Shown here in pieces: positions 1-64,000 of a stretch of 64,000 nt of DNA. A program made the position numbers and the translations under genes. The DNA lies in contig DUMA01000033.1 of the NCBI GenBank assembly GCA_012840135.1, forward strand, positions 16,011 through 80,010. Reading direction: 5' to 3'. Below the pieces are notes generated by a model, which worked only from the letters and a program-made list of their open reading frames with translations, was not told the origin of the DNA and did no database searches. Positions within the stretch are counted from its first letter, which is position 1. Each line of letters starts with the position of its first letter. The stretch is from Thermoanaerobacterales bacterium. GTDB taxonomy: Bacteria > Bacillota > Thermosediminibacteria > Thermosediminibacterales > Tepidanaerobacteraceae.

Positions 1-855
1 CAAGGATCTCGCCCTTTTTCAACTTAAAGCTGACATCTTTAATAGTGCGACCCCGCCTCAGATTTTTCACTTCCAGCACTACTTCATTGCTGTTTTCCGC
101 ACCGGCACTGGCAGTTTCATAAATCTCCCTGCCCACCATCATGCTTATGATCTGCTCTCTTGTAACCTCTCCTATCTTTACAGTGTCTATATAACGGCCG
201 TCACGCATGACCGTTACCCTGTCAGCGACTCTCTTGAGTTCTTCTAGGCGATGGGATATATATATAATTCCTTTCCCTTCACTTTTGAGATGGTGAATTA
301 TCCTAAAAAGTTCTTCGATTTCAGCTTCGGCCAGGGCGGAAGTAGGTTCATCCATGATTATTACTTCCGCTTTGATAGAGAGGGCTTTAGCAATTTCCAC
401 CATTTGTTGTTTTGCGACAGTAAGGTTCGATACCCTGGCCTTTGGGTCCAGATCCATATGAATCGTGTCAAGCAATTCCCTGGCCCTTCTGTTGAGCTCC
501 TGTTCATCAAGCATGAATTTTATGCCCTTGCGGGGCTCCCGTCCTATGAATATATTCTGGGCCACGGTAAGATGCGGCATAAGATTCAGTTCTTGATGTA
601 TGATGCTTATCCCCAGATTTTGCGCCACTCTGGGATTCTGTATTTCAACTTCCTGCCCTTTAATATAAATGCGGCCCGAATCTTTTGAATAAACACCCGT
701 AAGTATTTTCATCAATGTGGATTTGCCGGCGCCATTTTCTCCTACCAGAGCATGCACTTCACCGGCATACAGCTCAAATCGGGCACGGCTCAAAGCGTGG
801 ACTCCAGCGAAAGATTTATCGATATCTTCCATTTTTACAAGAAGTTCAGCCATTT
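1..855 (-). CDS. Sugar ABC transporter ATP-binding protein (RbsA/MglA type), partial at window edge
   Basis: Minus-strand translation [56 protein letters not shown]..., Walker A plus a second domain start; runs off the left edge. Confidence 0.93.
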
Positions 856-882
856 TTTCACCTCAAATTTACATGGTCATTT

Positions 883-2685
883 TTATCCCCTGCCGTATAG
901 TGGCCCGAAATTCTTGCAGGCTCTGTAGTCGGCACCTTCCAGGTCCTGGGTCCCAAAAGCGCTCCATGCACTGGGCCTGAATATTTTTTCCTCCGGAACA
1001 TTGTGCATGCACACAGGAATTCGCAATATAGATGCCAATGTTATTAGATCGGCCCCTATATGACCGTAGCTTACGGCGCCATGGTTGGCTCCCCAGTTGT
1101 TCATCACAGAATAAACGTCTCTAAAGGCGCCATGCCCGGTCAATCTGGGAGCAAACCACGTGGTGGGCCATGTGGGGTCCGTGCGTTCATCCAGAATATT
1201 GTGGATATCCTCGGGCAGGTCCACCGTATATCCTTCTGCAATCTGCAGAACCGGCCCGAGGCCTTTAATTATGTTTACCCTCATCATCGTAGCGGGCATT
1301 TTGCCCTTTGTCAGGAAATTGGAAGAAAATCCTCCGCCGCGGAAGTATTCTCTGTTGGCTGGCCTCCAGCTGGTGGCGTCGAGACATTTTTTGACTTCTT
1401 CTTCCGTTATTTCCCAGAAGGGTTTCATAGCCGGTTCTCCGTTTCTGGTTTGCTGGGCGGTTCCATCCAGTGCGGCGGCTCCGGAATTTATAAGGTGTAT
1501 TATTCCTCCTTCCGCTATCCCCGTAAGTTCCTTGCCGGTGACGCGCTTTATCGCATCGGGACTCCAGTAAGTCCTGACATCAGCAAAGATCTGCGCGGTA
1601 TTTGTCAAAAGGTAACCGAACAGCATGGATACGCCATTGAGACTGTCGTTTTCGGTGGCCATTATATAGGGCGCTCTTATGCCGTTCCAGTCAAAGGATG
1701 AGTTGAGTATAGCCTCCATGAAATCTCCATTGGGAAAATGGTCCGTCCACTGCCTCTGGCCCTGAAAACCTGCAGCTATGGCGTTGTGCCCCTGTGCTTC
1801 CTCCACGAAACCGAGCTCGGCCAGCCTCTCGTTTCCAACCATAAGATCTCGAGCGATCATCGTCATCTTTACTACAAATTCCCATTCCCAGTCTTTCCTT
1901 TCTCTGGTAGACTGTATGGCAGGGGAATTGTTATCTTTGCCTTCCTTGCAGTTTTCTCTGGTCCACTTCAATGCTCTCTCAAATTCCTCCCTGTCATAAA
2001 TCCCTTCATCCATCCGGCGAATGAATTCCGACATATCTACATATTCATTCCTCATGCCCAGATAGCTTTCAAAAAAATCGGGGTTTACGATAGATCCCGC
2101 TATTCCCATGGAGACGTTTCCCATCGAAAGGTACGATTTCCCTTTCATTAAGGCTACCGCAAGGCCGGCCCTGGCAAACCTCAGAAGTTTTTCCTTTACA
2201 TCGTCAGGTATGGTCCTGTCTGTAGCATCCTGAACGTCCCTGCCGTAGATTCCAAAAGCCGGCAGTCCCTTTTGACTGTGGCCGGCCAGGGCTGCCGCCA
2301 GATATACCGCTCCTGGCCTTTCGGTCCCATTGAAGCCCCAGATGGCCTTGGGAATGTAAGGATCCATGTCTATAGTTTCAGATCCGTAGCACCAGCACGG
2401 CGTGACGGAAATGGATACTCCGACGCCTTCCCTTGCAAATTTCTCCGCACACCTTGCGGCTTCTGCAACACCGCCGATAGTGGTATCAGCGATGACACAT
2501 TCTACCGGCTGGCCGTTGGGATACCTTAGATTTTCGGATAACAATCGGGCAACCGCTTCGGCCATACCCATGGTCTGGTTTTCTAGAGACTCCCTTATAC
2601 CTTTGCGCCGTCCATCAATTATGGGGCGTATTCCTATCTTCGGCAGACTGCCGATCAATCTGAAACCATTATTATTCACAGGCAA
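883..2685 (-). CDS. fucI: L-fucose isomerase
   Basis: 600 aa; FucI-like N-terminus ([19 protein letters not shown]) and catalytic-region motifs. Confidence 0.93.
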
Positions 2686-2736
2686 TTCCTCCTCTTGTTT
2701 TTATTATTAATATTTAGTATATATAAAAGTTATGTT

Positions 2737-3165
2737 TTAAAATGATATATCGAAATTCTTTTTAAATTCTTCGGCCTGAGATGCAGCTACTATCAGCATG
2801 TTTGCGTAGGGGATGAACTCTCCGGTCCGCACTATGAACTTGACATTTTTGGACCTTTCCTTAAACTGAGCATGGGGGATAAGCTCAAATTCCTGATATT
2901 TGAATAAATCCCTCCAGGTATTGTAGAGTTCAGGGCTTACCTTCCGGGTTTCCTCGGCCACCACTATTTTTTCTGCTACTATTTCGCTAAGTATGGCTTT
3001 CAAAGTATCCATAAAGGTAGGGATGCCTTTTGACAGTGCAAGGTCAATTCTTTTTGCATCTTTCGGCACCGGAAACCCCGCATCGCAGATTATGAATTCA
3101 TCCATATGGCCCAGGCCCGCAAGTTCTCCTGCCAGTTCCTTGTTCAAAACTCCCGCCTTTTTCAT
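2737..3165 (-). CDS. rbsD: RbsD/FucU family sugar pyranase/mutarotase
   Basis: MKKAGVLNKELAGELAGLGHMDEFIICDAGFPVP...; start trimmed from the ORF-track start at 3204. Confidence 0.9.
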   Translation of the reverse strand: MKKAGVLNKELAGELAGLGHMDEFIICDAGFPVPKDAKRIDLALSKGIPTFMDTLKAILSEIVAEKIVVAEETRKVSPELYNTWRDLFKYQEFELIPHAQFKERSKNVKFIVRTGEFIPYANMLIVAASQAEEFKKNFDISF

Positions 3166-3167
3166 TT

Positions 3168-4196
3168 CTATGCTCCTTCCTTTCCGTCTAATTTTTTCTT
3201 CCATTCGGGATCAGTGGAAGCGCGAACAAGCAGCGTTGTCTTCAAACGGTACATTTTTGGATAATCGGACATATCTCCACATATTCTCCTGTAAAGGAGG
3301 TTAGCCGCTATCTCGCCCATCTCCTGTACCGGCTGAACTACAGAAGTGACGGGCGGTTTAGAAAGTCGCGTAAGTTCAGTATCATCAAAGCCCACAATGG
3401 CTATTTCATCGGGAACTTTTATGTTCATTTCATCAATTGCCAGCATTGCACCTATGGTCATGTAACAGTTTGTAATAAACACCGCATCCGGCGGGTTCGA
3501 TAAAGACATCAATTCTTTCATCAAAGCAAAACCGCTTTCAGTAGAGAAGTCGCCAAAACGGATCAATTCCCTGTCGATTTGCAGATTATAATCCTCGAAT
3601 ACCCTGAGATACCCTCGGTACCTCTCCTCTCCTGTGGTGACCTCCTGACGGCCGTTGATGACGCCTATGCGGTGGTATCCTTTTGTGATGAGGTGTTCCA
3701 CCGCCTGGTACGCGCCGTTTACATTATCCACCAGGACGCAATCCGTCTGAACATCCTTTACCATGCGGTCGATAAGAATAACAGGTATTCCTTGTTTGTT
3801 CAACTCCATCAGATAATCATCCTGGTCGCTGGTGGGGACCACCAGCATGCCGTCCACCTGTTTTTCCATCAACATCTTTATTCTGGCCTTTTCTCTTTCC
3901 GGGTTTTCATCGCTGTAACAGACGACAAGACTGTAACCGTATCCATTTAAAATATCTTCCACAACTTTTGCAATCTGCATGAAAAATTGGCCGTAATCGG
4001 GAACTACGAAACCTACGGTGTGCGTCTTCTGAGTCTTGAGGCTGCGCGCTATCAGATTAGGCCTGTACCCGAGAAGTTTGATTGTCTTTAAAACTTTTTC
4101 CTTTGTCTCATCCTTCACTTTCTCCCCATTCAAAACCCTGGAAACTGTGGCGGTGGATACTCCTGCTTTTGCTGCCACGTCTTTTATCGTCGGCAT
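3168..4196 (-). CDS. LacI family transcriptional regulator
   Basis: MPTIKDVAAKAGVSTATVSRVLNGEKVKDETKEKV HTH plus periplasmic-binding-like domain. Confidence 0.96.
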   Translation of the reverse strand: MPTIKDVAAKAGVSTATVSRVLNGEKVKDETKEKVLKTIKLLGYRPNLIARSLKTQKTHTVGFVVPDYGQFFMQIAKVVEDILNGYGYSLVVCYSDENPEREKARIKMLMEKQVDGMLVVPTSDQDDYLMELNKQGIPVILIDRMVKDVQTDCVLVDNVNGAYQAVEHLITKGYHRIGVINGRQEVTTGEERYRGYLRVFEDYNLQIDRELIRFGDFSTESGFALMKELMSLSNPPDAVFITNCYMTIGAMLAIDEMNIKVPDEIAIVGFDDTELTRLSKPPVTSVVQPVQEMGEIAANLLYRRICGDMSDYPKMYRLKTTLLVRASTDPEWKKKLDGKEGA

Positions 4197-4232
4197 TTTT
4201 CATATCCCTTCCCTGATTATGTTGCAAATTAT

Positions 4233-4280
4233 TGAATCGTTTTCTGCTATAAAAGGCATTTTACTATGTAATCGTTATCT
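4233..4280. promoter_or_regulatory. Pair of putative LacI-family operators (TGAATCGTTTTC and TGTAATCGTTATCT)
   Basis: Two CG-centred imperfect palindromes 35 bp apart just upstream of the lacI-type gene. Confidence 0.45.
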
Positions 4281-4442
4281 TTTTAAATATATATATTCGA
4301 TACTAAATTCAGAATTCCTGCTTGATATATAAAATTTTTTTGTTGAAAAGGATGATATAAAGTCTATATAGAACAAAACATGACCCAAACTGAAGCCTTC
4401 AACCCACGTGTCTTATGAATGCAACAAACCCAATAAAATAAA

Positions 4443-4542
4443 GCCTGCATGATATTCTGCTATGGACCCGTTCGCTCACCTTTTGCGGCAGCAGAGCTGC
4501 CGACATTTTATGGAACTGGTCCCTGCCTTGACACATGCAGGC
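4443..4542 (-). ncRNA. Candidate structured RNA, copy A (unknown family)
   Basis: GCCTGCATG...CATGCAGGC closing stem, internal GGACC/GGTCC, apical CGGCAGCTCTGCTGCCG hairpin, followed by TTTATTTTATT; homologous to copy B at 8717-8817. Confidence 0.55.
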
Positions 4543-4598
4543 TGTGCTAGTCTGTCAGCGGTTTGAGCTCGGTGAATATACCCCGGATTATATACATT

Positions 4599-4946
4599 CT
4601 ACATAAGGGTTTTTATTTTCCTGTTCACTTTTGTATAGTAAATTATATCGAGTATATCGGTAACTACTCCCGCACCCCTGGCCAAGAGAAGACCCGTCAA
4701 AAAGGGCCCTAATATAGGAATTTTAAACGGGATGTTCGCTAAGGAAAATATATCAAGATTTACTCCGATGGCAATAATTACTGATATGACATCGGTTATG
4801 ATTTCTTTTTTCTCTTCCTGGGTCCACTGCGAGAAAGGCTTTGTCACTGTATTCCAAATCAGAAGTATTGTTTTTGTAAGGGATTCGATAATTAATGAGA
4901 GCACTGTTACAATCTTTACGATATCCATCCTGTTTCCCTCCTCCAA
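4599..4946 (-). CDS. Small membrane protein of unknown function (holin-like hydrophobicity)
   Basis: 115 aa with hydrophobic segments; no recognised family. Confidence 0.6.
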   Translation of the reverse strand: MEEGNRMDIVKIVTVLSLIIESLTKTILLIWNTVTKPFSQWTQEEKKEIITDVISVIIAIGVNLDIFSLANIPFKIPILGPFLTGLLLARGAGVVTDILDIIYYTKVNRKIKTLM

Positions 4947-5075
4947 ATTATAATATCTATCCTATATTTATGATATGTTTGAGGAAGAGAGAATGTTTTT
5001 TGAAAAGGGTATCGCCATGTTTTTCCTTGTAATACTGATGAAACATTAAACCTTCTGCATTAAATTGCCCTGCAA

Positions 5076-6899
5076 TCATGTCTTTTTATGAAAAAAATCA
5101 TACACTGCCTCGGCCGCCTTCCGGTTCATCCCCGGAACTTTAGACAGTTCATCTACCGTCGCTTTTTTAATGCCTTCAATGCTTCCAAGAGCATTCAATA
5201 GAGCCAGCCTGCGGGCTTTGCCTATGCCGGGAATGTCTTCCAGCACCGATTGGATGCTTTTCTTGCTTCGGAGCTTTCTATGAAGGGTGATGGCAAAACG
5301 GTGGGCTTCATCCCGTATTCTCTGAACAAGATGTAGCGCTTCCGAGTCCTTTGGTAGAACGATGGGGTCATCCCTGCCCTCCACAAAAATATGCTCGAAT
5401 TCCTTAGCAAGGCCTATGGTAGGAATGTGCTCGAATTTTAACTCCCTGAGCGCTTCCCGTGCATACTTTAGCTGTCCTTTGCCCCCGTCTATAAGCAGCA
5501 GATCGGGCAGGTCTTTAAATTTTTCATCTCCCTCAAGAGCCCTTTTAAACCGGCGGAATACGGCTTCTTTTATGCTTTCGAAGTCGTTGGGACCTTCCAC
5601 CGTTTTTATCTTGAACATGCGGTAGTCCTGTTTTTTAGGATTCCCTTCTTCAAATACCACCATGGAAGCCACCGATTCTTTCCCCTGGGTGTTGGATATA
5701 TCAAAGGCTTCTATGCGATTCGGAGTATTTTCGAGCTGTAAATATGTCATCAGTTCCTCCATGGCTTTTCGGCTTTTCATTTTTTCCCTGTCTTCCATGC
5801 TTTCCCTCTGGTCCAGAAAAGCCCTTGCGTTCTCTGCCACCATTTCGGCCAGTTTCTTTTTCTCGCCGCGCCTGGGAACGGTAATAACAACCTTTGAACC
5901 CTTCTTTTGTTCCAGCCATTCTTCGATGGTGGAAAGGTCCTCTATTTCTTCATCAACGATGATCTCTTTTGGTATAAATGGTGCACCGTCGTAAAATTGT
6001 TTTATGAAAGATGTCAGTATTTCTCTCCTTTCCACTCCTTCGGTGTTTTTTAAAATAAAGGGCTCCCGTTCCACCAGCTTGCCCTGCCTCACGAAAAACA
6101 CCTGGACGCACACCATGTCGAAGCCCCTGGCCATAGCAATCACATCTTTGTCGGACATATCGGTGGAAACAATTTTCTGCTTTTCCTGCACCTTTTCCAG
6201 AGCCTGTATCTGTTCTTTTATTACCTGCGCCCATTCAAAATCAAGGCTTTCTGCGGCTTTTTCCATCCTCTGCTTTAATAAATCTATTAGGGCTTGCTGC
6301 TTTCCTTCCAGAAACATTATCACATTCCGGATTATTTCATTGTAATCGTTTACATCGATGTTTGCCTGACACGGAGCAAGACATCTGTTTATATGGAAAT
6401 TCAGACATGGGCGCTCATTTAACGGCACCCGGCTGAGATCCTTTTTGCAGCTCCTTATGGGAAAAACCTTTCTTATCACATCAATGGCCTCTCTCATGGC
6501 TCCGGCGTCGGCATAGGGGCCAAAATATCTTGCTCCATCCTTTTTTACCCTGCGCACTACCAGCAGTCGGGGAAACTTTTCATTCAGTGTAATTTTAATA
6601 TAAGGATACTGCTTGTCATCCCTGAGAAGAATGTTGTATTTCGGCCGGTGAAATTTTATAAGGTTGCATTCCAGTATGAGGGCTTCCACTTCGGAATCGG
6701 TGACTATATATTCTATATCCTCTATCTTGGGCACCATGGAAGCCACCTTGAGAGGTAGATTTTTAGATTGGAAATACGACTTCACCCTTTGTTTCAAAGA
6801 CACGGCCTTTCCCACATAAATGACCTTTCCTTTATTATCCTTCATTATATAAACTCCGGGCCTTTCCGGAAAAGAAGCTATCCTATCAGCATCAAACAT
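5076..6899 (-). CDS. uvrC: Excinuclease ABC subunit C
   Basis: GIY-YIG N-terminus (FPERPGVYIMKDNKGKVIYVGKA), UVR motif, C-terminal HhH. Confidence 0.98.
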   Translation of the reverse strand: MFDADRIASFPERPGVYIMKDNKGKVIYVGKAVSLKQRVKSYFQSKNLPLKVASMVPKIEDIEYIVTDSEVEALILECNLIKFHRPKYNILLRDDKQYPYIKITLNEKFPRLLVVRRVKKDGARYFGPYADAGAMREAIDVIRKVFPIRSCKKDLSRVPLNERPCLNFHINRCLAPCQANIDVNDYNEIIRNVIMFLEGKQQALIDLLKQRMEKAAESLDFEWAQVIKEQIQALEKVQEKQKIVSTDMSDKDVIAMARGFDMVCVQVFFVRQGKLVEREPFILKNTEGVERREILTSFIKQFYDGAPFIPKEIIVDEEIEDLSTIEEWLEQKKGSKVVITVPRRGEKKKLAEMVAENARAFLDQRESMEDREKMKSRKAMEELMTYLQLENTPNRIEAFDISNTQGKESVASMVVFEEGNPKKQDYRMFKIKTVEGPNDFESIKEAVFRRFKRALEGDEKFKDLPDLLLIDGGKGQLKYAREALRELKFEHIPTIGLAKEFEHIFVEGRDDPIVLPKDSEALHLVQRIRDEAHRFAITLHRKLRSKKSIQSVLEDIPGIGKARRLALLNALGSIEGIKKATVDELSKVPGMNRKAAEAVYDFFHKKT

Positions 6900-6945
6900 A
6901 AAAACCCCTCCCATTAATTGGGACGTTCCTCCACCTGCCCCTATA

Positions 6946-7317
6946 TCAGAAGCCTGATGTGTGGTTCACATGTTCAAATCCTTCTTTTATGATATGAATC
7001 ACATGGTCATCATCCAGAGTATAATAGACCTGTTTACCGTCCCGCCTGAATTTCACCAGGTGGGAAGTTCGGAGGACTCTCAGGTGATGGGATACATTGG
7101 ATACCGTGGTGCCCAGGATGGTGGCTATATCGCATACGCAAAGCTCTTCTTTTGACAGGAGGTAAACAATCCTGGCCCTGGTCTCATCGGCCAGTACCTT
7201 GAAAAGCTCCGCAAGGCCCGTCATATCCGGCACCGTGCCCAGGAGTTTTTTCACCCTATCTTCATCAATGCAAAAAATATCGCAAAAATCCTCACCCTGG
7301 TTTAATCTTTCCTCCAT
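6946..7317 (-). CDS. ArsR/SmtB family metal-responsive regulator
   Basis: ADETRARIVYLLSKEELCVCDIATILGTTVSNVSHHLRVLR, ELCVCD metal-site type motif. Confidence 0.93.
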   Translation of the reverse strand: MEERLNQGEDFCDIFCIDEDRVKKLLGTVPDMTGLAELFKVLADETRARIVYLLSKEELCVCDIATILGTTVSNVSHHLRVLRTSHLVKFRRDGKQVYYTLDDDHVIHIIKEGFEHVNHTSGF

Positions 7318-7628
7318 AAAATCCCATCCTTAACACATAAAGCTTTGCTGACTTTTCCCCGACACCAGACTTTTTATTATTGATTCTATTATAGCAAATT
7401 ATTCTCATCATTACTAACATATTTATGTTAGCAGTGATTATAACGAGCCATATAATTGAACCGACAAAAGATCATTTTTTCTCACAAAAACTTCACATTT
7501 CAGCCAAATTTTCACCAAAATTTGAGGTTATAATAATAATTGCAACCAGCAGGAGGAACTACCAACAGCAAGGCTAATCCTCCTAAAATCCCCCTTTATC
7601 TTATAAATGGGCCAAATGCCCTCCGATC

Positions 7629-7661
7629 GGCAGGTTATAATTCCTGCCGACTTTTTTTGAC
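7629..7661 (+). terminator. Rho-independent terminator, plus strand
   Basis: TCGGCAGGTTATAATTCCTGCCGACTTTTTTT. Confidence 0.6.
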
Positions 7662-8369
7662 GAATTTTGTCAGAATAAGTCCGAGTTCATAAAGCCCCCA
7701 CATGGGCAGAGCCAGAACCATCTGGGAAAAAGCATCGGGCGGAGTTATTACAGCTGCTATTATAAAAATAAAAATGACAGCCAGCCCCCTCTGTTTTTCT
7801 ATGCTCTCCCGGTTGACAAACCCTAACTTTACGACCAGCACCATGATTATCGGTATCTGGGATATGATGGCAAAAGACAGGGTAATGCTTATCAGAAATG
7901 ACGAGTAACTGGCAATTGAAAAGAGGGGTATGAGAGACTGGTGTGAAAATCTCAAGAAAAATCTTACCATTGTGGGAGTAATAGTAAAAATGCCAAAATA
8001 TATGCCGCATAAAAAGAGAAAAGAAGACAGCAATCCAAAAAATAAAAAAACCTTCCTTTCCCGGTTCGTAAGAGCGGGAACTATGAACTTCCATGCTTCA
8101 AATAATACCAACGGCAGGGAAAATAATAAACCGCATAAAAATGAAATCTTTATTTTGACCAGAAGGGCTTCCTGGGGGCTTATGTAAACCATGGAAAGGT
8201 CATCGGGTATAAGCAAAGGAAATATTTCAGGCCACAGAATAAAGCTTGCAACAGAAAACAGCATTATCGAAATGACGCAAACAAGAAGCCTGGACCTTAA
8301 TTCTTTTAAATGCTCTATTATGGGTAGTTTACGGTCGAGACACTCCTCATGCCGCTCTGACATTTTCAC
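7635..8369 (-). CDS. tatC: Sec-independent translocase TatC
   Basis: 244 aa, IEHLKELRSRLLV N-terminus and TatC core. Confidence 0.95.
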   Translation of the reverse strand: MKMSERHEECLDRKLPIIEHLKELRSRLLVCVISIMLFSVASFILWPEIFPLLIPDDLSMVYISPQEALLVKIKISFLCGLLFSLPLVLFEAWKFIVPALTNRERKVFLFFGLLSSFLFLCGIYFGIFTITPTMVRFFLRFSHQSLIPLFSIASYSSFLISITLSFAIISQIPIIMVLVVKLGFVNRESIEKQRGLAVIFIFIIAAVITPPDAFSQMVLALPMWGLYELGLILTKFVKKSRQEL

Positions 8370-8422
8370 AGCTATCTCCCGATACGTTCTAAAAGTGCCG
8401 ATGTCTTCGTCGTGATTAAGGT

Positions 8423-8584
8423 TTATTTTCTATCCATATCGTCTTTTGCATCCCGGATGGCCTTTTTAAATTCACCCATGGCTTTCCCGAGGGCATGCCC
8501 CACTTCCGGAAGTTTGCCCGGCCCCAGTATGATGAGAGCCAGCACCAGTATTATAATAAGTTCTGATGTGCCGATATTAAACAA
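8423..8584 (-). CDS. tatA: Twin-arginine translocase TatA/E (53 aa, not in ORF track)
   Basis: TTG start; LFNIGTSELIIILVLALIILGPGKLPEVGHALGKAMGEFKKAIRDAKDDMDRK*. Confidence 0.92.
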   Translation of the reverse strand: MFNIGTSELIIILVLALIILGPGKLPEVGHALGKAMGEFKKAIRDAKDDMDRK

Positions 8585-8716
8585 GATATCACCCCTTCTT
8601 CTAACAACTAGTATTTAAAAAGAAGGGCAGAAATATGCAACTCTAATTTCATCTTTACAATTTTAACCTTCACAGCACTACACATATCACTTATTCGAGC
8701 GGAGCCTGCACTACAT

Positions 8717-8817
8717 GCCCGCATGTATTATGGAGCGGGACTAGTTTCGCACAGCCGTCCGCAACTTTGCTGCCGCAAACGGCGTGCGAGCGTGTCCGTA
8801 GCAAATATCATGCGGGC
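8717..8817 (+). ncRNA. Candidate structured RNA, copy B (unknown family)
   Basis: GCCCGCATG...CATGCGGGC closing stem, CGGGAC/GTCCG, CGCAC/GTGCG, GCCGT/ACGGC; shares core TGCTGCCGCAAAnGGnGnGCGAnCGnGTCC with copy A. Confidence 0.6.
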
Positions 8818-8831
8818 TTTGTCTACAAGCT

Positions 8832-8864
8832 GAATAGCCGGGAGATCTCGGCTATTATTTTTAA
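8832..8864 (+). terminator. Rho-independent terminator after copy B
   Basis: AATAGCCGGGAGATCTCGGCTATTATTTTT. Confidence 0.75.
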
Positions 8865-8931
8865 GTTGAAACTTTTTACAGTTATTCTCTGTCTCAGCAT
8901 CAGTCCATAGCATGAAAACTTCCATCCATCT

Positions 8932-10293
8932 TTACTTGGAACCGGCTATGGATTTATCTTCCTCCAGTACATTGCCCTCCCACACATACTTTCTGGTCTC
9001 AGCTACCAGCACTCCGCTTAAGGCAAGGAGTGAAATCAGGTTCGGAATGGCCATCAGGCCGTTGAACATATCGGCAAATCCCCATACCACGTCAAGAGTC
9101 GTCACTGCTCCCACAAATGATGCTATGACCCAGAGCCAGCGGTAAGGTGGAATGGCTTTTGTGCCCAGCAGATATTCCACAGCTTTTTCGCAATAGTACG
9201 ACCATCCGAGTATTGTGGAATATACAAAGGTCAAAAGGCCGATGGTGAGAGTTATGGGGCCGATAACGGGAATCTGATCAAACGCTGTTTTGGTAAGTTC
9301 CGCTCCTTTTAGACCCGTTTCCCATGAACCTGTGGTCACCAGCACCAGACCTGTCATAAGGCAGATCACCACAGTATCCCAGAAGGTGCCCGTCATCTGT
9401 ACCAGAGCCTGTCTTGCAGCATTGGGCGTCTGGGCTGCTGCGGCGGCTATGGGCGCACTGCCGAGGCCCGATTCGTTGGAGAAAAGTCCCCGGGCTACAC
9501 CGTAGCGAATGGCTGCCATTACAGTAGCTCCGGTGAATCCTCCCGTCATGGCCTGTCCCGTAAAGGCACTCTTCAATATTGTAACGATGGCACCGGGCAG
9601 AGCGCTGATATTCATTACTAATATAATAAGACATCCTAGAACATAAACTATAGCCATAAAAGGCACAAGAGCCTCGCATACTCTGGCTATGCTTTTTATT
9701 CCTCCTATGATCACTATACCCGTCAGGAATGCGATGACAAGCCCCGTAATCCATGGAGAAATATGAAAAGTAGTTTTCACCATCTCGGAAATGGAATTTG
9801 ACTGGACCGTGACACCGATGCCAAAACCGGCAATGGCTGTAAACAGTGCAAATAAAATACCGAGCCATTTCATTCCCAAACCCCGTTCCAGAACGTACAT
9901 GGGACCGCCGGCCATCTGGCCTATGGAATTTTTGACCCTGTATTTCACCGACAGAAGAGCTTCAGAGTATTTTGTGGCTATACCGAAAACACCCGTTATC
10001 CAGAGCCAGAATACCGCGCCGGGGCCGCCGAGACCTACTGCGGTGGCAACGCCAACTATGTTACCGGTTCCCACAGTAGCCGCAAGGGCGGTGGTCAAGG
10101 CCCCAAAATGACTGACATCGCCTTCACCTTCTGAAGCCCTTGTAAGAGATAGTTTAATAGCCGGAAAAATATACTTCTGTATTATTTTTAACTTGAAAGT
10201 TAGGAAAATATGAGTACCTACCAGCAGCACCAACATGGGCGGACCCCAGACTATACCGTTTGCAGCATCCAGAAAATTTTTAATCGCGTCCAA
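8932..10293 (-). CDS. Sodium:alanine symporter family (AGCS) transporter
   Basis: 453 aa; AGCS core (GGFTGATVMAAIRYGVARGLFSNESGLGSAPIAAAAAQT). Confidence 0.96.
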   Translation of the reverse strand: MDAIKNFLDAANGIVWGPPMLVLLVGTHIFLTFKLKIIQKYIFPAIKLSLTRASEGEGDVSHFGALTTALAATVGTGNIVGVATAVGLGGPGAVFWLWITGVFGIATKYSEALLSVKYRVKNSIGQMAGGPMYVLERGLGMKWLGILFALFTAIAGFGIGVTVQSNSISEMVKTTFHISPWITGLVIAFLTGIVIIGGIKSIARVCEALVPFMAIVYVLGCLIILVMNISALPGAIVTILKSAFTGQAMTGGFTGATVMAAIRYGVARGLFSNESGLGSAPIAAAAAQTPNAARQALVQMTGTFWDTVVICLMTGLVLVTTGSWETGLKGAELTKTAFDQIPVIGPITLTIGLLTFVYSTILGWSYYCEKAVEYLLGTKAIPPYRWLWVIASFVGAVTTLDVVWGFADMFNGLMAIPNLISLLALSGVLVAETRKYVWEGNVLEEDKSIAGSK

Positions 10294-10497
10294 TAAAAAC
10301 CCTCCCGTTTTAATTTTTTATAGAGTTTTTGATTGATTCGCTTTTTTACAGCATTTATTCACCTCTCTTTCATTATACTTCCTCAAAACAGCTGCAAAAA
10401 TGAATGCATGCTACCGGCTGTAAATTTCAATTTCAAAGCCGGCTAATCCATAAGTTAATGCAATAAAACTCATATACAGATTATACAATATCTATGT

Positions 10498-10513
10498 TGC
10501 AAAATACATACCA
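10498..10513 (-). promoter_or_regulatory. Sigma-54 promoter for the AGCS gene
   Basis: Minus-strand TGGTATGTATTTTGCA; GG-N10-GC spacing of the -24/-12 class. Confidence 0.7.
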
Positions 10514-10566
10514 ATGTCAAATTTATTAATTTTGTTAATTTGTGATAATTATCACATTTTTCGTTC

Positions 10567-10583
10567 GGAACTTTTTGTTTCCA
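10567..10583. promoter_or_regulatory. Putative operator/UAS GGAACTTTTTGTTTCCA, copy 1
   Basis: Identical 17-mer recurs at 12240-12256 upstream of ald. Confidence 0.7.
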
Positions 10584-10682
10584 CAGTTTCCATTTATGCA
10601 GGATAATATTTGTCATATGTCGAATTATAACATTGATTTTATATTATTAACGAGTCTGGCTGACAGGTCCGGGGGTGTCTGC

Positions 10683-12227
10683 TTGAAAAAGTATCGCTAT
10701 CGCATTAGATTCATAGACCGCGTGGGCATGGTACACGATATATCGGAGATAGTCGCAAAATACGGCGCCAATATCCTTTCTCTTTCCGTGAGGCCGGGGG
10801 AGATCTATCTTCAGATGGAACCGGTGCAGGAGGAAAAGCTTCGCTTTATTACAGAAAAAATTAGTTTGATAAAGGATGTATATGAAATTACTCCCATAGA
10901 ATGGATGCCCCATGAACTTGCGGAACTGCAGCTCAGAACCGTCATAAATTCCGTTCAGGAGGGAATATTATCAATAAATGGTAATTTCATTATTACCATC
11001 TGCAACCTGAGGGCTGCCGAGCTGCTTGGTCTGGAACAACCGCCGGTTGGAAGAGTGCTATCCGATGTTTTTGAGGTTCCCGCCGAAATTTTGAAGCATT
11101 TACAGGAAGGAAAGCTGCTGGAACAAAGAGAGATTAGCATTTCGACACCTCGGGGCAAGTTGAAACTCATGATAAATTCAAAACCAGTCTTTGATGACAG
11201 AGGAAAGCCATCGGGTGCAGTCATGAGCTTTCAAAAGATGTCCGAAGTTCGCAGGCTGGCTCATTCTCTCACGCGGCCCGTAATGGTAACCTTCGATGAT
11301 ATCATATATGAGAGCAAGACGATGGCGGAAATCGTTGAATTAGCCAGAACCATAGCCCGGGGAGATTCCACCGTGCTTCTTCGGGGAGAAAGCGGCACCG
11401 GCAAGGAGCTTTTTGCCAGAGCTATTCACATGGCCAGCCCCCGCAAGGATAAGCCCTTTGTGGTTGTCAATTGTGCGGCTATCCCCGATACGCTTCTTGA
11501 AAGCGAACTTTTTGGCTATGCCGACGGAACTTTTACCGGAGGCCGAAAAGGAGGACGGCAGGGCCTTTTTGAATTTGCGCACCACGGCACAATTTTTCTG
11601 GATGAAATTGGTGAAATACCTCCCTATGTCCAGGCAAAACTCCTGAGAGTACTTCAGGAAGGCAGCGTCCGGAGGCTGGGAGAAATGGAAGAAACACGGG
11701 TCGATGTAAGGGTGATTGCGGCTACGAACCGTCCTCTAGAAGAAATGATTGTGAGAGGAGATTTCAGACAGGATCTTTTCTACAGGTTAAATGTAATTCC
11801 CATATACCTTCCGCCTCTCAGAGAACATAAAAAGGATATCTCCGTTCTGGTGGATTACTTTATAAACAAGTTCAATCAAAGATTCAACAAGAAAGTTCAG
11901 GGCATTTCGCCTGAAGCCCTTGACTGTCTGATGCGCTACGATTGGCCGGGCAATATAAGAGAGCTGGAAAATGTCATGGAAAGAGCTATGAACCTGACCA
12001 GGGATTTCATAATAAAACCCAGAGATATAATAATAAATACGCCGGATTTTCTTGTGTCATCTTCCGAAAAATATTTTCACCTGAAAGATGCTGTCAGAGA
12101 AACGGAAAAGGAAACGCTGATAAGAGCGCTTTCCCAGGGAGGTAGCGCCAGAAAGGCAGCCAAAATATTGGGCGTTTCTCACACCACGGTAATAAAAAAG
12201 ATTAAAAAATACGGACTGTCCCTGTAA
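10683..12227 (+). CDS. TyrR-like sigma-54-dependent regulator (ACT-PAS-AAA+-Fis HTH)
   Basis: TTG start after GGGGGTG; GESGTGKELFARAIH, central AAA+ domain and C-terminal HTH (SARKAAKILGVSHTTVIKKIKKYGL). Confidence 0.93.
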   Translation: MKKYRYRIRFIDRVGMVHDISEIVAKYGANILSLSVRPGEIYLQMEPVQEEKLRFITEKISLIKDVYEITPIEWMPHELAELQLRTVINSVQEGILSINGNFIITICNLRAAELLGLEQPPVGRVLSDVFEVPAEILKHLQEGKLLEQREISISTPRGKLKLMINSKPVFDDRGKPSGAVMSFQKMSEVRRLAHSLTRPVMVTFDDIIYESKTMAEIVELARTIARGDSTVLLRGESGTGKELFARAIHMASPRKDKPFVVVNCAAIPDTLLESELFGYADGTFTGGRKGGRQGLFEFAHHGTIFLDEIGEIPPYVQAKLLRVLQEGSVRRLGEMEETRVDVRVIAATNRPLEEMIVRGDFRQDLFYRLNVIPIYLPPLREHKKDISVLVDYFINKFNQRFNKKVQGISPEALDCLMRYDWPGNIRELENVMERAMNLTRDFIIKPRDIIINTPDFLVSSSEKYFHLKDAVRETEKETLIRALSQGGSARKAAKILGVSHTTVIKKIKKYGLSL

Positions 12228-12239
12228 CTATTTCCATGT

Positions 12240-12256
12240 GGAACTTTTTGTTTCCA
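12240..12256. promoter_or_regulatory. Putative operator/UAS GGAACTTTTTGTTTCCA, copy 2
   Basis: Identical to 10567-10583; adjacent extra half-site TTTCCA. Confidence 0.7.
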
Positions 12257-12342
12257 TGCTGAAAATACCGGTTTAAAATCAAAATGTCTGTTTTTGCTTA
12301 AACTAAGGTTATCGTCAGATAATATCATTTCTTTCCCCTTTC

Positions 12343-12358
12343 TGGCATAAGTCTTGCA
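12343..12358 (+). promoter_or_regulatory. Sigma-54 promoter for ald
   Basis: TGGCATAAGTCTTGCA, near-consensus -24/-12. Confidence 0.85.
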
Positions 12359-12407
12359 AGACTATATTATCGTAGATGAATTACAACAAATAGGGGAGGA
12401 AAATACA

Positions 12408-13532
12408 ATGATAGTCGGCGTTCCAAAAGAAATAAAGGCCCAGGAAAACCGCGTAGCCATGACTCCCGCCGGTGTCGATGCCATGGTGGAAGCCGGACAT
12501 AAAGTCCTCGTTGAAAAGGGAGCCGGTGAAGGTGCAGGTTTCCCCGATGAGAGTTACAGGGCTGCAGGTGCGGAAATCGTAACCGATGCTGCCGATGTAT
12601 GGGGACGCAGCGATATGATAATAAAGGTAAAAGAGCCGCTGCCTTCGGAATACAAATATTTCAAGCCCGGCCTCATCCTGTTCACATATTTGCATCTGGC
12701 TCCCGAGCCTGAATTGACGAAAGCTCTTATGGACAACAAAGTTGTTTCTATAGCATATGAGACGGTGCAAAGAGCAGACAGAAGTCTTCCGCTGCTTACG
12801 CCCATGAGCGAAATCGCCGGCCGTATGGCAGTCCAGGTTGGCGCCACCTATCTGGAGAAGATAAACGGCGGCAAGGGAGTGCTCCTGGATGGAGTCGCCG
12901 GTGTTCCTCCGGCATCGGTAGTAGTCGTGGGAGCCGGAACGGTGGGTACCAGTGCGGTAAAGAGAGCTGTAGGCGTGGGCGCCAGGGTCACCGTCGTGGA
13001 CATCAATATTGACAGGCTACGCTACCTGGAAGATATTTTCCGCAACAGTATTGAAACTTTGTATTCAAACCGGTTTAACCTTATGGAAGCCATCAGCAAT
13101 GCCGACCTCGTGGTGGGCTCTGTGCTCATTCCAGGAGCAAAAGCGCCCAAGCTTGTCACCGAAGAAATGGTCAAAAGCATGAAACCCGGCAGCGTCATCG
13201 TGGATGTGGCCATCGACCAGGGCGGTTGCGTGGAAACCATCGATCATCCTACCACCCATGCAGACCCCGTATTCATAAAATATGGAGTGGTGCATTATGC
13301 CGTAGCCAACATCCCCGGTGTCGTCCCGAGGACATCAACTCTCGCTTTGACAAATGCCACATTGCCCTATGCCATCAAGATCGCAAACAAAGGGTGGAGG
13401 CAGGCTATAATAGATGATCCCGCCCTCGCAAAAGGTGTAAATGTTCTGGATGGAAAGGTAACCTTCAAAGCAGTGGCTGAAGCTCACAATCTGCCTTACT
13501 ATTCGGTAGAAGATGTGCTGAAAAACCTTTAG
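12408..13532 (+). CDS. ald: Alanine dehydrogenase
   Basis: [40 protein letters not shown]... Confidence 0.98.
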
Positions 13533-13538
13533 AAAATA

Positions 13539-13564
13539 AGCCCCCGGTTATTACCGGGGGCTTT
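13539..13564. terminator. Bidirectional terminator overlapping the 3' end of the histidine kinase gene
   Basis: AGCCCCCGGTTATTACCGGGGGCTTTC. Confidence 0.8.
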
Positions 13565-15290
13565 CTTCCGGTGTATCTTCCGGAAGCGAAAAGTAAAAGG
13601 CCGTACCGCCTTCGGCGCAGTTTTTAGCCCATACCCTGCCACCGTGAACCTCTACAATATTCTTGACGATGGCAAGCCCAAGGCCGGTGCCTCCGGTCTT
13701 TCGAGTGCGGGCTTTATCCACTTTATAAAATCTCTCCCAGATAAAAGGCAGTTCGTCCTCCGGTATCCCGGGCCCCTGGTCTTTTACTGAGACTACAATG
13801 CCGCTTTCGCTCCTCTGAACTTTTATTTTTATCTCTCCGCTGCTTTCATTATAGCGCATAGCATTATCTATAAGGTTTATCATGACCTGCTCTATCCTGT
13901 CTTCATCGGCCATAACCAGAGGAACTTCTTCGAATTCCGTCGATATTTTCATTCCTTTTTTCTGGCAAATGGGAGCTAGCTTCTTTACAACTCTCTCTAT
14001 CAGGTTTTTCAAGGATATCTTGTCCTTTTTCAGGTGAAGGTGGCCGCTTTCTATCTGAGACAAATCCAGAAGTTCATTTACCATGCGTCTCAATCTCAAG
14101 GTTTCATCAAGGATTATATTCAAGTATTTCTTCTTCTCCTCCGGGTCCTCCACCATGCCGTCGAGAAGGGCTTCGGTATATCCCTGGAGGTATGACAGAG
14201 GAGTCCTGAGTTCGTGGGAAACATTGCCTACAAACTCCCTCCGGAGGTGTTCCAGCTTTCTTTCCCTTGTTACATCCTGAAGCACAGCCACCATGCCCCA
14301 GAGATTTAAGTTCTCATCCATAAGCGGAGCCAGCCTTGCGCTAATGGTCCTGCCATCAAACTTCAGTTCCTCCTGAAGAGGTTTCTTGGTTTCTCTAACT
14401 CTGTCAAGGAGGGGATACAGTACCTTGAATCCTTCATCCCCACCGTCGCGCATCTCAACCTGAAGCATGTCATACGCTTGAGGATTGGCCATAATCAACT
14501 GGTTGTTTGCATCAAAAGTTATAACTCCATCGGTCATGCTCAGTAGCACGTTTTTAAGCTGTTCTTTTTCCTGGGACAGGGCATTTATATTGTTCTTCAA
14601 GGCGTCTGATAGATAATTTATGGTCTTTGCCAGAGTACCGATCTCATCTTCGGAGCTTACGCTCACCCTGCCCTCGAAATCGCCCCTTGCCATGCCTTCA
14701 GCCACTTTTTTAATATCAATGAGGGGCCTTGATACGGTCTTTGACAGCACGAAACTCAATGCCGTAGCCACGATAACGGCACCCGTCGCTGTCAGCAGTA
14801 TGAGGCGTCTTATCTGCCAGATGGAATTCTGAATGGATTCCATAGGAGAATATAGGATAAGGGCACCCATTACCCCTCCTTCCGTCTTAATGGGCAGCGC
14901 CACCGTCAGCATAGCCGCCCCGAACTGGGATATATACCCCTTATGAATTACGATATTGCCCTTCAATACTTCCGAGAACTCCCTGCCATCCATCAGCATG
15001 CCTTTAAATTTTAAAATATTGGAACTGGCCTGAATAAGCCCCTGCCTGTTTACCACTACGGCATGGGCGTTTATGAATTTGCTTATGTCCACGAGCTCCA
15101 TCGGGTCAATCCCCTGCAATATCAATGCGATAAGCTGCTGTCCTTCGTTTATCATCTCATTTTGCCTTATATTAAAGTAAAAGTCTTCAAATACTCGAGA
15201 CAGAATAAGGCCTGAAAACAACAGGGTAATTATGGTGAGGACGATCATGTAAAGCCATAATTTAAAAATAATACTTTTATTTGGGTTCAT
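13551..15290 (-). CDS. Sensor histidine kinase (HAMP-PAS-HisKA-HATPase)
   Basis: FVGNVSHELRTPLSYLQGYTEALLDG, GTGLGLAIVKNIVEVHGG. Confidence 0.95.
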   Translation of the reverse strand: MNPNKSIIFKLWLYMIVLTIITLLFSGLILSRVFEDFYFNIRQNEMINEGQQLIALILQGIDPMELVDISKFINAHAVVVNRQGLIQASSNILKFKGMLMDGREFSEVLKGNIVIHKGYISQFGAAMLTVALPIKTEGGVMGALILYSPMESIQNSIWQIRRLILLTATGAVIVATALSFVLSKTVSRPLIDIKKVAEGMARGDFEGRVSVSSEDEIGTLAKTINYLSDALKNNINALSQEKEQLKNVLLSMTDGVITFDANNQLIMANPQAYDMLQVEMRDGGDEGFKVLYPLLDRVRETKKPLQEELKFDGRTISARLAPLMDENLNLWGMVAVLQDVTRERKLEHLRREFVGNVSHELRTPLSYLQGYTEALLDGMVEDPEEKKKYLNIILDETLRLRRMVNELLDLSQIESGHLHLKKDKISLKNLIERVVKKLAPICQKKGMKISTEFEEVPLVMADEDRIEQVMINLIDNAMRYNESSGEIKIKVQRSESGIVVSVKDQGPGIPEDELPFIWERFYKVDKARTRKTGGTGLGLAIVKNIVEVHGGRVWAKNCAEGGTAFYFSLPEDTPEESPR

Positions 15291-15973
15291 TTAACCACCT
15301 CAAACTTATAACCGACTCCCCATACCGTACTTATATATGATGCGGCTTTGCTGCGTCCAAGCTTCTCCCTCAATTGCTTTACATGGGTGTCTACGGTCCT
15401 CAGGCTGCCGAAAAAGTCATACCCCCATACTTCTTCCAGCAGTTTTTCCCGTGTGAACACTTTGTCCCTGTTTCTGGCAAGATAATACAGTAGATCAAAT
15501 TCTTTGGGAGTGAGATCCACTTCCCTGCCATTTACTTTCACTATCCTGGATTCAGGCTCTATGATCAGGTCCGGGAACTCCAGGGTCTCTTCCGGCTCTT
15601 CCTTGGGACCGAGGCGCCGTAGAAGGGCCTTCACCCTGGCGGTGAGCTCTCGGGGACTGAAAGGTTTTACCACATAATCATCGGCGCCCAGTTCAAAACC
15701 CAGCACCTTATCGAATTCCTCTCCCCGGGCCGTCAGCATTATCACCGGAATGTCGTATTTTTTTCGGATCTCCTTGCATACGGTCCAGCCATCCACTACA
15801 GGCAGCATGAGGTCGAGAATAATAAGATTGTATTTAGTTTTATTTATCATATCCAGAGCCTGTTGACCATCACAGGCTTCATCAACGATATAACCTTCCT
15901 TTTCAAGATAAAGCCTGACCAGCTCTACCATTCGCTTTTCATCATCTACCATCAGTATCCTTATCTCCGCCAT
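15287..15973 (-). CDS. OmpR/PhoB family response regulator
   Basis: Receiver plus winged helix; overlaps the kinase start. Confidence 0.96.
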   Translation of the reverse strand: MAEIRILMVDDEKRMVELVRLYLEKEGYIVDEACDGQQALDMINKTKYNLIILDLMLPVVDGWTVCKEIRKKYDIPVIMLTARGEEFDKVLGFELGADDYVVKPFSPRELTARVKALLRRLGPKEEPEETLEFPDLIIEPESRIVKVNGREVDLTPKEFDLLYYLARNRDKVFTREKLLEEVWGYDFFGSLRTVDTHVKQLREKLGRSKAASYISTVWGVGYKFEVVK

Positions 15974-16111
15974 TACTCTCTCCTCCTGTACAAATATTAC
16001 AAAAAAAGGTCAAGAGATACCTTGACCGAAATCTTACTATTATTATAGATTTGCCTTTATATTTAGTCAACACTTTTCACTCTTTTGATGTTTTCACTAT
16101 TTCTGACAGGA

Positions 16112-16894
16112 TTATGGAGATTTTCTCATTTCACCGGTGGATCTGTCGATATAATAATTTCCTTTAATCAAAAGATGGGATACGGGCACTATTTCATACC
16201 CCTGCCTTTTTAACTCATTGATTATGGGCTCTAAAGCCTCCGCCGTATATTTGCCGTTGTTGTGAAAAAGCACTATGGAACCCGGTCTTACCCTTTTTAT
16301 GACCCTGTCATATATGGCACCGGCACTCAAATCCTTCCAGTCAAGGGAATCCACATCCCACTGTATCACATGATAGCCAAGTTCATTGGCGGTGGTAATC
16401 AGTGTGTTGCTGTAGTCGCCGAAGGGAGGGCGAAAAAGGATGGCATTCTGGCCTGTAAGTTCTTTTATTTTATCATGGGTAGTTTTAAACTCTTTGATTA
16501 TTTCTTCCTTTGAAAGGCCGCCCATTTTCGGATGTGTGGCCGAGTGATTGCCTATTTCATGGCCTTCCCGGGCTATGCGCCGTGTCATGTCCGGGTATTT
16601 GTCCATCCAGAATTTCACAAGAAAAAAAGTGGTCTTTATATCATGCTTTTTCAATATCTCCAGTAATTTTGGAGTAATATCGGAACCCCATGCTGCATCG
16701 AAGGATATGGCCACCTTTTTTTCCTGAGTTTCTACCCTGTAAATAGGCACCAGGCGGTCAAGCCTTCCGAAAACCCCTACGGTTTTGGGGAAAATTGTAT
16801 AAAAGCAGGAAAAGGCAACCGCAAAAATCGTCAACAGACATATTATACACGTGATAGTTTTTTCATTAAAACACATCTTTTTTATCTTCTCCAC
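16112..16894 (-). CDS. Polysaccharide deacetylase (PdaB-like)
   Basis: KKVAISFDAAWGSDITPKLLEILKKHDIKTTFFLV ... GHEIGNHSATHP. Confidence 0.93.
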   Translation of the reverse strand: MEKIKKMCFNEKTITCIICLLTIFAVAFSCFYTIFPKTVGVFGRLDRLVPIYRVETQEKKVAISFDAAWGSDITPKLLEILKKHDIKTTFFLVKFWMDKYPDMTRRIAREGHEIGNHSATHPKMGGLSKEEIIKEFKTTHDKIKELTGQNAILFRPPFGDYSNTLITTANELGYHVIQWDVDSLDWKDLSAGAIYDRVIKRVRPGSIVLFHNNGKYTAEALEPIINELKRQGYEIVPVSHLLIKGNYYIDRSTGEMRKSP

Positions 16895-17017
16895 CCCCCT
16901 ATTTTATCTACTAATTTGTATTCATAAATTCAACCTGTTATGATAAAATATTTTTTTATGTCGAATAAATCGGCCTTTTACAGAATAAAATTTATTAAAA
17001 AACGGAGGTGAATTAAA

Positions 17018-17317
17018 ATGATATCCTTACGTCAAAAAAAAGGCGTAATTATAGGAATAATATGGAGCCTTACAGCCTGGGTACCTTACTATACCGAGTA
17101 TCTCGGCGCCCTGCGCCAGATAATTGGTATTCCGGCGGCTTTAGGCCTAAATATGGAACTGGCACTTGGGCGCGGAGATGCCTTTGTCTACAGCATATTG
17201 CTCGGAGCAGGCCTGGGTTTCGTTTTCGGCAGCATGGTGGATGGTTTGAAGAACGGAGTAAAAATAATAGGGCTTTTTCCCCGCAGAAAAAGAAGGCTTC
17301 TTAGAAGGGGGTTGTAA
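17018..17317 (+). CDS. Small membrane protein of unknown function
   Basis: 99 aa, RBS GGAGGTG upstream; hydrophobic. Confidence 0.6.
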   Translation: MISLRQKKGVIIGIIWSLTAWVPYYTEYLGALRQIIGIPAALGLNMELALGRGDAFVYSILLGAGLGFVFGSMVDGLKNGVKIIGLFPRRKRRLLRRGL

Positions 17318-17320
17318 ATC

Positions 17321-17596
17321 TTGGTCCTCTGGAAAACTTTCACAGCCACCTTTACACTGGTATTTCTGGCTGAACTCGGAGATAAAACCCAGCTTTCGAC
17401 CATGTTAATGGCCGCCCACAACCAATCTTACTTAGGCGTCTTTCTGGGAGCGTCTCTGGCATTGATAGCAAATACTGTCATCGGTGTATATTTGGGGACA
17501 ATAATTTCCAAATCCCTGCCCGTCTACTACATCCATTTAGGCGCAGGTATTGCGTTCATTGTCATAGGTTTGCTGCTTATTACTCAAAAACTATAG
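17321..17596 (+). CDS. Single-domain TMEM165/GDT1 (UPF0016) family membrane protein
   Basis: TTG start; one ELGDKTQLSTMLMAA motif, 91 aa. Confidence 0.88.
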   Translation: MVLWKTFTATFTLVFLAELGDKTQLSTMLMAAHNQSYLGVFLGASLALIANTVIGVYLGTIISKSLPVYYIHLGAGIAFIVIGLLLITQKL

Positions 17597-17706
17597 TTTT
17601 AATTGAATTACCTCTCTGTAGATTATGATTATTTATATAAAAGGGTGTTTTTTAAATGCCCTATCTGGTATAATATTTGAGGAAAAAATCTACTGGGAGG
17701 GATATT

Positions 17707-19344
17707 TTGTCACTGGATTCTATATTTACTTTGTTTGGAGGATTGGGCCTATTTATTTACGGCATGAAACTTATGGGGGATGGATTGGAGCGAGCGGCCG
17801 GCGACAGACTAAAGGTTTTCCTGGAACTTCTCACGAGAAACAGGGTGTTGGGGGTTCTGGTAGGGACCGTAGTTACCAGCATAATACAGAGCAGCAGTGC
17901 CACTACCGTAATGGTAGTTGGCCTTGTCAATGCAGGTCTCATGGATCTGATGCAGGCTGTAGGTGTGATCATGGGAGCCAATATTGGTACAACCATGACA
18001 GCCCAGCTCATTGCGTTCAAACTCACAAAAGTTGCTCTACCTGCCATTGGTCTTGGAACGGCGGTTCACCTCTTCGGTAAGCACAAGACCCAGAGATTTA
18101 TGGGACAGGTGATACTGGGTTTTGGCCTTTTATTTTTCGGCATGCAGACAATGGAAGTAGCCTTAAAACCACTGGCTAAATCACCGGAATTCATCAGTTT
18201 TATAGCCAGCTTCGGCAAAACTCCCATATTGGGTGTACTGGCTGGTTTTCTGACCACAGGCATAGTGCAGAGCAGCAGTGCCACCATAGGTATTTTACAG
18301 GCCCTGGCAGATCAGGGAGTGGTCAATATATCCATAGCGTTGCCCATATTGTTTGGTGACAATATTGGTACCTGTGTCACCGCTCTCCTTTCCAGCATAG
18401 GCACCAATGTGACAGCCAGGAGGGCAGCTCTGATACATCTTACATTTAATGTAATCGGAACTATTATATTCATGCTTTTTTTACCCCTGGTGCAGATCCT
18501 GGTAAGCCACACTTCTATCGACCCGGTGCGACAGATAGCCAATGCACACACTTTCTTCAACGTGATAAATACCATAATCCAGCTGCCTTTTGCCTTTCTT
18601 CTAGTTAAACTGGCGACTTACATCATCCCGGGAAATCCGGAAGTTGTGGAAAGGGGAGTTAAATACATCGACAACAGGCTGCTGGAAACTCCTTCCATAG
18701 CTCTGGTCCAGGCAAAGAAGGAAATTGCCCGCATGGGTTGCCTTGCTCTGGAAACCTTAAGGGACTCCATCAATATTTTTCTTTATTATAACGAACAAAA
18801 AGATAAACTTGCCAAAGATAAGGAATCGATCATCAACGAACTTGCCCGCACCATTACCATATATCTGGCAATGCTTTCCCGCAAGTCCCTTTCTGCCGAT
18901 GAATCTGATCAAGTAACAGATATGATAAATGCAATAAACGATATGGAAAGAGTTGGTGACCATGCCATGAATATCCTGGAACTGGCCGAATACAAGGAAG
19001 AACACCGGCTTCCCTTTAGCAACGAGGCCGTCAGCGAACTTGTTGACATGTCATCTAAAGCCCAGGATACTTTTCAGATGGCCATAGACGCATTTTTAAA
19101 TGGTGATAAAAAATTATCAAATAAAATAATGGAAAATGAAGAAGAAATCGACAGGATGGAAAGAAAGCTCAGAACCAATCATATAAAAAGGCTAAATGAA
19201 GGTAAATGCAATCCATCTTCCGGAGTAATCTATCTTGATGTGGTCAATAACCTAGAACGGGTCGGAGACCATGCTTTTAATCTGGCATCATATGTTTTAA
19301 AAATAGACAAAAATTTCAAGGATCTTTCCAGGATAGGTAAATAG
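17707..19344 (+). CDS. Na/Pi cotransporter family protein with C-terminal PhoU-like domain
   Basis: Two IQSSSAT repeats plus PhoU-like helices. Confidence 0.95.
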   Translation: MSLDSIFTLFGGLGLFIYGMKLMGDGLERAAGDRLKVFLELLTRNRVLGVLVGTVVTSIIQSSSATTVMVVGLVNAGLMDLMQAVGVIMGANIGTTMTAQLIAFKLTKVALPAIGLGTAVHLFGKHKTQRFMGQVILGFGLLFFGMQTMEVALKPLAKSPEFISFIASFGKTPILGVLAGFLTTGIVQSSSATIGILQALADQGVVNISIALPILFGDNIGTCVTALLSSIGTNVTARRAALIHLTFNVIGTIIFMLFLPLVQILVSHTSIDPVRQIANAHTFFNVINTIIQLPFAFLLVKLATYIIPGNPEVVERGVKYIDNRLLETPSIALVQAKKEIARMGCLALETLRDSINIFLYYNEQKDKLAKDKESIINELARTITIYLAMLSRKSLSADESDQVTDMINAINDMERVGDHAMNILELAEYKEEHRLPFSNEAVSELVDMSSKAQDTFQMAIDAFLNGDKKLSNKIMENEEEIDRMERKLRTNHIKRLNEGKCNPSSGVIYLDVVNNLERVGDHAFNLASYVLKIDKNFKDLSRIGK

Positions 19345-19480
19345 GCCACTATATTCTAACATATTATGTCCTCTTTCGGGTTATTTTAAAAATAAGACGT
19401 AAAACTCATTCTTGATGTCGGCAACTTTCGTCAATTGTTAGTCGTTTCACATTTTATTTAAAAAGAAAGGGGATCATAAT

Positions 19481-19699
19481 ATGGCAGCCGGTCAGGGCGG
19501 AAAGGGCCATGTAGTAAAAGGCATCCATCGGGCCATGGACAACTTCAAGTACGAAGTGGCCCGGGAGCTTAATATACCGGTATATCAGGGTTCCGAAGAT
19601 TACTGGGGTAATATAGCTTCCAGAGATTGTGGAGCCGTAGGAGGGCATATGGTGAGAAAGATGATAGAAATGGCAGAAAAGCAAATAGCTGGAAAATAA
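19481..19699 (+). CDS. Alpha/beta-type small acid-soluble spore protein
   Basis: 72 aa; KYEVARELNIPVYQGSEDYWGNIASRDCGAVGGHMVRKMIEMAE. Confidence 0.93.
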   Translation: MAAGQGGKGHVVKGIHRAMDNFKYEVARELNIPVYQGSEDYWGNIASRDCGAVGGHMVRKMIEMAEKQIAGK

Positions 19700-19703
19700 G
19701 CTG

Positions 19704-19736
19704 TAGCGGTACCAAAGTTAGTTGGTACCGCTTTTT
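19704..19736 (+). terminator. Rho-independent terminator of the SASP gene
   Basis: AGCGGTACCAAAGTTAGTTGGTACCGCTTTTT. Confidence 0.85.
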
Positions 19737-19768
19737 ATTATATAATTTATCCGATATAATCTGTTTAA

Positions 19769-22489
19769 TCACTGTTTGCCTGTTAATTTTTTCAGCAAAT
19801 CACCGAGCTCTTTTATTTTCTGGCCGTAAGTTGCCCAGTCGCCTTCCCGCTGGGCTTTTATGGCTTCATCATAAAGCGTACTAGCTCTGTCAATAAGTTC
19901 TTCCGTAGTCATTTCTTCTGTTGGAACAGCTGGAGCGGTCTTTTCAACAGCCGGTTCTCCAAAGATCCTGGCCATAGCTGCCTCAAAGGTCCTCTCCATA
20001 ACCACATGCTCTCCATATGACACGACCACTCTGGAAAGCTCCGGGAGCTGACTCTGTTCACCCTGGATGAAGATCGGTCTTACATATATTATCGAACTAT
20101 CAATCGGCAGCACCAGCAGATTCCCCCTGATTACCCTGGACCCCCTCTGGTCCCATAGGGTGAGTTGCTGTGATATCTGGGAGTCCTGATTAATCCTTGC
20201 TTCGATCTGCATGGGGCCATAGACGGTCTTATCCTTCGGGAAAAGGTATACCACAAGTTTGCCGTAGTTTTCACCGTCGGACCTTGCCGCCATCCAAGCC
20301 CTCATGTTCTCTATCGTTGTCGGGGTGAAGGGAAGCATTAAAACCTGCTCGGGGCTTTTTTCTCCAGGCAGCTGTAGTATGGTATAATAGGGCTCCATCT
20401 TGACCCTTTCGCTGCCGAAAATCTCATCGGGTATCTGCCACGCATCTTCCTTATTATAAAAAACCCTGGCATCCTCCATGTGGTAAAGGGTGTAAATCCT
20501 GGTCTGAGTCAAAAACAGGTCTTCGGGATATCTGATGTGGGCCTTTATTTCTTTTGGCATTTCATCCATTGATTTAAACATCCCGGGGAAAATGTCATCA
20601 TAGCTTTTTATAATGGGATCGGTGCCGTCCGCTATATAAAAATCTACGGTACCGTTGTAGGCATCTATGACCGTCTTGACTGAATTTCTGATATAGTTTA
20701 TGTCGTTTACGGGCTCGGAGTAAGGATACCGGTCCGAAACTGTATAACCGTCCATTATCCAGTAAAGTTTCCCATTTGCCACTATCATGTACGGGTCTCT
20801 GTCAAATCTAATAAACGGTGCGATCTTGCTTGCCATTGTCTTTATATCTCTATCAAACAATATCCTGCTGTCCGAATCAAAATTGTTGGATACCAGGAGC
20901 TTGTAGTCCCCAAAGCGGATGGCAAACAGCAACCTGGCCCAGAGGTTGAGAGGAACTCCGCCCCTTCCATTGTATTTGGTGTAGACATTGGCTTCCCCGG
21001 CAGGATAATCAAATTCTGGGGTTTTAGAATTTACCACCACATATTCCCTGGTGAGTTCACCAAAATAAATTCTGGGTTCATCCACTTTCAATACCGGGTC
21101 CCCGGACACCGGCGGGATGTCTTTTATAAAAAAGTTCGGGAGACCTTCAGCAGTAACAGTATTAACCGGGCTCATTACAAGACCGTAACCATGGGTATAC
21201 TGAAGGCGGCGGTTCACCCAGGTCTTTGCCCTTTCATCAAGCCTGCTCTGGTCAAGTTCCCTGGCGGCTAGCATTACCTGGCGGATTTCACCGTTTACCG
21301 TATATCTGTCTACATCAATCTGATCGAAACTATAATAATATCTGATTCGCTGGAGCTGATTGTATGTCTGCTGCAGAGGCCTGTAGTCCCAGAGCCGGAG
21401 GGTTTTGACCGTAGGGCTGTCCATAATTACATCTGCACTCACCGTTTCTTTGACGGGAAACTCCTTTCGTTCCACCCGATCAAGGCCGTAAGCCTTCAGA
21501 GTAAAATCTATATTGTATTTAAGATAGGTTTCTTCTTTCACAAATTCATTAGGTGATACCTGGAATTGCTGAACTAGAGTCGGATATATTCCCTGAAGAA
21601 GAATAGATGCGGTCACAAGTGTCCCTAAAGTGAACAGCAAAATCCTGGGTCTGTTTATCGCAAGATTGAGAAGCATCAAAACAGCCAGGATGACGGAAAT
21701 AATCATTAATATCTTTAAACCCGGCAGCACGGCATGGACATCGGTATAGCTGGCACCGAAGGCTACACCCCTGGGTGAATAAAGCAGATTATACATGGAC
21801 AGTCTGTAACCGTAAGCCTTCAATGCAAATAATGCAGCCACAAGTATGGCCACCTGCTTTTCACGAGCCAGGATATAAAGCCACTGAGACGGGCCATTCT
21901 CAATATAGGCTATTATGTACAGTGCCGCCACCATCAATAAAGTGATCGTAACCATGCTCATCATTAGTTCGTAGGCTAACTGTAAAAAGGGCAGTTTGAA
22001 TATGTAAAAACCTATATCCTGCTTAAAAAGCGGATCTAAATCTCCGAAAGTTTTTGAATGAAAAAATTTTTGAACCGTCAGCCAGTAAGATGATGTAAAA
22101 GAGGTAAAAATCAGGGTTATGGCGATGCTGATTGCCAGGAAAAATCTCCTGATCCATCTGCCCGAAAGCGCTTTGGAAAGGATGTCGTTGACTATACCTT
22201 CCCTGTATTTTAAGCTCCATACATAGGAAAGGCCCCGGCCGGCGATTATCAGATTGATGTACAGGAATGCAAAAAATATGATGCCGCTGATGAGCCTTAC
22301 TGCCCATCTTGAATAAAAAATGATCCAGAATACCTTTAAATACTCTGTCGACTTAAACCACATTATTTCTGTAAGAAACCCTGCACCCATGAATACGCCT
22401 GCAAGGATAACTACCATGCCCAATAGAATAAAATATGCGGGAAATCTTCTCATTTTTTTAAATTTCCTCCTTATATAAACTTGAGCCAA
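19769..22489 (-). CDS. UPF0182 family membrane protein
   Basis: 906 aa, seven N-terminal TM segments and conserved COG1615-like ectodomain. Confidence 0.9.
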   Translation of the reverse strand: MAQVYIRRKFKKMRRFPAYFILLGMVVILAGVFMGAGFLTEIMWFKSTEYLKVFWIIFYSRWAVRLISGIIFFAFLYINLIIAGRGLSYVWSLKYREGIVNDILSKALSGRWIRRFFLAISIAITLIFTSFTSSYWLTVQKFFHSKTFGDLDPLFKQDIGFYIFKLPFLQLAYELMMSMVTITLLMVAALYIIAYIENGPSQWLYILAREKQVAILVAALFALKAYGYRLSMYNLLYSPRGVAFGASYTDVHAVLPGLKILMIISVILAVLMLLNLAINRPRILLFTLGTLVTASILLQGIYPTLVQQFQVSPNEFVKEETYLKYNIDFTLKAYGLDRVERKEFPVKETVSADVIMDSPTVKTLRLWDYRPLQQTYNQLQRIRYYYSFDQIDVDRYTVNGEIRQVMLAARELDQSRLDERAKTWVNRRLQYTHGYGLVMSPVNTVTAEGLPNFFIKDIPPVSGDPVLKVDEPRIYFGELTREYVVVNSKTPEFDYPAGEANVYTKYNGRGGVPLNLWARLLFAIRFGDYKLLVSNNFDSDSRILFDRDIKTMASKIAPFIRFDRDPYMIVANGKLYWIMDGYTVSDRYPYSEPVNDINYIRNSVKTVIDAYNGTVDFYIADGTDPIIKSYDDIFPGMFKSMDEMPKEIKAHIRYPEDLFLTQTRIYTLYHMEDARVFYNKEDAWQIPDEIFGSERVKMEPYYTILQLPGEKSPEQVLMLPFTPTTIENMRAWMAARSDGENYGKLVVYLFPKDKTVYGPMQIEARINQDSQISQQLTLWDQRGSRVIRGNLLVLPIDSSIIYVRPIFIQGEQSQLPELSRVVVSYGEHVVMERTFEAAMARIFGEPAVEKTAPAVPTEEMTTEELIDRASTLYDEAIKAQREGDWATYGQKIKELGDLLKKLTGKQ

Positions 22490-22650
22490 TGCCCTGTGTG
22501 CGGGAATTTTTTACCATTTTAACCGACTCTGTCTTAATCTATCCGGATTACCCTCTCGTAATCCGGATATATTATTATTATGAGTTTATAATTTTTATTT
22601 TATTTTAACACAGGTTTGCTAGAAAAGTAAAAGAAATAAAACGAGCAGGG

Positions 22651-22797
22651 TTACTTTCCCTGCTCCTCTGAAGATTGTTCTTTGCATTTTTTACTGTCTT
22701 CTTCTATCTCTTTTCCGCAATAAGGGCATGTCCAGACCTTTAAGTCTGCAGCAGAATACGACCGCTTATTGCAATACGGACACGTGGTATAAGGCAC
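22651..22797 (-). CDS. 48-aa double zinc-ribbon protein (not in ORF track)
   Basis: GTG start after GGGGGG; VPYTTCPYCNKRSYSAADLKVWTCPYCGKEIEEDSKKCKEQSSEEQGK*. Confidence 0.75.
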   Translation of the reverse strand: MPYTTCPYCNKRSYSAADLKVWTCPYCGKEIEEDSKKCKEQSSEEQGK

Positions 22798-22947
22798 TAT
22801 ATAGACCCCCCAAATCCTCTGTTAACCCTGAATGCTCCGCTTCGCTCTTACATTTTTATATCTCTATATATATAGAATTCCCCATTTTTTTAATAAATCC
22901 TTCTCCACAAGTAAATTTTAAAAAATCTTTTTTTAGGGGTGGTTTTC

Positions 22948-23649
22948 ATGGACACTTTTTTTAAAATCTTTACATACAGTTCCATATCCGGCTTCGCAGT
23001 GATCATCGGCGGATACCTTGGCACAAAAAAAATCCCCGATAAACTCCTCGCTTTTGTGCTCACTTTTGGTTCCGGTGTGCTTTTATCGGTACTCTCGTAT
23101 TCCCTCATGCATGAAGCTTACCGTCAGTCGGGACCAGTCTATACTTCTCTGGCTTTCTTAATCGGAGGCATAAGCTTTTTCATAATAGAAGGGCTCCTGA
23201 CCAAATATGTAGCCAGAGGTACCGGAATGATTCTGGGAACCGCGCTGGACGATTTGCCCGAAGCTCTGAGTATGGGGATAGGATTTGCTACAGACAGCGG
23301 CAGGCTCGGGATCGTGCTGGCCCTTTCCATATTTCTCCACAACGTTCCGGAAAGTCTGTCTTCAAGCTGTGATCTGATAAAGGAAGCCCGGCTCTCCCCC
23401 CGCTCGGCCATGGTCCTGGCTTTGATCATAGCCCTACTGGATCCTTTTGCAGCATTAACCGGCTACTACTTGTTGAGAAATTTAAATCAGGTGTGGCTGG
23501 GGATGATCATGGCTTTCTCGGGAGGTTCCATTCTTTTTATGACGGGCACCGACATGATACCAAAAGCCCATAAAATAGGAACTCGCCTGGAGAATATAGG
23601 TCTTCTGGCGGGATTTCTGGCAGCTTTTTTGCTGAGCAGGCTCATGTAA
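22948..23649 (+). CDS. ZIP family metal transporter
   Basis: IFLHNVPESLSSS, GTALDDLPEALSMGIGF motifs. Confidence 0.9.
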   Translation: MDTFFKIFTYSSISGFAVIIGGYLGTKKIPDKLLAFVLTFGSGVLLSVLSYSLMHEAYRQSGPVYTSLAFLIGGISFFIIEGLLTKYVARGTGMILGTALDDLPEALSMGIGFATDSGRLGIVLALSIFLHNVPESLSSSCDLIKEARLSPRSAMVLALIIALLDPFAALTGYYLLRNLNQVWLGMIMAFSGGSILFMTGTDMIPKAHKIGTRLENIGLLAGFLAAFLLSRLM

Positions 23650-23718
23650 CAGGTACAATAACCAACTGTTATTAATAACATATATAGTAGGAGTAGGAGA
23701 TACTGGGAGGGGATTATT

Positions 23719-24228
23719 GTGTTTATGCAATCAGGCAGAGGGTCTATGGTATGCCATGTTCGCGAACCCTATCCGATTATTAGGGTGGAGGGACCCAACC
23801 GGGAATATGCCGAAATTCTAAAGGGTGATTATGCAGGAAAAGATAGTGAGCTTTCCGCCATCCTTCATTATATTTACGGCAATCTTGTGTCGGACAATGT
23901 AGAAGTAGCCCAGCTTCTAATGTGCATAGCCAGGGTGGAGATGAACCACTTTCAGATGCTGGGAGAAACCATAAAATTACTTGGAGTTGACCCGCGTTAC
24001 GAGCATATGGGGAAGTACTGGAATGCAAGTTTCGTTAAATATGATCGTGATACTTGCACGATTCTTCGTGAAAACAGGGAAGATGAACTGGCCGCAACTC
24101 AGGAATACAGGCGGCAGGCAGCCAGAATCGCCGATAACTATGTAAAAGAACTTTTATTAAGAATAGCCCGGGATGAGGAATTGCATGCAAGGCTGCTCGG
24201 AGAAGCCATAGAAAAATATTGCAGGTAG
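23719..24228 (+). CDS. Ferritin-like (bacterioferritin/Mn-catalase-like) domain protein
   Basis: Helical bundle with ExxH-type motifs (ARVEMNHFQMLGE; IARDEELHARLLGEAIE). Confidence 0.8.
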   Translation: MFMQSGRGSMVCHVREPYPIIRVEGPNREYAEILKGDYAGKDSELSAILHYIYGNLVSDNVEVAQLLMCIARVEMNHFQMLGETIKLLGVDPRYEHMGKYWNASFVKYDRDTCTILRENREDELAATQEYRRQAARIADNYVKELLLRIARDEELHARLLGEAIEKYCR

Positions 24229-24254
24229 AATGGTCTGTCATCTGTTTTATCAGG

Positions 24255-24280
24255 CTGCCCCTATAGGGGCACCTTTGTTT
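24255..24280 (+). terminator. Terminator-like hairpin
   Basis: GCCCCTATAGGGGC ACCTTTGTTTTT. Confidence 0.5.
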
Positions 24281-24502
24281 TTGCCTTTGTTCAAAGCCTC
24301 AACCGTAAACGGGTGAATATATTTTTATAAACCTATTTGGTCAACTGCAGCATCTTTTTTAAACTATTACCACTTTATCGTGTCTGAGCGTAAGCAGTGA
24401 AAATATTCGTAAAATACTATTGCCATGTATCAGAAATACATGTTATGATAGAATAACAGATAGTTTTTTATCCCGTTTTTATTGTTTCAGGGAGGTGCTA
24501 TA

Positions 24503-24922
24503 TTGGAGAGTATTGATGTAGCAAAAATTGCCATTAAGATGGCCCTTTCCACCAGAAGCGAGGAATTGGAACTAAAGGAGTATTACGGTAAAATGAACCT
24601 CCGGGTGGCGGCCGTAGATTTTGGAGGAGATTTTATAAATTCCATAAAGAAAATAATAGAAAGAGCCGTGGTGGCAGCCAAGCGGGAAGGTGTAATAGAA
24701 GAAGAGACCCATGTGCTGGAAGGTGCGGTGGTGGGAGCTACGCGGGAAGCCCTTTCCCAGGTAATGCAGAAGGCTCTGGGATTGAACGTGGGCGGAAAAA
24801 TCGGTATAGCCCGGTGGGGTGAACATATCAGTGTGGCCATGTTTTTCGGAGTGGGCTTTTTGAACCTGAATGAAGTAGTAATAGGCCTGGGCCACAGGTC
24901 CATCCCCAGCTTCAATAAGTAA
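24503..24922 (+). CDS. hutP: HutP family protein (hut operon antiterminator homologue)
   Basis: GKIGIARWGEHISVAMFFGVGFLNLNEVVIGLGHRSIP; RBS GGGAGGTG, TTG start. Confidence 0.88.
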   Translation: MESIDVAKIAIKMALSTRSEELELKEYYGKMNLRVAAVDFGGDFINSIKKIIERAVVAAKREGVIEEETHVLEGAVVGATREALSQVMQKALGLNVGGKIGIARWGEHISVAMFFGVGFLNLNEVVIGLGHRSIPSFNK

Positions 24923-24952
24923 AAAGCTCCAGAGGGCTGGGATCGGTAAATC

Positions 24953-25207
24953 TTATGTTTTTAAGAGTCTGCTGTATAGAGTTTTTTCATCCAGAGAAAT
25001 TCCCAATTGTTTGGCCTGTTTTATAAGATAATTATAATGTTCTACGGAAGCTTCCATCCTCGAAAGTGCTGCATCCACCGCCTCGGGATCATTTTTCATC
25101 CACTGAAAAGCCTTATCGGCCAGTTCAATTTCTATCCTGGCACGTTCAATTTCTTCAAGAAAACTATCTTCCCATCTTTTGCGGTTCCTGTCAGGATTTT
25201 CAATCAT
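24953..25207 (-). CDS. Small DUF2508 (YaaL-like) protein
   Basis: 84 aa, family resemblance in EIERARIEIELADKAFQ...EHYNYLIKQAK. Confidence 0.6.
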   Translation of the reverse strand: MIENPDRNRKRWEDSFLEEIERARIEIELADKAFQWMKNDPEAVDAALSRMEASVEHYNYLIKQAKQLGISLDEKTLYSRLLKT

Positions 25208-25293
25208 GACAGCCTTCCTCCCAAAAAGTCTATACTATATTCTATGCAAGCAGGGAGGAATATTTGAAAAAATTTGTAGAATCTATATAAGAT

Positions 25294-26640
25294 TTAACGG
25301 AGGTTCGAAAAAATAGTTCTCACTGACCCTATCATGTATAAAGACCCCGCGAAAACTATGAGATCCCCGGGAGCAGCCAGTTCCAGGGAAAGGGATACTG
25401 CATCTTTTATCTTTTTTACGGCATAGATGTTATCATGCCTTTTTTCATTTTCAGGACAGCTTTCTTTTATAACTTCCGCCAGCCGTTCTGCGGAAATGGC
25501 CCGCGGGTTGTCAGGAGCCGTAGTTATGATTGTATCTGCCAGTGGCACGATTTCCCGTATCATATCTTTATAATCCTTGTCCTCCAGGATTCCCAGCACA
25601 AGTATTTTTTTCTTTTTTGAAAAATGTTTAAGGATTGCTTCCTTAAGTGTTCTGACGCCTGCCACATTATGGGCGCCATCTATAAGCACCGTGGGATTTT
25701 CCTTCAAAATTTCCAATCTCCCGGGCCACCGGGCGTTTTCAAGGCCTGTATAAATAGCATCTTTGGTGATTTTTATCCCTGACAGTTCAAGAGCCTCGAT
25801 AGCTCCGACGGCAGCTGCCGCATTTTCCAGTTGATGGGAACCGGTAAGCCTTATTCTCAGGTTTGAATAATGATTTTTTAACGTATCCAAATCAAACACC
25901 TGGTCATTTACGCCATCGTATATGGGTTTATAGCATATATAATCAATATCTTTGCGGTCTTCGCAACTATTTAGCACCCGTTTGAGCGTACATTTCTGTC
26001 TAGCACAGGCTTCCTCTATGACCCGCATCGCTTCCGCATCCTGGGGACCTGAAACTACCGGCACCCGCTCTTTAATAATGCCGCACTTTTCCCGGGAAAT
26101 ATCGGCAAGAGTATTCCCCAGATATTTCTGGTGGTCGAAGCTTATCGGTGTTATGACACTCACAAGAGGCGTCACCACATTGGTCGCATCGAGCCTGCCG
26201 CCCATGCCCACTTCCAGCACGATAAAGTCCACTGCCTGTTCTTTGAAATATAAAAATCCCAGTGCCGTCACTACCTCAAATTCGGTGGGATATCCCAGGT
26301 TTTTTTTCTGCATGGCGGATATGGCATCTCTGACTTTTTGAGTTAACCTTGCCAGGTCTTCATCGGGGATATTCTTTCCATTGACCCTGATTCTTTCATT
26401 AAAAACCTCAAGGTACGGCGACGTATAAAGTCCGACTTTGTATCCCGCCGCCCGAAGGATGGAATCTATCATGGCACAGGTGGAACCTTTGCCATTGGTC
26501 CCTGCCACATGGATTACCTTTATGCCATGATGGGGGTTGTCGAGGATATCTAAAAGATTTGTGATATTCTCAAGGCCCAGCTTTGTTCCGAACCTATTCA
26601 AACCGTGGATAAATTCAAGAGCCTCGCTGTAAGTCAGCAT
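25294..26640 (-). CDS. folC: Folylpolyglutamate synthase/dihydrofolate synthase
   Basis: VIHVAGTNGKGSTCAMIDSILRAAGYKVGLYTSPYL. Confidence 0.97.
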   Translation of the reverse strand: MLTYSEALEFIHGLNRFGTKLGLENITNLLDILDNPHHGIKVIHVAGTNGKGSTCAMIDSILRAAGYKVGLYTSPYLEVFNERIRVNGKNIPDEDLARLTQKVRDAISAMQKKNLGYPTEFEVVTALGFLYFKEQAVDFIVLEVGMGGRLDATNVVTPLVSVITPISFDHQKYLGNTLADISREKCGIIKERVPVVSGPQDAEAMRVIEEACARQKCTLKRVLNSCEDRKDIDYICYKPIYDGVNDQVFDLDTLKNHYSNLRIRLTGSHQLENAAAAVGAIEALELSGIKITKDAIYTGLENARWPGRLEILKENPTVLIDGAHNVAGVRTLKEAILKHFSKKKKILVLGILEDKDYKDMIREIVPLADTIITTAPDNPRAISAERLAEVIKESCPENEKRHDNIYAVKKIKDAVSLSLELAAPGDLIVFAGSLYMIGSVRTIFSNLR

Positions 26641-26853
26641 GATATACCTTCTTCCCACTTTTGTAATTACTTCAAAAGCAAAAATTGTTTGGGATGGCTG
26701 CAACGGCTGGGACGACATGCTGTTGCAGCCTCTTTTTTCACGCTTTCAAGATTATGGTAACAATTAACATCAATTAAATGTTTGACGCAGCATTTATTCA
26801 TATCCTTTGTTCCTAAATCATTCAGCCAAAAAACGTATTGACTTCCTTCAGGA

Positions 26854-29499
26854 CTATTTTAATTCTCTTAACATTTTCAGCCTTTGTTCCACTTTTTCAA
26901 TCATATCCCTGTAATCTTTCTCCTTCTGGCGCTCCTTTTCCACCACATCCTGGGGAGCTTTAGATAGGAATCCCTGATTGGACAGTTTTTTGGATACCCT
27001 TTCTATCTCCTTTTCAAGGTTTGCATGTTCTTTATTCAACCTTTCGATTTCCGTCTCGATATCCACCAGGCCTTCCATGGGGACGAATATTTCAGTTCCC
27101 TTTATGACGCAAGTTACAGCTTTATGAGGCACTGCGGCATCCCTATCGATAAACTGCATATCTTCCACTTTTGCCAGGCTCTTGATGATTTGTATATTTT
27201 CCTTCAGGATATCCATTACGAAGGGATCGCTGGCTCTTACAAAAGCTCTGGCTTTTTTTGCCGGGGATACATTCATGTCCGCCCGAATATTCCTTATACC
27301 CCTCACGGCATCGCAAACTATTTCCATGTCCCGGGCATCTGTAAAGTCAAAATCAGGATTATACTCCGGCCATTTGGACACCATAATGCTCTTTCCTTCA
27401 TGGGGCAGATGCTGCCATATTTCCTCGGTGATGAAGGGCATGAAGGGATGAAGGAGCTTTAATGCTCTTTCCAGTACAAAGCACAGTACCTGCTGGGCGC
27501 GTTTTTTTGCGGCATCATCACCTCCATAAAGATCTATCTTGGCCATCTCGATGTACCAGTCGCAAAACTCACTCCAGAAAAAGTCGTAAATCTTTTGGGC
27601 TGCAATACCTATCTCAAACTTGTTCAGGGCTTCGGTGACTTCTTTTGTTATATCATTTACCCTCTTTAATATCCACCGGTCTTTTAATGTAAGGTCTGAC
27701 TTATTAATCTCACCCGGCGTAAATCCTTCCAGGTTCATCATCACAAAGCGTGAGGCATTCCATATCTTGTTGGCAAAGTTGCGGCTGGCCTCCACCTTCT
27801 CCCAGTAAAATCTCATGTCATTGCCCGGGGCATTGCCGGTGCTCAGTGTAAACCTCAATGTGTCTGCACCGTATTTTTCGATGACCTCCAGAGGATCTAT
27901 GCCATTGCCCAGGGATTTGCTCATCTTCCGGCCGAGGGCATCCCTAACCAGACCCGTTATAACAACATATTTGAAGGGTTCCCTTTTCATAAATTCCATG
28001 GCGGAAAAAATCATCCTGGCTACCCAGAAAAATATAATGTCATAACCCGTCACCAGCACCGACGTGGGGTAGAAATATTTCAGATCTTCGGTATCGTCGG
28101 GCCAGCCAAGAGTGGAGAAAGGCCATAGTGCCGATGAAAACCATGTGTCCAGCACATCAGGATCCTGCTCTATGCGGCTGCTCCCGCATTTGGGACACAC
28201 CACCAAATCTTCCCGGCTTACCGTCATCTCACCGCAGTCTTTGCAGTACCATGCCGGTATTCTGTGGCCCCACCACAGCTGTCTCGATATGCACCAGTCA
28301 TGGATATTTTCCAGCCAGTTCAGGTATATCTTCGTAAATCTTTCGGGCACGAACTGAACCTTTCCCTGTTTTACCACTTCTATGGCAGGTTCCGCCAGAG
28401 GTTTCATCCTGACAAACCACTGCTTGGAAACCATGGGCTCCACCGTGGAGTGACAGCGATAGCAGTGGCCGACGCTGTGTTTTAAATCTTCTATTTTTTC
28501 AAGGCTGCCTTCTTCCTGCAATTGTTTCACTAACAGCTTCCGGCACTCGTACCGGTCCATGCCGTCAAATCTCCCGGCTCTTTCATTCATATATCCATTC
28601 TCATCCATAACATTTATCACAGGTAAATTGTGGCGCAGCCCCATCTCAAAATCGTTGGGGTCATGACCGGGAGTCACCTTCACCGCACCGGTACCGAATT
28701 CCTTGTCCACATAAGAATCTTCGATGATGGGTATCTCCCTGCCCACCACCGGCAGTATTAAGGTCTTACCCACCAGATGGCGGTAGCGCTCGTCTTCCGG
28801 ATTTACGGCTACAGCGGTATCGCCCAGCATGGTTTCGGGCCGGGTGGTAGCCACCGTCAGATGGCCGGAGCCATCTTTGAGGGGATATTTCACATAATAA
28901 AGTTTTCCGGTCTCCTCCTCATGTTCTACTTCTATATCTGAAAGGGTAGTCTTGCATGTGGGACACCAGTTAACAATATAGTCACCGCGATAAATGAGCC
29001 CTTTTTCGTACAGGCGGACGAATACCTCCCGCACAGCCCTGCTTAAACCCTCATCCATGGTGAAGCGCAGTCGGGACCAGTCGCAGGATGAACCCAGCTT
29101 TTTGAGCTGCTTTATTATCTTCCCTCCGTACTTTTCCTTCCACGCCCAGACTCTCTCCAAAAATTTCTCCCGGCCCACATCATATTTGGAAAGACCTTCT
29201 TCCGCCAGCTGTTCTTTAACCTTGGCCTCGGTGGCAATGCCCGCATGGTCGGTGCCCGGCAGCCACAGTGCAGCGTACCCCTGCATCCTCTTAGTCCGGA
29301 TAATGATATCCTGAAGGGTATTATTCAGAGCATGTCCCATATGAAGCTGGCCCGTAACATTGGGCGGCGGAATGACTATGGTAAAAGGCTCTTTTTCTGG
29401 ATCCTTATCAGCGAAAAATAAATTCTCCTTTTCCCAAAACTCATACCATTTGTCTTCAACTTCTTTTGGATCATAAACCGAAGGTATATTTTTTTCCAT
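26854..29499 (-). CDS. valS: Valyl-tRNA synthetase
   Basis: HMGHALN and KMSKS motifs; 881 aa. Confidence 0.99.
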
Positions 29500-29525
29500 T
29501 CAAATCACTCCTGTCTTTATTTTTG

Positions 29526-29554
29526 TGTGTCACGGGGACGGTTCTCATGACACA
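29526..29554. repeat. REP-like hairpin, TGTGTCA-CGGGGACGGTTCTCA-TGACACA
   Basis: 7-bp stem around a CGGTTCT core. Confidence 0.6.
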
Positions 29555-29580
29555 AATTAAAGAGAAATCGAAAGTATTAT

Positions 29581-29603
29581 ATCAAGGAGTCGGTTCTCTT
29601 GAT
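29581..29603. repeat. REP-like hairpin ATCAAGGAGTCGGTTCTCTTGAT
   Basis: Different stem, same CGGTTCT core. Confidence 0.55.
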
Positions 29604-29824
29604 CTATTATCAGCCGGTATTTCATCGGCAAATTCTCCTATTGGACCTACCTCTGACATCCGAATTGTGCATGCCGCCCCCTGCCGGCTGCCCGCCAAAG
29701 CGGGTATGGTTTCGGGCTTAAGAGCGGCTAAATCCCGCTATATGGTTGGGAACCCACCGAAGGTCGGTATAGCCTTCACATGTTACCTTAGCCCACTTCT
29801 ACAGTAGAATCATAGTATAAAAAT

Positions 29825-29851
29825 GATGCAATAGAACCGACCTCTTGATTC
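29825..29851. repeat. REP-like element in inverse orientation (GATGCAATAGAACCGACCTCTTGATTC)
   Basis: Inverse of 29581-29603 with the CGGTTCT core. Confidence 0.5.
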
Positions 29852-29865
29852 ACTCCTGTTTGCAA

Positions 29866-30285
29866 TAAAAAAGCCTTTCATCCATCAAAGGACGAAAGGC
29901 TTACTTCCGCGGTACCACCTTACTTCTCGTTTAAAAAGGTTTTGAGGCTCAAGACTGGTTTCCGTCTTAGCAAGGGGAGTTTGATATGCATAAAGGAAAC
30001 TTGATAGGCCCAAAAGAAACAGGATAAAAGCTTGCCTCATAAAATCGAGCACTTCATGCTTTAACGGGCTGACCGTTTCCGACTACTTATTTAAGGCACA
30101 GCATATGGTTGCTTTAAACCCTATCACCAAAAAACGGTTCATGATACCCTTAATGTTCGCCGGAAAAGCTCCGGGGCGACCTTCGGAGTTCCTCCCAGAA
30201 AGGCTTTCAGCCCACGGCCTTTCTCTCTTGGTGGGATATCCTCCTACTCCTCCCCTTCAACGCCTGAAATGATACAATTGTCCCA
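29866..30285 (-). promoter_or_regulatory. T-box leader of valS
   Basis: Minus-strand AAGGTGGTACCGCGG T-box followed by terminator AAGCCTTTCGTCCTTTGATGGATGAAAGGCTTTTTTA. Confidence 0.95.
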
Positions 30286-30348
30286 TAAATATCTTGCTAT
30301 AATTTTAACTTTCAGCAATGTTTTTGTCAAGGTACGCCGCCAAATCCA

Positions 30349-30501
30349 TCTAAATCCCTATTGCCATACCGTCGGCTCTGGGGTCTGAACCTCCAAACAT
30401 GACGCCTTCATTGTTTACTTCGATGATCTGTGCGGCGCCTCCGGCTCCGTATGGGGGTAAAATCACCACATTATGACCCCTGGTTTTCAGGAAATTTAAA
30501 C
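30349..30501 (-). pseudogene. C-terminal remnant of gamma-glutamyltransferase
   Basis: Minus strand RLNFLKTRGHNVVILPPYGAGGAAQIIEVNNEGVMFGGSDPRADGMAIGI*, no upstream gene body. Confidence 0.8.
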
Positions 30502-30587
30502 GTACCTATCTATACACATTTTGGACCATATTCACGGTTTAAATCTCGACAAAACATAGTTTTTAAAAATTTATGCGCGCCTGGTAC

Positions 30588-31397
30588 CTATTTTACTATC
30601 CCAACCGTAATCAATACTATCATTATAATTCCGACAACTATGCGATAATAAGCAAAAGATTTGAGGGAATGTTTGCCAAGGTACGATAAGAATTTATCTA
30701 CTGCAAAGAGCGCCACTATAAAAGACATGACAAATCCTATGCCGAGAGCCTGCCACTCCACCGGAGTCATGCTGGAAATGCCTTTATGGAGAGAAAAAAC
30801 GGTGGCGCCCAACATGGTGGGAATCGCCAGGAAGAAGGAAAATTCCGCCGCTGCTCTGGCCGAAAGGCCGGCTGCAAGGCCGCCCATGATGGTAGAAGCC
30901 GATCGGGACATGCCGGGGAAAAGGGAAAGGCATTGAGCAACGCCTATAGCAAAAGATTGGCCTAAACTCGTCTTGTCCATGTCGTCCATGCCATAACGGC
31001 CGAAAACATTCTCTACCAGAATCATTAAAAGGCCGCCTAGAATCAGTGCTATTGCCACAGTGAAGGATGAAAAAAGGTGCGCCTCTATATAGTCATTGAA
31101 CAACACTCCCAGCACGGCTGCCGGTATAAAAGCAATAAGCATCTTAAACCATAGATTAAATCCCCACCGGCCAGGCATGATGTTCAACAGGGAGTCAAAT
31201 ATTTTCTTTCTGTAATAAAAGACCACTGCCAGTATTGCCCCCAGTTGAATCACAATCTCAAACATAACGGTAAAACTGCTGCCCTTAAATCCTATAAGGT
31301 CTCCGACGATAATCAGGTGCCCTGTAGAAGAAATCGGTAAAAACTCCGTCAATCCTTCGACGATGCCCATTATAAACGCTTTTATGAATATCGACAC
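30588..31397 (-). CDS. uppP: Undecaprenyl-diphosphatase
   Basis: GLTEFLPISSTGHLI, GMSRSASTI motifs. Confidence 0.97.
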   Translation of the reverse strand: MSIFIKAFIMGIVEGLTEFLPISSTGHLIIVGDLIGFKGSSFTVMFEIVIQLGAILAVVFYYRKKIFDSLLNIMPGRWGFNLWFKMLIAFIPAAVLGVLFNDYIEAHLFSSFTVAIALILGGLLMILVENVFGRYGMDDMDKTSLGQSFAIGVAQCLSLFPGMSRSASTIMGGLAAGLSARAAAEFSFFLAIPTMLGATVFSLHKGISSMTPVEWQALGIGFVMSFIVALFAVDKFLSYLGKHSLKSFAYYRIVVGIIMIVLITVGIVK

Positions 31398-31683
31398 ATT
31401 AAATCTTCCCTTCCGCGTTCTTCATTAATAAAGTCTTAAAGAAAAACAAACTTTCATACAAAAAGTTCTTCAGAAGCCACTAACTGTGCGGCTTGCATAG
31501 CCGTTACCTCCTAAGCGATTGTGTCACTGGCTTTGCCAAACACTTAAGGTTATTTTAAACCATTCGCTTCTGGTGAGCAAGTCATCGATTTTATTATTGA
31601 GGGACGGCTACTGTCCTTATTTTTTTGATTGCAGCTTTGCTGCGGTATGAATTAATTATCATGAATTTGTGATAAAGATATTT

Positions 31684-32652
31684 TTAAAGGTTTATAGTGT
31701 GCACCGGTCTTCTGCCTTCCAGGGCATCTATCAAATTCCGGGCAGCCATGCGGGCCATTTCAACTCTGGTCTCATAGGTAGATGTCCCTATATGGGGCGT
31801 GAGCACGGTGTTTTCCAGTTCCTTCAGCCGAGGATGTATCTTGGGTTCTTTTTCAAAGACATCAAGGCCGGCCCCTTTCAAATGACCCGATTCCAGGGCT
31901 TTCACCAGTGCTTCCTCGTCTACTACGGGCCCTCGGGACGTATTTATGAGGTATGACCCTCTCTTCATCTTTGCAAGTTCTTTCTCCCCTATAAGATGAC
32001 GGGTATCCTCAGTCAAAGGCACATGGATGCTTACTACATCGGATTCTGCCAGGAGGTCGTCCAGAGGCCTGTAGTAACAACTATCTTCCAAATCCTGAGA
32101 TGCCTCCCTCGGATTTCGCTGGAAGTATATTATTTTCATGCCCGATGCCCGGGCTCTTCTTGCTACAGCCTTCCCTATCCTTCCGAATCCTATTATCCCG
32201 AGGGTCTTACCTAAAAGTTCCGTACCCAGCATAGCCATGGGGCCCCATCGGTAGGGTCTGTCGAACCGCAAAATCCTGTCAGCTTCAGCAATGCGCCGCA
32301 TCACCGCCAGCATCAGGCCGAAGGCCAGCTCCGCTGTGGCTTCGGTCACCACATCGGGAGTGTTGGTCACAATGATACCCCGGCGGGAGGCCGCCTTTAT
32401 ATCAATGTTGTCAAAACCTACACCGTAGTTACTTATGACCTTTAATTTTGGGGCATGGGACAAAAATTCCTCATTTACCTTTGTAAAAACCGCCAGTAGG
32501 CCGTCAATATCCTTGACCCTCTCGTAGAGCTCCTCTTTTGGGATCACCTCGTTGGAATCATGATAGTCCACTTCACACTTTTCAAAAAGCTCCTGGAGCC
32601 CTTCTTTTGGAATATTCCTGGTTACTAATACTTTAGGCTTTTGAGTATACAT
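31684..32652 (-). CDS. D-isomer-specific 2-hydroxyacid dehydrogenase
   Basis: GRIGKAVARRA, NTSRGPVVDEEAL motifs. Confidence 0.93.
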   Translation of the reverse strand: MYTQKPKVLVTRNIPKEGLQELFEKCEVDYHDSNEVIPKEELYERVKDIDGLLAVFTKVNEEFLSHAPKLKVISNYGVGFDNIDIKAASRRGIIVTNTPDVVTEATAELAFGLMLAVMRRIAEADRILRFDRPYRWGPMAMLGTELLGKTLGIIGFGRIGKAVARRARASGMKIIYFQRNPREASQDLEDSCYYRPLDDLLAESDVVSIHVPLTEDTRHLIGEKELAKMKRGSYLINTSRGPVVDEEALVKALESGHLKGAGLDVFEKEPKIHPRLKELENTVLTPHIGTSTYETRVEMARMAARNLIDALEGRRPVHTINL

Positions 32653-32690
32653 TTTGCCCTCCTCCTACAAAATAGTTATAGAGTAGTAAA

Positions 32691-33320
32691 TCACCTCAAT
32701 ATTTTTATTAAAAAATCATAAGCCGTATCCGCCATCGCCCTGTAGCCATCCCTATTGGGATGAATACCATCGAAATCCATCTCATCTTTTATCTTACTAC
32801 ATTCATTCGCCATGGTTTTATAAAAATCTATATAGGCAATTTTTTCCTCTTCGCAGAAATTTCTCAAGAAATTCCTAAATTTCTGTAGCTTTATTTCTAC
32901 TCCAGGTTCGTCTACGGGTATAGGTATACCTATCACCGGAACTATTTTTGATACCCTGGTCTTTTTTATCATTTCCTTTAGATTATATTCCATAGAGGAA
33001 ATGGAATACCCGTCAAAGGCATCATTGGTACCTCCCATGATAATGACCATGTGAGGCAAAAGGGATATCACATCTTTTTCGAATCTTTTCAACATGCTTT
33101 CCAGGGTATCGCCGTTTATGCCTTTATTTATAATGTTAAATCCCTTTTCAACATTTAAAATATGTACCCAGGAAGCATCCGCATCAAATGGATATCCCTG
33201 AGTGATGGAGTCTCCCAGTGCTACTATTTTTAAATCCTTTTTAATATTTGCTCCCATTAATCTTCTGACTTCCTTTCCAAAATAGTCCCCATCGCAAAGT
33301 AATATTTCGCACTTATGCAA
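32691..33320 (-). CDS. SGNH/GDSL hydrolase
   Basis: IVALGDSITQGYP; DGIHPNRDGYRAMA. Confidence 0.9.
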   Translation of the reverse strand: MHKCEILLCDGDYFGKEVRRLMGANIKKDLKIVALGDSITQGYPFDADASWVHILNVEKGFNIINKGINGDTLESMLKRFEKDVISLLPHMVIIMGGTNDAFDGYSISSMEYNLKEMIKKTRVSKIVPVIGIPIPVDEPGVEIKLQKFRNFLRNFCEEEKIAYIDFYKTMANECSKIKDEMDFDGIHPNRDGYRAMADTAYDFLIKILR

Positions 33321-33430
33321 GCCTGACCCTATATGTTTCTCTTTCTTTTAAGCATCGTCTACATGCCTATTTCCCTAAAAACCCAACCGCTTATATAACC
33401 AGCCGCTTTAGGGTTGTCATAAAATTAGAT

Positions 33431-34300
33431 TTATCCACCAAAAACCCTTTTTTGAATCTCCTTACCCGTTGGAGTGGCTGCAAGGCCCCCCAGAGCAGTT
33501 TCCCTGAGCTGTTGGGGCAGCATGCACCCCACTTCCCCCATGGCTTTTATGACTTCGTCGGGGGGAATTACGCTTTCTATCCCGGCCAGGGCCATATCCG
33601 CCGCCAGCAATGCCTGAGCGGCTCCCATACCGTTTCGCTTTATGCACGGCACTTCCACGAGGCCCGCCACCGGATCGCATACCATACCCATTACGGCTTT
33701 CAGAGCAAAGGCTACAGCATGACCTGCCTGTCGTGGACTTCCACCTGCCAGTTCCACTACAGCGGCTGCCGCCATAGCTGAAGCACTACCGCATTCCGCC
33801 TGGCACCCACCTTCCGCTCCTGCCAAGGTGGCATTTCTGGCAATTATCTCCCCGACCGCAGCAGCGGTAAAAAGGGCATCCACCGCTTCCTCATCGCTTT
33901 TATTAAGCTTTTCTGTCACTGTAATGAGAGCCCCCGGTATAATGCCGCACGACCCTGCCGTAGGTGCCGCCACTATCTTCCCCATAGATGCGTTGACATT
34001 TGACACTGCCATGGCCCTGGCTGAAGCTTTTAACACAACACTGCCGGAAAGGCCCTTTTCTGCAGCCTGCCACAGTTTGAAACCTTCACCACCAGTAATG
34101 CCGCTTATGGAATGGATCTGTTCGAAAACACCGCGGTTTGCCGCCTGTTTCATGACTTCATAATATTTCAACATTTTATCGGTCAATTCCCTCTCAGTCA
34201 TTCCCTGTTCCTTTGCTTTTTGTTCTTTAACTATGGAAGAGATTTTCCGATTTCGTTCTTCTGCAAGGTGAATAAGTTTCTCCAAAGAATTTATACTCAA
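33431..34300 (-). CDS. sdaAA: L-serine ammonia-lyase, alpha subunit
   Basis: APTAGSCGIIPGAL, GCQAECGSA. Confidence 0.96.
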   Translation of the reverse strand: MSINSLEKLIHLAEERNRKISSIVKEQKAKEQGMTERELTDKMLKYYEVMKQAANRGVFEQIHSISGITGGEGFKLWQAAEKGLSGSVVLKASARAMAVSNVNASMGKIVAAPTAGSCGIIPGALITVTEKLNKSDEEAVDALFTAAAVGEIIARNATLAGAEGGCQAECGSASAMAAAAVVELAGGSPRQAGHAVAFALKAVMGMVCDPVAGLVEVPCIKRNGMGAAQALLAADMALAGIESVIPPDEVIKAMGEVGCMLPQQLRETALGGLAATPTGKEIQKRVFGG

Positions 34301-34445
34301 TAAGAAATCCCCCTTAATTATAAATTGCAGAAAAAATTTTCGCCATGTAACATACACACTGGGGTCAGTTAGACATTCATGATGCAAAACGCATGGCCAT
34401 CAGAGAATGATAATATCCTAAAGATTTTTTTGGGATAGAAGAAAA

Positions 34446-35108
34446 TCAATAAACAGGACTTATATTCATGGCCCTGAAGATGCCGTTTATTCTCTCCAGT
34501 TCCTCTTTTATCCCTTCCGGTAAAATTTCATCGGCCTCTATTATCATAAGGGCCTTCTCTCCCCTGGACTCCCGGAATACCCTCATCTGGGCGATATTTA
34601 TATTTTTTTTGGAAAGGCAGGAAGTAACGCTGGATATTATGCCGGGGATATCTTTGTGGATGGTGATCACCGTATGGTACTCCCCGGAAAACTCTGTCTT
34701 AAAGCCATCTATGGAAGATACCATTACCCTTCCTCCACCCACAGACGCCCCCACAACTCTTGTGGTATTTTCAGGACCCTCGAGAAAAAATTCAGCAGTA
34801 TTGGGATGAAGTTTTTCTTTACTGCCTCCGTCGACCAGTTCATATTCCAATCCCGCCTTCTTTGCCTCTTCAAAGGATGTTCTTATTCTCTCATCGTCGG
34901 GTAAAAATCCGAGGATACCGGCCACCAGAGCCCTGTCGGTACCATGGCCTTTGCCGGTGCTGGCAAAGGAGTTATATAAAATTATTCTGGCCTTTTTAGG
35001 TTCTTCCCCGAGAATGTGCCTTGCAAGATTTCCCAGTCTCACCGCCCCGGCCGTATGAGAACTGGAAGGCCCTATCATAACAGGACCGATTATATCAAAG
35101 ATATTCAA
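34446..35108 (-). CDS. sdaAB: L-serine ammonia-lyase, beta subunit
   Basis: FDIIGPVMIGPSSSHTAGAVRLG plus ACT domain. Confidence 0.96.
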   Translation of the reverse strand: MNIFDIIGPVMIGPSSSHTAGAVRLGNLARHILGEEPKKARIILYNSFASTGKGHGTDRALVAGILGFLPDDERIRTSFEEAKKAGLEYELVDGGSKEKLHPNTAEFFLEGPENTTRVVGASVGGGRVMVSSIDGFKTEFSGEYHTVITIHKDIPGIISSVTSCLSKKNINIAQMRVFRESRGEKALMIIEADEILPEGIKEELERINGIFRAMNISPVY

Positions 35109-35147
35109 TAAAAACCACCTCCGAAACATATCATTACTACATACAAT

Positions 35148-36461
35148 TTATGCTCCATCCTTAAGTCTTATCCTGTATAGTTGCCGGGGTCTGCCGCGAT
35201 AGACCGGCTGCTCTATACCCATCTTTTCCGCAGCTTGACCGGATAAAAGCTTTTTCATAATTCGGTTAGCGGTTCTCAAGGTCACCCCAAGGCCTTCCTG
35301 TATGTCGGTAGCGGTAATACTATCTCTCTGCAGCTTTTTTAACAGACTTTCAATCTGGGTAAGAGTAGATATGCTCAAACCGGTTTTTTCGGCCCATTTA
35401 AGCATATTTTTATCATCACTCTTTAAGGCAAAATCCAGGATCCCCCCATTTCCGATAGGACCTATGACTTTTTTATCCTGATTTATTATATATGCATTAG
35501 AACCGGGCTTTTTCTTTGATAAAAGCAATGCTTCTCTTGCATTTTCCTCGGCTTCCATAGCGCTTTTTCCCATACCTATGCCCATGTTAACAGCCATGGA
35601 AAGCTTTTTTTCTATATCATAAATCATTGGGATTTCTTCATAAAAATTGGTGTATTCTCGAAATAAACCCTTTGTAATTAAAATAATAAATTCATCCCCT
35701 TCGGCAGGAAATACCGAAGCCATATAGTTTCTGGCATAATTGAGGAGTTCCTGATAAAGGGCAAGTTTTTTTTGACGCATTTCCACGGTTGATAACCTGG
35801 AACCGTTTATGTTGTAGTCCTTTATATCTATTATCTGTATTATAATTTGATTGTTTTCGGCGATGTGAGCAAGGCCTGAAGCTTCTATCAACTTAAAAGT
35901 TTCCCGCATGGTGTAAATTGTGGGAATAACTCTAAACACAGGCACGCTTTCTTCTTTTAATCTCTCATACACTGAGTTTACAGCAGTAACGGCAGCAACG
36001 GTCTTTCCGCTTTTATATAGCAAGCGATGGAAATCTATATATTGTTCCCGAGAAAACTGCGTCAAACCCCTCTCATTTATATATAATTTTTCATCGGGTA
36101 GTTTAATTTCTTCATATACTTCCTTTATTTCATCAGAATTTAAAGTGTCTATGCTTATCCGAGTTATGTCTACTCCCTCATGGACTTTCATGATAAAGAG
36201 AATATGATATAGACTCGCACCTAATATCGGGTAATAAAAAAGTCTTTTTTTAGTTATACCGCTTCTTTGGGTCTCATAATATGGAAGAAACCCGGTAAAA
36301 AGGAACCCATCGACCATTGAGTCATTATTTTTTATCAATTCCACGGTTTGTTCTTCATTGCTGTAAAATAATTTTATGGGTTCAACACCTTTATACTCCT
36401 GTGCAATGGCAAAGCTTTGCTCTACGAGGTCTTTGGGACCGATTATCCCCACTTTAAACAT
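35148..36461 (-). CDS. Putative transcriptional regulator with degenerate GGDEF-like region and C-terminal HTH
   Basis: VNMGIGMGKSAMEAEENAREALLLSKK; HTH near TATDIQEGLGVTLRTANRIMKKLL. Confidence 0.65.
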   Translation of the reverse strand: MFKVGIIGPKDLVEQSFAIAQEYKGVEPIKLFYSNEEQTVELIKNNDSMVDGFLFTGFLPYYETQRSGITKKRLFYYPILGASLYHILFIMKVHEGVDITRISIDTLNSDEIKEVYEEIKLPDEKLYINERGLTQFSREQYIDFHRLLYKSGKTVAAVTAVNSVYERLKEESVPVFRVIPTIYTMRETFKLIEASGLAHIAENNQIIIQIIDIKDYNINGSRLSTVEMRQKKLALYQELLNYARNYMASVFPAEGDEFIILITKGLFREYTNFYEEIPMIYDIEKKLSMAVNMGIGMGKSAMEAEENAREALLLSKKKPGSNAYIINQDKKVIGPIGNGGILDFALKSDDKNMLKWAEKTGLSISTLTQIESLLKKLQRDSITATDIQEGLGVTLRTANRIMKKLLSGQAAEKMGIEQPVYRGRPRQLYRIRLKDGA

Positions 36462-36576
36462 TTTAGTCCTCCTATACCATGGCATAAAAGCTCAAGACAT
36501 TATCATATTTATTTTAGCAAAAATGGTCCGAAGGTAAAAGCCTTCGAACCATTATTGAAGAGAAAAAATACTTTAA

Positions 36577-37806
36577 TCAGTCAACAAATAAAAGTAGCTG
36601 ACGAATCGATAAAAACATTACCCAGCATATTGTAACAACGGAAATGATATTTAATAACCATTTGTTTTTGTATTCCCCTACTATTTTTTCATCATTGGCC
36701 AAAAGCCACATTATAATTGTCATTAAGGGGGCACCAAATATGGTCACAGCTTGAGCCATTACCAGCATTTGAATAGGATTGGCCTTTAAAAGAGAGGCAA
36801 ATAAGGTGCCCAGAATCATAATAACTGAAGCCATTATTTTTGACCATCTGCTATTTATGGAATCTCCTATACCAAGCCCATCGGCCAGCAATGTCCCGCC
36901 GACCATTGCATTACCTATGAATGATGAAAAAGATGCCGCCCATAAACCAAATACGAAAAGCCATTTCGCACCAGCCCCCATAAGAGGTTCAAGCTGCACA
37001 GCCATGTCCATGGCGCTTTTTACTTTTATTCCCCTGGGAAATAGCACCGTTCCGGAAGTAATCATTATAACTACGCTTATTATGACTAATATTCCAATAC
37101 CAACTATGGCATCAAAAATAGCGTCATTTATTTCTTTTTTATTCCAATTTTTCCCTTTAACAGAATACGCCTGGAAAGCCGCAGCAGCTATGCTGAATGT
37201 AGTCCCTGATATGGCAGTAATTAAACCTACATTGGGAATGCCCCTGGGGATGACACCGCTAAGTACCCTCCCTATGGGCGGATGTATCATAAATAAGTTT
37301 GCGAAAAATGAAATAAGCATTACCATGACAAGAAGCATCATAATCTTTTCCAGGATTTTATAGACGTTATCTGATGACCATAGAAAATACAGTGCAATCA
37401 CCGTAAATACTACAGCCCAAACAGGAATACTTCCACCAAATAGAGCGCTCATGGAAAGCCCTACACCGATGTTGTTACCAGTTTGAAAACCTGAACATAT
37501 TAGAAATCCTGCTATTCCCATCAAGACTGAAAAAATCGTCCCGTATTTTTCTCTTACCAATGTCAAAAGAGACCTGTCGCTCATCACACCAATTACTGCC
37601 CCGGTTCTGGTAAAAGTAGCCATCATTATAAAGGCTGCCACGTACACCCACAGTATGCTGTATTCCAAAGTAGCACCGGCCTGAGTAGCAGTGGTTGCAC
37701 TGCCCGGTCCGAAAACAATGGCTGCTGTCACTATCCCTGGCCCTATAGCTGCCAGCAGTTTTAAAAATATACCTTTATTCCCAGTTTTTACATTGACCTT
37801 TTCCAT
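36577..37806 (-). CDS. Divergent NRAMP-like transporter
   Basis: Topology and LAAIGPGIVTAA start as in NRAMP, but DPGN replaced by GPGS. Confidence 0.75.
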   Translation of the reverse strand: MEKVNVKTGNKGIFLKLLAAIGPGIVTAAIVFGPGSATTATQAGATLEYSILWVYVAAFIMMATFTRTGAVIGVMSDRSLLTLVREKYGTIFSVLMGIAGFLICSGFQTGNNIGVGLSMSALFGGSIPVWAVVFTVIALYFLWSSDNVYKILEKIMMLLVMVMLISFFANLFMIHPPIGRVLSGVIPRGIPNVGLITAISGTTFSIAAAAFQAYSVKGKNWNKKEINDAIFDAIVGIGILVIISVVIMITSGTVLFPRGIKVKSAMDMAVQLEPLMGAGAKWLFVFGLWAASFSSFIGNAMVGGTLLADGLGIGDSINSRWSKIMASVIMILGTLFASLLKANPIQMLVMAQAVTIFGAPLMTIIMWLLANDEKIVGEYKNKWLLNIISVVTICWVMFLSIRQLLLFVD

Positions 37807-37909
37807 TTGAAAGTTGACCCCCTTGTAATTATCTTTTTAATTTTGGCCATCTCTGCTACAAACAATGCTTATCTACGTAACCACCTTACTATAGACCTAT
37901 CACATCCCT

Positions 37910-39196
37910 TCAAAAAAATTTAAAGATATTTTGTTTTTTATAAAATGTATAAATGTCCTGCCATCTAATGAGGCCGTTTTCAGAATGGATTCCTTTTTTA
38001 TCCCTTAGCCATTCCATGGTCAATATCAGGCCATTTACAGGGTTAAAGTAAAGTTCATGGAGCGCCTTTTGCACCCTTGTGCCAGCCCTGGCCCTGTAGT
38101 TCTTCTGGGGTAGCTGGAAATAAGTGTGTATCTGGCCATTGCAGCATCCTCTCAAACCGTATTCCACCATCAACCTCCCGGAATTTATATTCCCTGTGGC
38201 AGAGAGAGAAAAATCTTTTTTAACAGTTCCGCTTTCATATTGCCATGCCCTGAACGCCGACAGCACCCTGAGGTTCCTATCACTTAGGTCCCATCCGCCA
38301 TAAGCTACACCTTTCTTTCCTTCAAAGACCTTATTGGGGTCGAAAAGGCGGTTAAAAGTGATGGCATAGTCGGCATCACAGCCAGCCGAAGTGATAGTCT
38401 TCAACATCTGCACCTGAAACTCATCATCATAAAGGGCATTCATGAGTTTCAAGCCCAGTACAATTTCCCCTTTCCGACACCATTTTTTAACATTGAGGGG
38501 TACATTTATTAACCAGTCTATTATGTTTTGTTGATCGGTGTTTCTATCAGATCCCGACAAAGTCGGGCTAAAGTCCTGTTCTAATGCCATTGGTACATTT
38601 CCCATTATCCTTTGCCATACTGAGAGCAAAGACTTTGTGGTGAAACGATACTCTTTTTCGTCATAAACTTCACCAGGATTTGGCAGATGATATTTACATG
38701 AAGGTATGACGGGTATGTTCGAGGACTTGCTCAGCGACAGTGCCTCTTCCATAAATTTTAGATAATCCTGGAAGCTTTTATCCCAGCCCCTCCCCTTCCA
38801 TGTGATGGTATAGCCTTTTTGGCCTTTTTTACTAAAGATCTCTTCTACCACCATTTTCGGAGCTTTTACCGTCCATTCGGCCATGTTAGAATGTTGAGAT
38901 TCATCCTGCGCAATTACGGTCTTAAGCACCACAAAGCCAATACCACCTTCTAGATCGGCTTTAACCTGGTTTATATTGCAAGACAGCTGGCCAGAGCTTT
39001 TTCCAAAAGGATTTTTTATCGTAAAGGGACCGTATTCGGCAGTCAAATCTATTTTATATTTTTCAAGGATATACCCTTCTACATTATCCGGCAGGCCTTC
39101 ATCCCCAAACCGCTTGTAATCCTTCAATATCTCGCTTTTTATCTTTTCATCTATATCAAACTTATCGGGTAACAGATAAATGGGATAATCTTTCAT
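37910..39196 (-). CDS. Dihydroorotate-dehydrogenase-like TIM-barrel protein, function unknown
   Basis: NPFGKSSGQLSCNINQVKADLEGGIGFVVLKTV; CDADYAITFNRLFDPN. Confidence 0.55.
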   Translation of the reverse strand: MKDYPIYLLPDKFDIDEKIKSEILKDYKRFGDEGLPDNVEGYILEKYKIDLTAEYGPFTIKNPFGKSSGQLSCNINQVKADLEGGIGFVVLKTVIAQDESQHSNMAEWTVKAPKMVVEEIFSKKGQKGYTITWKGRGWDKSFQDYLKFMEEALSLSKSSNIPVIPSCKYHLPNPGEVYDEKEYRFTTKSLLSVWQRIMGNVPMALEQDFSPTLSGSDRNTDQQNIIDWLINVPLNVKKWCRKGEIVLGLKLMNALYDDEFQVQMLKTITSAGCDADYAITFNRLFDPNKVFEGKKGVAYGGWDLSDRNLRVLSAFRAWQYESGTVKKDFSLSATGNINSGRLMVEYGLRGCCNGQIHTYFQLPQKNYRARAGTRVQKALHELYFNPVNGLILTMEWLRDKKGIHSENGLIRWQDIYTFYKKQNIFKFF

Positions 39197-39263
39197 CTAT
39201 ATTTCCCCTTCCATAAAATGAAAACTTCAAAATCATCATCTATGCTTTTCAGAGTATTTTAAA

Positions 39264-40235
39264 CTAACAAAGATTAAGTTCCCGAAGAACATTTTTTATT
39301 TGCTCTTTTTCATTCTGTGTTAGCCCCGGGCCGTAAGGATCATTTACCGCATCTTTGGGTATAATGCCTTGCAGCGACAGGATATACAGCATTCTTTCAA
39401 TATATCCTTCCATTGGGTCAACAAAAGTGCATTCTGCCAATTTGTCTACATCCAGCATCAGCCTGACGAATTTTTCATAATCCTCCTGGAAAAATGAGTT
39501 CATCATGTCCCATTGAAGCTTCTGACAGGCTGCCCCAAGGCCTACCAAAGCACCCGACGCTCCTCTGGCAACAGTATATCCAAACATTCTGTCCTCACCG
39601 GTTAAAAGCTTTATATGTGGGAATTTATCAAAAATAAGTTTTGACACATCTTGATAAGTTACGATGGAATCCAGTGTAGCCATTTTAATGCCCGAGACAT
39701 TCTCTATGGAAAACAATTGTTCCAGCACTTCTTTAGAGTATGAAATCCCCCCGGCTTCATTATATAGATAGAATAGTATCATGGGTAAGCCCAGTTTTGC
39801 TATCTTTTTATGATAATCCACTATTTTTTCAGCCATACAATCTTTACCTCTGTAATATGTCGGGGGATATACCAGTATAGCATCTGCCCCTAAATCTCTG
39901 GCCTGAGTCCCCATTTCCAGGGTATTTTCAATAAATTTTTCTTCGGTCATGTTTTCAGCTGTCCGGGCTCCGACTCCGCATATTATGATCTTTTCTTCGG
40001 AAAGACCTTTTCTCCAGGATTTAAAAATATATTCTCTTTGCTCTCGGGTTATGAGAAGACCTCTGCCGGTATGCACCCACACAGCCACACCTGTTACGGG
40101 TTGTTCATTCATGTAATTAACATATTTCTCCTGAGCCTTTTCATGGATCTGCCCATTCCTATCAAAAGGGATAGGCACAGCAGGGAAAAAACTATGTTTC
40201 AGCTTATCTTTAATAGTATCAATATTCATGTCCAT
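39264..40235 (-). CDS. DapA/NAL superfamily aldolase
   Basis: 323 aa; ILFYLYNEAGG, SGIKMATLD catalytic-lysine region. Confidence 0.85.
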   Translation of the reverse strand: MDMNIDTIKDKLKHSFFPAVPIPFDRNGQIHEKAQEKYVNYMNEQPVTGVAVWVHTGRGLLITREQREYIFKSWRKGLSEEKIIICGVGARTAENMTEEKFIENTLEMGTQARDLGADAILVYPPTYYRGKDCMAEKIVDYHKKIAKLGLPMILFYLYNEAGGISYSKEVLEQLFSIENVSGIKMATLDSIVTYQDVSKLIFDKFPHIKLLTGEDRMFGYTVARGASGALVGLGAACQKLQWDMMNSFFQEDYEKFVRLMLDVDKLAECTFVDPMEGYIERMLYILSLQGIIPKDAVNDPYGPGLTQNEKEQIKNVLRELNLC

Positions 40236-40244
40236 CCCTCCAGG

Positions 40245-41444
40245 CTATGCTTTTTCAGACTGTATTTCATATATCGTTTTCCCGAATTTATGATAATTAT
40301 CTATATTTATCTCTCCAATGCCAATACCATCAGGAATATATATCCTCCCCTGGCTGTCCATATTTATCTCTATTAGGTCATATCCCGGTCCATACCAGCG
40401 GCTGCTGGCCTCCACATCGGCGGGGTATTTAAAACCATTAAAGGAAGCAAGGGAAAGGATACTCATAGCCCCAATGCCGCTTTCGGGCATGGTGCCACCC
40501 CATACCGCTACGCCATTTTTTGATGCCAGGCTATATATCTTTAAAGCCTCCAGGAGGCCTCCTACTCTCTGTATTTTTATATTCCATATTCTGGATACTT
40601 CCAGTTCCAGTGCCTGGCTTGCAATTCTTTCAGATTTTAAAGATTCATCAAAACATATAGGAGTTTTTATCTCTTTGCTCAACAAGTAATGGTCCAGCAG
40701 GTCGTCGTGATGGAGGGGCTGCTCTAAAAAAAGGCAGTTTTGCTTGTCCATTTGTTTTAAGATGTTTAAGTGCTGTTTAATATCAAAAGATGCATTGGCA
40801 TCCACCCAGAAGGGAAAATCATTACCTATGACGCTCCTGGCCGTTTCTATAGCTTTTATATCCCATCCTGGTTTTATTTTGATCTTTATTCTTTGATACC
40901 CTTCATCAACATAGTTTTGAATCCAGCTCGCCAGAGTATCATAATTGCTATCTTCAGGGATTCCCACGGATGCTCCCGAAAGAATATAATTTTTACTTTC
41001 AAGATATTCTTCAGACACACCCAACTGTTTTAATTTGTAAAATATCAATTTTTTGAGGGATATATTGTTTTTTTTAGCTATCAAATCCCAGCAGGCGGTC
41101 TCTATGCCTGCTTTGGCGAAATTATTGCCCCGGATGCCGTCACTCAAAGTCTTGTTTAATTCTTCTATAGAACCAAATTTTCTTCCAATTATTCTAGGTA
41201 AAAGCCATTCTATGAGCATAGATTTTACCGAGGAAATAGTTTCAGATGAATAAAAAGGAGCTTCAAAAGGCGCCGATTCACCATATGCGATAATTCCTTC
41301 GTTACTTACAATCTCCACTATTAAGGATCTTCTACTGTAACTAATTCCTCCGCTTATTTGAAAAGGAATGGCATAGGGAATATTTATTTCTACAATCTTT
41401 GCACTTTGTATAGCAAATGATTCGTCGATTTGCAAAACTATCAC
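40245..41444 (-). CDS. Enolase superfamily, o-succinylbenzoate synthase/N-acylamino acid racemase-like
   Basis: KIKIKPGWD, WVDANASF, PICFDESL, GGTMPESGIG. Confidence 0.85.
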   Translation of the reverse strand: MIVLQIDESFAIQSAKIVEINIPYAIPFQISGGISYSRRSLIVEIVSNEGIIAYGESAPFEAPFYSSETISSVKSMLIEWLLPRIIGRKFGSIEELNKTLSDGIRGNNFAKAGIETACWDLIAKKNNISLKKLIFYKLKQLGVSEEYLESKNYILSGASVGIPEDSNYDTLASWIQNYVDEGYQRIKIKIKPGWDIKAIETARSVIGNDFPFWVDANASFDIKQHLNILKQMDKQNCLFLEQPLHHDDLLDHYLLSKEIKTPICFDESLKSERIASQALELEVSRIWNIKIQRVGGLLEALKIYSLASKNGVAVWGGTMPESGIGAMSILSLASFNGFKYPADVEASSRWYGPGYDLIEINMDSQGRIYIPDGIGIGEINIDNYHKFGKTIYEIQSEKA

Positions 41445-41463
41445 CCTATCTTTTTTAAGTTTA

Positions 41464-42798
41464 TTAAAGGAATTGCTCCCACATATTCACATATGAATTT
41501 TTATCGAATTGGGGTTTAAAGCTAGATTTAATTTTTTTACCTTTATCGGCGCCATCAAATAATAGATCGACAATCGTCATCGCCATGGCTTTTGCAGGAA
41601 TTATATATGCTGCTTCTAAATCAACTATTTTAAAATCTCTACTGTGAGCCGCTCCCAAAAATCCCCCTATAGTGGGCTGTATTACAGGAAGAATAGTGCT
41701 TAAATCACCTATATCAGTGGAGCCAATCATATCAACTCCATACACTATGTTTTCTTTCCCGACGAAGGGTCTAATATTGTCCTCAAAAAGTTTACTCATA
41801 AGTAGATTCTGATTTAAAGGCAAATAGCCGGGAAATTCCCTTATTTCTATCTCGGCACCTACCGCATAAGCCCCTGCCTTTAGAGCCCTGTTTACTTTGT
41901 GATTGGCTGAGACTACCGCATCGATGCTTCTTCCCCTTACATAGGTTTCCATTCTAACATCGGCAGGTACAATATTTACCAGATCTCCTCCCCTCGTTAT
42001 GATAGGATGGACCCTGATATGGTCCTCATCTTTAAAGGTTTCTCTCAATGCATGAATGCTCATAATTGAAATCATGGCAGCATTTAATGCATTGATACCT
42101 TCATGCGGTGCACCGCCAGCATGAGCTTCCTTACCTTTATAAATGACTGTTTTTCCTATAAATCCACTGCTTTTGCCTTTCAGGAAAACTTTTTTCCCCG
42201 GTGTATTTGCCTGAGAATGCACCATCATAGCCATATCGATATCATCAAAGGCCCCCAACCGGATTAATTCTTGCTTTCCTCCGAAAAATTTTATTTTCCC
42301 CTGGTTTTTTAGTTTCTCTCTGTACTCCAGCTCTACAAATTCTTCGGCAGGAACGGCCATAAATGCTACGTCACCATCCAGTTCGTTCATGGCACCTCCT
42401 GCTATAAGACCTATAGCGGCACCCAGCATGGATGCAATTTGAGCGTTATGTCCGCAAGAGTGAGCAGCACCTGTAATTGGATCAGCTTGAGGATGAGCAG
42501 GACATATGACCGCATCCATCTCCCCCAGTATAGCAACTGTTAGATCGTGGTTTCTTCCATGACACTGGGCTTTAACTCCAGTTATTGCAAGATTATCGAC
42601 AAAACTTATACCCAGTGAATTGAAAACTTGTTTTACTATCTTAGAAGTCTCTTCTTCCTTAAATCCCAGTTCCGGGTGTTTCAAGATACTTTCGCCAATC
42701 TCTATAATGTCACATCTATTTTTATCGATGGTATCACAGACTACTTTTTTTATCTGTTCTTTGGTCATCATTGTTCCCCTTCTTGCTTTTAAAGACAT
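41464..42798 (-). CDS. M20 family amidohydrolase
   Basis: LGEMDAVICPAHPQADPITGAAHSCGHNAQIASM. Confidence 0.9.
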   Translation of the reverse strand: MSLKARRGTMMTKEQIKKVVCDTIDKNRCDIIEIGESILKHPELGFKEEETSKIVKQVFNSLGISFVDNLAITGVKAQCHGRNHDLTVAILGEMDAVICPAHPQADPITGAAHSCGHNAQIASMLGAAIGLIAGGAMNELDGDVAFMAVPAEEFVELEYREKLKNQGKIKFFGGKQELIRLGAFDDIDMAMMVHSQANTPGKKVFLKGKSSGFIGKTVIYKGKEAHAGGAPHEGINALNAAMISIMSIHALRETFKDEDHIRVHPIITRGGDLVNIVPADVRMETYVRGRSIDAVVSANHKVNRALKAGAYAVGAEIEIREFPGYLPLNQNLLMSKLFEDNIRPFVGKENIVYGVDMIGSTDIGDLSTILPVIQPTIGGFLGAAHSRDFKIVDLEAAYIIPAKAMAMTIVDLLFDGADKGKKIKSSFKPQFDKNSYVNMWEQFL

Positions 42799-42850
42799 GT
42801 CTTTATATAGTCTTTAATTCTACACAAAATCAAAATTTCCTGCTAAACTT

Positions 42851-42874
42851 AAAAAAAATACCGCCTTTGGCGAT
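42851..42874 (-). terminator. Terminator of the hydrogenase-like gene
   Basis: ATCGCCAAAGGCGGTATTTTTTTT. Confidence 0.75.
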
Positions 42875-42894
42875 AAAAATATTTAGAAGTTTGA

Positions 42895-44187
42895 TCACAT
42901 CTTCGATGATTCAAGTTTTACTCTGTCTTTGTACTTATTAAAAAGTATATTCGCAGTCTCGTTGGATACCGCTTCCTTCACCCTGCTCTCCAGGGCGAAT
43001 CTATCCACCGCTCTCGCCCCTTCTTCGGGGTCCACTAGTTTTCCGGGGCCTCCCACACATCCTCCGATGCAGGCCATACCTTCCACAAAATTGGCCTCCG
43101 TGGTGCCTTCTTCCACCGCATCCAGTATCTGTTTGCACTCCTTTATGCCGTTGCCATGGCGGGCTTTGACATCGGTGCCCGGCCGAAGGTTTTTAATGCT
43201 GGCTATGATGGCTGCAGAAACTCCGCCAGTATGTCCATATATCCTTCCATCGTGGGAAGCATCGGTAATAAGTGATTTTACATCAATGTTTGCCGGGTCT
43301 ATTTTATAGGCTTCAAAGATTGCTGCCAGTTCCTCAAAGGTTAGCACACAGTCCACCGCATCTTTTAGCTCGGGCAGTTTTGCTTCAGTCTTTTTTGCAA
43401 TACAAGGCCCTATGAAAACCACCTTGGCGTTTTCATCTTCAGCCTTTATAAACCGGGCGATAGCCACCATGGGAGAAACCGAATCGGACACGAGACCTGC
43501 TATCTTCGGCCTGTATCCTTTGGCCATGCGGACAAAAGGCGGACAGCAGCAAGAGGTAATCATGAACTTATCTCCCCGATCCATACGTCGCAAAAATTCT
43601 TCCGCCTCTTTCACCGTAATCATGTCGGCTCCAAGAGCCACTTCCAGCACATCGTAAAATCCCAGCATTAAAAGGGCGGTCTTTAACTGTTCTTCACTCG
43701 TCTTTCTCCCAAACTGCCCGGCAAAAGCCGGTGCCAGCACAGCGTATACCCTTTTGTGCTTTTTTATGAGGTTTATGGTCTGGGCTATCTCCGCCTTATC
43801 GGTTATTGCTCCTTCCGGGCAGGCAATGATGCAAAGGCCGCATGAGAGGCACCTGTCTATATCTACCGCAGGCTTTCCCCTTTCATCCATGCGGAGGGCG
43901 CCGGGCTCGCAGGACATGCTGCAAGCGCAGTCCTCCTTATATCCTTCACAGGCCTTTTCTATGATAGATATAAATGGGAAATCTACCTCTTGAGGAATCT
44001 CGCCCTTTTCGAAGGTGCCAAGGGCTGCCCTCACCCTGGCCTCGGCTTCTTCCCGGCTTATTTCTCCTCCAAGGGAATCCATTACCGCACCGTATACATC
44101 CTGAAGATTATCCAGCTTTCTGGCGTGTTCGGCCACCAGCCTGTATATCCTGCGCCTCAATTTTATTTTTTCTTCCTTCATATTCAT
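42895..44187 (-). CDS. [FeFe]-hydrogenase-like protein with N-terminal ferredoxin domain
   Basis: CLSCGLCIIACP; TSCCCPPF, GPCIAKKTE, EGMACIGGCVGG H-cluster-type motifs; start trimmed to MNMKEEK. Confidence 0.88.
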   Translation of the reverse strand: MNMKEEKIKLRRRIYRLVAEHARKLDNLQDVYGAVMDSLGGEISREEAEARVRAALGTFEKGEIPQEVDFPFISIIEKACEGYKEDCACSMSCEPGALRMDERGKPAVDIDRCLSCGLCIIACPEGAITDKAEIAQTINLIKKHKRVYAVLAPAFAGQFGRKTSEEQLKTALLMLGFYDVLEVALGADMITVKEAEEFLRRMDRGDKFMITSCCCPPFVRMAKGYRPKIAGLVSDSVSPMVAIARFIKAEDENAKVVFIGPCIAKKTEAKLPELKDAVDCVLTFEELAAIFEAYKIDPANIDVKSLITDASHDGRIYGHTGGVSAAIIASIKNLRPGTDVKARHGNGIKECKQILDAVEEGTTEANFVEGMACIGGCVGGPGKLVDPEEGARAVDRFALESRVKEAVSNETANILFNKYKDRVKLESSKM

Positions 44188-44262
44188 TACCTCTCTTTCA
44201 AGCAATAATACATCAGTCAATAAAATACTAACATAAAATACCATAGCCCACAAGTTTTGCAT

Positions 44263-44293
44263 AAAAAAAGAGGGTGCCTTTATAAAGCACCCT
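44263..44293 (-). terminator. Terminator immediately after the candidate selenoprotein stop codon
   Basis: GGGTGCTTTATAAAGGCACCCTCTTTTTTT. Confidence 0.9.
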
Positions 44294-44582
44294 ACTCTTC
44301 TAAAAATGTCAGATGCTGCCATCCGTATTCGGGCAACATAAATTTCAGCTCTTTTGAACCGGGCTCCAGTTTATTTAAGACTTCATTGTCCACGTATATT
44401 TCTATGTCTTCTTCCACTTTAAATTTTACATACTCATCCTGCTTTTCCGGTTTGCCCGCCAGACCTGACGGGGCATAGAAGGCATTTCATCACCCGTGGA
44501 TGTTCAATCGCTTTGTGATATTCATTACACCGCCACGCTCCCTGATGTAGTTCTTCAACCATGAGGAAGTATCCGCCTTCAT
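44292..44582 (-). CDS. Candidate selenoprotein of unknown family with tandem in-frame UGA codons
   Basis: ATG after AGGAGG; MKADTSSWLKNYIRERGGVMNITKRLNIHG-UU-NAFYAPSGLAGKPEKQDEYVKFKVEEDIEIYVDNEVLNKLEPGSKELKFMLPEYGWQHLTFLEE*; SECIS-like hairpin at 44453-44475. Confidence 0.65.
44453..44475 (-). promoter_or_regulatory. Putative bacterial SECIS hairpin
   Basis: UGCCC(C)GUC-AGGUCU-GGCGGGCA; bulged C, AGGUCU loop; loop GGU 25-27 nt from second UGA. Confidence 0.65.
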
Positions 44583-44655
44583 ACAGCATCCTCCTTTGTC
44601 TGATTTACAGCACCGCTATCGATGCACGGGTAAAATTCTATCTTCGACCTCTTCA

Positions 44656-44853
44656 TCAGCCGCCGCTCATGATGTGAACAACGTCAACATTATCTCCGTC
44701 CTTTAACATGTATGTGGCATACTGGTCCTTGGGCACGACCCGACCGTTCACTATCACGGTTATCATCCGGAAAGTGTATTTCTTTTTTTGCAAAACATCT
44801 TCTACAGTCATTCCTTCCTGGTATTCCATGTTTTCCTTGTTTACTTTTATCAA
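44656..44853 (-). CDS. MoaD/ThiS-like sulfur carrier protein
   Basis: 65 aa beta-grasp-like, ends in GG. Confidence 0.85.
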   Translation of the reverse strand: MIKVNKENMEYQEGMTVEDVLQKKKYTFRMITVIVNGRVVPKDQYATYMLKDGDNVDVVHIMSGG

Positions 44854-44942
44854 TATACGTCACCACCTTGTTGCGGATACGATCTTCATAGCCATTTTTC
44901 TATGCTTGCAAAATGTCTTTCAGCAATGCATATCATTGACAT

Positions 44943-47099
44943 TTATTGATATTTGCTGATAAGTTCCACCACATCCGGAAAATCGATGCCCAGTTTTTTC
45001 ACAGTCTCCAGAGTGGGCACTCCGTCCGGCGTCCAGCCCTTGCGCCTGTAAACAGCATCACACAGTTTTTGATACTGGTCTTCCCTGTATTCCCTCAGCA
45101 TCTTTATTTTTTCTTCAACGGTTTTACCTTCTATATCGTATCCAAGTTCTTTCAACTGTTTATCGTACCTTTCCGCTCTGGACTCATATTCTTCTTTTGT
45201 CACGGGACCCATGAACCGATAAGGCGGAATATCGTATTTTCTTGTCCCGTAGCCCATTTTAAGGTTAAAAATCCTCTGGAAATTATAAACTCTTTCTGAC
45301 TGCAGTATCAGTTCTTCTTTCGTAATGTTCTTACCGGTAACCCCGTTAAATATATCCACATAGTTCCTCACGTGTTCTGGAACTTTTGCAGGTTCATCGG
45401 TAAGCCCGTTGTCCGCAGGCTCGATATCATTCCACGGCAGTTTGCAAAGGCCGTTTAATCCGAACCATGTGCGGAACATGGGGAAATAATACAGCGCCTG
45501 AGCCTTATCCTCAAAAGTCGGAATCTGTTTGTTCACCATATCCATAAATATGAGCCATGCCTCATCATGCTGCGGCCCCTTATTGGCCAGCGCATATCCT
45601 CCCTGCTGAGCCAGGGATTCCTTGCTTACATACTGTGAGCATTCCAGACCTTTGACTTCCATCCCTATATCGTTGACCAGGCCGGGGTCCGCTCCGTATT
45701 CCTCCACAAAGATTTTCTTCATGCGCCGTACGCCCTGGCCGGCAATCCTGCCAAAGCCATAGCCGTTACCCATCTGATGAATCAGTTCCATTGCCGCTTC
45801 TTTATTGCCGAATTTAAGTTCCAGACCGCCGGTTATTTCTTTGTTTATAATTCCCCTTTCATAGCATTCCATGACAAAAGCCATTAACGTTCCTGTGGAA
45901 ATGCTGTCGATACCGTACGTGTCACAATAAAAGTTGGCTTCGATCACATATTCGGGATCAAATATACCGCAGTTGGCACCCAGACCTGCTATGGTTTCAT
46001 ATTCGGCTGCATCCACACATACTTTTTGCCCTTTATATGGACCTGTCTTTAGCTCGAAATTATCCACCGCTTTGGCACAAGCCATGGAGCAGCCGTACCA
46101 GCAGCCGTCCGGCAGGCCCTGGGTAAAGTACTTTTTGAATACATCCGAACTTAATTTTATGGCATCGGGATGAGAACCGTACTGGAAATTCATAACAGGA
46201 AGCAGATCATAGTCGTTCATTATTTCCGTCAGGTGCGCCGTCCCCACTTCTCTCATGCGGTTTTGTACCTTATCCAGATCATGGATTTCCCTGTGGAGTC
46301 TGAGGCCTGCGTTTATTATTTTCTCTTTATCGGCAGGACCATTGGTATCTCCCTTCACACCGGTGTACTTTACCACCAGAGCTTTTATCTTTTTATCCCT
46401 GAAAACAGTACCTATACCGCCTCTTCCTGCCTGTTTCAATCTGGGCACTCCGCGCTTTAAATCAAAGAAAGAAAAGTTGAGCAATCCTATCAGAGTGTTT
46501 TCCGCTCCGCGCCCTGCCGAGACCACCGCCACATTCCTTTTGTCCTCTTCAGAATCGGCGTACATGGCAGTAAATTGCTCTGCCGCCAAATGAGAGTCTA
46601 CAGCTTCTTCAGGAGCTTCCTCAATGGTTACATAACCATTGTTTCCATCAATATATATAATTACATCTTTTTCGGCCTTGCCCTGTATTTCAAGGGCATC
46701 CCATCCTGAAAACTTCAAGAGGGGTCCGAAATATCCCCCTACATTGGAATCAATTACGGTACCCGTAATAGGAGAAAGGCTTACCACCAGAGACTTGCCC
46801 GCTCCGGGGTACTGAGTGATTCCCCCTATAGGTCCCGTGGAGATTATTATCTCATTCTCCGGGTCGTTCCATTTGGTTTCACTAGTGACGGCATTCCACA
46901 AATACCACAACCCGAACCCCCTGCCGCCGATGAAAATATCTTTCATCTGCTGGGTTACTGGTTTTGACTTTATGGTGTTGTCACATAGATTTATATAAAG
47001 GGTCCGGTTGGTATAACCCTTCTGGACTTTTCCCAACTCATAATCCATTCTCGCCAGAAGCCTATGAGCTTTTTTCATTTCGATTACGTTCTCCACCAT
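44943..47099 (-). CDS. Aldehyde ferredoxin oxidoreductase family protein
   Basis: IFIGGRGFGLWYLWN; GPIGGITQYPGAGKS; AOR family domains. Confidence 0.95.
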   Translation of the reverse strand: MVENVIEMKKAHRLLARMDYELGKVQKGYTNRTLYINLCDNTIKSKPVTQQMKDIFIGGRGFGLWYLWNAVTSETKWNDPENEIIISTGPIGGITQYPGAGKSLVVSLSPITGTVIDSNVGGYFGPLLKFSGWDALEIQGKAEKDVIIYIDGNNGYVTIEEAPEEAVDSHLAAEQFTAMYADSEEDKRNVAVVSAGRGAENTLIGLLNFSFFDLKRGVPRLKQAGRGGIGTVFRDKKIKALVVKYTGVKGDTNGPADKEKIINAGLRLHREIHDLDKVQNRMREVGTAHLTEIMNDYDLLPVMNFQYGSHPDAIKLSSDVFKKYFTQGLPDGCWYGCSMACAKAVDNFELKTGPYKGQKVCVDAAEYETIAGLGANCGIFDPEYVIEANFYCDTYGIDSISTGTLMAFVMECYERGIINKEITGGLELKFGNKEAAMELIHQMGNGYGFGRIAGQGVRRMKKIFVEEYGADPGLVNDIGMEVKGLECSQYVSKESLAQQGGYALANKGPQHDEAWLIFMDMVNKQIPTFEDKAQALYYFPMFRTWFGLNGLCKLPWNDIEPADNGLTDEPAKVPEHVRNYVDIFNGVTGKNITKEELILQSERVYNFQRIFNLKMGYGTRKYDIPPYRFMGPVTKEEYESRAERYDKQLKELGYDIEGKTVEEKIKMLREYREDQYQKLCDAVYRRKGWTPDGVPTLETVKKLGIDFPDVVELISKYQ

Positions 47100-47118
47100 T
47101 TTAACACCTCCGCTTAGT

Positions 47119-47511
47119 TTATTTTTCATCCATGTAAATGGCACCTGTGGGACATACTCTCGTACATGCACCGCAGGCAATGCATTTTATAGGCTCGTTT
47201 ATGTCCGGATGAGTAAACATGGCATTGTTTGGACAAAAGCCTACGCAGATGTAGCATCCGACGCACTTTTTGTCATCAACCCTTACAGCACCATTTTTGG
47301 CCTGGTACATCGCTTCCGTGTTGCAAACCGGTATGCATTCGCCGCAGTGGTTGCAGACAAAGATCTCATAGCTTCCCGATTTTTCAGCCTTTTCTTTGAT
47401 TCTTATAGCCGACTTTTTCGGGTCTTCGACCCTGTAGAGGACTTTGGAACATGCCGTCATGCATGCTCCGCAACCGTTGCAGAGTTCGGGTTTCGTCTTT
47501 ACAATCTTCAA
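47119..47511 (-). CDS. Polyferredoxin-type 4Fe-4S protein associated with AOR
   Basis: CNGCGACMTAC, CNHCGECIPVC, CVGCYICVGFC, CIACGACTRVC. Confidence 0.93.
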   Translation of the reverse strand: MKIVKTKPELCNGCGACMTACSKVLYRVEDPKKSAIRIKEKAEKSGSYEIFVCNHCGECIPVCNTEAMYQAKNGAVRVDDKKCVGCYICVGFCPNNAMFTHPDINEPIKCIACGACTRVCPTGAIYMDEK

Positions 47512-47734
47512 AGTAAGTCACCCCCAAAAGATTCATATTTTTTCTTTTTGGTTAATTTTTTATTATTATAATATTTTGATATATTAAAAAGACAAAATCT
47601 AGGTTACTTAGTAGTCCGGTTAAATAACAAATCTTTTTAACCTCTTATTATTTTATTCTATATGTTTTCTATTTTTCCTTCTAATAAAAAAAATATTTTT
47701 AAAGCTCTATATTTAAATTTAATGGTATTAAGAA

Positions 47735-47757
47735 GGCGACAGGTTTTTCCTGTCGCC
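47735..47757. terminator. Terminator of folT
   Basis: GGCGACAGGTTTTTCCTGTCGCC. Confidence 0.65.
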
Positions 47758-47768
47758 CACGCTTTCTA

Positions 47769-48302
47769 CTATCTTGCATCATAATGTAAAACCATATATA
47801 TCCTTTTTAGTAGCACTTCCGTAAATAGAGCGTAAACCGGGACGTGTATGGCCTGCCCTATAATCCTTGCCGGAAGTGTAACAGCCATCGGAATCTTGAA
47901 GAGTATCTGCAGAAAATACGGCACAAGGATTATCGATGTAATTATCTGGCCGATGCTGATGGCCAGTAAAAGCTGCCAGAAAGAGGGGATTGGTTTTTTA
48001 GCCGGTGCAAGTATCACCGCAGGAATTATGCCGGTAAGAGCTGATGTCAGAGTAAAATGTGGCATATACGGCCCCATGGGATTGATGTAATAGCCGATTA
48101 CATCGCCAATGGCGCCCACAATGCCTCCTGCTGCAGGTCCCATCATGATTCCCGCAAGGATTATCGGAAACCCTCCAAAGCCAATCCTTATACCTTCCAC
48201 GCTGCCGATACTCAGCCTTATGCTGGCAACCCTTGTTAGCACTATATTTAGGCCAACCAGCAAGGCCATAAAGACTAGGTCTCTTGTAGCAATCCTTTTC
48301 AT
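47769..48302 (-). CDS. folT: ECF transporter S component, folate family
   Basis: ECF-S signature plus upstream THF riboswitch. Confidence 0.88.
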   Translation of the reverse strand: MKRIATRDLVFMALLVGLNIVLTRVASIRLSIGSVEGIRIGFGGFPIILAGIMMGPAAGGIVGAIGDVIGYYINPMGPYMPHFTLTSALTGIIPAVILAPAKKPIPSFWQLLLAISIGQIITSIILVPYFLQILFKIPMAVTLPARIIGQAIHVPVYALFTEVLLKRIYMVLHYDAR

Positions 48303-48373
48303 TTTAAGCCTCCTTCCACCTTTTATTGGGTATGGCAGAACTGCCACACCAGTGGAAAAAAGGCTCATTGATG

Positions 48374-48480
48374 TGGCAGCGAACGCGGTGGCCCACCGCA
48401 AGTCAGGCCAAATGCCAGACTTTTCGTCCGGAGGCAACGTCCCATCCTCCGGCACTTGACGCGGGACACCTACTCTGCAA
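48374..48480 (-). promoter_or_regulatory. Tetrahydrofolate (THF) riboswitch
   Basis: GCAGAGTAGGTGTCCCGCGTCAAGTGCCGGAGGATGGGACGTTGCCTCCGGACGAA...GCGGTGGGCCACCGCGTTCGCTGC. Confidence 0.88.
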
Positions 48481-48532
48481 GTTCGTTAATATTTTATCAT
48501 TCTCTTTATTTTTTTGCAACATAAATTTGATG

Positions 48533-48570
48533 CAGGTGTAAAAACTCCGGCGTTTGTGGTTCGTGACGGC
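48533..48570. repeat. Intergenic direct repeat R1
   Basis: CAGGTGTAAAAACTCCGGCGTTTGTGGTTCGTGACGGC. Confidence 0.6.
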
Positions 48571-48598
48571 AAAACGACTTTTTAAACCCAAATCAAAT

Positions 48599-49225
48599 TT
48601 ATAAGCTTTCCATTACTTTTTGATAGATTTCATCGGCTATTCGTGATCCTTCCAAAAGCAATTGCTTCCCTTTCTTTTCAAACTCATCCACGAATTTGGA
48701 GTCTTTAATGCTGTTCAAATTGATCTTCACATTGAGCCACCCGCCATGGAGGGCTGCTTTCAGGCACAGGGCGCCTACTCCCAGATCGCTTACAGCAGCT
48801 TTATTGGAGTTCCCCAGAGCCTTTTCATGCAGATGCAAGGCCCTGACACACTCCTGCATTATGGAAAAAGGCACCAGGGTAGCATCCATTAAAGCCTTTT
48901 GCATAGCTTCACTTCTTTTAGCCTTCTGCTCTTCGGTGTCTTTAGGCATTTTGAAGACTTTGGCCACACCGTTGAAAGCATCCGTATCTTTATCAATAAG
49001 TGAAATCAGGGAATCTTGCAGTTTCTGCCCTTCTTCGATTATTTCCCGCATGAGGGGCTCCATGTCATGAAATCCCTTTTTGCCCACTGTGAGATTTGCC
49101 ACCATGGAAGATAGGGCATTGCCGATGGCTCCCACCAGGGCCGAAGCTGCACCTCCCCCCGGTGCGGGTTCTTTTGAAGCAAGGACGGAAATAAAGTCTT
49201 TGATATTATACTCGGAAAGTAACAT
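48599..49225 (-). CDS. fchA: Formiminotetrahydrofolate cyclodeaminase
   Basis: FISVLASKEPAPGGGAASALVGAIGNALSSMVANLT. Confidence 0.95.
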   Translation of the reverse strand: MLLSEYNIKDFISVLASKEPAPGGGAASALVGAIGNALSSMVANLTVGKKGFHDMEPLMREIIEEGQKLQDSLISLIDKDTDAFNGVAKVFKMPKDTEEQKAKRSEAMQKALMDATLVPFSIMQECVRALHLHEKALGNSNKAAVSDLGVGALCLKAALHGGWLNVKINLNSIKDSKFVDEFEKKGKQLLLEGSRIADEIYQKVMESL

Positions 49226-49258
49226 AAAAGCCTCCTTTATCTTATAATATCTTTTCTT

Positions 49259-50932
49259 TTAGAAAAGGCCCGTGATCTTTCCTTCTTCATCTACATCTAT
49301 CCTTTCTGCTGCAGGAGATTTGGGCAACCCCGGCATTGTCATGATGTCGCCCGTCAGAGCCACTACAAATCCCGCTCCTGCGGATACTCTTATGTGTCTT
49401 ACGGTAATCCTGAAACCCTCCGGCCTCCCCAGGAGTTTGGGGTCATCCGATAGCGAATACTGGGTCTTTGCCATGCATACGGGAAGGTTCCTAAATCCAA
49501 GAACTTCCAGGTTTTCTATCTCCTTTTCCGCCTCCCGGGTAAAATCCACGCCTTCGGCTCCGTAGACATTTCTTGCTATGGTTTCAATTTTGTCTTTTAA
49601 GTTAATATCGAGGGGATATACGAATTTAAATTCATTTTGCCCTTTTTCAATCAATTTTAATACTTGTTCAGCCAGATCCATGCCACCTTCGGAGCCTTTT
49701 GTAAAGACTTCGGATACGGCTGCATGTACATTCATAGCCTTGCATGCATCAAAGACCATATTGAGTTCATCTTCGGTATCGGTGGGGAAGCGGTTTATGG
49801 CCACTGCCACCGGGAGACCATACTGATTTTTTATATTTTCTATATGTTTTATCATATTTGGTATTCCTTTTTCAAGGGCCAGTAGATTTTCTTTTGAAAG
49901 TTCCTGTTTTGAAGCCCCGCCGTGGTGTTTCAGGGCTCTTACGCTCGCCACCAGGACAGCAACATCGGGTTTTATTCCTCCAAGGCGGCACTTGATATCT
50001 ACGAATTTTTCGGCACCCAGGTCCGCACCGAATCCTGCCTCGGTCACCACGTAATCCGCCAGTTTAAGCGCCAGCTTCGTTGCAATCAAGCTGTTGCAGC
50101 CATGGGCTATATTGGCAAAAGGACCACCATGGATGAAAGCAGGAGTATGCTCGATGGTCTGAACAAGGTTGGGGTTTATGGCTTCTTTTAATAGAACCGC
50201 CATGGCTCCCTCAGCCTTTAAATCCCCTGCCGTCACGGGCCTTCCGTCAAAGGTATAGGCCACAATTATTTTTGAAAGGCGTTCCTTTAAATCCTGCAAA
50301 CTAATAGCAAGGCAGAACGCTGCCATGACTTCCGATGCCACCGTTATATCAAACCCATCCTCCCTGGGAACACCGTTGGCCTTCCCTCCCAGGCCGTCCA
50401 CAATAAATCGGAGCTGACGGTCATTCATATCTATGCAGCGACGCCATGTAATTCTCCTGGGATCTATATTCAATGCATTTCCCTGGTAGATATGGTTGTC
50501 CAGCATGGCCGCCAGCAGGTTGTTGGCGGCCCCTATGGCATGAAAATCTCCTGTAAAATGCAGATTTATATCCTCCATAGGTACTACCTGGGCATACCCG
50601 CCACCGGCGGCACCGCCCTTAACTCCGAAGACAGGGCCGAGGGATGGTTCCCTGAGCGCTATCACCGCTTTCCTGCCGAGTTTTTTCAGGGCATCCCCCA
50701 TGCCCACCGTAGTCGTGGTCTTGCCCTCACCAGCCGGTGTAGGTGTTATAGCTGTGACAAGGATCAGCTTCCCATCCTTCCTGTCGTTTAATTTCTTCAG
50801 AATCCTGTGGTCCACCTTTGCTTTATACTTGCCGTACAGGGAAATGTCTTCCTCCGAAAGGCCGATGGATTCTGCGATTTCTTTTATGGGCTTGAGTTTT
50901 GCTTCCTGGGCAATTTCAATGTCTGTCTTCAC
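49259..50932 (-). CDS. fhs: Formate-tetrahydrofolate ligase
   Basis: [28 protein letters not shown]. Confidence 0.98.
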
Positions 50933-50976
50933 GGAAAAACCTCCCTCCGTTCATTTAAAATAAATAAATATTGACT

Positions 50977-51013
50977 CAGGTGTAAAAAGTCGCTTTAGGT
51001 GGTTTGTGACGGC
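50977..51013. repeat. Intergenic direct repeat R2
   Basis: CAGGTGTAAAAAGTCGCTTTAGGTGGTTTGTGACGGC. Confidence 0.6.
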
Positions 51014-51020
51014 CCGGCTC

Positions 51021-52301
51021 TTATATTATCTGTCCGTCTTTGACCGTGGTTTTCCCTTTTTTGATAACTGTTCTTACCAGGTTAACTCCAAAGTGATAGA
51101 TTATAAAATCCAGGTCAGGTGCATTCCATATCACAATATCCGCCTGTTTGCCCGGCTCGATGCTACCGATGGTAGAAGCCCTGTTTATGGCCGATGCTGC
51201 ATTGAGGGTCACCGAAGTGAGGACTTCTTCCGGTGTCATTCTATATTTGATGCACGCAAGGTTCATCACAAGCTGAAGGGATTCGGTCGGGCATGAACCT
51301 GGATTAAAATCGGTGGCCAGTGCTACCGGAATTCCCATTTCCATCATGGTCTTGGCCCGGGCGAAAGCTTCATTTAAAAAGAACGATGTGCCCGGCAAAA
51401 GCACCGCAATTACGTTCTTTTCCGCCATGGCAAAAAGACCCTCATCGGAAGCATGGATTAAGTGATCGGCTGAAATGGCTCCCACTTCTGCCGCAACGCT
51501 TGCTCCTCCCAGGGAGGTTATTTCATCGGCATGGACCTTCGGGATTAGACCGTGATTTTTGCCGCACTCCAGAATCTCCCTGGATTCATTTACACTAAAT
51601 ACCCCCTGCTCGCAGAAAACGTCGCAAAACTCCGCAAGATGCTCATCGGCCACTTTCGGCAGCATTTCACTATTTATTAGGTCTAAATACTCCGCCGTTT
51701 TTCCATTGTATTCTTCCGGCACGGCATGGGCACCCATAAAAGTGGGCACCAGCTCCACAGGATGAATCACATTCAGTTCCCGGATGGCTTTCAGCGATTT
51801 TATCTCGTCTTCCACATTCAGCCCGTATCCGCTCTTGGCCTCACAGGTAGTGGTGCCGTGGGCCATCATTCTGTCCAGGGCCTTTCTGCCATATTCTATC
51901 AGTTCATCTAAACTTGCCCGGCGGGTATTTTTTACTGTATTTAATATGCCTCCGCCCATCTTCAGGATCTCAAGATAGCTCATACCTTTGAGTTTGAGGG
52001 AAAGCTCCTTTTGCCGCCATCCAGAAAAGATAAGGTGAGTGTGCGGGTCCACCAGGCCCGGCGTCACGAGACTGCCACCAGCATCTACAATTCTGGTTTT
52101 GCTGCAAATCCTCCCCCGGTTTTCAAGTGCTTTCAGCTGTTCCCCAGCACCTACTTCGCTTATGGTTTCCCCATCAATGGCTATAAAGGCATTTTCCATA
52201 AATTTTATTCTGCCCTGATCTTTGCCTTTCTTCGCACATTTGCCCTCCGGCGTAGCCAGAAGACCTATATTTTTTACTATCATATCATAAAAATTATTCA
52301 T
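51021..52301 (-). CDS. hutI: Imidazolonepropionase
   Basis: VDPHTHLIFSGWRQKE; ALATDFNPGSCPTESLQ. Confidence 0.97.
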   Translation of the reverse strand: MNNFYDMIVKNIGLLATPEGKCAKKGKDQGRIKFMENAFIAIDGETISEVGAGEQLKALENRGRICSKTRIVDAGGSLVTPGLVDPHTHLIFSGWRQKELSLKLKGMSYLEILKMGGGILNTVKNTRRASLDELIEYGRKALDRMMAHGTTTCEAKSGYGLNVEDEIKSLKAIRELNVIHPVELVPTFMGAHAVPEEYNGKTAEYLDLINSEMLPKVADEHLAEFCDVFCEQGVFSVNESREILECGKNHGLIPKVHADEITSLGGASVAAEVGAISADHLIHASDEGLFAMAEKNVIAVLLPGTSFFLNEAFARAKTMMEMGIPVALATDFNPGSCPTESLQLVMNLACIKYRMTPEEVLTSVTLNAASAINRASTIGSIEPGKQADIVIWNAPDLDFIIYHFGVNLVRTVIKKGKTTVKDGQII

Positions 52302-52350
52302 GATTCACCTCTAAAGTTTATAAAAATGTTTTTTATAAAGGCAAGTTTTT

Positions 52351-53253
52351 TCAGAGCAGATAGTTTTCCAGCACTTGCTTTTTATCATCAAATCCTTCCA
52401 GCTGCAGGTAGTATTTTGCCACATCTATCAATGCATTCATGGGAGTAAGACCCACGATTTCACTTCCCACAATGTGGACACCGTATCTCCTGGCTTCTGT
52501 GCGAATTAGCTCAAAAACTCTGTAAAGTGAAGTCTTCTCATAGTTGGTCATGTTTATAGAGACCTGGGCCAGGTTCCTGTCTTCCAGCATCACTCCTATG
52601 GCCTTGACATACTTGAGACCCCCGCTGCTTTCACGGATAATTCTGGCTATCTGTTTGGCAATATTAATATCCGTTGTGCCCAAATTTACATTGTACGCTA
52701 TCAGGGGCATGCGGGCGCCAACAGCAACAGCTCCCGCGGTAGGATGAATCTCGGCCTTTCCAAAGTCCGGCGCCCATACGGGGTCTTTTATTTTCTCGGC
52801 CATTCCTTCAAACTCCCCCCGCCTTATATCAGCAAGATTCCTGCGCTCGGGCTTGGTGGCCGATTCTTCGTACAAAAACACGGGAATGGAAAGCTCCCGG
52901 GCTATCCTTTCGCCTAGCTCCTTTGACAAATTTACGCACTCTTCCATCGTTACATTTTTTACGGGCACGAAAGGAATAACATCCACAGCACCCATGCGGG
53001 GATGTTCCCCTTTGTGTTTTGTCATATCAATGAGTTCCGCTGCCTTCTCGGCTCCTTTAAAAGCCGCCTCTTTAACAGAATCCGGAGCCCCTATGAATGT
53101 AAAAACGCTGCGGTTGTGGCTCTGGTCAGAAGAATAATTCAAAAGCCGGATGCCGTCCACCGATTTTATCGCACCGGCGATGGCTTCAATAATTTCAGTC
53201 CTCCGGCCCTCGCTAAAGTTTGGAATACATTCTACTATTGAACCCATCTTCAT
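52351..53253 (-). CDS. ftcD: Glutamate formiminotransferase
   Basis: IVECIPNFSEGRRTEIIEAIAGAI; about 300 aa, cyclodeaminase encoded separately. Confidence 0.95.
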   Translation of the reverse strand: MKMGSIVECIPNFSEGRRTEIIEAIAGAIKSVDGIRLLNYSSDQSHNRSVFTFIGAPDSVKEAAFKGAEKAAELIDMTKHKGEHPRMGAVDVIPFVPVKNVTMEECVNLSKELGERIARELSIPVFLYEESATKPERRNLADIRRGEFEGMAEKIKDPVWAPDFGKAEIHPTAGAVAVGARMPLIAYNVNLGTTDINIAKQIARIIRESSGGLKYVKAIGVMLEDRNLAQVSINMTNYEKTSLYRVFELIRTEARRYGVHIVGSEIVGLTPMNALIDVAKYYLQLEGFDDKKQVLENYLL

Positions 53254-53321
53254 TCCTCCAGTTTCAACATTTTATTGTATTAAAGCAATCCCGGCGGGTG
53301 GCGATGCCCGCCGGGCAGAAA

Positions 53322-55358
53322 TTACTTGGTAGATTCTCCTAACCCCTTTTCTACGACTTCATCAATAAGCTTTTGGTCGGGAATATAAGGAATCGTTATG
53401 TGACCGAGACCACGATAATTTTTATTGAATTCCACGGCGGTCTCTATGGAATGTGGATTCCTGGCCCAGGACCTCCGGGCCACGCCGCCCATGACATCCC
53501 AGAGCAGGGCAGATTTTATGATATTGTCTGTTTTCTGGCTTCCATCCAGCAGTAGTCCAAAACCGCCGTTGATAGCCTTACCTATGCCAACGCCACCCCC
53601 GTTATGAAGTGTCACAAGGGTCATGCCCCTGGCGGCATTTCCGACAAAACATTGGGTTGCCATATCTGCCATGATATTGCTTCCATCCTTGATGTTTGCC
53701 GTTTCCCGGAAAGGCGAATCGGCACCGCTCACATCGTGATGGTCTCTCCCCAGCATCACCGGCCCGATTTCACCGTTCCTCACCATCTCATTGAACTTGA
53801 GGGCTATCCTGACCCTTCCTTCGGCATCCTGGTATAAGATCCTGGCCTGGGTTCCCACCACCAGATTGTGTTTTTCAGCATCTCGGATCCAGATGTAATT
53901 GTCCCGGTCCTGGCCCCGCCTGCTGGGATCGATGCACTCCATGGCCGCCCTGTCCGTTTTTATAAGATCTTCATGCTTTCCGCTAAGGCACACCCATCTG
54001 AAGGGCCCATAGCCGTAATCAAATAGTTCCGGTCCCATTATATCCTCCACATAGGATGGGAATATGAAGCCGTCTTTCTCATCAACGCCGTTTTTGGAAA
54101 TTTCCCTGACACCGGCATCATACACTGCTTTCATGAAGGAATTACCGTAATCGAAGAAATAAGTGCCTCTGTCAACCAGGGTCTTAATCAATTCAAAGTG
54201 ATGCCTCAAACTCTTATTCACCAATTCCCGGAATTTCTCCCTGTCTTCGGCGAGCATCCGGGTCCTCTCATCAAAAGTGAGTCCCTGGGGGCAGTATCCG
54301 CCATCATAGGGCACGTGGCAGGAAGTCTGGTCCGACAGCAGGTCGACTTTTATATTGTTTTTGACGATGTATTCAAGAAGATCTACAACATTTCCATAGT
54401 ACGCTATGGAAAGGGGCTCTTTTTTCTGCAAATATTCGCGGGCTATCATGAAAACCTCTTCCAAATCGGAGGACACCCTGCTCACCCACCCCTGGGACTT
54501 GCGGGTCTTAATCCGCGAGTAATCCACCTCGGCTATGATGCCGACTCCCCCGGCTATTTCCACGGCTTTAGCCTGGGCGCCGCTCATACCGCCGAGGCCC
54601 GAAGACACAAACAAATATCCTCTCAAATCCTTATCGTGGGGTATTCCCAGTTTCAACCTCCCGGCGTTCAAAAGGGTGTTGAAGGTGCCGTGGACGATGC
54701 CCTGAGGGCCGATGTACATCCAACCTCCGGCGGTCATCTGGCCGTAATTGGCCACGCCCATTTCTTCGGCAATTTCCCAGTCATCCTGGTTATCGAACAT
54801 GCCCACCATCAGGGCATTGGTGATAATTACCCTTGGGGCATCGGGCTTTGAAGGGAAAAGTCCTACGGGATGGCCCGACTCGATGACCAGGGTCTGGTCT
54901 TCGGTCAGGACTTCGAGATACTTCTTTATCAATCTGTACTGCATCCAGTTCTGGCACACGCTGCCCGTTTCTCCATAAGTCACCAGTTCATAAGGGTAGA
55001 GGGCCACCTCAAAATCCAGGTTGTTGTCTATCATTACCTGGAAGGCCTTGCCTGCCAGACATTTACCTTTGTATTCGTCCACAGGTTTTCCATAAATCCT
55101 GCCTGCAGGCCTGTACCTGTAAGCATAGATCCTTCCCCGGGTCATCAGCTCGTTTAAAAACTCCGGAGCAAGCTTTTCATGGTATTTTTCCGGCACATAT
55201 CGGAGCGCATTTTTCAGGGCAATTTTTGTCTGTTCCTTTGAAAGGCGGAAATCCCTGGCCGGCGCCCGCCTTATCCCCTCCACAAAATCCGGCATTTCCG
55301 GCAACTCATCGTCCAGTTTTACTGTCATAGCCTTTGATATGTCAAAATTGCTCAGCAT
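53322..55358 (-). CDS. hutU: Urocanate hydratase, long form (678 aa)
   Basis: NYGQMTAGGWMYIGPQGIVHGTFNTLL; DQTSCHVPYDGGYCPQGL. Confidence 0.92.
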   Translation of the reverse strand: MLSNFDISKAMTVKLDDELPEMPDFVEGIRRAPARDFRLSKEQTKIALKNALRYVPEKYHEKLAPEFLNELMTRGRIYAYRYRPAGRIYGKPVDEYKGKCLAGKAFQVMIDNNLDFEVALYPYELVTYGETGSVCQNWMQYRLIKKYLEVLTEDQTLVIESGHPVGLFPSKPDAPRVIITNALMVGMFDNQDDWEIAEEMGVANYGQMTAGGWMYIGPQGIVHGTFNTLLNAGRLKLGIPHDKDLRGYLFVSSGLGGMSGAQAKAVEIAGGVGIIAEVDYSRIKTRKSQGWVSRVSSDLEEVFMIAREYLQKKEPLSIAYYGNVVDLLEYIVKNNIKVDLLSDQTSCHVPYDGGYCPQGLTFDERTRMLAEDREKFRELVNKSLRHHFELIKTLVDRGTYFFDYGNSFMKAVYDAGVREISKNGVDEKDGFIFPSYVEDIMGPELFDYGYGPFRWVCLSGKHEDLIKTDRAAMECIDPSRRGQDRDNYIWIRDAEKHNLVVGTQARILYQDAEGRVRIALKFNEMVRNGEIGPVMLGRDHHDVSGADSPFRETANIKDGSNIMADMATQCFVGNAARGMTLVTLHNGGGVGIGKAINGGFGLLLDGSQKTDNIIKSALLWDVMGGVARRSWARNPHSIETAVEFNKNYRGLGHITIPYIPDQKLIDEVVEKGLGESTK

Positions 55359-55440
55359 CCAAATATTTCCTCCCCCTAAAATATTTTCAAACCCATTGCG
55401 GTTTTGTTTGCTACATAATATATACTATATTTAAAAAACT

Positions 55441-56673
55441 TTAACCTTCGGAAAAAATTCTTTCCAGGCGGACTTTTTTGCTTACCTTGAATTTGCTGGG
55501 GGGCATTCCCACCACGTTTTTAAAGACTCTGCCGAAATAATTGGGGTCATAATACCCCACCTGCTTTCCCACATCGCCTACGCTCATATCCGTAGTCAGG
55601 AGGAGCTTCTTGGCCTCATCTATGCGGAGCTTTGTAACATAATCGATAAAGTTCATGCCGGTGAAATTTTTAAACCCATGGCTGAAATAGTAGGGACTTA
55701 TATGGACATGGTCGGATACTTCCTCCAGAGTAATGGGCTTTTTGAAATTATCTCGGATATAATTTAGAGCCTTTTCAAAGACTTCGAGGTTCATGCGCTT
55801 GCGGCCCTGATAGACTTCCTGAATGACACCCTTTATGGCTTGTTGCATCAAACTTTGAAGTGCTGTCATTGTATCGCTCTTTAAAATTTCTTCCACGCAT
55901 TTGCCGCTCAACACCGCAAGATTCTCCTGGTCGGCCCCGGCCTCCACCGCCACCCTCATAAGAGTGGTTATAATCTCTATAAGCCGGGTTTTCATCGTCA
56001 GAGGATTTATGGCCTTTTGCTGCAGAGTGTCTCCCATCAGTTCCCGGAGAATGTTTATGGCTCCTTCCTCATCGCAGGCCAGCACCCGCACTGAGAGCTG
56101 GGATTCCACTTCCACGGAATAAAGGCCCAGATCTTCTGAAAAGGGGAGCACATTATCGATGTGGATCACCTGGCTTTTGCCCAGGAAGAATTTATGATGG
56201 CAGGCTGAAAGGGCTTCTTTGTATGAAAGGTGCAGATCCATAATGTCTTTATACCTTCTGCCTATACCTGCGGAAACAGATATTCCGGTCTCCCTTTCCA
56301 CCCGTTCCTTCAAATAAGCACCAGCGTTTACACTGTATTCAACTTCCGACACCCTATCCTTTTCAATCCTGAATAAAACCGCAAACAGGTTTTCCTCCAT
56401 GTTAACCACCATGGCATCGAGCTCTTCCGCACACCTTTTCAGGCACTCGTATACTTTTACCCTGATGGCCTGTTTCTGGATTTCGCTTTTATTTATGGTA
56501 TCGGAATAATAGTTGTCTATGGTTACCACCATTACTGCATCGGGTAAATGCTCAATATTCAATATCTTTTGCAGTTCCCATATATCCCTTACGCTGACAA
56601 TATCATTGAAAAGCAGGTCCTTGAGGAACCCCTTCCTGGCATAATCCTTCAAAAAGTCGCCCATCCCGCTCAC
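55441..56673 (-). CDS. AraC-family regulator
   Basis: C-terminal tandem HTH (ISPYYFSHGFKNFTGMNFIDYVTKLRIDEAKKLL). Confidence 0.93.
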   Translation of the reverse strand: MSGMGDFLKDYARKGFLKDLLFNDIVSVRDIWELQKILNIEHLPDAVMVVTIDNYYSDTINKSEIQKQAIRVKVYECLKRCAEELDAMVVNMEENLFAVLFRIEKDRVSEVEYSVNAGAYLKERVERETGISVSAGIGRRYKDIMDLHLSYKEALSACHHKFFLGKSQVIHIDNVLPFSEDLGLYSVEVESQLSVRVLACDEEGAINILRELMGDTLQQKAINPLTMKTRLIEIITTLMRVAVEAGADQENLAVLSGKCVEEILKSDTMTALQSLMQQAIKGVIQEVYQGRKRMNLEVFEKALNYIRDNFKKPITLEEVSDHVHISPYYFSHGFKNFTGMNFIDYVTKLRIDEAKKLLLTTDMSVGDVGKQVGYYDPNYFGRVFKNVVGMPPSKFKVSKKVRLERIFSEG

Positions 56674-56674
56674 C

Positions 56675-58315
56675 TCAGTTCACAACTTTTGCGGGAAAAT
56701 CGGAGTCTTTTATGATCTCTCTTGCCATATCATAGCCTGCGTCAGCATAGCGTATGACTCCAAGAGCGGGATCTGCCTTCAAGACATGATCCAACCTTTC
56801 TTGGGCTTTTTCCGTGCCGTCGGCAATCACCGTCACTCCGGAGTGGATGGAATATCCAATACCCACTCCACCTCCTTGATATATTCCTACCAGCGTAGCT
56901 CCGGAACTGCAGTTTAAAAGGGCATTGAGCACCGGCCAGTCAGCAATGGCGTCGCTTCCGTCTTTCATAGCCTCGGTCTCTCTGAAGGGTGAAGCCACCG
57001 CCGCCGCATCCATATGGTCTCTTGTAATGGCTATGGGCGCCTTTAGTTTTCCCGACGCCACCATCTCGTTTATAATTTTTCCAAAAACCGATCTCTCCTT
57101 ATAGTTGAGCCAGCATACCCTGGCCGGCAAACCGTGAAACATAAATCTTCTCTCCACAAAATTCAGCCAGTCGTGAAGCCTTGTGTCTCCTTTAAAAATC
57201 GACAGAATTACCTCATCGGTCTTGTAAATATCTTCAGGATCTCCCGACAATGCTACCCACCTGAAAGGCCCTCTCCCTTCGCAAAAGAGCGGCCTGATGT
57301 ACTCCGCAGCAAATCCCGGAAAACAAAAAGCATCTTCAATGCCTGCCCTTCGCCCCTGCTCTCTCAGGTTGTTGCCATAATCGAACACCACCGCCCCCCT
57401 GTTCTTAAGTTCCACCATGGCCCTTACATGGCGCCTTATGGTTTCCATAACCATTTTCTCATACCGTTCTGGGTCTTCCTCAGCCAGTAGGTGCGCTTCC
57501 CGGGGCGAAAGTCCCGATGGTATATAACTTTCCAGATCATGGGCCGGGGTTTGATCCGTTACCACATCTGGGATGATTTTATGGCTTACAAAATATCCAT
57601 ATACATCCGCCGCATTGCCGCACACTCCTATGGATACGGGCTCTTCTCTTGTTATGTATTCTTTCGCTATTTTCAGCGCTTCTTCCAGAGAATCAGCCAT
57701 GATATCGATGGTACTTGACATCAACCGTTTTTTAACTATAGTCCTGTCCGCATCGGCCACAATGGCAACACCTCCGTTGGCTGCAATGGCCAGCGGCTGG
57801 GCGCTTCCCATCTCCCCGAGGCCCGAAGTGAGCACCATCCTTCCTTTTAAAGTGCCTCCGAAGTGCCTTTTGGCCACCTGGCCGAAGGTCTCCCACGTGC
57901 CCTGCAGTATCCCCTGGGTGCCGATATAAGCCCAGGAACCGGCGGTCGACTGTCCGTAAGCCGTTAAACCCTTTTCCTCCAGCTTATGGAAGTACTCCCA
58001 GTTGGACCAGTGGGGCACCAGCAGCGCCCCGGCCATGATGACCCTGGGGGCGTACTCAAAAGTCCTGAAAACTCCCACGGGTTTTCCTGATTGAATGAGC
58101 AGAGTCTCATCGTTTTCAAGATTCATCAAAGCATTTACGATGGCCTTTAAAGACTCTATATCCCTTGCCACTTTGCCCCGACCGCCATAGGCCACCAGCT
58201 CCTCCGGAGCCTTGGCGATATCCGGATCGAGGCAATTGAGGAGGAGCCTCAAAAGCCCCTCCTGCTGCCAGCCTTTGCAGGATATACTGTTTCCAACAGG
58301 AGATTTGATGACCAT
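56675..58315 (-). CDS. hutU: Urocanate hydratase, standard form (about 546 aa)
   Basis: AYGQSTAGSWAYIGTQGILQGTWETF; DQTPAHDLESYIPSGLS; second urocanase paralogue. Confidence 0.95.
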   Translation of the reverse strand: MVIKSPVGNSISCKGWQQEGLLRLLLNCLDPDIAKAPEELVAYGGRGKVARDIESLKAIVNALMNLENDETLLIQSGKPVGVFRTFEYAPRVIMAGALLVPHWSNWEYFHKLEEKGLTAYGQSTAGSWAYIGTQGILQGTWETFGQVAKRHFGGTLKGRMVLTSGLGEMGSAQPLAIAANGGVAIVADADRTIVKKRLMSSTIDIMADSLEEALKIAKEYITREEPVSIGVCGNAADVYGYFVSHKIIPDVVTDQTPAHDLESYIPSGLSPREAHLLAEEDPERYEKMVMETIRRHVRAMVELKNRGAVVFDYGNNLREQGRRAGIEDAFCFPGFAAEYIRPLFCEGRGPFRWVALSGDPEDIYKTDEVILSIFKGDTRLHDWLNFVERRFMFHGLPARVCWLNYKERSVFGKIINEMVASGKLKAPIAITRDHMDAAAVASPFRETEAMKDGSDAIADWPVLNALLNCSSGATLVGIYQGGGVGIGYSIHSGVTVIADGTEKAQERLDHVLKADPALGVIRYADAGYDMAREIIKDSDFPAKVVN

Positions 58316-58578
58316 GACATATACCTCTCTTTTCAATATTAACCGCCAAGATAAACTCTTTTAATCTCGGGATTTTCCTTCAGGACAGGACTAATAGAAT
58401 TGAGAGATAAAGTAAATAAACCCTTGGTAACTGAAAAATCTTAAAAATTTAGTGTAAAAACCCTGTTTTTATACCTCTTTTTCTGCTTCTAGAAAATTCT
58501 ATAAGGTATAACTTGGAAAATATTTTGGCTTTGAGAAATAGTTTTTGGTATATTCACCTCTAATATCAGATATTTTAT

Positions 58579-60280
58579 TGTACTGGCCCCCTATTACTTG
58601 GACTTAAACTACCAACACGCCACGATTCACAGTATTTCTCAAAAATGCTTAATAAAATGCTGAAGGTGTCTTATAATTCAAAAATTCGTGGGGCCTTTCA
58701 TATAGATAATCATCCAGGCCTTTAAAAAATGAATTATAACTCAACTTTCGCAGGAACATAAAGCGAGCTTTTCCCTGATAAAAGTAGGTAAACAAGACAT
58801 AAAGTGATCCAAAAACTCACTTATTGCCTCTTTAGAAAGCATAAGTTTTTCACATAAAGCCGTTTTGAGAGCATCTATCAAAAGCTGTAAAGCTTCAAGA
58901 AACTTTATGTGCTGAAGTTTATCACTACATAGATAAAATAAACCTCAAATAAACCTCCGATAGTACGTAAATCCTTATTGTTACGATTTTCAACCGCCAA
59001 CGTGATGTACCTTGCAAAAACAATCGTTGTATGAGCAACCATAGAATCATATGAACGGCCCTGGAGCTCTTTTGCAAGGTTTAGGTACGATTTACAGATC
59101 TTGAAGAATATTTCAATATCCCAGCGCTTGCCATATATCCTTATGATTTCCTCATCAGAAAGTGTAACGTCTGTGGAGATAAGGGCAAGCCAGTTGCGGG
59201 ATCGATTGCGGTCCTTTACAAATACGATTTTTGCCTGTATCATTACCATCCTCATCGGTTCCTATACAAACAACTACTGATGAAAGAATTTTGGCTTTGC
59301 CACGCTTTTTCTTGATAGAGGAATATATACTCTGCAGGTTCATTGCTGTCAAAGAGCACATACTTTGCGGGCACGCCGTTTTTCTACAGCTTGTTTTAAA
59401 AGGTCTATCATTGCATCGGTTTCTTTGTAGAGAGAGGAAAGACGGCGTTTGTAGCCAATACTCCTCTTATCTATTTCATCATTCATGGGGTGTAACCTGT
59501 TTTTAGAAGTTTGTGCACTCAAGAGATTAAAGCCCAGGGGAATGAAAGTATTGCCGTCAGACCTGCCGAGTGTAAGAAGCCAATTGAGTCATCCACTATC
59601 AGAACATTAACACGATCATCCGATGTTAAATCAACAAGTTTGTTTCGGATTATGGATGATGCCAGCAACATAAGAAACCGCTGCCAGTGGCAATGCACTG
59701 AGTTAAGGAACCTGTATGCTACATCCTTTGCAAATGGCAAAGCTGTATTTTGTGTTTCTATGGTCCTGAATAGATTTTTTCCTGTAAAAACAAGGTAAAG
59801 AGCAATTTGAAAACTAAAAGACATGATATTCCTTTTTCCTTATAGAAATTACTCTGTTTCATTAATGCGCCTATATGATGTTCTTTAAAAAAGTTATCTA
59901 CGGTAGAGGAAAAGCGGTTTTCATTATCCCAATTATGTGATATAATGGACATTGCAAGAATCTTCCTTTCTTGTATATTTGTTACCAATTCCATTATATC
60001 ACAAAAAGGGAGGTTCTTGCATTTTTATTTGCCTATAATTGTTGATTTTTCAAGGTTTTAAGCTTGCTTTCGCTATGCGAAAGTTGAGTAGAATATGTTA
60101 ATATAAAGACTTTGAAAGTTATAAATCATTTTTTAATGATTATATAAAGTTTTATCTTATGAAAGGCCCCATGAATCCTTAAATTATATGACACCATCAG
60201 CATTTTATGAAGCATTTCTAAGAAATACTATGAATCGTGGCGTGTTGGTCGTTTGAGTCCAAATAATAGGGGCAAGTACA
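58579..60280 (-). mobile_element. Degenerate IS4-family-like insertion sequence with long terminal inverted repeats
   Basis: About 124 bp strong imperfect inverted repeats at 58579-58703 and 60157-60280, with weaker similarity extending inward; transposase split into several frames. Confidence 0.85.
58905..59994 (-). pseudogene. IS4-type transposase, multiply interrupted
   Basis: C-terminal YGKRWDIEIFFKICK fits Y-2-R-3-E-6-K; fragments in different frames. Confidence 0.85.
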
Positions 60281-60282
60281 GC

Positions 60283-61002
60283 TTAACGCAAATCTGGTGG
60301 TGTTTCAAAAGCATATTTTTTGGAAGTATACCAACCCAACTTGTCTCTAATTTCTACTAAAAGCTCGGCGTATTTTAGAGCCGCTATGGCAGGATCTATT
60401 ACAGGTACCTTTAGCTGGTCTTGTAATTTTTCATAAAACCCAAAATTCATAGTACACCCTAAAATAATCACTTCTGCTCCATCAAGTTCTATAGCTTCCA
60501 GAGCTTTTTCTTTCATTTTGCTTAATGTGATATTTTCATCCATATGAAAATCCAATGCACCCATCTCTAAAGATTTAAATGATGCCAGCTTATCTTTTAA
60601 CCCGTACTTCATGATATTTTCCATCATCTGAGGGACCCATTTTAATCTTCCAACAAGAATGGAAAACTTTCGGCCCAAAGTCGCAGCAATATGAAGAGAA
60701 GCTTCCGCTGGAGCTGTTACCACCATACGATTTAAAATCTCTCTTGCTTCATAAAGACCAGGGTCATAAAAGCATCCGATTATCGCAGCATCATATTCTT
60801 TTGTTTCTAAATCTCTGATGGTATCCAACAGCTCAGGCAATATCAAAGCTTCATAGTATCGGTATTCTAGATGTTCCGGCCCCTTTTTTAAACATGTAAA
60901 TTCCACTTCTGTATTCTTTTGCTTTATCCTATCAAGGTCATTTTTTAATTTTGGACATGCTCCTTTAGGTCCTACAGGATCAATGTACATTATTTTTGGC
61001 AT
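60283..61002 (-). CDS. Asp/Glu/hydantoin racemase family protein
   Basis: AAIIGCFYDPGLYEARE, VTAPAEASLHIA, VIILGCTMNFGF. Confidence 0.85.
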   Translation of the reverse strand: MPKIMYIDPVGPKGACPKLKNDLDRIKQKNTEVEFTCLKKGPEHLEYRYYEALILPELLDTIRDLETKEYDAAIIGCFYDPGLYEAREILNRMVVTAPAEASLHIAATLGRKFSILVGRLKWVPQMMENIMKYGLKDKLASFKSLEMGALDFHMDENITLSKMKEKALEAIELDGAEVIILGCTMNFGFYEKLQDQLKVPVIDPAIAALKYAELLVEIRDKLGWYTSKKYAFETPPDLR

Positions 61003-61064
61003 ATTTTTACTCCTTTACCTTAGAAATAACCAAACATCCTGCCCAATTGAGTAGTAAAAATCTT

Positions 61065-62102
61065 CTATACGATTTTGCCTTTCTCTATTATTAATTTCCC
61101 GTCTAAATAAAGCATCGGCGAAGGTAGAACAAAATCTTCATGTAAATCTGATTCATTAACGCCCCCCATATGAGAACTGTCTCCAATAGCAATATGAATT
61201 GTGCCTTTTATCTTCTCTGCTTCTAGAACATTGTCAGGTTTCTTAGCCTTTGGATTAGTACCAATACCCAGTTCAGCACAATTTCGTCTGTGTTTATATT
61301 TATCGTCATTGAAGTAACAAAGCTCCCTCAATTCCTCGCCTACTCTTCCCCCGCCTTCTATGGAAACGACATACCCATTCTTAAAAGTTAAAATCATATC
61401 TTCTACCAATCCAAAATACCATCCAGCAGGAACTACTATTATTCCTGTAGCCGTTCCTTCTACCGGGGCTATATATGCTTCTCCGCCTGGTAAATTGCCC
61501 CATTCTCCTTTATTTGCTATTATGCCTGTATCAGCGCCACCATGTCTTCCTTCGATGCTTAATGTAATGTCGGTACCATTTTCGGTTGTAACCCTGGCCG
61601 TTTTTGCCTTAGTTAACAGCTCTGCCAATCGTTCAGTTTCCTGTTTTATCGAAATATAATCTGCCGCCAAAGGCCCTTGTTCGGTAAGCATTTCGCATTC
61701 TAAACCTGGCATGCTGGCAATCCTAACACCTGCCTTGCAAGCATTTTCTCTGGCGTTGGTATGAGAAAGGGAATAGGTGTTTAGAGCTAATACAATATCA
61801 TATTTCTTTATTTTTTCCGCAACTTCTTCGGTTGGCTCTACACCATTTTGCCCTAATGAAGGATATACAAAGTAATCAACTTTATTTTCTTTGAATACTT
61901 CGCAAATAATATCATACATTTTCCTTGCCATTATAGATCTTTTGGCAAAATCACTTATTTTGCTATAAGATAGTTTCCATTCTTCAGTTCGAGGGACATC
62001 ATTTAACACTAGTATTGATTCGCCTTTTTTTACTTGCATATTTACTTTTAACATGTTTATAACGCCAGGCCTAATTTTCTCCATGTCAAACATTGCTATC
62101 AC
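61065..62102 (-). CDS. M29 aminopeptidase-like (AmpS/NicX-like fold) protein
   Basis: Low-similarity resemblance: PGLECEMLTEQGPLAADY, GRHGGADTG...NLPGGEAYIAPVEGTATG, GIGTNPKA. Confidence 0.65.
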   Translation of the reverse strand: MIAMFDMEKIRPGVINMLKVNMQVKKGESILVLNDVPRTEEWKLSYSKISDFAKRSIMARKMYDIICEVFKENKVDYFVYPSLGQNGVEPTEEVAEKIKKYDIVLALNTYSLSHTNARENACKAGVRIASMPGLECEMLTEQGPLAADYISIKQETERLAELLTKAKTARVTTENGTDITLSIEGRHGGADTGIIANKGEWGNLPGGEAYIAPVEGTATGIIVVPAGWYFGLVEDMILTFKNGYVVSIEGGGRVGEELRELCYFNDDKYKHRRNCAELGIGTNPKAKKPDNVLEAEKIKGTIHIAIGDSSHMGGVNESDLHEDFVLPSPMLYLDGKLIIEKGKIV

Positions 62103-62940
62103 TCCAAAAATTTGGTTTTATTGGTTTTTTATATATACATGCAAGCTCCTCTTTGCATCCCATACTGCCTCGTTCACATTCTTCTAGACTTGCTTTTATT
62201 CCACACGTAGTAAAACCTTTTACACTCTCCACATATTTATAAATCTTATAAATTTGGCTTTTATCTCCCTCTACTACCATTGTAGTAGAACCTTCAGCCC
62301 CACAGATGCCACCTTTCCCTATAACCGTACATTTTACATCTGCAAGCATTTCGATTGCTGTCTGTTCGGTTATCAATTTCCCTATTATTGGTATAAGGCC
62401 TACTGCCATTCCAAAAGATATATCAACTTTTTTGCGACCACATGCCCTTACTGCATCACTTATAGTTGTTGGAATGAGTTTTTCTATGCCGGCCAATATG
62501 ATAATATTGATTCCTTCTGCCATAAGGCCTCCTAATATTTTCCCTGGAGGGCCGCCTAAAAAACTTCCGGCCATTATTGCCGCATTACCGTCCTTATCGA
62601 TGGCATTAGCCCCTATTACAAATACATCTTGTTTTTGTAGATTTTTAATTTCGGCCTCTTCCCAATCATCCGCATTTCTAACCACGCCTTTATCTATTAA
62701 AACACTATGAGGAACATCAAAAATCATAGATTTTGAGCCCTTAGTACCGCGTGGCGAAATCCTGCCACATATATATAAATCCGTGCCGACAAGTTCCCGG
62801 GCCAGAGCAGAAACCGTTGTTCCACCTTTTAAAAATATTTTACCCGATTTCATCGCTCTTTTTATTTCAGGCAAATTTGCCGCAGCTTTTGCAATAATCT
62901 CTTTCGCCTCAGGCACCGTTAATGAAATCTGCAAGATCAT
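62086..62940 (-). CDS. Conserved protein of unknown function
   Basis: 284 aa complete ORF in an operon; no family recognised. Confidence 0.7.
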   Translation of the reverse strand: MILQISLTVPEAKEIIAKAAANLPEIKRAMKSGKIFLKGGTTVSALARELVGTDLYICGRISPRGTKGSKSMIFDVPHSVLIDKGVVRNADDWEEAEIKNLQKQDVFVIGANAIDKDGNAAIMAGSFLGGPPGKILGGLMAEGINIIILAGIEKLIPTTISDAVRACGRKKVDISFGMAVGLIPIIGKLITEQTAIEMLADVKCTVIGKGGICGAEGSTTMVVEGDKSQIYKIYKYVESVKGFTTCGIKASLEECERGSMGCKEELACIYKKPIKPNFWSDSNV

Positions 62941-62954
62941 TCAGTTCCCTCCGA

Positions 62955-63668
62955 TTAATAACCGCTTATCTTTCCTTTATCGGGGGTCATGTACAGCCCG
63001 ACTTTTGAGTGCTTCAGCCCTAAATCAGCCATCATTTCAGCCATTTTGAAGGCTGCAGCCATGGGCTCAACTACGGGGACGTTTAGTTCTTTCCTGATCA
63101 TATCGGCAACAGGCGCCATACCGGTGCACCCCAGGACTATTACTTCGGCCCCTTTCGATTTTATAAGCTCTTTTGCAGCATCTATGAGGTATGCGGCGGT
63201 CTTTTTTAAGTCTGTCTTAAGTTCGAGCACCGGTATATCTATCCCTATTGCCGCCGCCATCCGGTTCTCTATCCCATAGCTCCTGGCTTGAAGCTCTATC
63301 CACGGCCCGGAATTCCTCAAAGTGGAGATGACGGCAAATTTGTGACCAAGCATGAGGGCAAGGGCCATGGAGGCTTCAGCCGGGCCTACGACGGGGATGT
63401 CGGCAAGTTCCCTGGCGGCGTTTACGGCTGGGTCCGCAAAGCAGTTGATCATTATGGCATCGCATTTTGTCTTATATTCATCCACTATTCTCAATATTTC
63501 GGGGAGTGCATAGGCTTCATCGTAAAAGGTCTCAATAGACGCCGGCCCCTTTCTTATATTTACACATTCCACTTCAGTGGCCGGACTTTTTATACCCTCA
63601 AGATATTCCTCTGTCATCCCGCTAAAATGCACGGTAGTGATGGGGCTTATTACCAGGATTTTCTTCAT
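62955..63668 (-). CDS. Asp/Glu/hydantoin racemase family protein
   Basis: AIMINCFADPAVNAARE, VVGPAEASMALAL, VIVLGCTGMAP. Confidence 0.9.
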   Translation of the reverse strand: MKKILVISPITTVHFSGMTEEYLEGIKSPATEVECVNIRKGPASIETFYDEAYALPEILRIVDEYKTKCDAIMINCFADPAVNAARELADIPVVGPAEASMALALMLGHKFAVISTLRNSGPWIELQARSYGIENRMAAAIGIDIPVLELKTDLKKTAAYLIDAAKELIKSKGAEVIVLGCTGMAPVADMIRKELNVPVVEPMAAAFKMAEMMADLGLKHSKVGLYMTPDKGKISGY

Positions 63669-63686
63669 ACTGTTAAGCCTCCCGTT

Positions 63687-64000
63687 TTAAAACATTTTTT
63701 CGATGGGCACATACTCGATATCATACCCAAAGTGCTTTGGACCGAAGACCTTGAGGCCTTCCGGTGTCCTCCACTCTTTTGGTGCGGGTAACCCGATCAC
63801 GGAGACCCTCAGCCCGGGTTCAAAATTCGGGTTTGTAACGGGTTGTTTGGTGTCGTCGGCGACGATGCATATGAGGTCGGGAACGGTTACGTCGATCTTG
63901 CCGTTTCTCCATGAGATGATGTTCTCGTTTTTAAACCATATCCTGTAATCCGATCCCGTAAATTCTCTGTCGCCTTCAATAATCGTATCCCCGATGGTAA
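63687..64000 (-). CDS. DUF917-like protein, partial at window edge
   Basis: ...FTGSDYRIWFKNENIISWRNGKIDVTVPDLICIVADDTKQPVTNPNFEPGLRVSVIGLPAPKEWRTPEGLKVFGPKHFGYDIEYVPIEKMF*. Confidence 0.75.
   Translation of the reverse strand, partial: TIGDTIIEGDREFTGSDYRIWFKNENIISWRNGKIDVTVPDLICIVADDTKQPVTNPNFEPGLRVSVIGLPAPKEWRTPEGLKVFGPKHFGYDIEYVPIEKMF

Follow-up and report, generated by a model that had tools for sequence, protein, structure and literature searches.

A putative bacterial selenoprotein with two adjacent selenocysteine codons and one SECIS hairpin, encoded beside an aldehyde:ferredoxin oxidoreductase gene

A short minus-strand frame of a Thermoanaerobacterales bacterium, interrupted by two consecutive UGA codons, is very probably a real selenoprotein gene in which both codons are read as selenocysteine (Sec31-Sec32). 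A preliminary description had proposed a small selenoprotein, possibly with a Sec-Sec motif, here, and the comparative sequence evidence, namely gene reality, conserved UGA codons, Cys/Sec exchange in relatives, a SECIS-type hairpin and the presence of Sec machinery, supports that proposal well. The frame is called the UU gene below. A more specific reading, in which one SECIS element directs two adjacent Sec insertions and creates a Sec-Sec pair, as a diselenide or bis-selenolate, in an IscA-like protein devoted to a tungsten aldehyde:ferredoxin oxidoreductase (AOR), is offered tentatively, at somewhat less than even likelihood. Coordinates refer to the window, i.e. the whole 64,000-nucleotide stretch of contig DUMA01000033.1 that was analysed (Table 1).

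The UU frame runs from ATG (44582-44580) through 30 codons in all, the UGA pair and 64 further codons to TAG (44294-44292), and its translation is a 96-residue protein, MKADTSSWLKNYIRERGGVMNITKRLNIHG-UU-NAFYAPSGLAGKP.... These elements, together with the upstream AGGAGG, all lie where they had been placed before. The TAG had also been described as abutting a strong terminator; the terminator is present, and the stop codon shares its first base. The half that follows the UGA codons had been said to lack a nearby start codon, and its first in-frame one is indeed more than 20 codons downstream.

Table 1. Features of the UU gene and its neighbours, in window coordinates.
Feature	Position	Strand	Details	Basis
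Ferredoxin with several 4Fe-4S motifs (AorA-like)	47119..47511	-		Fer4 families
Aldehyde:ferredoxin oxidoreductase family protein	44943..47180	-		PF02730, PF01314
ThiS/MoaD-like sulfur carrier	44656..44853	-	C-terminal GG	TIGR01683 65.6 bits, PF02597
Shine-Dalgarno AGGAGG	44590..44595	-	7 nt 5' of UU ATG	Sequence
UU selenoprotein gene (predicted)	44292..44582	-		Translation; 11 orthologues elsewhere with both TGAs
UGA1 (Sec31)	44490..44492	-		Column is Sec/Cys in nearly all paralogues
UGA2 (Sec32)	44487..44489	-		Column is Cys, Sec or small/other residue in paralogues
Bacterial-type SECIS hairpin, 6 bp	44455..44472	-	Loop AGGUCU 44466-44461	Sequence, covariation, folding
Intrinsic terminator GGGTGC-loop-GCACCC-T7	44263..44292	-	Ends AOR cluster	Sequence
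[FeFe]-hydrogenase-like protein	42895..44180	-	Past terminator	PF02906; TIGR04105 362.8 bits, cutoff 450

The orthologue set comprises 12 sequences, the window and 11 other genomes, ten of which were obtained from a search of 199 related genomes. The eleventh, Alkaliphilus peptidifermentans DSM 18978, was the only find of a GTDB contig scan made with a single-sequence query. Identity to the window protein ranges from 78 down to 34%, and TGA TGA occupies the same two columns in 12/12 orthologues. Sequencing error, and with it the possibility that resequencing would remove the stops, is excluded by the double TGA in 12 independent genomes. Genome G014 carries a divergent UU copy, the thirteenth in all. 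Synonymous sites are saturated in the comparison of the window with its sister species, where dN is 0.13-0.14 on either side of the UGA codons; dN/dS, where measurable, is about 0-0.34 for both halves. Judged from these codon comparisons, both halves of the gene are under purifying selection. They are also conserved together, contrary to the earlier caution that they might prove unrelated or decayed.

The machinery for Sec insertion, listed in the preliminary description as something to look for, was found in full in the host genome: selD, selA and selB are clustered, with tRNA-Sec adjacent to them, and selD carries an in-frame UGA of its own. Every UU genome examined has SelB above cutoff and a tRNA-Sec, and the UU gene was seen only in Sec-decoding genomes. 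Four members of the window's family (G004, G006, G010 and G012) have neither SelB nor tRNA-Sec above cutoff and have no UU gene. In G004 the AOR (91%), ThiS-like and hydrogenase-like genes are kept, and the stretch from the ThiS stop to the terminator cleanly lacks UU. A second AOR copy of G004, split in two frames, adjoins its own polyferredoxin (L098 9102-11520, minus strand). The ThiS-like gene just upstream of UU in the window itself ends in tandem TGA TGA (44658-44653, minus strand), which must be a true stop, since the C-terminal GG of the carrier has to be free; it is a useful internal control for the UU gene. A variant genetic code is ruled out by the full Sec machinery together with this ThiS-like gene ending.

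At the protein level, NF041239 is the only NCBIfam model that detects the UU protein, at 34.3 bits (E 1.8e-8), short of the curated cutoff of 40 bits, and the protein is probably unannotated. The window protein has no match in Pfam, PF01521 included; IscA/HesB matches come from family members only (PF01521 best 8.8e-5, below the gathering score; NF038090 3.6e-6). The NF041239 'CC/Se motif family (seleno)protein' (Moor_selen_rel) resembles UU in length, dyad position and layout; 18/18 aligned members match it at E<0.01, and the Cys/Sec dyad stands in the family alignment. Members of that family are described with one Sec in a CxxU motif (PMC13188914), whereas in UU both dyad codons are UGA and the sequences form a separate group. 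An AlphaFold2 model of the UU protein (pLDDT 93) places the dyad in a turn between two long strands (30-32). Its best match in the PDB is IscA 1s98 (Foldseek E 0.015, TM about 0.43), and the first five matches are all IscA/SufA-type proteins with modest scores; a profile search of the PDB found nothing. For the paralogue L002 alone, comparison with an IscA-type structure (E 0.027) gives an alignment that puts Sec31 on a conserved Cys, and Sec31 would replace the first conserved Cys of the IscA/HesB domain. In HesB-like selenoproteins (TIGR01911, NF038090 IscA_HesB_Se) and IscA/SufA proteins (PF01521), Sec or Cys likewise stands at the first conserved Cys position, and the order of secondary structure is similar. 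UU differs from these in its weak sequence similarity, in having two adjacent Sec and not one, and in lacking the C-terminal CGC cluster-binding motif of IscA, its sequence ending EYGWQHLTFLEE. The protein is a remote relative of NF041239 with IscA/HesB similarity and is not wholly new.

The neighbours named in the preliminary description, AOR, a ThiS-family carrier and a ferredoxin with several 4Fe-4S motifs, are borne out by family matches (Table 1); the true start of AOR is probably downstream of the listed one. The [FeFe]-hydrogenase-like gene is apparently a separate transcription unit, and its product has TSCCCP, GPCIAKK and MACIGGC motifs, scores below the group B1 cutoff and is syntenic with the AOR cluster. 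The order polyferredoxin-AOR-ThiS-UU-hydrogenase-like is found in eight genomes (the window, G001, G014-G018 and G020), and in most orthologues of the class UU is the last gene of the polyferredoxin-AOR-ThiS cluster. In the AorABCDE operon of Aromatoleum, genes for a four-cluster ferredoxin, AOR and a MoaD-like protein stand together as here, and the paper mentions no selenocysteine (PMC6365974).

Given this setting, the UU protein may assist the tungsten AOR as a selenolate-based redox or metal-binding accessory, a role that we consider about evenly balanced. Slightly below even likelihood is placed an alternative, itself compatible with Sec-Sec, in which the protein binds metals or metalloids or acts as an Fe-S carrier without being specific to AOR, and its place beside AOR reflects local operon history. 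The remote IscA/HesB similarity favours such a carrier, as do the surroundings of some UU copies. Four copies, those of Alkaliphilus, G069, G022 and G024, do not adjoin AOR; in G022 and G024 the same AOR is encoded at another place in the genome. In Alkaliphilus the copy belongs to an ArsR/ArsA-like cluster, and that of G024 adjoins a NifU-like gene (names from sequences). The AOR link thus holds in only part of the UU family. G004, moreover, retains the operon in the absence of UU, so AOR does not need UU in every genome. Against the carrier reading stand the gene order kept in eight genomes and the way UU tracks AOR across the class: AOR orthologues (72-94%) occur in all UU-carrying members, class members with a close AOR orthologue all carry UU except Sec-less G004, and three genomes of the same order (G013, G019 and G021) have neither that AOR nor UU. 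In addition, the second, divergent UU gene of G014 directly follows another AOR gene. In Alkaliphilus (L020 5580-10417) the UU gene is flanked by an ArsR-type regulator on one side and, on the other, by ArsA-like ATPases, a thioredoxin-like protein and a permease; an arsenic role of this copy is possible.

Further information on the two UGA positions can be drawn from the paralogues, gathered by searching 398 genomes of the phylum with a profile and extracting the matches. Across the family, almost every sequence has Sec or Cys at position 31; at position 32 some have Sec or Cys and others residues such as Ala, Thr or Val. The preliminary description had asked for homologues with Cys or Sec at these positions; both occur at both, and all four dyad combinations (UU, UC, CU and CC) are present. 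Genome G069, for example, has two neighbouring copies, TGC TGT (Cys-Cys) and TGC TGA (Cys-Sec), plus a separate UU copy. The Sec-Cys, Cys-Sec and Cys-Cys paralogues thus indicate that Cys and Sec are exchangeable at each of the two UGA positions, and position 32, being Cys or Sec in paralogues, would be a natural Cys/Sec site and not a stop. The UU sequences cluster as one group in a tree built on few columns (SH-aLRT 86), in whose alignment the dyad columns of a few rows, L067, L047 and L065 among them, were set by eye. The window's own genome contains a paralogue with a single UGA and GGGU-A-G-C (L002, G000:C51:9602-9868, plus strand; 86.6 bits to NF041239), which is predicted from its sequence to be a second selenoprotein of the family. 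At L068 (1555-984, minus strand) Cys-Cys and Cys-Sec paralogues adjoin, and the Cys-Cys copy retains a degenerate SECIS-like hairpin. Two Sec-Cys members, L016 and L055, lie about 5 kb apart on one contig (G058:C67), which suggests local duplication.

The hairpin with the AGGUCU loop was found as previously described, its GGU 25-27 nt from the second UGA and 28-30 nt from the first. In the window it reads CCCGUC-AGGUCU-GGCGGG, the loop beginning 23 nt past UGA1 and 20 nt past UGA2. A hairpin of the form CCC[G/A]UC-loop-GRYGGG is common to the 12 orthologues, with every pair forming in 12/12. Pro38 is encoded only by CCG or CCA, whose last base matches C or U at the second base of codon 42, while all four Pro codons are in use at Pro45 close by; when Pro38 was drawn from the Pro45 pool, full pairing arose in 25 of 200,000 trials, kinship being ignored. 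Within the main clade only two pairs vary (26/500 shuffles). When the divergent UU copy and a Cys-Sec paralogue are added, two-sided changes are seen in three of the six pairs and 0/500 shuffles reach the covariation score; in this test the divergent copies were put in register by their loop, and the shuffle count does not amount to a phylogenetic probability. A separate SECIS for UGA2 is rejected, no second conserved structure being present between -90 and +60 in the 12 orthologues. A scan of Rfam gave no relevant match.

In the E. coli fdhF SECIS the apical loop is GC-AGGUCU-GC, with GGU 22-24 nt from the UGA and a bulged base in the stem. The UU hairpin likewise lies downstream of UGA and has a short stem with the apical loop AGGUCU; fdhF, however, serves one UGA, and the UU loop is 3 nt (UGA2) or 6 nt (UGA1) further away. 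The bacterial SECIS (bSECIS) model asks for a loop of 3-9 nt that has G within its first two positions and for a distance of 16-37 nt to the UGA (PMC13188914). Both UU spacings fall within this range and the hairpin agrees with the model, with an MFE of about -10 to -11 kcal/mol against a threshold of <= -7.5; among the orthologues, that of Alkaliphilus is less stable (-6.7). Sec-Cys paralogues have a different hairpin, of the GCCUGC-CGUGNNN-GCAGGC type, whose loop begins 23 nt past the UGA; the Cys-Sec paralogue of G069 has CCCAUC-AGUUAU-GAUGGG, with the loop 20 nt past its UGA. Thus each of the two UU spacings is used alone by a single-Sec relative.

Decoding could follow the standard bacterial route, with SelB and Sec-tRNA binding the single hairpin. 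Since the stem begins 17 nt past UGA1 and 14 nt past UGA2, the hairpin would stay folded during decoding of UGA1; the ribosome would then advance one codon and be served a second time. One hairpin would then serve both UGA codons, and double incorporation would be efficient. It is improbable, by comparison, that a single Sec is made, with UGA1, where paralogues most often have Sec, being decoded as Sec and UGA2 being read by near-cognate suppression or mostly terminating. Paralogues with one Sec are the commonest form in the family, and double recoding from one hairpin is mechanistically demanding. Yet UGA2 is invariant in the 12 orthologues despite saturated synonymous sites, its column is Cys or Sec in many paralogues, including the Cys-Sec copy with a same-type hairpin at equal distance, and the 64 C-terminal codons are under purifying selection.

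Very unlikely, too, is a selenium-sensing switch in which the double stop would serve mainly to shut the protein off when Sec-tRNA is lacking, and not to place two functional Sec residues. Tandem stops do terminate tightly, and UU is last in the operon, followed by a transcription terminator. Both positions, however, are Cys/Sec sites in paralogues that have no double stop, so the residues themselves appear to be selected. By these comparisons the UU frame is far more than a chance arrangement, given TGA TGA in 11 other orthologues, the dN/dS values and the sole conserved, covarying hairpin. A pseudogene, split genes or two unrelated frames joined by chance, suggested by the two in-frame stop codons, has a likelihood close to nil and is refuted by conservation in the orthologues, selection and synteny across many genomes.

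No adjacent Sec-Sec motif is listed for any of the 119 prokaryotic selenoprotein (sub)families catalogued in 2026 (PMC13188914). The algal PDI_e has a GUGUU motif with consecutive Sec-Sec (PMC7539508) and was the only earlier case in the literature searched; it shares this pair with UU but is a PDI protein, unrelated in sequence and decoded in the eukaryotic manner. In the same literature neither a characterised bacterial protein with adjacent Sec-Sec nor a bacterial case of one SECIS serving two adjacent UGA codons was found; subscription literature was outside its scope, so priority is not proven. UU-type genes fall below current family cutoffs, and annotation probably misses them.

In the usual picture, one SelB-SECIS complex acts per UGA at a set distance. 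If the proposed reading is true, the UU gene would be the first bacterial tandem-Sec site, with one SECIS reused in a single ribosome passage. It would provide a test of SelB reloading on a SECIS within the span of one codon, and the UU gene and its single-UGA relatives in each register may serve as a natural test of SECIS spacing tolerance.
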